Positions 1-34,706 of a DNA stretch of 34,706 bases are shown here, piece by piece (within the stretch, counting starts at the first letter, position 1; each line of letters begins with the position of its first letter). The notes under the pieces were generated by a model. The model was given only the letters and a program-made list of their open reading frames with translations, was not told the DNA's origin and made no database searches. The position numbers and the translations under genes were made by a program. Source of the stretch: Deltaproteobacteria bacterium (GTDB taxonomy: Bacteria > Desulfobacterota > Binatia > UTPRO1); NCBI GenBank assembly GCA_005879405.1, contig VBKW01000072.1, positions 1 through 34,706 of the forward strand. The letters run 5' to 3'.

Positions 1-1
1 G

Positions 2-259
2 CTGATGAGCGGCGAGCCAGTCACGATTGCCCCGTTCGACCTGATTGCGAAGCGTGTCGTCGCCAAGGGTTTCTTCCTCAACCATCCTGATGTCGAGGTG
101 AAAATACCGGCTGCACTGCGCGAGACGGCGCCCCTCGTCGCTTCAGGCGCGGTTCGAGCACCGATCGCAGCGACCTATCCGCTCACCGCCTTCCGCGAAG
201 CCGTCACCCACGTCCAGCGGGGCGGCAAGGTGTTGTTCGACGTCGGCGGAGCCATCTGA
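2..259 (+). CDS. Medium-chain (zinc-type) alcohol dehydrogenase / quinone reductase, C-terminal part
   Basis: Only the last 85 or so codons are present; the frame is open to the left edge, so the start lies outside the window. The fragment carries the typical end of the medium-chain dehydrogenase/reductase fold: a hydrophobic strand around VVAKGFFL, a helix ending in LVASGAVRAPIA, the segment YPLTAFREAVTHVQRGG, and the closing GGKVLFDV strand that finishes the NADPH-binding domain. Family members reduce quinones or alcohols/enones with NAD(P)H in the cytoplasm. Substrate cannot be inferred because the N-terminal catalytic domain is missing here. It is followed by a stretch of degraded genes rather than by an operon partner. 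Confidence 0.8.
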   Translation: MMSGEPVTIAPFDLIAKRVVAKGFFLNHPDVEVKIPAALRETAPLVASGAVRAPIAATYPLTAFREAVTHVQRGGKVLFDVGGAI

Positions 260-350
260 GTCGCCTGGAATAACGGGAGTCTCACGACCCCGAAGAGCAT
301 CGTTTCCTCGCCAGCGCGCGGGTTCGGTTTCCGTCCCAGCGCGCAGCTCG

Positions 351-393
351 AGGTGCCTGCACGTCCCCATGGACGTTCTTGACGTTGCGCTGA
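351..393 (-). pseudogene. Inverted piece of an HVO_A0114-like DNA-binding regulator
   Basis: Read on the minus strand this stretch encodes IQRNVKNVHGDVQAP. That matches the recognition-helix region of small winged-helix regulators of the HVO_A0114/COG4190 type, where a 'R(N/D)(V/Y)K.VH.DV..L' segment is followed at once by 'GL(V/I)ER'. The expected continuation is not on the minus strand; it lies next to it on the plus strand (383-490). I read this as one broken gene in which a segment of about 40 bp has been turned around. The assignment rests on a short motif and could be chance. Confidence 0.35.
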
Positions 394-490
394 ATTGATC
401 GAGATCGGACTCGTCGAGCGCAAGGGCACGACGGTTCGCGTCCCGTTCGACGAGATTCGTGCTGCGTTCCGATTGACGCGCGCTGCGTGA
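383..490 (+). pseudogene. C-terminal remnant of an HVO_A0114-like DNA-binding regulator
   Basis: The open stretch just after a TGA at 380-382 reads ELIEIGLVERKGTTVRVPF and continues DEIRAAFRL to a TGA at 488-490. This is the wing and C-terminal end of the COG4190/HVO_A0114 winged-helix family, often found as antitoxin-like or autoregulatory proteins. No start codon or N-terminal domain precedes it in frame; the helix expected upstream is present but on the opposite strand (351-393). No toxin gene was recognised nearby. It is best read as a dead fragment. Confidence 0.45.
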
Positions 491-523
491 GCGACCCCGC
501 CACACGACCTCAGCCTTTCGCCT

Positions 524-538
524 CCGGACCCGGTCCGG
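524..538. terminator. Short GC-rich hairpin, possible terminator for the minus-strand patatin remnant
   Basis: Perfect 7-bp arms CCGGACC / GGTCCGG are separated by a single base. On the minus strand the hairpin lies about 27 nt downstream of the patatin fragment's stop codon (565-567). There is no clear T-run, so the call is weak. Confidence 0.25.
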
Positions 539-564
539 TTTTCGTCCCCGGTTTCGGGTGGCGT

Positions 565-978
565 CTATGTCGGTGTGCAGCTCCAGTGAAAAGCGGCAGC
601 CGCGCCGTAGCCACCTCGCCGCGCGCCGTCTGCGACGCGGGTCATCCCGGGCCGGCGTTCGGCCGCCTCGATCCAGGCCGCACTTCCAAAGAAGAACGCC
701 TCGATCTCGTCCTTCCGCGACAGCGCATCCTTGCGCCCGATCTCGATGAGCGGGCGCGTGTAGCTCGGGTCGAACGCGAGGTAGCTCAGGAACTCGACGC
801 CACGTCCTTCCGAAGCGCCGATTCCCTTCAACAGGTACCGGAGCATCGCCGGCATTCGCTTGAACTGGTCGGCGGCCAACGCGCCGAGATCGACCGAAGG
901 CCGGATCACGAGCAACGGGATCGCGCGTAGATCGTCGGGATGATGCGAGCGTCGCTTCGCGTCGATCAGGCTGGAGCG
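565..978 (-). pseudogene. Patatin-like phospholipase, C-terminal remnant
   Basis: The minus strand encodes DLRAIPLLVIRPSVDLGALA, then LRYLLKGIG, then EFLSYLAFDPSYTRPLIEIG and ending near DEIEAFFFG. This is the characteristic C-terminal third of bacterial patatin-like phospholipases (RssA/COG1752 type), which hydrolyse membrane acyl lipids. The catalytic part (GxSxG serine and the Asp dyad) is missing. Upstream on the same strand the sequence runs into the divergent GH15 start region without any patatin-like sequence. The recognisable part spans roughly 691-936. I call it a truncated pseudogene; the tail after FFFG (to 565) does not look like family sequence. Confidence 0.75.
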
Positions 979-1116
979 ATTGGGGCACGCCCGAGGCAAT
1001 CGAGCGTTCGTTCGCAGCCATCGGCATGGTTCCACCGTGACGCGAACCAGCGGAAGCCGTGTGCTGACGGACCGGCGAGACTGGGCCGGGCCTTTCAGTT
1101 AGGCTCATCGACGACG

Positions 1117-2940
1117 ATGGCGCGCTACGCACCGATCGGCGACTACGGGGTCATCGGCGACCTCTACACCGTCGCGCTGGTGGGCATGGACGGATCGATC
1201 GACTTCCTCTGTCTGCCCCATTTCGACTCGCCGTCCGTCTTCGCCGCGCTCGTGGACGCAGAACGCGGTGGACGGTTTCAGATCGCGCCGCTTCTCTGCG
1301 GGGCGGCGCGAAAACAGCTCTACGTGCCCGACACCAACGTGCTCTTGACCCGGTTCCTGGATGCCGACGGTGTCGCGGAGGTGTCCGACTTCATGCCGGC
1401 CGAAAACGCGGGGGCGCACAACCTCGTGCGCCGAGCGAAGACGGTGCGGGGCGAGGTGCGCTTCCAGATGCGCTGCGACCCGCGTTTCGACTATGGGCGC
1501 GCCACGCATACCGTCCAGCGTCGCAGCGACATGGAGGTACTCTTCTGCGGGCGATCCGGTAACGGCGACCTCGTGCTGCGCCTTCGCTCGTCAGTTCCGA
1601 TGCGCCTCGACGGCGGCGCGGCGCTCGCGGAGTTCACGCTCGGCGCCGACGCGTCCGCCTGGTTCGTCCTCGAGGTCGTCGTGGCGACGGAGGAGACGTC
1701 CCCGTCCGAACACCGTGACTACCCCAGTGACGCCTTCAAGCAAACGGTGAACTTCTGGCGCGCGTGGGTCGCGCACAACACCTACGGCGGTCGCTGGCGC
1801 GAGATGGTGAACCGATCCGCGCTGGCGCTGAAGCTCCTCACGTCGAAACAGTACGGCTCGATCATCGCCGCGCCGACGTTCGGGCTTCCCGAGACGATCG
1901 GCGGCGGCCGGAATTGGGACTATCGCTACACCTGGATCCGCGACTCGTCATTCACGCTCTATGGGCTGATGCGGCTCGGGTACACTGACGAGGCCGCGGC
2001 CTTCATGCAGTGGGTGATGGCGCGGTGCGAGGAGCTCGCACCGGACGGATCGCTGCAAATCATGTACGGGATCGACGGCCGTCATGTGCTCGCAGAAGAG
2101 ACGCTCCCGCACCTCGAGGGCTACATGGGGTCGCGCCCGGTGCGGATCGGCAATGCAGCGTTCGCCAACCTGCAGCTCGACATCTACGGCGAGCTCATGG
2201 ACTCGGTCTATCTCTACGACAAGTACGGCTCTCCGATCGGCTACGATGCATGGACGAACATCGTCCGCCTGATCGAATGGGTGTGTGCCAACTGGCAGCA
2301 ACCGGACGAGGGCATCTGGGAGGTCCGCGGCGGGCGCCACGAGTTCCTCTACTCGCGCGTCATGTGTTGGGTCGCGATCGACCGCGCGATACGGTTGGCG
2401 CTGAAGCGCTCGTTCCCGGCGCCGATGCCGCGCTGGCACGTGGCTCGGGACACGATCTACCAGGACGTCTTCGGTCGCTTCTGGGATCCCGCGCGGCGCG
2501 CGTTCGTTCAGCATGCCGGCGCGACCACGCTGGACGCCGCCGCGCTGTTGATGCCGCTCGTCCGCTTCGTCTCGCCCACCGATCCACGATGGATCTCGAC
2601 GCTGCGCGCGATCGAGCGCGACCTGGTGAGCGACTCGCTCGTGTATCGCTATCGCGTCGCCGACGGCTTCTCCGACGGGCTCACGGGCGAGGAGGGGACG
2701 TTCTCGATGTGCTCGTTCTGGTACGTCGAGTGCCTCTCGCGCATGGGAGACCTCCGGAAGGCGCGGTTCTTCTTCGAGAAGATGCTCGGCTACGCCAATC
2801 ACCTGGGGCTGTACGGCGAGGAGCTCGGCCCGCAGGCGCAGCATCTCGGCAATTTCCCGCAGGCGTTCACGCACCTCGCGCTCATCAGTGCGGCGTTCGA
2901 CTTGGACCGCCGGCTGTCGGCCGCCGGCCACGCCGGCTGA
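1117..2940 (+). CDS. Glycoside hydrolase family 15 (glucoamylase/trehalase-like)
   Basis: A 607-residue cytoplasmic enzyme expected to release glucose from alpha-glucans or trehalose by an inverting mechanism. The protein starts MARYAPIGDYGVIGD, the standard beginning of bacterial GH15 proteins (YxPIxDYxxIGDxxTxALVxxxGSIDFLCLPxFDSPSVFAALVD). I therefore take the ATG at 1117, although the frame is open further upstream. The N-terminal beta-sandwich (about 1-230) is followed by the (alpha/alpha)6 barrel with the hallmark ETIGGGRNWDYRYTWIRDSS near residue 265. Probable catalytic acid Glu lies in GEEGTFSMCSFW (Glu525/526) and the base in LYGEELGP (Glu568), followed by LGNFPQAFTH. No signal peptide is visible. 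Its stop faces the minus-strand GT4/GH130 unit, so the two transcripts converge. Start context has no strong SD. Confidence 0.95.
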   Translation: MARYAPIGDYGVIGDLYTVALVGMDGSIDFLCLPHFDSPSVFAALVDAERGGRFQIAPLLCGAARKQLYVPDTNVLLTRFLDADGVAEVSDFMPAENAGAHNLVRRAKTVRGEVRFQMRCDPRFDYGRATHTVQRRSDMEVLFCGRSGNGDLVLRLRSSVPMRLDGGAALAEFTLGADASAWFVLEVVVATEETSPSEHRDYPSDAFKQTVNFWRAWVAHNTYGGRWREMVNRSALALKLLTSKQYGSIIAAPTFGLPETIGGGRNWDYRYTWIRDSSFTLYGLMRLGYTDEAAAFMQWVMARCEELAPDGSLQIMYGIDGRHVLAEETLPHLEGYMGSRPVRIGNAAFANLQLDIYGELMDSVYLYDKYGSPIGYDAWTNIVRLIEWVCANWQQPDEGIWEVRGGRHEFLYSRVMCWVAIDRAIRLALKRSFPAPMPRWHVARDTIYQDVFGRFWDPARRAFVQHAGATTLDAAALLMPLVRFVSPTDPRWISTLRAIERDLVSDSLVYRYRVADGFSDGLTGEEGTFSMCSFWYVECLSRMGDLRKARFFFEKMLGYANHLGLYGEELGPQAQHLGNFPQAFTHLALISAAFDLDRRLSAAGHAG

Positions 2941-3013
2941 CGGCCACGACGGCACGCCATCACGCCGCTTCGTCGGGTCCGACAAGGGCCGTGAACTTCG
3001 AGAAAGGCTCGAC

Positions 3014-3154
3014 CTACTTCTTACCCTTTGCCCCGAGCGGCTGGGCCTGGCTGTAGCCGTCCTGTTTCGACTGCGCTCTGGCCTGACTCTCTGCCTTGAC
3101 GCTCTGCTTCTGCTTTTGATTGCGCTGTTTCGACTTGGGTGACTTGTCGCCCAT
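3014..3154 (-). CDS. Small lysine/glutamine-rich conserved protein (MGDKSPKSKQR type)
   Basis: A 46-residue, highly basic protein beginning MGDKSPKSKQRNQKQKQ and ending AKGKK. Very similar tiny proteins occur in many proteobacterial and acidobacterial genomes without known function; I recognise the N-terminus from memory, not from a search. An SD (aggaggga in the reverse complement of 3159-3168) precedes the ATG. It lies 17 nt downstream of the GH130 gene on the same strand, so it is probably the last gene of that unit. It has no hydrophobic segment and is likely disordered; a nucleic-acid-binding role is only a guess from its charge. Confidence 0.75.
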   Translation of the reverse strand: MGDKSPKSKQRNQKQKQSVKAESQARAQSKQDGYSQAQPLGAKGKK

Positions 3155-3171
3155 GGCTCCCTCCCTGCGTC

Positions 3172-4122
3172 CTAACTGCTCCCGTGCGCGTCGAGCCAGC
3201 AGAGCAGCTCGCTGATGCTTCCCGTCGCCAGTCCGATGCTGGTGTCCGCGGCGCCGTAATAGAGATTGATCGTGTCGCCATTGCGGTCGAGCGTGTAGCC
3301 GCAGGGGAACGTGACGTTGCTGACGTCTCCCTCGCGCTCGTAAGGCGCCTCCGGACCGAAGATCCATGAGTCGCCGCGCGCGAGGCAATGCTCCGGCTGG
3401 TCGAGCGCGAAGAGCGCCACGCCGAGGCGATAGAGACATCCGGACGCCGTGTGGCGCACACCGTGATAGAGCATCAGCCATCCTCGCGACGTCTCGATCA
3501 ACGGCGGTGAGAGCCCGACCTTGTTCGCGTCCCACCATCCACCCTTGCGGGCCTGGAGCAGCAGCCGATGACTTCCCCAGTTGCGGAGATCCGGCGAGAA
3601 CGAGATCCACACGTGCGCTCCGGAGTCCGTCATCGGACGGTGAACGAGCGCGAAGCTGCCGTCGATACGCCGCGGCAGCAGGGCCGCATCCTTATCGTCG
3701 GGCTGCATGATCAACCCGAGACGCTCGAAGCGATGAAAGTCCTCGGTGAGCGCGAGCGCGACACCCGGCCCCCCTTTGCTGAAGGCGGTGTAGGCGATCG
3801 CGTACTTGCCGAGCTCATCGAGGTACGTGATCCGCGGGTCCTCGATTCCCCATAGCTCCTCGGGATAGTTCTCCGGGTCCGGCCGGAGCGTGGGCTCTGC
3901 GTCGATCGCCCATCCGTCGATGCCGTTCGCGGAGCGCGCCGCGCATAGGTGCGAGTGCCCGCGGCGGTCCTCGACACGGCAGAGCAGCAGTGTCGTGCCG
4001 TCCTTCAGTCGTGTGGCGCCGGCGTTGAAGACGGAGTGCGCCGGATACGGCCAATCGGCCGCGGTCAGGATCGGATTCTTCCCGTGCCGATGGAGGAGCG
4101 TTTCATAGCCGTTCGCCCTCAT
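3172..4122 (-). CDS. Glycoside hydrolase family 130 (beta-mannoside phosphorylase-like)
   Basis: A 316-residue five-bladed beta-propeller of GH130, a family of enzymes that phosphorolyse or hydrolyse beta-1,2- or beta-1,4-linked mannosides to mannose-1-phosphate. Signature pieces: the N-terminal KNPILTAADWP..AHSVFNAGA, RVEDRRGHSHL, the catalytic EDPR motif in WGIEDPRITY (proton-donor Asp95), WWDANKVGLSPPLIET, GWLMLYHGVR and the terminal YYGAADTSIGLATG. The ATG at 4122 overlaps the stop of the upstream glycosyltransferase (ATGA), so translation is probably coupled. Length is normal for the short GH130 clades. Pairing with a GT4 suggests a mannose-containing glycan or mannosyl-glucoside that is built and recycled by this operon; the linkage is inference. 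Confidence 0.93.
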   Translation of the reverse strand: MRANGYETLLHRHGKNPILTAADWPYPAHSVFNAGATRLKDGTTLLLCRVEDRRGHSHLCAARSANGIDGWAIDAEPTLRPDPENYPEELWGIEDPRITYLDELGKYAIAYTAFSKGGPGVALALTEDFHRFERLGLIMQPDDKDAALLPRRIDGSFALVHRPMTDSGAHVWISFSPDLRNWGSHRLLLQARKGGWWDANKVGLSPPLIETSRGWLMLYHGVRHTASGCLYRLGVALFALDQPEHCLARGDSWIFGPEAPYEREGDVSNVTFPCGYTLDRNGDTINLYYGAADTSIGLATGSISELLCWLDAHGSS

Positions 4123-6503
4123 GCCGTCGTCTGCCGTACCGGCGCCGTCGTGGTGGCAACCCGATCGGCCGCTCGCATCTCCGAGAGGGCGAGCAAAAAA
4201 GAAAGGGTCGACTCGGCGCCTTGATTCTCGTTCACTCGATCGGGGTGCAGTCCATCGCGGCATCCTCCGGTCGTCGGGTCGTAGAGCGATTGCTGCAGGT
4301 GGTTCTGACCGATGAACCAGTTGAAGGCCCGGCGCGCATGCGCGGCCCATCGCGCGTCTTCGGTCGCACGGCCCGCCTCTAGACACGCCGACACCGTGGC
4401 GCACGCCTCCACGGGCTGCTGGTCGAACGAAGCTTTCGACCCATTTCGCGGGTAGAAGCCGTTCGAGCCGATGGGGGCGAAATATCCATCCGCTGAGCAT
4501 TGGATCGCCACCAGCCACTCGAGCGATCGCAAGCCCGCCGCCACCATCGCCTCGTGTTCCATCCGGGACCCGGTCGCGATGAGCGCCTGCGACAACCGCG
4601 CGTTGCAGTACGTCACCTTGTCCTCGAACCACGGCCACTCGCGATCGCTCGTTCGTCGGAAGAGATCGAGGAGGCGATCGGCCAGCGTCCTCCGCACCGA
4701 CTGCACGTTGCTGTCGCCCTGGAACGCACGGAGGTAGTCATCGATCCCCAACAGAGCGTACGCCCATGCCCGCGGGCTCGTGAATCCCGACAGCGCGGGC
4801 AAGGCGGCATGGAAAAGATGGCCGCCGAGGCTCTGCCTACCCGGATCGCCGGAGCGGCCGACGAGGGTGCCGAGCGCCCACACCGTGCGGGCGTGGCTGT
4901 CCTCGGACCCATCCTCTCCTATCCATTGCCGAGAGTACGACATGAAATTCCTGAAGCGTCCGCGATGCACGTCGAAGGCGTGGTTGACGAAGGCCAGGTA
5001 GCGGGATGCGAGCGCGCGTACGGCTTGGGCGTCTTCCGTCCCCGCGTCCTCCATCAAAGCCATCAGGAGCAGCGCGCGCGCGTTGTCGTCGATGCAGTAG
5101 CCGTCGTCGTAGCGTGGCACGCTGAAGGTGGCGTGCTGCAGCATGCCCGTTTGATCGGTCATTATCTGGAGGTGGCCGAGGTTGATCTCGGGAAGCTCGG
5201 CCTGCCGTTTCGCGAGCGTCTTCGCCTGAAAGACCGTCCGGAGCCGTGCGGTGTGCTCGGTCCGCGCACGCTCGAAGCTCCGTAGATAGCAACGCGCTAC
5301 CGCCGGCCAGATCATGTCTCGGCCGTGAGCGGCCGCCCGGTCACACAACGCGAGCCGCTTCGCATCGTCGCCGAGCAGCGCGACCACGTCGCGTGCGATC
5401 GCTTGCGAGTCTCGCCACGGCACGAGGATGCCGCGCCCGTCCGCGAGGAGCTCGCGGGCGTACACATACGGCGTGGAGATCACGGCCTTGCCGGACCCGA
5501 CTGCATACGCCAGCGTCCCCGACGTGATCTGGTCTGGGTTCAGATACGGCGTGACGTAGATGTCGGCGGCGGCGAGAAACTCGATCAGCTCGACTTGGCT
5601 CACGAAGCGGTCGTGAAAGATCACGCTCGAGTCCACGCCGAGCCGTCGCGCGCGATGCTCCAGCATGAGCCGGTACGTCTCGCCGTAACGCTCCTTGACG
5701 TGCGGGTGGGTGGCGCCGAGCACGATGTAGACCGTCTCCGGATGGGAGGCGAGGATCGCCGGCAGCGCGTCGATGACGTACTCGATCCCCTTGTCGGGCG
5801 AGAGCAGCCCGAATGTGAGAATGACGGACTTCCCCTCCACCCCGAGCCGATCCTTGCTGTGGATCGTGGCCGGTACGTTGGGAATGCCGTGCGGGATCAC
5901 ATCGATCTTACGCTCAGGAACACCGTGGACGTCGCGCAGAAGTGCCGCGCCGTGCGCGCTCATGACGACAAGCCGCTCCGAGAGCTGGGTGAGCTCGTCC
6001 ATCGTGCTGCGCTGCAAGACACTCGGCTCGCCGAGGATGGTGTGCAGCGTCGTCACAATCGGCATGCGCAGCTCGCGAAGCAATGCGAGGACGTGGCTGC
6101 CCGCCTTGCCTCCGAAGATTCCATATTCGTGCTGCACGCACACGACATCGACGCCATTGACGTTCAAGAAATCTGCCGCACGGCGGTACGATGCGATATC
6201 GCTTTCGGCGATCTCGAACCGGACGCGCGGCGAGTACGCGTGACGTCGGCCAGCATCGTTCATCGCGAGCACGAAGCAGTCGAGCGCTGACGATTCCGCG
6301 GCGATCGCTTCGCTGAGATCGGTCGTGAATGTCGCGATGCCGCATTGGCGCGGCACATGATTGCCGAGCATCGCAATCTTACGGATCGCCCCCGTGGCCG
6401 CGGCCGTGAGGCGCGCGAGCGGAACGGGATCGCCGAAGACCGTACGTGAGCGGTCGCCACGTTTGACAATCGCCGCGGCCGGGTTGGCTGGAGCGGGAAT
6501 CAA
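4119..6503 (-). CDS. GT4 glycosyltransferase fused to an alpha/alpha-toroid glycosidase-like domain
   Basis: A 794-residue two-domain protein. Residues ~40-410 form a GT-B glycosyltransferase of family GT4: GNHVPRQCGIATFT near the start, CVQHEYGIFGG, VTTLHTIL, VIPHGIPN, TFGLLSPDKGIEYV and the donor-site segment YLNPDQITSGTLAYAVGSGKAV. Residues ~425-780 are alpha-helical with conserved acidic/aromatic motifs DDGYCIDDNARALLL, EDSHARTVWALG, FDQQPVEACATV and NENQGAESTLSFLLAL, as in (alpha/alpha)6 toroids of glycoside hydrolases/epimerases. The start is a TTG at 6503 that overlaps the stop of the upstream small gene (TTGA); a downstream ATG before LGNHVPRQ (about residue 45) is possible. It is followed by GH130 with an ATGA overlap. 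No signal peptide, so it probably acts in the cytoplasm. Confidence 0.9.
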   Translation of the reverse strand: MIPAPANPAAAIVKRGDRSRTVFGDPVPLARLTAAATGAIRKIAMLGNHVPRQCGIATFTTDLSEAIAAESSALDCFVLAMNDAGRRHAYSPRVRFEIAESDIASYRRAADFLNVNGVDVVCVQHEYGIFGGKAGSHVLALLRELRMPIVTTLHTILGEPSVLQRSTMDELTQLSERLVVMSAHGAALLRDVHGVPERKIDVIPHGIPNVPATIHSKDRLGVEGKSVILTFGLLSPDKGIEYVIDALPAILASHPETVYIVLGATHPHVKERYGETYRLMLEHRARRLGVDSSVIFHDRFVSQVELIEFLAAADIYVTPYLNPDQITSGTLAYAVGSGKAVISTPYVYARELLADGRGILVPWRDSQAIARDVVALLGDDAKRLALCDRAAAHGRDMIWPAVARCYLRSFERARTEHTARLRTVFQAKTLAKRQAELPEINLGHLQIMTDQTGMLQHATFSVPRYDDGYCIDDNARALLLMALMEDAGTEDAQAVRALASRYLAFVNHAFDVHRGRFRNFMSYSRQWIGEDGSEDSHARTVWALGTLVGRSGDPGRQSLGGHLFHAALPALSGFTSPRAWAYALLGIDDYLRAFQGDSNVQSVRRTLADRLLDLFRRTSDREWPWFEDKVTYCNARLSQALIATGSRMEHEAMVAAGLRSLEWLVAIQCSADGYFAPIGSNGFYPRNGSKASFDQQPVEACATVSACLEAGRATEDARWAAHARRAFNWFIGQNHLQQSLYDPTTGGCRDGLHPDRVNENQGAESTLSFLLALSEMRAADRVATTTAPVRQTTA

Positions 6504-6682
6504 ACCAGACCGATGCTTTCCGCGAGCGACCTCGGGATCACCAGCTTGCCGCGATCTCCGGCTCCTCGCACTTCCGTGCCGGATCCCATGCGAAGCGATG
6601 GGACGCTGACGCGCATCCCATGGACGAGACAGACCAGGCTCAAGCCCGTGTCCAACAACACCTCTACATTCGAGAACTCCAC
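6500..6682 (-). CDS. Small conserved protein, paralogue of the gene at 7065
   Basis: About 60 residues with a compact beta-rich pattern: VEVLLDTGLSLVCLVHGMRVSVP then GDRGKLVIPRSLAESIGL. The same layout, including the invariant GDRGKL-I-R, occurs in the 105-residue protein at 7065-7382, so the two are paralogues. Function is unknown. The stop overlaps the TTG start of the glycosyltransferase gene, placing it at the head of that operon. The first usual start codon is GTG at 6682, but the only strong SD (AGGAGGT, 6699-6705) sits 5 nt before an in-frame ATC at 6694, giving an alternative 64-residue reading. An in-frame TAG lies directly upstream of that. Confidence 0.7.
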   Translation of the reverse strand: MEFSNVEVLLDTGLSLVCLVHGMRVSVPSLRMGSGTEVRGAGDRGKLVIPRSLAESIGLV

Positions 6683-6698
6683 GGAGCTTTCGATGAAG

Positions 6699-6705
6699 AC
6701 CTCCT
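6699..6705 (-). promoter_or_regulatory. Perfect Shine-Dalgarno site with an unusual in-frame ATC downstream
   Basis: AGGAGGT read on the minus strand. It is 5 nt from ATC (6694-6692) and about 17 nt from the first conventional start (GTG, 6682). The spacing suits the ATC far better than the GTG. Confidence 0.5.
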
Positions 6706-7064
6706 ACGTTCGTGTGGGCTCGGGGAGGGTCGCGGCGCAGTGCGCCGCTCTAGGGTTCGGGCGTGGGAGCCGTGCGCGTGCGAACCGCAGAGCTGGAGCT
6801 TCGACGAATGTATCCCGTCGAGTCCGGGTGCACAACACAAACTGCTCTACTACTCAGTCACCGCGAGTCAGTCACCGCGAGAGCGGTCCTTTGGCGCCGT
6901 GTCCTGCTCTCACGTCTCGCGCTTTGGACTCGTCCACACCTTGTGCGGTCACCTCTACTCCGATACACCTCGTTCGAGCCCGTTCAGAGCCCCGCAGCGC
7001 GATCCGTGCAGGGGCACCATCCCGACGTCGTGTGCTCGGTGCGGACTCCGGAAGGAGTATCGCC
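6706..7064. other. Divergent intergenic region
   Basis: About 360 bp separate the minus-strand GT4/GH130 unit from the plus-strand small-gene run, so promoters for both should lie here. It is visibly richer in A/T than the coding sequence around it. I see no convincing ORF or protein fragment in any frame, and no clear -35/-10 pair. The only structure noted is the 14-bp tandem repeat at 6854-6881. Confidence 0.5.
6854..6881. repeat. Two tandem copies of a 14-bp unit
   Basis: TCAGTCACCGCGAG occurs twice, back to back (6854-6867 and 6868-6881), inside the divergent intergenic region. It could be a binding-site pair or a simple slippage duplication. Confidence 0.6.
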
Positions 7065-7382
7065 ATGATCACCGACGGCGCCGACGATCTCGTGGCGTTC
7101 CAGGATGTCAGAATCATCAGCTCAACGGCTCCAGCCCTGCTCTGCCGGATCGGGGGCAGGAACGTCTGGCTCCCCCGCCGGCACATCAGCGGCAAGCTCT
7201 GGTGCAACGGTGATCGGGGCAAGTTGTTCATCCGGCGCTGGGTCGCTCGCGACCGGCATCTGATTGATCTACACGGCGTAGCGATCTCGTGCCTGGTGCC
7301 CTACACCGTGCCGTCGCGCCGTCCCGCTCAGCTGCATCTGGTGCGCAGGAGGGATCCTCGGGATGTGGAATCATCGACCTGA
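7065..7382 (+). CDS. Small conserved protein with GDRGKL motif, paralogue of the gene at 6500
   Basis: A 105-residue protein; ATG at 7065 follows an SD (GGAAGGAG, 7050-7056). The core LVAFQDVRIISSTAPALLCR, GGRNVWLP and NGDRGKLFIRRWVARD matches the 60-residue protein encoded divergently at 6500-6682. This copy has a longer, arginine-rich C-terminus (about residues 75-105). There are no membrane segments or signal peptide and the function is unknown. Being the first gene of the plus-strand run mirrors the paralogue's place at the head of the minus-strand unit, suggesting an inverted duplication of the module. Confidence 0.75.
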   Translation: MITDGADDLVAFQDVRIISSTAPALLCRIGGRNVWLPRRHISGKLWCNGDRGKLFIRRWVARDRHLIDLHGVAISCLVPYTVPSRRPAQLHLVRRRDPRDVESST

Positions 7383-7530
7383 GGTGCTGACACGCGTTTG
7401 GAGATGGCTGTGGCGCCGCTCGTCTCGCGTCGTCGCCAAGAACCGCCTGGCCGATTCGCGCGCCCGCTTTTGGGTCGAGCTTCGCGAGGGGCAGCGTGAG
7501 GCCGACGCGAACGCCATCCAAAAGGGGTAG
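7363..7530 (+). CDS. 55-residue basic amphipathic small protein
   Basis: The ATG at 7363 follows a good SD (AGGAGGG, 7347-7353) and overlaps the end of the previous gene by 20 nt in another frame. The product starts MWNHRPEVLTRVWRWLWRR and continues with RARFWVELREGQREADA before a TAG at 7528. Trp/Arg-rich first half and a charged second half suggest a membrane-surface amphipathic helix followed by a polar helix. Short proteins with a 'RARFW.E.R.GQREAE' segment seem familiar from other genomes, but I cannot name a family. Strong SD and codon pattern argue that it is translated. Confidence 0.6.
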   Translation: MWNHRPEVLTRVWRWLWRRSSRVVAKNRLADSRARFWVELREGQREADANAIQKG

Positions 7531-7532
7531 CT

Positions 7533-7619
7533 GACCTCGATGGGGCGGCGGACACCAGCGTCGCGCTGGCGACCGGCAGCGTCCGCGAGCGGCTCGCCTG
7601 GCTCGACGTGCACGGAAGC
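7533..7619 (+). pseudogene. GH130 C-terminal remnant (second copy)
   Basis: The frame reads DGAADTSVALATGSV followed by AWLDVHGS. This closely matches the last 26 residues of the intact GH130 at 3172-4122 (GAADTSIGLATGSI ... CWLDAHGSS). The rest of the gene is absent, and the preceding codons (ADL) look like the start of the same strand with one codon lost. The frame has no stop and runs on into the zinc-ribbon gene that begins at 7656. I read it as the tail of a deleted second GH130. Confidence 0.75.
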
Positions 7620-7655
7620 GCGCAACGGAACCGAACTGAGAAAGGATCACCGTGC

Positions 7656-7865
7656 ATGATCGGACGAACCAGACGACCCAATCCATGCGAGAACATGAAT
7701 CATCGACGCAGCAACGCGCCCGTCGGCTATTGTCCACAGTGTGGTGGCGTAGTGAACGAGAGCGTTCATGCCGAGCCGTGCACTGAGGCGCGACACGCGT
7801 CAGCGCGGCAGCATCACGCTGCATTCTGCGTTCATTGTGGTACGCAGTTGATCTTCGCACGCTGA
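7656..7865 (+). CDS. Small double-CxxC zinc-ribbon protein
   Basis: 69 residues from the ATG at 7656 (SD aaagga at 7641-7646). A later ATG at 7695 (MNHRRSNAPVGY) is equally credible and would give the more usual length. Two CxxC knuckles, CPQC (near residue 24) and CVHC (near 59), fit a single zinc ribbon. The segment between them is rich in His, Ala and Glu. Similar small proteins with an 'RR.N.PV..CP.CG' start seem to recur near stress or small-protein clusters; no function is known. The frame is continuous with the GH130 remnant upstream, but the SD supports independent translation. Confidence 0.7.
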   Translation: MIGRTRRPNPCENMNHRRSNAPVGYCPQCGGVVNESVHAEPCTEARHASARQHHAAFCVHCGTQLIFAR

Positions 7866-7908
7866 CTGCTCGAAGCAGCTCGGCGGCGAAGGGAGGACGC
7901 AAGGAACG

Positions 7909-8178
7909 GTGACGACCGTCAGCAACAAGACTCATAGACCCCTGAGCGTTCCGCTGCCGCGTGGCAAGACCTTGCATCTCGGCCCCGGAAAGAGCGGCCA
8001 GATCTCTTCGCAAGCGATCGAGCATCCGCCGCTGAAGAAGCTCGTCGGCGCTGGTGAGATCGAGATTCTCAGCGACGATTCTCGGCCCGCCGACGGAGCC
8101 ACGGGCAGCCAGAAACGCCGTGGCTCGAGTCACGGCCACTCTTCAGGCGGTGCCAGGCGGCGTAGCGGTGACCGCTGA
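7909..8178 (+). CDS. Small conserved hypothetical protein
   Basis: 89 residues from a GTG at 7909 (MTTVSNKTHRPLSVPLPRGK), with a purine-rich GGGAGGACGCAAGGAAC stretch upstream. Residues ~5-52 look folded: HRPLSVPLPRGKTLHLGPGK, then HPPLKKLVGAGEIEIL. The last 35 residues are a disordered Gly/Ser/Arg/His tail. The N-terminal pattern resembles short proteins often placed in tail/sheath-like or stress clusters; I cannot assign a family. It lies 43 nt after the zinc-ribbon gene, so it could share its transcript. Confidence 0.65.
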   Translation: MTTVSNKTHRPLSVPLPRGKTLHLGPGKSGQISSQAIEHPPLKKLVGAGEIEILSDDSRPADGATGSQKRRGSSHGHSSGGARRRSGDR

Positions 8179-8186
8179 CGTCCATC

Positions 8187-8278
8187 ATTGATTGAGTAGC
8201 ACGCCCGCTGCGCATGGTCCTCGTGCGCAATCGGGGCGCCGAAGAGCGCCGTGACGCCGTCGCCGCCTGCGGTCTTTG
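8187..8278 (-). pseudogene. Class III adenylate/guanylate cyclase remnant
   Basis: The minus strand reads KTAGGDGVTALFGAPIAHED then HAQRACYSIN. This is the well-known cyclase catalytic-domain segment 'GDG(V/I)MALFGAP.AHEDHA.RAC'. Only about 30 residues are recognisable; on either side the frame loses similarity. It lies between the small gene at 7909-8178 and the TetR gene and overlaps the TetR promoter. It is a dead fragment. Confidence 0.75.
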
Positions 8279-8303
8279 ACTGACCCGGCCGGTTATGTAT
8301 ACG
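8276..8303 (+). promoter_or_regulatory. Candidate promoter of the TetR operon, with a palindrome in the spacer
   Basis: TTGACT (8276-8281) and TATACG (8298-8303) are 16 bp apart. The start codon of the TetR gene is at 8311, so the transcript would begin at or just before the ATG. An 8-bp palindrome CCGGCCGG (8285-8292) lies in the spacer and could be an autoregulatory operator. Confidence 0.45.
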
Positions 8304-8310
8304 ACGGTCC

Positions 8311-9012
8311 ATGGCACGCCGCATTCCAGATGACCGGCTGCAACACCTCGTAGAAAGCGCCGCAAACGTCTTCATCGAGCAGGGCTACCGTCGCACGCAG
8401 ATGGCGGACATTGCCCAAGCGCTCGGACTCGCAAAAGGGACCCTCTACCTCTACGTCGAGAGTAAAGAAGCGCTCTTCGACCTCGTCGTGCGCCATGCCG
8501 ACGACGAAGGCCGCGCAAGCGCGCCTACGCTGCCGATACGTACGCCACGCCCGGGCGCAACACTTCGGTACGTTCGCGAAGAGCTGGAGCGTCATCAGCG
8601 GCTGCCGAGAATCGCCGAAGCGCTCGCGCGGCGACGGGTAACCGACGTCGCTCGCGAGCTCGAAGACATCGTGCGGGAGCTGTTTCAGGCGCTCGCGAGG
8701 AATCGCCGCCGCATTAAGCTCATCGACCGCTCGGCACGCGACTACCCAGAGCTTGCGACGCTCTGGTTCGAGGGTGCACGAGGCGGTTTCCTCGCGCTGC
8801 TCGAGCAGTACCTCCACGACCGGGTCGAGCGCGGGAGCGTACGCTCCGTTCCGAACATCCAAGCCGCCGCACGTCTCATCCTCGAGACGACCGTGTTCTG
8901 GGCGGTCCACCGGCATTGGGACGCCCATCCCCAGAGCGTGAGCGAAGCAGTGGCCGAAGCGACCGTCGTCCACTTTGTCGTGCATGCGCTGACGAAGGAG
9001 TCGAAGCCATGA
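8311..9012 (+). CDS. TetR-family transcriptional regulator
   Basis: 233 residues. The N-terminal helix-turn-helix is classic: DRLQHLVESAANVFIEQGYR, TQMADIAQALGLAKGTLYLY and VESKEALFDLVVRHA (about residues 8-60). The C-terminal ligand domain is all-helical and not recognisable as a named subfamily. Its stop overlaps the start of the acyltransferase gene by ATGA, so it probably controls its own operon. No SD is visible before the ATG, and the candidate promoter ends only 7 bp upstream, suggesting leaderless translation. Confidence 0.92.
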   Translation: MARRIPDDRLQHLVESAANVFIEQGYRRTQMADIAQALGLAKGTLYLYVESKEALFDLVVRHADDEGRASAPTLPIRTPRPGATLRYVREELERHQRLPRIAEALARRRVTDVARELEDIVRELFQALARNRRRIKLIDRSARDYPELATLWFEGARGGFLALLEQYLHDRVERGSVRSVPNIQAAARLILETTVFWAVHRHWDAHPQSVSEAVAEATVVHFVVHALTKESKP

Positions 9013-10660
9013 TCTCGAGCACGAGTACCCGTCGTGAGGACATCGATGCGCTCCGCATCGGAGCAACCTACCTGCTCTTCGTCTTTCATACGGCGATGGT
9101 CTTCAACCCGGCGCCGTTTTACCACATCCGCAACGATGACCTGTCGTTCGTGATGCTCATTGTCTGCGGCTTCATCTCCTTATGGCATATGCCGCTCTTC
9201 TTCCTGCTGGCCGGCTGGGCCACGCATGCGTCCCTCCAACGTCGAGGCCGCGTAGGCTACGTCCGCGAACGCATCTCGAAGCTCTTCATCCCACTCACTG
9301 CCGGTATCATCCTCTTCGGACCCGCCATCAAATTTCTCGAGCTCCGCAGCGGTCTCGACCTGAGTCACAGCGGGCTCCGTGTCGCACCGGCGCTCCAAGA
9401 GTCGTTCCGAGTCGTCATTCCGAGCGGCCTCGGTGTCGCGCCGCCCTTCAACGAGACCTTTCTCGAGTTCTTGCCCACGTTTTTCACGCGGCTCGAGCGC
9501 TTCAGCTGGTCGCACCTGTGGTTCGTTGCGTATCTCTTCACCTTCTCGCTCGTCTTCGTCCCGTTTCTCCCGTGGCTCGCCCGCCAGGTGGCACGCCTCA
9601 CCCGGGCGAGAGCATGGCTCGTCTACGTCCCGATCGTGCCGCTCGCACTCATCCAACTCACGCTCCGTGAACGCTGGCCCGGCATTCAGAATCTCTACAA
9701 CGACTGGGCAAACGTCGCGTACTACACGACCTACTTCATCGCCGGGTTTGTCGCGGGCGCGCAGCCACGTCTCGAACGCGCCGCTCGAGCTGAGTCCCGG
9801 CGCGCGTTCATCATTGGACTCGCGGCAACAACCATCCTCCTACTCGGAGTGCTGAAGGTCGTCACTGCGACGTGGGTCGTGCTTGCGGGCTCCGCGGTCG
9901 CGGGATGGTGTCTGAACATCGCGATCCTGGGGCTCGGCGAACGGCTACGCCAGGCGTTGGGAAACGCGCTCCCATACCTTCGCGAGTCCGCGTTTCCCAT
10001 CTACATTCTCCATCAAGCGGCCATCGTGGTGCCGGGCTACTTTCTCATTCAGCTTCCGCTCGGCATCCCAGCAAAGTTCCTGCTCGTCCTCTCTGTTGCT
10101 CTCCTCTCGGCGCTCGCGGTCTACCACTTCGTCGTTCGTTCATGGGAACCGATCGCGTTTCTCTTCGGCACACACGTCCGTCACACTGTCCTCGCCGTGC
10201 CGAGCGCTCGCGGGAGCGTGTCCGGAACGCCGCTGGGTCGCTGGTATGCCGAAGGGGGTGCGGCGCAAGTCGAGATCCACCCGTGCGACGATCAGCTCTG
10301 CGGGCGCGTCGTCTGGCTCCGCTCACCGTGGGACGAGTTCGGGTGCGAGCTCCGCGACCGTTACAACCCGGACGCAATGCTCCGCGGCCGTGCAGTCCTT
10401 GGTCTCGACATATTGAACGGACTCGCGAAGTCCCCCAGTGAAGATGGCGTGTGGCGCGGTGGCGCCATTTACGACCCGTCGTCAGGGCGAACCTATTCCT
10501 GTCAGGCCGAGCTCGATGTCCAGACCGACTCGAGCTGCGCGGCTACTTCGGGATCCCACTTCTCGGCCGCACGACCCGATGGTTTCGCGTCGGGGCAGAG
10601 GAGCGCATGTGTCGCACGACGCAGACAACCGCCAACGCGGCGCAGGAGAATCATCCATGA
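9009..10660 (+). CDS. Acyltransferase-3 membrane protein fused to a DUF2147 domain, frameshifted near its end
   Basis: An integral membrane O-acyltransferase (about residues 1-400, roughly ten hydrophobic segments). It has the family start DIDALRIGATYLLFVFHTAM (motif His in FHTA) and WHMPLFFLLAGW, and ends with SAFPIYILHQ. Such enzymes move acyl groups onto extracytoplasmic carbohydrates or lipids. A DUF2147 domain follows (residues ~425 on): PLGRWYAEGG, CGRVVWL, GAIYDPSSGRTYSC. Near 10512-10522 the DUF2147 sequence jumps to another frame, which continues DRLELRGYFGIPLLGRTTRW to a TGA at 10658-10660. That stop overlaps the next gene by ATGA, so 10660 is the ancestral end. Without the shift the first frame runs on nonsensically to 10907. 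ATG at 9009 overlaps the TetR stop. Confidence 0.85.
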
Positions 10661-10929
10661 AGCTTCGCCATTGGACCCCGCTCCTCGGCTTCGTCCTCCC
10701 GACTCTCATCATCGGTTACGGCCTCGTCATCCCACGGAGCTGCATCGCAGGCGTGAACGAACTGACGATCGGCTTTGCGACCACCGTTGCCGCGGCGAGC
10801 CTCACCTATTGGGTCGGCGTGCGTACCGTGCTTCGCGAGCTCGACGCGCTCGGCGGCGGCAGGCAGTGTGCGCTAAAGACACCGGCCGCCGATACGACGA
10901 GCGCTGATCGGCGACCCGTCGGGCGTTGA
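10657..10929 (+). CDS. Small two-helix membrane protein
   Basis: 90 residues from an ATG that overlaps the restored stop of the DUF2147 frame. Two hydrophobic stretches are visible: PLLGFVLPTLIIGYGLVIP (about 8-27) and LTIGFATTVAAASLTYWVGV (about 36-55), joined by RSCIAGVNE. The C-terminal 35 residues are polar. No family is recognised. Its place between a membrane acyltransferase and a methyltransferase suggests an accessory subunit of the same pathway. Confidence 0.75.
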   Translation: MKLRHWTPLLGFVLPTLIIGYGLVIPRSCIAGVNELTIGFATTVAAASLTYWVGVRTVLRELDALGGGRQCALKTPAADTTSADRRPVGR

Positions 10930-10930
10930 C

Positions 10931-11548
10931 GTGCGGCGACCCGAGTTCATCGCCAGGCAATCGGCTCATCCCTCCGGCATCCTCGGGAAGGTGATCGCGT
11001 GGGTGATGGAGCGCGAAACGGCGGCGCAGAACGATGCGGCGCTCGCGGCGCTCGCGATCAATCCTCGTGACCGCATCCTCGAAATTGGCTTCGGCCATGG
11101 TCGCACACTTGAACAGCTCGTCGCCGCGACGCCGTCAGGGTCGGTGGCGGGGCTCGATCACTCCTCGGAGATGTATGAGATGGCGCGCCGCCGCTGCGCG
11201 CCGCTTCTTCAGAGCGGTCGCCTGGCGCTTCGCCTCGGAAACAGCAAGGCGCTGCCGTACCCCGATGCCCATTTCGACAAGGTGCTCGCGGTGCACACCA
11301 TCTACTTCTGGGACAACCCCACCGAACACCTGCGTGAGCTGCATCGGGTGATGAAAAGTCGCGCGGTGTGCGTCCTCGGCTTTCGTCCCAAGGAGGACCC
11401 CCACGCAGCAAGCTTCCCGGAGACGGTCTACAGGTTCTACTCGCGGGAGGTGGTACGCGACCTCTTGTTCGACGTCGGGTTTGCGAACATCGACATCAGC
11501 GAGCCTGTGCCCGGTCTCGTTCTCGCCCGTGCAGTGAAGCAGAGCTGA
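10931..11548 (+). CDS. SAM-dependent class I methyltransferase (UbiE-like)
   Basis: 205 residues from a GTG one nucleotide after the previous stop. The Rossmann-type SAM site is clear: motif I RILEIGFGHGRTLEQL, motif II acidic residue in VAGLDHSSEM, then NSKALPYPDAHFDKVLAVHT and the post-motif YFWDNPTEHLRELHRVMK. These match methyltransferase domain 11 proteins. The substrate is unknown; as the last gene of the TetR-acyltransferase operon it may modify the same lipid or glycan. No membrane segments. Confidence 0.9.
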   Translation: MRRPEFIARQSAHPSGILGKVIAWVMERETAAQNDAALAALAINPRDRILEIGFGHGRTLEQLVAATPSGSVAGLDHSSEMYEMARRRCAPLLQSGRLALRLGNSKALPYPDAHFDKVLAVHTIYFWDNPTEHLRELHRVMKSRAVCVLGFRPKEDPHAASFPETVYRFYSREVVRDLLFDVGFANIDISEPVPGLVLARAVKQS

Positions 11549-11681
11549 AGACACTACTGAGCGCGAGAGGAAAGAACGCTCGCCCTGCGCGCACCTCCTC
11601 GCTGAGCCAGTCGCCAAAGCCGTTATTGCACCAGCGCCGCAGCGCGGTAGGAACAGCATGGCGCGCCGAAAGGAGATGCAG

Positions 11682-12383
11682 ATGACGAAACCCATCGCGC
11701 TCGTATCCGGCGTCGGACCGGGAACGGGAAAAGCCATCGTCGAGCGGTTCGTCCGCGGCGGCTACTGCGTGGCCATGCTCGCGCGCAGTCGCGAGCGCCT
11801 CGACGTGTTCGCGCGCGAGATCCCGGACACGCTCGCCGTCGCGTGCGACGTCGCCGACGCGACGCAGGTCGACGCCGCCGTCGCCCGTGTGAGAAAGGAG
11901 CTCGGCGCGCCCGAGGTCCTGGTCCACAACGCCGTCGGCGGCTGGTTCGCCAATTTCCTCGACCTCGACCCCGCGATCCTGAACAACAATTTCCAGGTCA
12001 ACGCGATGGGCCTCCTCCATCTCGCGCAACGGCTGGCGCCGGCGATGATCGACGCCGGCAAGGGGACGATCGTCGCGACCGGCAACACGTCGGCGCTCCG
12101 CGGCAAGGCGAGCTTCGCGGGCTTCGCGCCGACGAAAGCGGCACAGCGCATCCTCGCCGAGTCGATGGCGCGCACGCTCGGCCCGAAGGGCGTGCACGTC
12201 GCCTACGTCGTCATCGACGCGGTGATCGACCTCGAATGGACGCGGCGCCTCAACAGCGACAAGCCCGACGAGTTCTTCTGCAAGCCGGCCGACATCGCCG
12301 ACGAGATCTGGCACCTCGTGCAGCAGCCGCGGTCGGCGTGGTCGTTCAACGTCGAGGTGCGGCCGTTCGGCGAGAACTGGTAG
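11682..12383 (+). CDS. Short-chain dehydrogenase/reductase with Phe in place of the catalytic Tyr
   Basis: 233 residues. The ATG at 11682 follows an ideal SD (aaaggag, 6-nt spacing), so I prefer it to the in-frame ATG at 11658. The cofactor loop SGVGPGTGKAIVERF (residues 9-23), the DVAD segment after the third strand, and HNAVGGW are typical of SDR proteins. The active-site motif is FAPTKAAQ: Phe148 stands where SDRs have Tyr, while Lys152 and a Ser (about 137) remain. Some SDR subgroups related to this sequence appear to carry F here. It may be weakly active, use another acid, or act as a binding protein. A GST-like gene follows after 6 nt. Confidence 0.88.
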   Translation: MTKPIALVSGVGPGTGKAIVERFVRGGYCVAMLARSRERLDVFAREIPDTLAVACDVADATQVDAAVARVRKELGAPEVLVHNAVGGWFANFLDLDPAILNNNFQVNAMGLLHLAQRLAPAMIDAGKGTIVATGNTSALRGKASFAGFAPTKAAQRILAESMARTLGPKGVHVAYVVIDAVIDLEWTRRLNSDKPDEFFCKPADIADEIWHLVQQPRSAWSFNVEVRPFGENW

Positions 12384-12389
12384 CCGTCG

Positions 12390-13196
12390 ATGAGCGACCT
12401 ACGGATCTTCTCCTATCTGCCGAATCCGCGGATCTGGAAGGCGACCATCGCGGCGCGACTCTGCAGCGTCGACGTCGAGGTGCGAGGCAGCTCGCCCACA
12501 GAGCTCGCGTCGTGGCGGTGGGACTTCGACGCGCGGCCGCTCACACCCGACGAGCACGCGGCCTCCGCGGACGTCCGCGCCGGCACCGTCGGCTTCAAGG
12601 GCAGCAGCCTGCGGAAGACGGCCGCATTCATGATCGCGCACCCGTTCGGCACCGTGCCCGCGGCGTTCAGCCCGGACGGGAAGACGGGCATCTTCGAGTC
12701 GAACAGCATCATGCGCGCGGTCGCGCGGCTCGGTGAGCGGACCTTCCCGCTCTACGGCCGCGACGCCTACGAAGCGTCGCGCATCGACAGCTTTCTCGAC
12801 GCCAGCCTCGTCTTCGCGCGCGACGCACAGATCTACCTGCTCGCCTTGATGGCGGGGACGGTCTCAACCGAGACGCACGCGCGCGCTCGCGATGCGTTCG
12901 CCGTCTACGCCGCCGGCATCGAGCAGGCGTTGTCGCCGGACCGCCGGTGGCTCGTGGGCGACGACGTGACGCTCGCCGACATCTGCTTCGTCGCCGAGCT
13001 GTGCCTCTTCTTCAATGAGCGCGCCACCGTCGCGATCCTCGAGAAGAGCGCCCTGCCACCGATTCTCCACGCGCAGCTCGGCGGCGCCTTCCCGCGGATG
13101 ATGGGGCACCTCCGGAGGCTGCGGGCGCACCCGGCGTTCGCGCCCGACGTCGAGTCGTACCTGACGAAGCTCGAGACGACCTCCGGCCGCGATTGA
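12390..13196 (+). CDS. Glutathione S-transferase-like protein
   Basis: 268 residues. The N-terminal half resembles a thioredoxin-fold GST domain (LRIFSYLPNPRIWKATIAAR ... GTVPAAFSPDGKTGIFESNSIMR), with the cis-Pro TVPAAF and ES pair that contacts glutathione in family members. The C-terminal helical domain has the expected end WLVGDDVTLADICFVAELCL, with the N-capping Asp. It is like the GST domains of elongation factor 1-gamma in layout. Six nt separate it from the SDR gene, so they form one transcript, ended perhaps by the hairpin at 13200. Substrate unknown; a role in detoxification or isomerisation of the SDR's substrate is inference. Confidence 0.85.
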   Translation: MSDLRIFSYLPNPRIWKATIAARLCSVDVEVRGSSPTELASWRWDFDARPLTPDEHAASADVRAGTVGFKGSSLRKTAAFMIAHPFGTVPAAFSPDGKTGIFESNSIMRAVARLGERTFPLYGRDAYEASRIDSFLDASLVFARDAQIYLLALMAGTVSTETHARARDAFAVYAAGIEQALSPDRRWLVGDDVTLADICFVAELCLFFNERATVAILEKSALPPILHAQLGGAFPRMMGHLRRLRAHPAFAPDVESYLTKLETTSGRD

Positions 13197-13199
13197 CGG

Positions 13200-13232
13200 C
13201 CGAAGCGCGATACCGCGCGCCCGCGCCTTCGG
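13200..13232 (+). terminator. Candidate hairpin terminator after the GST-like gene
   Basis: CCGAAG/CTTCGG (13200-13205 with 13227-13232) and CGCG/CGCG (13206-13209 with 13222-13225) pair with one bulged base and a 12-nt loop, starting 4 nt after the stop. There is no T-run, so a weak call. Confidence 0.35.
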
Positions 13233-13260
13233 AGCGCCCGAAGCGGCTGCTCCGCCCCGA

Positions 13261-13283
13261 TGACACGAAATGTCAATCGATTG
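13261..13283. promoter_or_regulatory. Candidate operator: TGACA-N5-TGTCA next to CAATCGATTG
   Basis: TGACA CGAAA TGTCA (13261-13275) is a perfect 5-bp inverted repeat. It overlaps a 10-bp palindrome CAATCGATTG (13274-13283). Both lie about 90-105 bp upstream of the ferritin-like gene's ATG (13369) in a non-coding stretch, a sensible place for a regulator site. Confidence 0.4.
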
Positions 13284-13368
13284 GCGCCGACCGTCAAGCG
13301 CGGCGGGCTCGCCGCACGTAAAACGCCACCCAATCAACGGCGCGGCCAGCCCGGCCAAGGAGGACAGC

Positions 13369-14451
13369 ATGTCGACGCACGATCGGTACGCGATTCCCGT
13401 GACGCAGACGGAGTGGCACGCAGCCCAGAACTTCGAGACCGTGTTCCGCTGGGAGTACGAGGACGGGCGCGACAAGCTCTTGAACCTCTACCGCAAGGGC
13501 AAGCGGCTGCAGTGGGACGCGGAGGAGCGCATCGACTGGTCGCAAGACCTCGACCCGGAGAATCCCGAGGGCCTGCCCGACCAGCTGATTCCGATCTTCG
13601 GGTCCGACGCGTGGAACCGCCTGAACGACCGCGAGCGCACGAATCTGCGGCGCCACTTTCAGGCGTGGCAGATCTCGCAGTTCCTCCACGGCGAGCAAGG
13701 CGCACTCGTCTGCACCGCGAAGATCGTGCAGCAGGTGCCGGCGATCGACGCCAAGTTCTACGCCGCAACGCAGGTGATCGACGAAGCGCGGCACGTCGAA
13801 GCGTACTCGCGCCTCTTGCACGAGAAGTTCGACCTCACCTACCCCATCAACCCGTACCTGAAGCAGCTCCTCGACGACACGCTCGCCGACTCGCGCTGGG
13901 ACTTCACGTACCTCGGCATGCAGGTGCTCGTCGAAGGCGTCGCGCTCGCGGCCTTCGGCGTCATCCGCGACCAGGCGACGAATCCGCTCGCGCGCGCCGT
14001 CACCGCCTTCGTGATGCAGGACGAGGCCCGCCACGTCGCCTTCGGCCGGCTCGCGCTGCGCGAGTACTACCCGCAGCTCACGGAGAAGGAGCGCGACGAG
14101 CGCGAGGAGTTCGTCGTCGAGGGCTGCTACTTGCTACGCGACCGCTTCCTCGCCGAGGAGGTATGGGACGCGCTCGGGCTGCCGGTCGAGGAATGCATGC
14201 GCTACGTCGACCGCTCCGAGATGATGCAGATGTACCGCACGAGTCTCTTCACCCGCATCGTGCCGACCATCAAAGAGATCGGCCTCTGGGGGCCACGCGT
14301 ACAGAAGTCGTACGCCGACATGGGGATCCTCGGCTTCGCGAACGCTGACATCGAGGCGCTCGGACAGCACGACGAGCAGGTGGCGCAGGAGCTCGACCGC
14401 CGTCGCGAAGAGATCGAGGGCGTCGCCGCGCTCGCGACCGACGCGGCATGA
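13369..14451 (+). CDS. Ferritin-like di-iron protein (putative oxygenase/oxidase)
   Basis: 360 residues; ATG at 13369 after a strong SD (AAGGAGG, 13357-13363). It carries the full set of di-iron ligands of a four-helix ferritin-like fold: Glu109 (HGEQGA), Glu139/His142 (DEARHVEAY), Glu189 (VEGVAL) and Glu219/His222 (DEARHVAFG). This pair of E-E-x-x-H repeats is shared by ribonucleotide reductase R2-like, AurF-like and related oxygenases. The mid-length and single-domain form fit actinobacterial/proteobacterial 'ferritin-like domain' oxygenases of unknown substrate. No signal peptide. It stands alone on + with its own putative operator and faces an AraC-type regulator. Proximity to SDR and GST suggests small-molecule oxidation, which is inference. 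Confidence 0.88.
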   Translation: MSTHDRYAIPVTQTEWHAAQNFETVFRWEYEDGRDKLLNLYRKGKRLQWDAEERIDWSQDLDPENPEGLPDQLIPIFGSDAWNRLNDRERTNLRRHFQAWQISQFLHGEQGALVCTAKIVQQVPAIDAKFYAATQVIDEARHVEAYSRLLHEKFDLTYPINPYLKQLLDDTLADSRWDFTYLGMQVLVEGVALAAFGVIRDQATNPLARAVTAFVMQDEARHVAFGRLALREYYPQLTEKERDEREEFVVEGCYLLRDRFLAEEVWDALGLPVEECMRYVDRSEMMQMYRTSLFTRIVPTIKEIGLWGPRVQKSYADMGILGFANADIEALGQHDEQVAQELDRRREEIEGVAALATDAA

Positions 14452-14464
14452 GCGACGGACGCCG

Positions 14465-14486
14465 CACGACGGATTCGTCCGCCGTG
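14465..14486. terminator. UUCG-capped hairpin between convergent genes
   Basis: CACGACGGA (14465-14473), loop TTCG, TCCGCCGTG (14478-14486): a 9-bp stem with one mismatch, capped by the very stable C(UUCG)G-like tetraloop. It lies between the convergent stops of the ferritin-like gene (14451) and the AraC-type gene (14493) and could serve both strands. Confidence 0.55.
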
Positions 14487-14492
14487 TGAGGC

Positions 14493-15515
14493 TTACGACC
14501 GCGCGTCGGCGGGGTGGCCGCCGGCGCGTAGCTCCTTCCGTGCCGCGACCGGCGTCGAGCCCGTCCAGCGGCGGAACGCGCGGTCGAAGGCACTCAGCTC
14601 GGAGTAGCCGACCAAGAACGCGATCTCGGTGAGGTCGGCCTTGCCGTCGGCGAGGTACTGGAGCGCGAGCTCGCGGCGGAGCTGGTCGACGAGCGTCTTG
14701 AAGACGACGCCGTGCTCGCCGAGCCGGCGTTGAAACGTGCGGACGCTGAGCGCCAGGCGACGGGCGATCGTCTGAATCACGGGCGCGCCGTCCGCCAGCG
14801 ACTCGGCGACGGCGCCCCGCACCTTCGTGAGCCAGTCGTCGCCGCCCGCGGCCGACGCGAGCAGCTCGTCGAGATGACGCTCGACGATCGGCAGCAAGCT
14901 GCGGTCGGCGTGCGGAACGGGATGCGCGAGATCGGCGGCGTCGAACACGAGCGCCGCCGTGAGCGGCTGCCCGAACCGCAGCGGAGCGCGGAGGATCCGT
15001 GCGTGCTCGGTCGTCACGGCCGGCCGGCGGTGTCCGAAGAGAACCTGTCGCGGCCGCCAGTCGGCGCCGATCAGGTGCTGGAGGAGCCGCACGCCGATGA
15101 CCGCCGCGCCCTCCGCGTGCTGCCGCGCCATCTCAGCGTCGACACCGATGTCGTAAGTGAGCGACGCGTTCGCGCCCTGCTGTTCGAGGGCGAGACGGCC
15201 GCCTTGGAGCTGAAGGTGGCCGTAGCGATCGAGGTTGCGCAGCCCGGTCTCAACGGACGGCGCATTCAGGACCGCGTACGAGACCGTGCCGAGACCCGCG
15301 AACGGGTAGCGCTCACCGAGATGCAACCCGAAGGCGTCGTCGCCGGTCTCGCGTGCCGCCGCGTCGAAGAGGAGCGCGATCGCGCGCGTCTCGATCATGC
15401 GATCGGGATCGGCGAGGTCGTCGGACGAGACTCCGGCGCTCGCCAACACGCGCGCCGGAGAGCCACCGCACGCGGCGACAAGCTCGAGCACGCCGGCGGT
15501 GCCGCCGGCGCGCAT
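14493..15515 (-). CDS. AraC-family regulator (OruR/ArgR-like, PF12625 sensor domain)
   Basis: 340 residues from the ATG at 15515; a GTG at 15533 would add six. The N-terminal domain matches the arabinose-binding-like sensor found in AraC regulators of fatty-acid and amine catabolism: LFDAAARETGDDAFGLHLGE, PFAGLGTVSYAVLNAPSVET, LRNLDRYGHLQ. The C-terminal double helix-turn-helix (about 235-335) reads VIQTIARRLALSVRTFQRRL and LALQYLADGKADLTEIAFLVGYSELSAFDRAFRRWTGSTP. It usually activates a neighbouring catabolic gene; here the only close partner is the convergent ferritin-like gene. Upstream lies a dead ATP-grasp fragment. Confidence 0.92.
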   Translation of the reverse strand: MRAGGTAGVLELVAACGGSPARVLASAGVSSDDLADPDRMIETRAIALLFDAAARETGDDAFGLHLGERYPFAGLGTVSYAVLNAPSVETGLRNLDRYGHLQLQGGRLALEQQGANASLTYDIGVDAEMARQHAEGAAVIGVRLLQHLIGADWRPRQVLFGHRRPAVTTEHARILRAPLRFGQPLTAALVFDAADLAHPVPHADRSLLPIVERHLDELLASAAGGDDWLTKVRGAVAESLADGAPVIQTIARRLALSVRTFQRRLGEHGVVFKTLVDQLRRELALQYLADGKADLTEIAFLVGYSELSAFDRAFRRWTGSTPVAARKELRAGGHPADARS

Positions 15516-15547
15516 GCGCGGCCTCGCGCTCACGCGCTCACGCTGGG

Positions 15548-15712
15548 TCACGACGAGTACAACGCACGCGCGAGGTGGCGTGCGACCTTGCGGGTCATGG
15601 CGAAGCGCTCCAGCGTCGACACGGCCGGCGTGCGGTTCACGTCGAGGAGCACGACCTCGCCGTCGCGCACCACGTAGTCGAGCTTGCCGTAGTCGATGCC
15701 GCGCGCACGCGG
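15548..15712 (-). pseudogene. ATP-grasp protein, C-terminal remnant
   Basis: About 54 codons read RGIDYGKLDYVVRDGEVVLL then DVNRTPAVSTLERFAMTRKV to a TGA at 15550-15548. 'DYGKLDYVVRDG.V.LLDVNRTP' is the metal-binding end of ATP-grasp ligase folds (Asp and D-x-N ligands). An in-frame TAG lies just upstream (about 15713-15715) and no N-terminal domains are present. It lies directly upstream of the AraC-type gene on the same strand and is probably a truncated pseudogene. Confidence 0.65.
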
Positions 15713-15747
15713 CTAACCTCGTCGCGGTCGTCGGCGAAATCAAGCGT

Positions 15748-16284
15748 TCAGTAATCGTACGGCGGAGGCGGCGGTCCGCCGCGCGGCGGCGGTGGGACGT
15801 CGTACCCTCCCGACGGCGGCGCGACCATCGATCGCGGCGGATGCGAGCCGCGCGGGACCGGGATCTGGTTCCCCTTCGCGTACATGCATTGCATGTAGGC
15901 GACGTCGTACCGGTGCTGCGTCTCGTAATACGAGGCGTTGGCACTGCCGGCACCGACGAGGCTGCCGCCGAGGAGCCCTGCGCCGGCACCGACTGCGGCA
16001 CCGGTCGCGGGGTTGCCGGAGGCGGCACCGATCGCCGCTCCGGTCGCCGCGCCGAGGACCGTGCCCGCGGCCGCGGTCGCGACCGCGGTGTCGTTCGCCG
16101 CACGGCTCGGCCGGACGCCGGTCTGCCGCAACGCCCAGTCACGACACACGGCATCGTCGTAGTTGAATTGGTCGAAGCTCCTCCCCGCACCCGGCAGCAC
16201 CATCACGCTCGGGCCGCTCGGCACCTGCACACAGCCGGCAACGGCGCCCACGAGCACGAGCGACAGCAGCATCGGTCTCCGCAC
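15748..16284 (-). CDS. Glycine-zipper lipoprotein
   Basis: 178 residues from a GTG at 16284 (SD aaggag, 16291-16296, 6-nt spacing). A lipoprotein signal MLLSLVLVGAVAGC ends in the lipobox VAGC. After a short linker with FDQFNYDDAVCRDWA comes a long Ala/Gly helix (AAAGTVLGAATGAAIGAASG NPATGAAVGAGAGLLGGSLV), a glycine zipper as in outer-membrane-associated Gly-zipper/YMGG proteins. Then YYETQHRYDVAYMQCMYAKG and a Pro/Gly tail ending PPPPPYDY. Probably anchored to the outer membrane. It follows the Gly/His-rich exported gene by 17 nt on the same strand, so the two are likely co-transcribed. Confidence 0.85.
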   Translation of the reverse strand: MRRPMLLSLVLVGAVAGCVQVPSGPSVMVLPGAGRSFDQFNYDDAVCRDWALRQTGVRPSRAANDTAVATAAAGTVLGAATGAAIGAASGNPATGAAVGAGAGLLGGSLVGAGSANASYYETQHRYDVAYMQCMYAKGNQIPVPRGSHPPRSMVAPPSGGYDVPPPPRGGPPPPPYDY

Positions 16285-16301
16285 GATCGTCTCCTTCACC
16301 G

Positions 16302-16859
16302 TCACTGCTGGTCGGAGCCGCGCGGTACGACCTGCATCCACTCCTCGTCACAGGTGCGCACGCGTGGGTAGTAGTCGCGCTTGCTCGGGCAGTAGTACCA
16401 GTAGTCGCCGGCATCGGAGCCGTGCTGGACGTACTCCTGCCCTTCGTCGGAATAGCCCGGCCCGTACCCGTATCCGCCGTACCCGTATCCGCCGTACGGC
16501 GGGTAATACGCGTATCCGTAGTAGGGGTACGGATAATCCCACCACCACGGTCCGATGAAGACGTCGGTGCCGAACCCGCCGTGGAAATGGTCGCCGTGAT
16601 GGAAGTGGCCGTCGCCGCCGTGGAACCCGCCGCCGTGGAATCCACTGCCGCCGTGGAAGCCGCCACCGCCGTGGAAGCCGCCGCCGCCATGGAAGCCGCC
16701 GCCGGATGTGGCGCCGCCGGTCATACCGCCCACATGGCCGCCGCCCATGCCACCAGTGTGACCACCCATACCGCCGCCCCCCATGCGGGCCTGGGCTGAC
16801 GACGCCGCGACGACGAGCGTCGCCGCCGCCACCAGTGCAACCACCGTAGACGTCTTCAT
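16302..16859 (-). CDS. Gly/His/Tyr-rich exported protein
   Basis: 185 residues from an ATG at 16859. A signal peptide MKTSTVVALVAAATLVVAAS with AQA cleavage site is followed by a Gly/Met/His-rich stretch (residues ~25-90) made of GGFHGGG repeats. Next come a Trp/Tyr/Gly-rich stretch (WWWDYPYPYYGYAYYPPYGG) and a small C-terminal domain WYYCPSKRDYYPRV..CDEEW with two Cys. Proteins of this layout (repeat plus 'YYCP...YYPYV..C...W') are common exported proteins of unknown role in proteobacteria. His and Met clusters could bind metal, in keeping with the nearby metal-efflux locus; that is inference. Confidence 0.85.
   Translation of the reverse strand: MKTSTVVALVAAATLVVAASSAQARMGGGGMGGHTGGMGGGHVGGMTGGATSGGGFHGGGGFHGGGGFHGGSGFHGGGFHGGDGHFHHGDHFHGGFGTDVFIGPWWWDYPYPYYGYAYYPPYGGYGYGGYGYGPGYSDEGQEYVQHGSDAGDYWYYCPSKRDYYPRVRTCDEEWMQVVPRGSDQQ
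16615..16702 (-). repeat. Tandem repeats encoding GGFHGG
   Basis: Near-identical units of about 18-21 bp (core GGCGG CTTCCA CGGCGG on the minus strand) lie in tandem inside the Gly/His-rich gene. They should be prone to copy-number change by slippage. Confidence 0.7.
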
Positions 16860-17012
16860 GGCTTCACCTCCGGGCTGCGCAGATCACAACACCGATGATA
16901 GGCGCAGGTTGCAGTTCTTGCGAGTAGGCCGGGTGCGGCAAGGTTCGCCCGCCGCGACGATCGTCGAACCGCCTCTCGAGAGCGAAAGCGCGCGGGCGCG
17001 CCGCCGACGGGG

Positions 17013-17750
17013 CTACGCCGCCCGCGGCGCGCGCCAGGCACGAATGTACGCCATGATCCAGCCGACCGTCAGGACGTACATCCCAGTCTCGATGGCTGCC
17101 AGGTAACGGAGCGACAGGGCGCCGCATACGGCGGCGCCGGCGAAAAACGGCGCGCTCCACCGCCACCACTCGCGCTCCCGCCAGGCGCCGGCCGCGAGGA
17201 GCGCGCACGCGATGAAGATCGCGTACCACTTGATGCGGGTGAACACCTGCAGGCGCGCCAGGTACGGCACCATCGTGGCGGGATCAGTCGCCCCGGAGAG
17301 AACGAGCAGCTGGCTGTTCTCGAGCGCGTCGCCGACCGCCATCACGACGGCGAGCGCGACCATCGTCCGGCGCGTCGTGCGCGTGATCGAGCCGTGCGAC
17401 TTGAGGAGAAGCGCGATGCCGGCGAAGAGCGTCGGGTAGGCGATCATGAAGAGGAAGTCGATGTAGTTCCCGAGATCGATGCGGCGGACGGCGTCGTCTC
17501 GCCCCGGATCGCCGGGTCGGCCGAGCACGCCGAAGACGTGCTCGGGCTGGGACGCGAGCTCGAACGAGAGCATCGGATTCGTGAATCCCGCGATGTTCTC
17601 GTGCACCGGCTTCGCCGGCAGGATCACGAGAAACGCGACCGTCAGCAGCAGCGCCGCCGTGCCCGCGACGCGGATGATCATACACGCGCGGCGCTCGCTC
17701 GATGCGGTGGTCGTCGCGTTCGGCGTGAGTCCCGGCGCGGCAGTCGCCAT
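17013..17750 (-). CDS. Multi-helix membrane protein of unknown function
   Basis: 245 residues. I choose the ATG at 17750, which follows GGAGG with 8-nt spacing; a GTG at 17759 is in frame. Hydrophobic segments occur near residues 28-48 (VAGTAALLLTVAFLVILPA), 95-118 (YIDFLFMIAYPTLFAGIALL), 128-145, 170-190 (WYAIFIACALLAAGA), 198-215 and 220-235, six in all. The loop between the first two contains GFTNPMLSFELAS. No family is recognised. It lies 48 nt downstream of the RND pump gene on the same strand and may be the fourth gene of the efflux operon. Confidence 0.75.
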   Translation of the reverse strand: MATAAPGLTPNATTTASSERRACMIIRVAGTAALLLTVAFLVILPAKPVHENIAGFTNPMLSFELASQPEHVFGVLGRPGDPGRDDAVRRIDLGNYIDFLFMIAYPTLFAGIALLLKSHGSITRTTRRTMVALAVVMAVGDALENSQLLVLSGATDPATMVPYLARLQVFTRIKWYAIFIACALLAAGAWREREWWRWSAPFFAGAAVCGALSLRYLAAIETGMYVLTVGWIMAYIRAWRAPRAA

Positions 17751-17798
17751 CACCGTCACCTCCGTTGCTCGCGGTTTCGCAGACCCGCGGCGGCGACG

Positions 17799-20700
17799 TC
17801 AAGCATCTGCGGGCCGCGGGTCGCCCGGCTGCTGCGTCGCCGACGAGGCGCCGAAGCGACCGAAATGGCGCGCCAGCGTCGGCAGGACGAGCAGGTTCAG
17901 CGCCGTCGACGTCACGAGGCCGCCGAGAATCACCGTCGCCATCGGCCCGTCGATCTCGCCGCCCGCGCGCTCGGACGCGAGCGCGACCGGCAAGAGGCCG
18001 AGGCCGGTGACGAGCGCCGTCATGACGATCGGAATCAAGCGGTCGCGCGCGCCGTGCAGTACCGTCTCCGCGGTCCACGGCAATCCTTCCTCGCGCACCA
18101 GGTATTGGTAGTGCGCCAGCATCATGATCGAGTTCCGCAGCGTCACGCCGAAGAGCGTGACGAAGCCGACGAGCGCCCCGAGCGAGAGCCCTGTTCCGGT
18201 GATCGCCGCCGCCGCGACGCCGCCCGCGAGCGCGAGCGGCAGGTTGAGGAGCAGCAAGAGGAGATTGCGCCAATCTCCGGCGACGATCGCGAGCAGCAGG
18301 ATCACGCCGAGGAGGCCGAAGGCGGCCTGCAGCGCCAGATCGCGGGTCGCCGCGCCGCGCGCTTCGGCCGTGCCGGCGAACACGACGTACGCGCCGCCCG
18401 GGAGATCGACGTCGGCGATGCGGGCGCGCGCGTCGTCGACGAATGCCGCGACGTCGCGGCCCTCGACGTTGCACGTCACGGTTTGCCGCCGCCGGCCGCC
18501 CTCGTGCCGGATCAGGTCGCGCGCGCTCGCCGCTTCGACGTCGGCGACCTGCGCCAGGGGTACGCTGACACCGGCGCCGTTTTGCACGAGGAGCCGCCCC
18601 ACCTGCTCGGGGTCGTTGCGCTCCTCGGGCGCGAGCACGACGACGACGTCGACCGGCTGCTCGCCGCGGTAGATCTGCCCGACGCTCGTGCCCGCGAACG
18701 CGACTTGCACCTGCTCCAGCACGTCGGCGGGTCGAAATCCCCAGCGCGCCAGCGCGTCGGCGCGGAGCGTGATGCGCTGGTGCGCCGCGAGCGCGGGTTC
18801 GCCGACGCGCACGTCGACGGCGCCGGGTGTCGCCTCGATCCGGCCGGCGATGTCGTGCGCCGCCGCGTCGAGAACGTCGAGGTCGTCGCCGAAGACGTTC
18901 ACCACGACCGCCGCCGTCTCACCGCTGATGGTCTCGGAGATGCGGTCGCCGAGGAACGTCAGGACCTCGGACTGCACGCCAGGAACCTCGGCGAGGGCGG
19001 CGCGGACGCGCGCGGTCGTCGCGGTGTCGTCACCGTCGGGGTCGAGCTCGAGGTGGAACTCGCTGCGGTTCGGGCCCCAGGTGTCCTCGCCTTGCTCGGC
19101 GCGGCCGATCTGCTGCTCGATCGTGCGAGTCCCGGGAAGCGCGAGAACGGCGCGTGAAACGTGGCCGCCGATCCGCCGCATCTCCGCGAGCGACGTCCCC
19201 GGCGCCGAGACCAGCTGGAGGACGAGGTGGTGCTCCTTGAAGTCCGGCAAGAACTCGCCGCCGAGAAACGGTGCGAGCGCGAGCGCCGCAACCGCGACGA
19301 TCGCGACGACACCGAGGACGAGCCGCTCGCGCCGCCACGTCCACACGAGCACGCGCCCGTACACGGCGCCGACGGCGGCTTGTAGGCGCGGCTCCTCGGC
19401 GCGCGGCGGCGCGTCACCGAGAAGCATGAGCGCGAGCGCGGGCGTGACCGTCAACGCGACCGCGAGCGACGCCATGATCGCGAGGAGATAGCTCAGCGCG
19501 AGCGGCGCGAAGAACTTGCCCTGCAGGCCCCCGAGCGCGAGGAGCGGCAAGAACACGAGCGCGACCGCCATCGTCGCGTACACGACCGCCCCCCGCACCT
19601 CGAGCGACGCCGCGAGCGCGACCGCGAACGCGCTGCGCGGCTTCGCCGCCGTCTGATTCGCACGCAGGCGGCGGACGATGTTGTCGACGTCGATGATCGC
19701 ATCGTCGACGACCTCGCCGATCGCGATCGCGAGCCCGCCGAGTGACATCGTGTTCAACGTCACGCCGCAGCGGGTGAGCACGATGACCGCCGCCAGCAGC
19801 GAGAGCGGGATCGCCGTCAAGGACACGACCGCGGCGCGGACGTTCTGCAAGAACGCGAACAGGACCACGATCACGAGCACCGTACCGAGGAGCAGCGCCG
19901 TCCTGAGATTCGCGATCGCCGCCTCGACGAAGCTCGCCGGGCGGTGCAGCGCCGGATGCAGCGTCACGTGCTCGCGCGCGAGCAGCGGACCGAGGTCGTC
20001 GAGCGCGCGCTCGAGCCGGGCGGTCACGTCCATCGTGTTCGCGCCGTACGTTGCCGAGAGCGTGAGGAGAACCCCGGGCTCACCGCCGATGAGCGCGTCG
20101 CCGAAGCGCGGCGCCGCCGCGTCGACGACGTTCGCAACGTCGGCGAGCCGTACCGGCGCGGCGGCGCCGCCGACGAGCGTTGCGCCAACGTCGCCGCTCG
20201 TGCGCGCGTTGCCCGCGGCGTCGAGGACGATACGTTGCGCCGGGGTGTCGACGAAGCCGGCGCCGCGTGCCGCCGTCGCCGCGCGCGTCGTCGCGACGAC
20301 GTCGGTGACGCCGATCCCGTGCGCGCGGAGATCCGCCGCGCGCACCTGCACCTGCACCTGCCGGACCTGGCCGCCGAAGATGTTGACGCGTGCCACACCC
20401 GGCACCATCAGGAGCCGCGGCCGGATCGTCCAGTCGGCGAGCGTCCGCAGCTCCATCGGCGTCCGCGCGTCGGAGGTGAGGCCGATCTTCAGGACGTCCA
20501 TTGTCGCCGACGTGAGCGGCGAGAGGCGCGGCGGCTGCACGCCGGCGGGGAGCCGCGGCCCGACGTCGGCGACGCTCTCGGCGACGGCTTGGCGCGCCTT
20601 GTAGACGTCGACGTCGTCGCGGAAGACCGCGGTGATGACCGAGAGACCCTGAATCGACTCGGAGCGCAGCGACTCGAGGCCGTTCACGCCGCCGAGCGCG

Positions 20701-20912
20701 GTCTCGATCGGCAGCGTGACGAGCAGCTCGACTTGATCCGGCGCGAACCCCGGCGCCTCGGTCTGCACCTGTACCTGCGGCGGCGCGAAGTCGGGAAGCA
20801 CGTCGAGCTGCGCGTGGCGCGCAGTCCAGACCCCATAGAGAGCGAGCGCCGTCGCAAGCGCGACGACGACCCGGCGATGCTCGAGCGAGCGCGCGACGAT
20901 CGTCCGCAGCAT
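17799..20912 (-). CDS. Heavy-metal efflux RND pump (CusA/CzcA family)
   Basis: 1037 residues, the normal length of the inner-membrane pump of a tripartite proton-driven cation exporter. Typical start MLRTIVARSLEHRRVVV, then DVLPDFAPPQVQVQTEAPG and VELLVTLPIETALGGVNGLE, which are HME-RND signatures. The proton-relay helix carries AIAIGEVVDDAIIDVDN (about residues 393-412) with the acidic residues expected for HME pumps. Two large periplasmic loops and twelve hydrophobic helices are visible, the last ones around VGFVTLFGVTLRNSIMML. Metal specificity cannot be read. It lies 63 nt after the adaptor gene; upstream genes encode adaptor and outer-membrane factor. Confidence 0.96.
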   Translation of the reverse strand: MLRTIVARSLEHRRVVVALATALALYGVWTARHAQLDVLPDFAPPQVQVQTEAPGFAPDQVELLVTLPIETALGGVNGLESLRSESIQGLSVITAVFRDDVDVYKARQAVAESVADVGPRLPAGVQPPRLSPLTSATMDVLKIGLTSDARTPMELRTLADWTIRPRLLMVPGVARVNIFGGQVRQVQVQVRAADLRAHGIGVTDVVATTRAATAARGAGFVDTPAQRIVLDAAGNARTSGDVGATLVGGAAAPVRLADVANVVDAAAPRFGDALIGGEPGVLLTLSATYGANTMDVTARLERALDDLGPLLAREHVTLHPALHRPASFVEAAIANLRTALLLGTVLVIVVLFAFLQNVRAAVVSLTAIPLSLLAAVIVLTRCGVTLNTMSLGGLAIAIGEVVDDAIIDVDNIVRRLRANQTAAKPRSAFAVALAASLEVRGAVVYATMAVALVFLPLLALGGLQGKFFAPLALSYLLAIMASLAVALTVTPALALMLLGDAPPRAEEPRLQAAVGAVYGRVLVWTWRRERLVLGVVAIVAVAALALAPFLGGEFLPDFKEHHLVLQLVSAPGTSLAEMRRIGGHVSRAVLALPGTRTIEQQIGRAEQGEDTWGPNRSEFHLELDPDGDDTATTARVRAALAEVPGVQSEVLTFLGDRISETISGETAAVVVNVFGDDLDVLDAAAHDIAGRIEATPGAVDVRVGEPALAAHQRITLRADALARWGFRPADVLEQVQVAFAGTSVGQIYRGEQPVDVVVVLAPEERNDPEQVGRLLVQNGAGVSVPLAQVADVEAASARDLIRHEGGRRRQTVTCNVEGRDVAAFVDDARARIADVDLPGGAYVVFAGTAEARGAATRDLALQAAFGLLGVILLLAIVAGDWRNLLLLLLNLPLALAGGVAAAAITGTGLSLGALVGFVTLFGVTLRNSIMMLAHYQYLVREEGLPWTAETVLHGARDRLIPIVMTALVTGLGLLPVALASERAGGEIDGPMATVILGGLVTSTALNLLVLPTLARHFGRFGASSATQQPGDPRPADA

Positions 20913-20975
20913 GCGCTCAGCCTCGCAACGCTACGGTGACGCAGAGCTCGGACCGCAAACGGCTCCTCGATCCCG

Positions 20976-22013
20976 TCATTCCGCTTTCGGTGTCAGCGTC
21001 TGCGCCGAGAGCAGCTGTCCGGCGCCGGTCGTGACGACGCGCTCGCCGGCAGCGACGCCGTCGGTCACGAGCCACGCGCCGGGAAGCGCCGCCGCGAGCG
21101 CGAGCGACCGGCGCTCGAACGTGCCGGCGTCGCGCTCGACGTACACAGCCGGTTTTCCCGCCGACCACACGATCGCGGCGCGCGGCACGGCGACGCCGTC
21201 GAGGGCCGCCGCGCGGACGATCGTCGCGCGTAGTGCCGTGCCGGCGGGCGGCGGCTCCGCGCCGATGAGCACGAAGAACGCGTCGCCTTGCAGCGTCGGG
21301 TCCGTCGTCGGTGCCGGACCGAGCACGCGCGCGGCAAATTGACGATCCGGCCGTCCGGCCGCGCTGACGGTCACGGTCGCCGGCATCTGCTCGACGTGGT
21401 CTCCAGCCGCGAAGTCGATGCGCGCCACGGCCGTACGCCCGGCGACGAGATCGTCGCAGAAGGCGTCCTCCGGCGTCGCGGCGGCGATGGTCGCGCCCCA
21501 CGCGAGCGCCACCCGTGCGGTCGTGGTCGCGAGCTCGGCGTCGGCGCGATCGCGCGCGGCGCGGGCGCTCTCGACGTCACGCGTCGACGCGTTCTGCTGG
21601 TCGGCCCGCAAGCGCACGACCCGGGCGTGCTCGGCGCGCGCGGTCGCCGCGGCGCTGCGCGCCGCGGCGCGCGCGTGGAGGGCGTCGACGACCGGCATCG
21701 GATCGAGCACCCGTCCGAACGCGTCGATGGGCGTGGTGACGTGGGCGACCGCGACTGTCTCGATTCCAGCGCTGGCGACGGCGTCGTGGGACAGCGTCAC
21801 GCGCTCGGGAGCGCCGCCGTGTGCGCTCTCCTCGCCGGCCGTGTGATCGTGCGCCGCGGACCCACCGCGGCTTGCCGGCGGCTCACCGCGGCTCGCCGCC
21901 GGCTCGGCTGGGCTGGCGGCCGGCCGCGACGTCGAGCGCGGCTCCTCGGCCTCCCGTGCGCAGTGCGCGCTCAGCAGCGCGAGCAGCACGGCCGTCGCGA
22001 GCGTCACTTTCAT
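20976..22013 (-). CDS. Periplasmic adaptor (membrane-fusion) lipoprotein of the RND pump
   Basis: 345 residues. A short lipoprotein-like signal ends at LLSAHC. A low-complexity Pro/Ser/Arg linker with a repeated PASRG and a His-rich patch (HDHTAGEESAHGG) could bind metal. The rest fits a CusB/HlyD adaptor: VTLSHDAVASAGIETVAV at the lipoyl/barrel start, a helical hairpin around 105-165 (AEHARVVRLRADQQNASTRD), a beta-barrel near GDHVEQMPATVTVSAAG, and the membrane-proximal VPRAAIVW...VYVERDAGTFERR and GLxAGERVV-like end. ATG at 22013 overlaps the stop of the outer-membrane factor gene (ATGA), so translation is coupled. Confidence 0.92.
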   Translation of the reverse strand: MKVTLATAVLLALLSAHCAREAEEPRSTSRPAASPAEPAASRGEPPASRGGSAAHDHTAGEESAHGGAPERVTLSHDAVASAGIETVAVAHVTTPIDAFGRVLDPMPVVDALHARAAARSAAATARAEHARVVRLRADQQNASTRDVESARAARDRADAELATTTARVALAWGATIAAATPEDAFCDDLVAGRTAVARIDFAAGDHVEQMPATVTVSAAGRPDRQFAARVLGPAPTTDPTLQGDAFFVLIGAEPPPAGTALRATIVRAAALDGVAVPRAAIVWSAGKPAVYVERDAGTFERRSLALAAALPGAWLVTDGVAAGERVVTTGAGQLLSAQTLTPKAE

Positions 22014-23449
22014 CGGTTCCTCCCCGGCGCGCCCGCGGATGCGACGTCACCGCTCGGCGGAATCGTCTTCCGATCGAGCGCCGCGGGCGGCAGCGGCCCT
22101 TCCATCGCCGCCTCCACGTCGACGAGCGCCTGCGCGAGCGCGCTCTCGGCCTCGGCGGCGCTGCGCCGGGCGCGCCGGCTCTCGACCTCGGCGCCGAGCT
22201 CGGCGACGCGATCGGCGGCACCGGCGCGCACCGCCGTGGCGACGCGTCCGACGTTCGCGTCCCGCTCGGCGGTGAGCGCGCGCATGGTCGCGCTCCGGGC
22301 ACGCTCACCGTCGCGGCGTGCCGTCGCCGCCTCGATCTCGGCGATGACGTGCGCCTGCGCCGCGACGACTTTCGCCGCCGCCTCGGCGCGCGCCGCGACC
22401 GCCTCGCCGATCGGTCCCTCGTTGCGATTCATGATCGGCAGGTCGAGCGCGAGCACGAACCCCCACTTGTTCAAGCCTTGGTCGAACTCGTAGCTCGGCC
22501 CGAGCCGCAGGTCGGGATACTGGCGCGCGAGCTCGAGACGCAGCGTCGCCTCGGCGGCGACGTATTCGGCGAGCGCCTGGCGCACGTCGGCGCGCTCGAG
22601 GAGCGCGCGCCGGCGCGCGTCGGCGGTGGCGACGCCGAGCAATGCTTGGGCGTCGTCGGCGTCGAGGCCTTGCGGCAGCCGGATGCCGTCGAGCGCCGCC
22701 GCCGGAACCCCCAGCGCCGCGGCAACGTGCGCGCGCGCGTCGCCGACCCGTGCCGCTGCCGCGGCGCGGTCGCTCCGCGCCTGCAAGAGCGCGAGTCGCA
22801 ACGGGGTGACGTCGTTCGCCGCCGCCGCGCCCTCGCGCTGGCGACCCTCCACGAGCGCGAGCAGGCGCTCGTCGAGCGCGACCTCGTCGTCGAGCGCGTC
22901 GCGCTCGCGCGTCGCCGCCGCGAGCGCGACGACCGCGGTCGCGAGCTCGCGCCGCACGCGCCACGCCTCGACGACGACCGCTTCGCGCGCCGCGGCGGCG
23001 CCGGCGTCGGCGTGCTCGATGCGTCGCGCGCGCTTGCCGGCCGTCTCGATCGGCCAATCGAAATTCACCGTGGTGAGCCATGGCGACACGCCGCTCTCCG
23101 GGTTGGCGACGAGCTGCGGCGCGATCGACAGCGTCGGGTTCGGCCGCGCGCCCGCGGTCGCGATCGCCGCCGCCGCGACATCGGCGTGCGCGCGGACGAC
23201 GTCGAGATCGGGATGGAAGTAGAGCGCGGCGAGCGCCAGCGTGCGGAGATCCCAAACGGGGAGCGGCCACTCCGCGGGCGCGTGGCCGCTTGCCGCGGTG
23301 AGAAACGCGTGCAGGTCCGGACTGTCGAGCGCGCGCGCCTGGTACGCCGCCGCGGTCCGCGCGGGCATGAGCGGCGCCGGCGGCACGTGCTGGCACGCGG
23401 CCGCCGCGAGCGCGGCGAGCAACAGAAGTATGGCGGCTGGAAGGCGCAC
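22010..23449 (-). CDS. Outer-membrane efflux factor (TolC/CusC-type)
   Basis: 479 residues from a GTG at 23449: VRLPAAILLLLAALAAAACQ is a lipoprotein signal with Cys at the end. The frame is open further upstream, but that extension has no signal-like character. The body has the twofold-repeated TolC helical layout: LALAALYFHPDLDVVRAHAD, GARPNPTLSIAPQL, and in the second half QYPDLRLGPSYEFDQGLNKWGFVLALDLPI, then coiled helices rich in Ala, Arg and Glu. First gene of the tripartite efflux operon, divergent from the response regulator. Its SD overlaps a direct repeat (23452-23487) that may be the regulator's site. Confidence 0.92.
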   Translation of the reverse strand: MRLPAAILLLLAALAAAACQHVPPAPLMPARTAAAYQARALDSPDLHAFLTAASGHAPAEWPLPVWDLRTLALAALYFHPDLDVVRAHADVAAAAIATAGARPNPTLSIAPQLVANPESGVSPWLTTVNFDWPIETAGKRARRIEHADAGAAAAREAVVVEAWRVRRELATAVVALAAATRERDALDDEVALDERLLALVEGRQREGAAAANDVTPLRLALLQARSDRAAAAARVGDARAHVAAALGVPAAALDGIRLPQGLDADDAQALLGVATADARRRALLERADVRQALAEYVAAEATLRLELARQYPDLRLGPSYEFDQGLNKWGFVLALDLPIMNRNEGPIGEAVAARAEAAAKVVAAQAHVIAEIEAATARRDGERARSATMRALTAERDANVGRVATAVRAGAADRVAELGAEVESRRARRSAAEAESALAQALVDVEAAMEGPLPPAALDRKTIPPSGDVASAGAPGRNR

Positions 23450-23451
23450 GA

Positions 23452-23487
23452 TGTCGCAGGGTTCTCCGGCGTGTCGCAGGTTCTCCC
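23452..23487. promoter_or_regulatory. Direct repeat upstream of the efflux operon, candidate response-regulator site
   Basis: TGTCGCAGGGTTCTCC (23452-23467) and TGTCGCAGGTTCTCCC (23472-23487) are almost identical, start to start 20 bp apart (two helical turns). OmpR/PhoB regulators bind such direct repeats. The site lies just upstream of the outer-membrane-factor start, in the divergent region shared with the regulator gene. Each copy also contains an SD-like GGAGAA on the minus strand. Confidence 0.45.
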
Positions 23488-23657
23488 TTCCACGGTGCAA
23501 GGTGGATGGCACACTGACAAGGGCGCGAGTGGCGGGATTACGCACTCTTCATGTTGCACGGCCCCGGCGGCTCACGGCCGCCGCGGCGACCATCGGCCTG
23601 ATACCCGCTGGCGCTGCCACCACGTCGGTCGCTACGATGCGTGTCCGAGGACGCGGC

Positions 23658-24323
23658 GTGCACATTCTGCTTCTCGAGGACGATCCCCCGACGGCCGAGG
23701 CGCTGCGCGCCGGGTTCACCCGCTCGGGGTTCGAGGTCACCACGGCGGCATCGGCGGGGGACGCGCTCGCCGCGGTCGCGCGCACCCGCTTCGGCGCCGT
23801 GATCCTCGACGTGATGGTGCCCGGCGGTAGCGGCTACGACGTTCTCGCCGATCTGCGCGCGCGCGGCGACGACGTACCGGTCCTCATCCTGACGGCACGC
23901 GATCGGGTGCCGGAGCGCGTCGACGGTCTCGAGCGCGGCGCCGACGATTACCTGGTGAAGCCGTTCGCGTTCGCCGAGCTGATGGCGCGGCTGCGGGCGC
24001 TGCTGCGCCGTCCCGCCCGCCGCGTCGAGCCGTTCCGTCTCGACGGCCTCGACATCGACCTGCTGCATCGACGCGTGCTCGCCCACGGCCGCCATGTCGA
24101 CCTCACGCGCGTGGAGTTCGACATCCTGCTCGCGCTCGCGGAAGCGCGTGGCGATGCGGTCACGCGCCGCGATCTGCTGGCGACGGTCTGGGGCTACCGC
24201 TTCGAGCCCGGGACGAACGTCGTCGACGTCCACGTCGCGCGCCTCCGTCGTAAGCTCGAGAGCGCCGGCGCGGCGAGCGCGATCCGCACGGTGCGCGGGA
24301 TCGGCTATGCTCTCGACGCCTGA
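23658..24323 (+). CDS. OmpR/PhoB-family response regulator (CusR/CopR-like)
   Basis: 221 residues from a GTG at 23658 (SD gagga, 6-nt spacing), which gives the normal start VHILLLEDD; an ATG at 23637 is in frame. Receiver domain: acidic pocket EDD, phospho-acceptor Asp51 in VILDVMVPGGSGYD, Thr in LILTARD, Lys in DYLVKPFAF. The C-terminal winged helix follows from about residue 130: DIDLLHRRVLAHGRHVDLTR, VEFDILLALAEARGDAVTR, WGYRFEPGTNVVDVHVARLRRKL and RTVRGIGYAL. It overlaps the kinase gene by 17 nt. Location, divergent from a metal-efflux operon, suggests that it activates that operon in response to metal. Confidence 0.95.
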   Translation: MHILLLEDDPPTAEALRAGFTRSGFEVTTAASAGDALAAVARTRFGAVILDVMVPGGSGYDVLADLRARGDDVPVLILTARDRVPERVDGLERGADDYLVKPFAFAELMARLRALLRRPARRVEPFRLDGLDIDLLHRRVLAHGRHVDLTRVEFDILLALAEARGDAVTRRDLLATVWGYRFEPGTNVVDVHVARLRRKLESAGAASAIRTVRGIGYALDA

Positions 24324-25656
24324 TCCGCCGCGGGCGCTCGCGCGGCTCGACCTCCGCCTCGCGCTGCTCCTCGCCGGCGCGACGGCGGCCTTCACGTCGC
24401 TGCTGCTCTGCGGTCTGCTCGCGTACGCGCTCGTCGAGGCGCTCGAGGAGCAAGCCGTGTTGCTCGACGACGCGATCGCGACCATCGCCGCCGCGACGAC
24501 TGCGGCTGACGTCGCCGCCACGCCGGCCGCGATCCACCGTGGCGTCGCGTACGTCGTGACCGACGCCAGCGGCACGGTGATCGCGCGCGCCGGTGCGTGG
24601 CCGCCGAGCGCGTCCGTTCGTCACGAGCCGTCGCTGCGCGCCGCGCTCGGCGCAACGCGCGACGAGTACCTCGTGCACGAGCGCCGTCTGCCGAGCGGCG
24701 CCACGGTGACCGCAGCGCTACCGCTCGCGCATTTCGCGCGCGAGCGCGGCGAGCTCGTGACTCGCGCCGGCGTCGTCATCGTGCTCGGCCTCTGCGGCTC
24801 CGTCGGGCTCGGCCTCTTGGGTGCGCGCCGCGCGCTCCGCCCAATGCGCGCCGCGTTCGCACGGATGGCGGCCTTCAGCGCCGACGTCGCCCACGAGCTG
24901 CGCACGCACGTGAAACGCGTGCTGAACGGCGCCGAGGTCGCGCTCGCGACCACGGACGACATGCACGCGAAAGACGAGGCGCTCGACGCGATCCGTGCGA
25001 GCGCCGAGGAGATGCGGCGCACGATCGAGCAGCTCCTGCTCCTCGCCGCCGGCGAGGAGGGCCGCCTGCCGCTCGCACGCGAGCGCATCGACGTCGCGAC
25101 GCTGGTCGGGGAGCTGGTGAGCTTCTACGCACCGGAAGCGGAACGGCTTGGGAAGACGATCACCTTCGGCGCGGCGCCGCTCGCGGGCGACAGTAGACGG
25201 ACGCTCGATGCGTCGCTCGCGTGCCGCGACGACCGGCCGCTCGGAGAGCCCGTGGTCGGCGACGAGCGGGCGCTCGGGGTGCCCCTCGTCGTCGACGCCG
25301 ACCGGGCGCTCGTCGAGCGCGCGGTCGCGAACCTCGTGGAGAACGCGCTTCGCCACAGCGCCCCGAGGTCGCGCATTCGCGTCGTCGCGGCGGCAGGCGA
25401 CGGTACGATCGCCGTCGCCGTCGAAGACTCCGGGCCCGGCATCGAGCGCGCCGACGCCGAGCGCATCTTCGAGCGCTTCGTGCGCCTCGACGCCGCCCGC
25501 GGCCCGGGTGGCGCCGGTCTCGGGTTGCCGATCGCGCGCATGATCGCCCGCGTCCACGGCGGCGACGTGGCGGTCGCCCCATCGGCCCTCGGCGGCGCGG
25601 CGTTCCGCCTCACGCTCTCCGGGACATCGGCGTCGCGACGGTTCGCGAGCCGGTAG
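24307..25656 (+). CDS. Sensor histidine kinase with an altered H-box
   Basis: 449 residues. Two membrane helices (about 17-42 and 156-178) flank a periplasmic sensor loop. No clear HAMP consensus. The dimerisation helix carries FSADVAHELRTHVKRVL: His about 195 is present, but the usual Pro-Leu after HELRT is replaced by His-Val. N-box NLVENALRHS, G1 DSGPGIE, F-box FERFVR, G2 GGAGLGLPIAR are intact. Between the helical domain and the N-box an extra stretch of 30 or so residues contains a near-repeat, VVGDERAL and VVDADRAL. It overlaps the response-regulator gene by 17 nt, so they form one transcript. Probably a metal sensor; the ligand is unknown. Confidence 0.92.
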   Translation: MLSTPDPPRALARLDLRLALLLAGATAAFTSLLLCGLLAYALVEALEEQAVLLDDAIATIAAATTAADVAATPAAIHRGVAYVVTDASGTVIARAGAWPPSASVRHEPSLRAALGATRDEYLVHERRLPSGATVTAALPLAHFARERGELVTRAGVVIVLGLCGSVGLGLLGARRALRPMRAAFARMAAFSADVAHELRTHVKRVLNGAEVALATTDDMHAKDEALDAIRASAEEMRRTIEQLLLLAAGEEGRLPLARERIDVATLVGELVSFYAPEAERLGKTITFGAAPLAGDSRRTLDASLACRDDRPLGEPVVGDERALGVPLVVDADRALVERAVANLVENALRHSAPRSRIRVVAAAGDGTIAVAVEDSGPGIERADAERIFERFVRLDAARGPGGAGLGLPIARMIARVHGGDVAVAPSALGGAAFRLTLSGTSASRRFASR

Positions 25657-25719
25657 CTCATCCAGAAGAGCAGCGTCAGCACCGCCTGCGGGTAGTGGGG
25701 CACTTTTGTCGCGCCTGGG

Positions 25720-25793
25720 ACTGGGTCAAGTTGCGAGCCAGACGAGGCGCGAGGGTACTGGGCCGAGTTGCGAGCGAGACGAGGCGCGAGGGA
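25720..25793. repeat. Two tandem copies of a 37-bp unit
   Basis: Copies at 25720-25756 and 25757-25793 both read ACTGGG(T/C)C(A/G)AGTTGCGAGC then AGACGAGGCGCGAGGG, with about four differences. They lie in the non-coding region between the kinase and thiolase genes. Confidence 0.75.
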
Positions 25794-25880
25794 AGTGAGC
25801 AGCGCAGGCGTAGCGGAGCTACGCCGAGCAGCGCAGCGACCGAGCAACGAAGTATCGCGACGCAAATCGGCCCAGTACCC
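25753..25880. repeat. Large palindromic intergenic element
   Basis: Twenty-base arms GGGTACTGGGCCGAGTTGCG (25753-25772) and the inverse at 25861-25880 pair with one mismatch. In the middle sits a perfect 8-bp hairpin GGCGTAGC-GGA-GCTACGCC (25807-25825). The element includes the second 37-bp unit. Size and nested palindromes resemble dispersed non-autonomous elements, but only one copy exists in this window. Confidence 0.6.
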
Positions 25881-25935
25881 GCCCGGTTGAACGAGGGCGT
25901 CGCTTCGAGCAGAGTGCAGGCAGGAGGTCCCACCC

Positions 25936-27126
25936 ATGCGTGAAGCCGTCATCGTCGACGCCGTCCGCACGCCGCTCGGGCGCGGCAAGCAGACCGGATC
26001 GCTCTACCCCGTCCACGCCGTCGATCTCGCCGCGAAGCCGCTGCGGGCGCTCGTCGAGCGTACCGGCATCGATCCCGCCCTGATCGAGGACGTGATCATG
26101 GGCTGCGTCAGCGAAGTCGGCGAGCAGGGCCTGAACGTCGGCCGCAACGCGGCGCTCGCCGCCGGCTTCCCGGAGAGCGTCTGCGGCACGACCGTCGATC
26201 GGCAGTGCGGCTCGAGCCAGCAGGCGCTGCACTTCGCCGCCCAGGGCGTGATCGCCGGCGCGTACGACGTGGTGATCGCCGCCGGCGTCGAGTCGATGAG
26301 CCGGGTGCCGATGGGCACCAGCGTCGGCATCGGCGGTCAGCCGTTCGGCCCGACGATGATCCGCCGCTACGTCGACGCCAACCTGTACGGCGCCGGCGGT
26401 CTCGTGCAGCAGGGAATCTCGGCGGAGATCATCGCCGACAAGTGGCAGCTCTCACGCTCGGCACTCGATGCGTTTTCCGTTACGTCGCACCAGAAAGCGG
26501 CGGCGGCGACGCGAAACGGCTGGTTCAAGAACGAGATCGTCCCGGTCGAGGTGCGGCGCGAGGACGGCTCGCGCGAGACGATCGCAACCGACGAGGGCAT
26601 TCGTCCCGATACGTCGCTCGAGAAACTCGGGGCGCTGAAGCCGGCGTTCAAGCCCGACGGCCGCATCACCGCCGGCAACTCGAGCCAGATCACCGACGGC
26701 GCCGCCGCGGTGCTGGTCATGGAGAAGGAGAAAGCGCGCGTGCTCGGCCTCCGACCGCGGGCGCGCTTCCATACATTCGCGCTCGGCGGCGTCGACCCGG
26801 TGATCATGCTGACCGGTCCGATCCCCGCGACGCGTGCGATCCTCGAGCGCTCGAAGCTCACGCTCGCCGACATCGACGCGGTCGAGATCAACGAGGCGTT
26901 CGCGCCCGTCATTCTCGCGTGGGAGCGCGAGGTCGGCGCCGACCTCGAGAAGGTAAATCTGCACGGCGGCGCGATCGCGCTTGGCCATCCGCTTGGCGGC
27001 AGCGGCGCGCGCCTCATGGCGACCTTGCTGAACGTGCTGGAGCGCATCGACGGCCGCTACGGCTTGCAGACGATGTGCGAGGGCGGCGGCATGGCGAACG
27101 CGACGATCATCGAGCGCTTGGACTGA
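25936..27126 (+). CDS. Thiolase (acetyl-CoA acetyltransferase / 3-ketoacyl-CoA thiolase)
   Basis: 396 residues; ATG at 25936 with a good SD (gcaggaggt). All active-site elements are present: Cys91 in VDRQCGSSQQALHFAAQGV (acyl-enzyme), the ESMSRVPMG segment, the substrate loop ITAGNSSQITDGAAAV, NEAFAPV, His351 in GGAIALGHPLGGSGAR, and Cys381 in QTMCEGGGMANA. The enzyme condenses or cleaves acyl-CoAs. Length and ending are those of degradative thiolases. It is followed by an aldehyde dehydrogenase on the same strand after 44 nt. Upstream lies the palindromic repeat region. Confidence 0.96.
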   Translation: MREAVIVDAVRTPLGRGKQTGSLYPVHAVDLAAKPLRALVERTGIDPALIEDVIMGCVSEVGEQGLNVGRNAALAAGFPESVCGTTVDRQCGSSQQALHFAAQGVIAGAYDVVIAAGVESMSRVPMGTSVGIGGQPFGPTMIRRYVDANLYGAGGLVQQGISAEIIADKWQLSRSALDAFSVTSHQKAAAATRNGWFKNEIVPVEVRREDGSRETIATDEGIRPDTSLEKLGALKPAFKPDGRITAGNSSQITDGAAAVLVMEKEKARVLGLRPRARFHTFALGGVDPVIMLTGPIPATRAILERSKLTLADIDAVEINEAFAPVILAWEREVGADLEKVNLHGGAIALGHPLGGSGARLMATLLNVLERIDGRYGLQTMCEGGGMANATIIERLD

Positions 27127-27139
27127 GATCGATACCAAC

Positions 27140-27156
27140 GCGGCGCCCGGCGCCGC
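27140..27156. other. Hairpin between thiolase and aldehyde dehydrogenase
   Basis: GCGGCGC-CCG-GCGCCGC, perfect 7-bp arms, 2 nt before the SD of the next gene. It may trim expression between the two genes or be a processing site. Confidence 0.4.
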
Positions 27157-27170
27157 CAAAGGAGATGGTC

Positions 27171-28598
27171 ATGAAGGAATGCTTGAATTTCTACATCGAC
27201 GGGCAGTGGGTTCCGCCCGTGACCCCGAAGACCCTCGACGTCCTCGATCCCGCGACCGAGGAGCCCATCGGCCGCATCAGCCTCGGCAGCGCCGCCGACG
27301 TCGACAAAGCAGTCGTGGCGGCGCGGCGCGCGTTCGAGACCTTCGGCCGCTCGTCGCGCGAGGAGCGCATCGCCCTCCTCGAGCGCATCATCGCCGCGTA
27401 CCAAGCGCGCCTCGGCGATCTCGCCGAGACCATCTCGCACGAGATGGGGGCGCCGATGTGGCTCGCGAATGCGGCGCAGGCGCCGTCGGGCCTCGCCCAT
27501 CTGGCGCAAGCCCTCGAGGTGCTGCGCTCGTACGCGTTTGTCGAGAACAAAGGCACGACGCGCATCATCAAGGAGCCGGTCGGCGTCTGCGGGTTCATCA
27601 CGCCGTGGAACTGGCCGGTGAACCAGATCATGTGCAAGACGGCGCCGGCGCTCGCCGCCGGCTGCACGATCGTGCTCAAACCGAGTGAGATCGCGCCGCT
27701 CTCGGCGATCGTGGTCACCGAGATCCTCCACGAGGCCGGCGTTCCGGCCGGCGTCTTCAACCTCGTGAACGGCGACGGCCCGACCGTCGGCGCCGCGATC
27801 GCCGCGCACCCCGGGATCGACATGGTGTCGTTCACCGGCTCGACGCGCGCCGGCGTACAGGTGGCGAAGAACGCCGCCGACAGCGTGAAGCGCGTGACGC
27901 AAGAACTCGGCGGCAAGTCGGCGAACATCATCCTCGACGACGCCGACTTGAAGCGCGCCGTCGAGGGCGGCGCGCGGAGCTGCTTCATGAACAGCGGCCA
28001 GTCCTGCAATGCACCGACGCGCATGCTCGTGCCGCGCAAGCGTCTCGCCGAGGCCGCGGCGATCGCCAAGGCGGCCGCCGAGGCGACGACGGTCGGCGAC
28101 CCGCGCACCGAAGGCACGACCATCGGCCCGGTCGTGAGCGAGACGCAGTTCGACAAGATCCAGCGTCTCATCGAAGCGGGCATCAAAGAAGGCGCCGAGC
28201 TCGTGACCGGCGGCCCGGGACGCCCGGATGGCATCGCGCGCGGGTACTACGTGCGGCCGACCGTCTTCGCGAACGTCCGCAACGACATGACGATCGCGCG
28301 CGAGGAGATCTTCGGCCCGGTCCTCTCGATCCTTCCTTACGACACCGACGAGGACGCAATCCGCATCGCCAACGACACGCCCTACGGGCTCTCGGGCTAC
28401 GTGTCGTCCGGCGATCAGGACCACGCGCTGCGCGTCGCCGCGCGTCTGCGCACCGGCAACGTCCACCTGAACGGCGCCGGACCCGACTTCGCCGCGCCCT
28501 TCGGCGGCTACAAGCAGTCGGGGAACGGCCGTGAGTGGGGCGAGCACGGCTTCGAGGAGTTCCTCGAGCTGAAGGCGGTCATGGGCTGCGCCGCATGA
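27171..28598 (+). CDS. NAD(P)-dependent aldehyde dehydrogenase
   Basis: 475 residues; the ATG at 27171 has aaaggag at 6-nt spacing. Standard class I/II ALDH landmarks: PWNWPVNQIMCKTAPALAAG, LKPSEIAP, FTGSTRAGVQVA, Glu245 in QELGGKSANI, catalytic Cys279 in NSGQSCNAPTRMLVP, EEIFGPVLSILPYD, NDTPYGLSGYV and FGGYKQSGNGREWG. It oxidises an aldehyde to a carboxylic acid in the cytoplasm; the substrate is unknown. Pairing with the thiolase suggests degradation of an aliphatic or terpenoid/steroid side chain. The gene ends in front of a strong hairpin. Confidence 0.96.
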   Translation: MKECLNFYIDGQWVPPVTPKTLDVLDPATEEPIGRISLGSAADVDKAVVAARRAFETFGRSSREERIALLERIIAAYQARLGDLAETISHEMGAPMWLANAAQAPSGLAHLAQALEVLRSYAFVENKGTTRIIKEPVGVCGFITPWNWPVNQIMCKTAPALAAGCTIVLKPSEIAPLSAIVVTEILHEAGVPAGVFNLVNGDGPTVGAAIAAHPGIDMVSFTGSTRAGVQVAKNAADSVKRVTQELGGKSANIILDDADLKRAVEGGARSCFMNSGQSCNAPTRMLVPRKRLAEAAAIAKAAAEATTVGDPRTEGTTIGPVVSETQFDKIQRLIEAGIKEGAELVTGGPGRPDGIARGYYVRPTVFANVRNDMTIAREEIFGPVLSILPYDTDEDAIRIANDTPYGLSGYVSSGDQDHALRVAARLRTGNVHLNGAGPDFAAPFGGYKQSGNGREWGEHGFEEFLELKAVMGCAA

Positions 28599-28604
28599 CG
28601 AACC

Positions 28605-28644
28605 GGCGCCGCACGTCTGCGCGGACGCGCCGACGTGCGGCGCC
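28605..28644 (+). terminator. Strong hairpin after the aldehyde dehydrogenase gene
   Basis: Perfect 13-bp arms GGCGCCGCACGTC (28605-28617) and GACGTGCGGCGCC (28632-28644) around a 14-nt loop, 7 nt after the stop. No T-run follows, as is usual in very GC-rich genomes. Confidence 0.75.
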
Positions 28645-28707
28645 CAGCCGCCCGCGCATTCGGCTCGACACTCGTCGCCGCACGCACGAGGCTTCCCCGT
28701 TCACGCC

Positions 28708-29952
28708 GTGACGTCCGTCTCCGAATTCGCCCAGATCGCCTATCCGCAGACGTACGCGGATCCGACGCGACTGCACGCGCTCTTCACCGCGATGCGCCGC
28801 GAGGCGCCGGTCGTGTGGCTCGAGCCCGAAGGCTATCCGCCCTTCTGGGCGGTCACGAAGCACGCCGACATCATCGACATCGAGCGCCAGCACCACCGTT
28901 TCGTGAACGAGCCGCGCGCGGTGTTGCAGACGCTCGTCGCCGAGGCGCGCGCCCGCGAGCTGACCGGCGGCAGCGCCAATCCGGTGCGCTCGCTGGTGCA
29001 GATGGACGACCCCGACCATCGCGCATATCGCGCGCTGACGCATCCGTGGTTCCTCAAGTCGAGCTTGCGCCGCCTCGAGCCGGAGCTCGCGCGCCTCGCC
29101 CGCGAGCTCGTCGATCGTTTGGCGGAGCACGGCGGCAGCTGCGACTTCGCCCGCGACGTCGCCGCCTGGTACCCGCTGCGCGTCATCATGTCGCTCCTCG
29201 GCGTCCCGCCGGAGGACGAGCCGCGCCTGCTCAAGCTCACGCAGGAGATCTTCGGCCCCGAGGACCCGGAGATGCGCCGCGGCGCAACAGAAGCCGAGCT
29301 CATGCAGACGCTCGTCGATTTCGGCGCCTATTTCGACCGGCTGAGCGAGGATCGGCGGCGCGCACCGCGTGAGGATCTCGCGAGCGTGATCGCGAACGCC
29401 GCGATCGACGGCAAACCCATTCCGCAGTTCGAGCGCAACTCCTACTACGTGATCATCGCCACCGCCGGGCACGACACGACGAGCTCGTCGATCGCCGGCG
29501 GGCTGCTCGCACTGCTGCAGAATCCCGACGAGATGGCGCGCCTGCGCGCCGATCCGACGCTGCTCCCCAAGGCCGCCGACGAGATGATCCGCTGGACGAC
29601 GCCGGTCAAGCACTTTCTCCGCACCGCGACCGACGACGCGGTCATCCGCGGGCAGACGATCCGCGCCGGCGATTGCCTCATGCTGTGCTACGCGTCGGGA
29701 AATCGCGACGAGGAGGTGTTCCCCGACCCGTTCCGCTTCCGCGCCGATCGCGATCCCAATCCGCACCTCGCCTTCGGCTTCGGCGCCCACCTCTGCCTCG
29801 GCCGCGTGCTGGCGAAGATGGAGATCGAGACCGTCTTCCGTGAGGTCCTGGCCCGCGTCGACGCGATCGAGCTCGCCGGCACCCCTGCCCTCGTACAGTC
29901 GAATTTCGTGAGCGGCCTGAAGACGCTGCCGATCCGCTACCGCATGCGATGA
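28708..29952 (+). CDS. Cytochrome P450
   Basis: 414 residues from a GTG at 28708. Soluble bacterial P450 with all landmarks: the acid-alcohol pair helix in IATAGHDTTSSSIAG, the ExxR motif EMIRW, the meander segment EVFPDPFRFRADRDPNPHLAF, and the haem loop FGFGAHLCLGRVLAKM with Cys363 as thiolate ligand. Motifs HHRFVNEPRAV and QMDDPDHRAYRAL resemble CYP125/142-type and related sterol or terpenoid hydroxylases, but I cannot name a CYP family. No redox partner gene is close. A strong hairpin separates it from the thiolase/ALDH pair, so it has its own promoter. Confidence 0.95.
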   Translation: MTSVSEFAQIAYPQTYADPTRLHALFTAMRREAPVVWLEPEGYPPFWAVTKHADIIDIERQHHRFVNEPRAVLQTLVAEARARELTGGSANPVRSLVQMDDPDHRAYRALTHPWFLKSSLRRLEPELARLARELVDRLAEHGGSCDFARDVAAWYPLRVIMSLLGVPPEDEPRLLKLTQEIFGPEDPEMRRGATEAELMQTLVDFGAYFDRLSEDRRRAPREDLASVIANAAIDGKPIPQFERNSYYVIIATAGHDTTSSSIAGGLLALLQNPDEMARLRADPTLLPKAADEMIRWTTPVKHFLRTATDDAVIRGQTIRAGDCLMLCYASGNRDEEVFPDPFRFRADRDPNPHLAFGFGAHLCLGRVLAKMEIETVFREVLARVDAIELAGTPALVQSNFVSGLKTLPIRYRMR

Positions 29953-30016
29953 GGCCCACCGCTCGCTCGTACTCGTCCGCTTGACCCCGTACCACCGGCT
30001 GCCAAAGTACGGCGCC

Positions 30017-31510
30017 ATGCTCCGGGATTGCGCGGGCGCACAGCGTCCGCTCGGCGGCGCGGTGGCTCTCGTCCTCGCGATCCTCCTCACGACCGCCGTC
30101 TCCAGTGCGTACGCGTTCGGGCTCGACGACGTCGCCGCGCGCGCCGAGAAGCTCGCCAAAGAGTCGTTTCACGACACCAAGGGGACGGTGCCCGACTGGC
30201 TCCTGAAGATCACCTACGACCAGTGGCGAGACATCCGTTACAAGCCGGCGCAGGCGCTCTGGGCCAATCGCTCGACGCCGTTTCGCGTGCAGTTCTTCCA
30301 TCCCGGGCTCTACTACGAGCGCGTCGTCGCAATGAACGTGGTCGACGCGAAGGGCGTGCGCCCGCTGCCGTTCTCGCCGAGCAAGTTCGATTACGGCTAT
30401 GCCGGGTTCCGCGTCCACTACCCGATCAAAGTCCCGAATCGCCTCGACGAGGTGATCGTCTTTCTCGGCGCGAGCTACTTCCGTGCCGTCGGCGCGAAGC
30501 AGCAGTACGGGCTCTCGGCGCGCGGGCTCGCCGTCGACACCGCGCTGCCGAGCGGCGAGGAGTTCCCATACTTCCGCGAGTTCTGGCTCGTCACCCCCGC
30601 GGCGGGTGCGAAGCGCCTCGAAATCTTCGCGCTCCTCGACAGCCCGAGCGTCGCGGGCGCGTATCGCTTCGTCGTCGCGCCCGGCGAGCAGACGGTCGTC
30701 GCGGTCGAGAGCCGGCTGTTCTTGCGCAAAGCCGTGGAGAAGCTCGGGATCGCGCCGCTCACCAGCATGTTCTACTTCGGCGAGAACACGATCCGGACGT
30801 TTCCCGACTTCCGGCCCGAGGTCCACGACTCCGACGGCCTGCAGATCAACTTCGAGAGCGAGTGGCTGTGGCGGCCGCTCGACAACCCGAAGACGCTCGG
30901 CGTGAACACGTTCCAGGCGCTGAACCCGAAGGGGTTCGGCTTGATCCAGCGTGACCGCGACTTCCGCGACTACGAGGACCTCGAGACCCGCCCCGATCTG
31001 CGTCCGAGCGTGTGGATCGCGCCGCGGCGCGGCTTCGGCGACGGCGCCGTCGAGCTCGTCGAGATCCCGACGGCGTCGGACGTCAACGACAACATCGTGA
31101 CGTATTGGGTGCCGAAAACGCAGGCCAAAGCCGGCGAGCGCCTCGCGTTCGACTATACGATGTGGTGGTACGGCGACGATCCGAAACGGCCGCCGGCGGG
31201 CAAGGTCGTCGCGACCCGGCACGATTACGGGCGGATGGAAAACGTCAACCGTTTCGTGATCGACTTCTCCGGCGGTAAGCTCGAGAAGATCCCGGCGAGC
31301 GAGGTCCTGCGCGGCGTCGTAACGGTGCTGAACGGCGAGGAGGCGGCGACGATCCTCGATCAGCACGTCGTGAAGAATGAGGTGACCGGCGGATGGCGCC
31401 TGAGCTTCCAAATCCGGCCGAAGACGCGCGATCCGCTCGAGCTGCGCGCGTTTCTCGACAAGGGCGGCGACACGCTCACCGAGACATGGTCGTACGCGAT
31501 GACACCGTGA
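30017..31510 (+). CDS. opgG: OpgG/MdoG periplasmic glucan biosynthesis protein
   Basis: 497 residues from the ATG at 30017, which places a signal peptide (GGAVALVLAILLTTAVSSAYA) directly at the N-terminus; a TTG at 29981 is in frame. The mature protein starts FGLDDVAARAEKLAKE and shows the MdoG family blocks: LLKITYDQWRDIRYKP, WANRSTPFRVQFFHPGLYY, FRVHYPIKVPN, FLGASYFRAVGAKQQYGLSARG, EEFPYFREFWLV, SMFYFGENTIR, FRPEVHDSDGLQI and ESEWLWRPLDNP. The family modifies the osmoregulated periplasmic glucan backbone (beta-glucanase-like fold). Thirteen nt separate it from opgH, the usual opgGH arrangement. Confidence 0.96.
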   Translation: MLRDCAGAQRPLGGAVALVLAILLTTAVSSAYAFGLDDVAARAEKLAKESFHDTKGTVPDWLLKITYDQWRDIRYKPAQALWANRSTPFRVQFFHPGLYYERVVAMNVVDAKGVRPLPFSPSKFDYGYAGFRVHYPIKVPNRLDEVIVFLGASYFRAVGAKQQYGLSARGLAVDTALPSGEEFPYFREFWLVTPAAGAKRLEIFALLDSPSVAGAYRFVVAPGEQTVVAVESRLFLRKAVEKLGIAPLTSMFYFGENTIRTFPDFRPEVHDSDGLQINFESEWLWRPLDNPKTLGVNTFQALNPKGFGLIQRDRDFRDYEDLETRPDLRPSVWIAPRRGFGDGAVELVEIPTASDVNDNIVTYWVPKTQAKAGERLAFDYTMWWYGDDPKRPPAGKVVATRHDYGRMENVNRFVIDFSGGKLEKIPASEVLRGVVTVLNGEEAATILDQHVVKNEVTGGWRLSFQIRPKTRDPLELRAFLDKGGDTLTETWSYAMTP

Positions 31511-31523
31511 CGGACGGCTCCGC

Positions 31524-34325
31524 ATGACCGAGTCGGTACGCCGCGCGGAGAGCATCGCCCCTGGCGCCGGCGAGGCCGAGTCGACGGCGCGGATCGCGAT
31601 TTCGGCCGAGCGCCTGGTGCAGCCGTGGAACGAGGCGCACGCGCGCGCCTGCGCGTACCTCGCGGCGCTCGGGGTGGCGGAGCCCGAGCGCGGACGGCTG
31701 GCGCGCGCGGCGCTGATCCGCGCCGCCGACCGCGCCGGTACAGACGCGATCGCCGACACGATGTCGACGCTGCGGGCGCTCTTGACCGACGCCTCCCCGT
31801 CGACGCCGCGTCCGTGGGACGCGAGCCTCGACCCGTTCGTCGCATGGCGCCTCGATGCCGCGCTATCGTCACGCTTCACGCGTGCGCGCGGCGCCGGCGG
31901 CCCGGGCAGCGCCGCGAGCCCGCCGAGCTCGTCCATGGGCGTCCATGCCGCGGCGCGAGCGACTGCCGCGGCGGCGGCCCGCCCCGTTCTCGTGACCGCG
32001 GACGCGGCGCCTGCGGCCGAGGCGACGCCGACACGCGGCGCCGACTCGGCGGCGCCGCGCTTCCGCTCGGCGCCGCCGCTCTGCCGCGGCCACATGGTGC
32101 CGGAGCCGATCGAACGCCGCGTCTTCCGCCGCCTGTGGCTGCGCCTGCGCGGCAAGCGACCCGACGGTCCCGGGACGACCAACCGCCGCGAGCTGCACAA
32201 GCGGCGCCGTTTGTTCCCGTGGACGCGCGTCGCGGCGCGCCGCCGCGCGCTCTTCGGATTTCTCGTCTTCCTCCCGAGCATCGTCGCGAGCGGCTTCATG
32301 GTGAACGTCTTGCCGCGCCAAGGCGGCACGTGGCTCGAGTTCGCGATCGTCGTCTTCTTCGGCGCGCTCTTCAGCTGGATCTCGATCGGCTTCTGGACGG
32401 CGCTCTTCGGCTTCATCCTGCTCGTGCGCGGCCGCGATCGGTTCGCGATCAGCAATCTCGACGCCGACGACATGCCGATCGACGACGCGGCCCGGACGGC
32501 GATCGTGATGCCGATCGCGAGCGAGCCCGTCGAGCGCGTGTTCGCGGGTCTGCGCGCGACGTACGAGTCGCTGGCGCGCGCGGGTGGCCTCCAGCATTTC
32601 CATTTCTTCATCCTCAGCGACACGCGCGATCCCGGCGTCGCGATGCGCGAGCAGGCGGCATGGTTCCGCTGGTGTCGCGAGGTCGACGGCTTCGACCGCA
32701 TCTTCTACCGCCGCCGGCGGGTGCGCTTGCGGCGCAAGAGCGGCAACGTCGCCGACTTCTGCCGCCGTTGGGGACGCAACTACCGCTACATGGTGATGCT
32801 CGACGCCGACAGCGTCATGGCCGGCGACACGTTATTGCGGCTAGTGCGCATGATGCAGCGCCGTCCCGACGTCGGCATGATCCAGACCGCGCCGGCGGCG
32901 GTGAATCGGCGCTCGCTCTTCGCGCGCGTGCAGCAGTTCGGCAGCCGCGTCTACGGCCCGATGTTCGCGACCGGCCTCCACTACTGGCAGCTCGGCGACG
33001 GCCAGTACTGGGGCCACAACGCGATCATCCGCGTCGCGCCGTTCATGGCGCATTGCGCGCTGCCACGCCTTCCCGGCAAGCCGCCGCTCGGCGGCGAGAT
33101 CCTGAGCCACGACTTCGTCGAGGCGGCGCTGATGGGCCGCGCCGGCTGGACGCTCTGGCTCGCCTACGATCTCGGCGGCAGCTTCGAGGAGGTGCCGTCG
33201 ACCCTGCTCGAGGAGATGAAGCGCGACCGCCGTTGGTGCCAGGGCAACCTCCAGCACCTCCGGTTGTTGTTCACCGAAGGCCTCTTCGGCGCGCACCGCG
33301 CGCTCTTCCTGAACGGCGTCCTCTCCTACGTCTCGGCGCTCCTCTGGTTCACGTTCCTGACGCTCAGCACGGCGGAGGCGATCCAGAACGTGCTGCGCGA
33401 GCCGAACTACTTCCCGTCGGGACCGAGCCTCTTCCCGGAGTGGCCGATCTGGCGACCGAACTGGGCGCGCGCGCTCCTCGCCGTGACGGGCACGATTCTG
33501 TTTTTGCCGAAGCTGTTGAGTGTCGCGCTGATCCTGCTGAAGCGCCGCGAGGCGCGGCTCTACGGCGGCGTCGGCAAGCTCTCGCTGAGCGTCCTCCTCG
33601 AGATCCTCATCTCGAGCCTGCTGGCGCCGATCCGGATGGTGTTCCACAGCCGCTTCGTGCTGCTGAACCTTCTCGGGCGGACGGTGACGTGGCGCTCACA
33701 GGGACGCGAGGACACGGAGACCGACTGGCGCGAGGCGGTACGCCACCACGGCGTCGACACCGTCATCGCGTGCGTCTGGGGCGGCAGCCTCTACTGGCTC
33801 AATCCCGACTACTTCTGGTGGGTGATGCCGATCATCGGCGCACTCATCGTCTCGATCCCGCTCTCCGTCTACGCCAGCCGCGTGCGGCTCGGGGAGCGCG
33901 CGCGCGAGCGGGGACTGTTTCTCATTCCCGAAGAGACCGCGCCGCCGCGCGAGCTGCGCGACGTCGAGGAGCTGACCGAGGCCGCAGAGCGCGCGGCGCA
34001 GGAAGCGCGTCTGCCGGTCACGCTCGGTCCCGACCGCGACCCACGAGCGAGCGGCGCTGCCGCCGGCGACGAGCCGCCGAGCGGCTTCGTCGCCGCCGTC
34101 GTCGACCCGGAACAGAGCGCCGTCCAGTGCGCGCTGCAGGGAGCGCCGCGTACCGCGCGTACCAGTATCGTCACGGCGCGCGCGGCGCTCGTCTCGCGCG
34201 CGCTGACGGAGGGCGCGACCGCGCTCACACAAGCGGAACGCGACGTTCTGCTGCGCGACCCCGAGCGCGTCGAGAAGCTGCACCGCGGCGCCTGGTCTGC
34301 GGCGGGTCAGCGCACGACTGGTTGA
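31524..34325 (+). CDS. opgH: OpgH/MdoH glucan glucosyltransferase
   Basis: 933 residues, longer than E. coli OpgH. About 200 N-terminal residues are Ala/Pro-rich and poorly conserved, with the conserved 'RRxFRxLWLRLRGKR' part just before the first membrane helix. GT2 catalytic core: MLDADSVMAGD with Asp427 and Asp429, GHNAIIRV, Asp530 in LSHDFVEAALMG as probable base, and the Q/RxxRW motif RDRRWCQGN (Trp571). About eight membrane helices flank the core. It makes and exports the beta-glucan backbone into the periplasm from UDP-glucose. Translated after opgG; its stop is one nt from the convergent gene at 34327. Confidence 0.96.
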   Translation: MTESVRRAESIAPGAGEAESTARIAISAERLVQPWNEAHARACAYLAALGVAEPERGRLARAALIRAADRAGTDAIADTMSTLRALLTDASPSTPRPWDASLDPFVAWRLDAALSSRFTRARGAGGPGSAASPPSSSMGVHAAARATAAAAARPVLVTADAAPAAEATPTRGADSAAPRFRSAPPLCRGHMVPEPIERRVFRRLWLRLRGKRPDGPGTTNRRELHKRRRLFPWTRVAARRRALFGFLVFLPSIVASGFMVNVLPRQGGTWLEFAIVVFFGALFSWISIGFWTALFGFILLVRGRDRFAISNLDADDMPIDDAARTAIVMPIASEPVERVFAGLRATYESLARAGGLQHFHFFILSDTRDPGVAMREQAAWFRWCREVDGFDRIFYRRRRVRLRRKSGNVADFCRRWGRNYRYMVMLDADSVMAGDTLLRLVRMMQRRPDVGMIQTAPAAVNRRSLFARVQQFGSRVYGPMFATGLHYWQLGDGQYWGHNAIIRVAPFMAHCALPRLPGKPPLGGEILSHDFVEAALMGRAGWTLWLAYDLGGSFEEVPSTLLEEMKRDRRWCQGNLQHLRLLFTEGLFGAHRALFLNGVLSYVSALLWFTFLTLSTAEAIQNVLREPNYFPSGPSLFPEWPIWRPNWARALLAVTGTILFLPKLLSVALILLKRREARLYGGVGKLSLSVLLEILISSLLAPIRMVFHSRFVLLNLLGRTVTWRSQGREDTETDWREAVRHHGVDTVIACVWGGSLYWLNPDYFWWVMPIIGALIVSIPLSVYASRVRLGERARERGLFLIPEETAPPRELRDVEELTEAAERAAQEARLPVTLGPDRDPRASGAAAGDEPPSGFVAAVVDPEQSAVQCALQGAPRTARTSIVTARAALVSRALTEGATALTQAERDVLLRDPERVEKLHRGAWSAAGQRTTG

Positions 34326-34326
34326 G

Positions 34327-34545
34327 TCAGCGCGCGGACGTTTCCGGATCGAAGAAGACCCCCGCGGCCCGCGTCTCTTCGTATGCGTCGACGGACCAGT
34401 GGGTCATGTCGATCGCGCGAAACGTCGCCGCGACGAGGCGGTCGCGGATCACGATCAACGGCGCCGTCAGCGGCTCGTAGGCCAAGCGGGCAATTTCGAA
34501 AGCGGGGGAACGGCGGGCGTACAGCGTTCGAGTATGCACTCCCAT
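34327..34545 (-). CDS. Small hypothetical protein, convergent with opgH
   Basis: 72 residues from the ATG at 34545 (MGVHTRTLYARRSPAFEIAR) to a TGA at 34329-34327; the frame is open further upstream (to 34644), but that extension is Arg/Pro-rich and coding-unlike. The core ARLAYEPLTAPLIVIRDRLV followed by AATFRAIDMTHWSVDAYEET looks like a helix-strand-helix fold and shows third-position GC preference. No family recognised and no clear SD. It could also be the end of a gene whose start is lost. Confidence 0.5.
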   Translation of the reverse strand: MGVHTRTLYARRSPAFEIARLAYEPLTAPLIVIRDRLVAATFRAIDMTHWSVDAYEETRAAGVFFDPETSAR

Positions 34546-34706
34546 GACGCCCGGATTTGTAGATGGAATCGGGGGGAAAGACAAAGCGCGGCGTCGCACG
34601 ACGGCGCCGGCCGAGCGAATGGACCCGGCAGGCGCCGCCGTCACGCAGCGGCAGAGTCGATGGGGAGGTGCGCCGCCCCGCTGGCGGCGCCGGCACGCGT
34701 CAGTAC
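34546..34706. other. Right-end non-coding stretch
   Basis: No gene or remnant is recognisable in the last 160 bp. A run GATTTGTAGATGG with GGGGGGAAAG nearby is slightly A-rich and could hold a promoter for the convergent gene. Confidence 0.3.

Follow-up and report, generated by a model that had tools for sequence, protein, structure and literature searches.

A family of about eighty covarying palindromes in a deltaproteobacterial genome, probably mobile and REP/MITE-like

The window, the whole stretch of 34,706 nucleotides analyzed here (contig VBKW01000072.1 of the Deltaproteobacteria bacterium assembly GCA_005879405.1), contains a nested palindromic feature between two plus-strand open reading frames, one ending at 25656 and the other starting at 25936. 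The initial annotation had described it as two 37-bp tandem units, 20-bp terminal arms with one mismatch, and a central perfect 8-bp hairpin in non-coding DNA, and all of these parts were recovered (Table 1). The tandem units (25717-25753 and 25754-25790, 37 nt each) are 89% identical, the single mismatch within the 20 paired nucleotides of the arms is G.A, and the tip stem joins 25807-25814 to 25818-25825 in eight perfect pairs around a GGA loop, the same pairs being found in the computed fold. The stretch joining arms to tip, whose pairing is not mentioned in the initial annotation, is paired as well: tandem G.A steps interrupt stems of 1-3 bp, so that the whole 128 nt form one rod. Its RNA fold reaches −75.1 kcal/mol (z −9.9), its DNA fold −45.5 on the top strand (z −8.5) and −39.7 on the other (z −6.4), and in each case none of 200 shuffles equaled the value. 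Rfam covariance models gave no match at E ≤ 1 in 16 loci of the family or in the window, and on eight further loci matched only tRNA and RNase P, never the element.

Table 1. Parts of the palindromic element and of the partial copy upstream of it (positions in the window).
Feature	Positions	Strand	Basis and remarks
Partial upstream left-arm copy (L'), first of two 37-nt tandem units	25717..25752	+	units 89% identical
Rod, the full self-complementary element (128 nt)	25753..25880	+	fold z −9.9 (RNA), −8.5 (DNA); right edge sharp
Left outer arm: 14-bp stem, G.A mismatch, 5-bp stem	25753..25772	+	sequence, fold
Inner rod, 5' side, with tandem G.A steps	25773..25806	+	alignment, fold
Tip hairpin, GGCGTAGC-GGA-GCTACGCC	25807..25825	+	sequence; conserved in alignments A1-A4
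Inner rod, 3' side, with tandem G.A steps	25826..25860	+	alignment, fold
Right outer arm	25861..25880	+	sequence, fold; the neighboring gene's stop codon falls here in many other copies

The feature is not a single copy. A BLAST search of the same genome with a 201-nt region as query listed 40 matches at E ≤ 0.001, and a covariance model of the core built from 54 copies (R1) returned 89 at the same threshold, the last few of them weak; the family comprises about eighty copies of a roughly 130-base hairpin in this bacterium. One false match (L082) was left out. Three forms were distinguished among the sorted copies: type I (46 copies), with arms CTGGGTCRAGTTGCG / CGCAAATCGRCCCAG; a type I variant whose 5' inner strand carries an additional side hairpin, CCTCGTCAAGCGAGG (12 copies); and type II (9 copies), which has a different foot, GCCCAGATGC / GCAGATGGGC. 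The extra hairpin was seen in L068-L071, L073-L077, L080, and L081. A core variant with a perfect mid-stem occurs on both feet (six type I and two type II copies), indicating that foot and core are exchanged as modules.

Beyond this genome, R1 matched in 27 of 148 genomes of the class, and R2, a second covariance model built from the alignment A4 described below, matched in 140 of 297 genomes across the phylum, representing 99 of 199 genera. Additionally, R2 matched 11 places in a genome of another phylum, Omnitrophota, a record that came from a scan of named genomes with too strict a pattern, from which a single contig was returned. A strongly covarying repeat present in 140 of 297 sampled genomes of a phylum and lacking an Rfam entry represents an annotation gap, and a curated model of the family would mark thousands of intergenic stretches. 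The plasmid collection gave no match for the window element, and the plasmid and phage collections none for an element of genome G001. Several arrangements of copies were also seen: inverted pairs ∼180-330 nt apart, as in REPs, in G001 (L095, L098) and G003 (L092); a tandem array of whole elements at G404:C16:46719-47201, where three same-orientation matches follow a 169-nt period; and, at L213 1062-1442 and 1501-1646, an RNase P RNA gene followed 58 nt downstream by an element.

The alignments of copies showed strong covariation. Double changes were present in 11 of 35 consensus pairs among 43 type I copies, with GC at columns 23/106 in 21 copies and CG in 19, and in 18 of 43 pairs among nine type II copies. 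Alignment A1 leaves out L032, and L039 was anchored by hand. Alignment A4 contains 34 copies from this genome, its genus and family, plus a second family; it takes seven of the nine type II copies and omits L104, L114, L116, L118, L120, and L088, the last being the same copy as L102. In A4, 97.2% of cells were paired, 23 of 29 pairs had double changes, and the covariation score was 0.509, compared with 0.174 when shuffled (reached in 0 of 500 shuffles) and at most 0.090 when slid. Compensatory changes are shown to preserve the inner GA-stepped rod in different families and in a second phylum. Copy number and covariation together support the earlier proposal, which preferred a dispersed non-autonomous element or structured RNA over a simple terminator.

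The two strands are not equivalent in these alignments. Read on the top strand, the wobble pairs of A4 comprise 60 G.T and one A.C, as against one G.T and 25 A.C for the bottom-strand fold, an asymmetry that identifies the top strand as the one whose fold is kept. In alignments A1 and A3 the same tendency is weaker; folded as the bottom strand they show no reversal (G.T 11 and A.C 8; G.T 8 and A.C 5), and the asymmetry of A1 comes mostly from one pair (23 of 32 cells). The top strand was also the more stable one in 42 of 43, 32 of 34, and 62 of 75 copies of three sets under RNA parameters, and in 43 of 43, 33 of 34, and 54 of 75 under DNA parameters; this energy preference does not tell RNA from single-stranded DNA. 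The strand-specific wobble pairs leave room for one strand acting in either form.

The right end of the rod is sharp. Beyond it, none of the 2,556 pairs among 72 copies from this genome reached a similarity score of 10, compared with 74 of 2,556 on the left, where similarity usually ran over 30-45 nt; in G338, a complete relative genome, one of 2,775 pairs was similar on the right and 534 on the left. The left extension is a partial left-arm unit, and similarity to such a unit exceeded the 99th shuffle percentile in 19 of 54 left flanks and 2 of 54 right flanks. Among the 59 copies with both ends found, 32 carry one left-arm unit, 21 two, three three, and three four, with a period of 37-44 nt and a spacer that is often private to the site. 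The 37-bp tandem units of the window are thereby explained as the two-unit case of these 5' arrays, for which slippage at the base of the rod would be the simplest source. Among 55 anchored copies (L064, L066, and L076 were not anchorable), pairing dropped to chance once past the outermost 12-14 bp. Nested copies were noted at L023 and L025, where a second right-arm remnant outside the rod faces upstream left-arm units.

Gene context was classified for the 72 copies whose regions were fetched, out of 84 stronger R1 matches, with flanking genes taken from our own simple codon-score gene calls. The copies (E) fell in divergent (-E+, 19), co-directional (-E-, antisense to both neighbors, 19; +E+, sense to both, 17), and convergent (+E-, 12) settings, five having one side unassigned, and three of the 72 lay within a predicted ORF. 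Of the gaps of at least 60 nt, 228 lie between co-directional genes, 100 between divergent and 52 between convergent ones; measured against them, the placement of copies looks unselective. GC3 skew likewise revealed no orientation bias in this genome (38 of 72 copies). Position relative to stop codons was one-sided: in 22 of 32 copies a gene directed at the right end had its stop codon no more than 10 nt from it, as against 0 of 27 for the left end. In 9 of 32 copies the stop codon was at or within the right arm, and the left arm was complementary to it in the cases inspected.

G338 yielded 109 R2 matches, and the best 86 of these differed in orientation between the halves of the circle, 35+/8− on one and 7+/36− on the other (0 of 2,000 permutations). 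In a sample of 800 kb of its 2.75 Mb, 81 of 101 matches were kept, the other 20 being the opposite strand of kept places; where GC skew was positive these copies counted 7+/31−, and where it was negative 32+/11− (Fisher 5e-7). All 13 copies with both neighboring genes on the lagging strand were sense, whereas those with both on the leading strand were 30 antisense and 11 sense, so that orientation in G338 follows replication and not gene direction. The lagging-strand template carries the weakly folding strand in most G338 copies, and copies placing the strongly folding strand there may be selected against or inserted less often. The bias was weak in G423 (31 of 2,000 permutations reached the value; best 37 of 88 matches) and absent from G242 (1,437 of 2,000; best 16 of 39) and G419 (342 of 2,000; best 10 of 57), and on the evidence from these genomes, G338, and the present one the replication-strand rule is not general. 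The family could serve to test whether strong hairpins are kept away from the lagging-strand template.

The G338 copies also have a larger unit: in 54 of 75 copies it starts with a terminal repeat lying ∼28 nt to the left of the rod, and its right end is CAGCAGCCTG; the terminal inverted repeats are CAGGYTGCTGAAAAA, the left one facing the right arm, and the corresponding element ends in the present genome are CTGGGTCRAGTTTGC. The tetranucleotides on the right flank (n = 77) were YTAR-like and included CTAA (19), TTAG (9), TCAG (5), TTAA (4), and CCAG (4). This extends to sites with no stop codon nearby,.TA or.CA standing next to the end in 22 of 29 copies whose right gene points away. Exact 4-bp flank repeats were in weak excess, at 12 of 54 copies (shuffled mean 4.9, maximum 12 in 1,000), consistent with a possible 4-bp target duplication; a duplication of TA only was unconvincing (26 of 54 equal vs. 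21.4 shuffled), the 4-bp version being better. Stop codons of genes directed at the right end lay no more than 10 nt from it in 28 of 48 copies. Since TAA and TAG are contained in YTAR, an insertion at a stop codon would leave the gene intact and may be tolerated. YTAR is the target consensus given for IS5 in the available text of PMC10359306; an assignment to IS701 was dropped, no paper joining the two having been found. The G338 rule of YTAR and duplication does not carry over to the present genome as it stands, where a YTAR-like tag occurred in 1 of 34 copies whose right gene points away (control 7 of 61) and no target duplication was found. Two very short palindromes in G338 (L236 7760-7810, L238 11275-11322) consist of two terminal repeats with no rod.

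The outermost arms can be private to their sites. In the present genome, pairing outward of the conserved CTGGG/CCCAG stem is locus-specific, with a mean run of 3.31 compared with 1.27 in shuffled flanks (32 one-unit copies). In the Omnitrophota genome, six of the 11 matched places were read: all six have arms of 20-26 bp with zero mismatches, five of the six arms begin 0-1 nt after a tRNA gene, and among these five copies the arms were 0.54 identical (shuffled 0.48) and the cores 0.71. Seven other tRNA genes in the same loci are followed by stems of at best 5-6 bp in six cases and 10 bp in one, and several of their trailers open with a T run, as the arms do. The right arm thus resembles the tRNA gene's own trailer and the left arm an inverted copy of it, and the seven controls make insertion into a pre-existing hairpin unlikely. 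In L218, the trailer downstream of a tRNA-Arg gene (392-466) holds CTCATCTGC, the junction sequence of the element, and is perhaps a decayed copy.

Insertion may thus possibly, although we suggest this only tentatively, build a new outer stem by copying the neighbor's DNA, giving a private arm of ∼10-25 bp, paired without mismatch, whose start is the neighbor's stop codon or the exact end of the mature tRNA. A strand joined to the 3' end of the gene would fold back through the self-complementary core and be extended on the flank; reverse transcription of an RNA intermediate cleaved at the tRNA end would also be compatible. To our knowledge, no described bacterial element inserts by rebuilding its arms from the neighbor's DNA. 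Should the arms be rebuilt every time the element inserts, the insertion mechanism would be an unusual one, testable in cultured Geobacter-like bacteria.

The feature in the window is probably a member of a large, REP/MITE-like family of non-autonomous mobile palindromes, and not a cis-acting RNA, a reading that rests on the many near-identical and almost exclusively intergenic copies, the sharp right end, the conserved rod, and the 5' arrays of left-arm units. Between the two options of the initial annotation, the dispersed element is favored because orientation to genes is random, the ends are sharp, and the flanks resemble those of mobile elements. Conservation of an internal rod by covariation is not usual for a MITE and counts against a mobile palindrome. 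Movement would be in trans, by an enzyme recognizing the ends or the folded top strand. Pairs of inward-facing ends that could bound a parent insertion sequence, 500-3,000 bp apart and enclosing a gene-sized stretch, numbered 0 in 904 kb of the present genome and 23 in 800 kb of the 2.75 Mb of G338, most of the 20 listed lying between known copies.

Among candidate enzymes, a Y1/HUH transposase moving a REP on single-stranded DNA, as in the TnpA-REP or IS200-IS605 type, would account for the palindrome with its mismatched stem, the intergenic location, the inverted pairs in G001 and G003, the strand-specific fold, and the replication-strand bias of G338. Y1 matches co-occur weakly with the element, being present in 111 and absent from 29 of 140 carrier genomes and present in 100 and absent from 57 of 157 others (p 0.003, among the matches listed), but the 29 carriers without one, and the present genome with 0 Y1 matches, speak against dependence on it. 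Additionally, the rod is far longer than a REP, no constant GTAG tag is present, and 53 of 54 Y1 loci have no element pairs around them. Target duplication is not expected of HUH elements, so the possible 4-bp duplication in G338 is a further difficulty, and we regard this origin as rather unlikely. A Y1-linked REPtron was dropped as a candidate after 20 loci searched with R1 gave one weak match (E 0.17) and 54 searched with R2 gave one (L268). The weak R1 match sits in G132:C144 (L129), flanked by two Y1 transposase matches that are ∼4 kb from each other.

The other readings place the function of the fold in transcripts. If the top strand were transcribed into a small or cis-regulatory RNA, as supposed for a Geobacter family termed 'predicted short RNA elements' in the available text of its description, the strand-specific wobble pairs and the lower top-strand folding energies under RNA parameters would be expected; the same energy preference, however, appears with DNA parameters, there is no Rfam match, G338 copies are oriented by replication, and copies in the present genome show no preference relative to flanking genes (+E+ 17, -E- 19). 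A structured RNA is accordingly unlikely, and a cis-regulatory RNA of fixed orientation in particular is unsupported by the orientation counts of the 72 copies. The stop-codon positions in both genomes, and the five of six Omnitrophota copies directly after tRNA genes, would suit a hairpin maintained locally by selection, as a transcription terminator or at the 3' end of the neighboring gene, yet 19 of the 72 copies occupy divergent gaps, near-identical copies stand at unrelated sites, and the other tRNA genes of the Omnitrophota loci do without such stems. A simple terminator is rejected on the first two of these observations, and a T run of the intrinsic kind was not seen after the rod in the copies inspected by eye; a terminator kept site by site is very improbable. 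The mobile palindrome remains the preferred reading.

Beyond one earlier description, literature searches by sequence strings and by topic listed nothing recognizable as this family, although further accounts may exist in print. That description, by Aklujkar et al. (2009; PMC2700814), gives 24 'predicted short RNA elements' in Geobacter metallireducens with the central palindrome GRCGTAGCGCTGCTACGCC, and the available text extends the family to G. sulfurreducens, G. uraniireducens, and Desulfotalea. The palindrome is exact to the printed consensus in 44 of the 72 copies, on the bottom strand, and corresponds to the element tip on that strand. The two families are alike in this palindrome, their intergenic location, and their many copies; the comparison covers a 19-nt motif, and the available text treats the members as RNAs. 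The same source describes class-1 repeats of G. metallireducens, tandem GTTGCTYN, as paired regulator sites, and the 3' inner strand of the rod, read on the other strand, is by eye a run of similar octamers.

REP/BIME and TnpA-REP (RAYT) elements, as presented in the available parts of PMC3733652 and PMC8266576, are tagged palindromes of 20-50 nt. Like them, the present elements are short, intergenic, palindromic, and numerous, with a mismatched stem, a strand-specific fold, and inverted pairs (G001, G003), and versions of REPs flanked by TIRs exist. Unlike them, the elements are ∼130 nt long and have neither a constant GTAG or CGTC tag nor a linked Y1 gene among those found: at the palindrome foot, bottom-strand tags in G338 read TTAG, CTAA, CTGA, and others, none was recovered from the present genome, and a Y1 gene flanked by the repeat was sought in the present genome (0 Y1) and at 54 Y1 loci (one holding an element). 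IS5-type MITEs share the terminal inverted repeats and YTAR-like flanks of G338, and differ in that the inner rod here is conserved by covariation, that no parent insertion sequence was found in the parts seen, and that the features of G338 were not recovered in the present genome. We file the family, known to us from print only via the available supplementary legend on G. metallireducens, within the REP/MITE kind.
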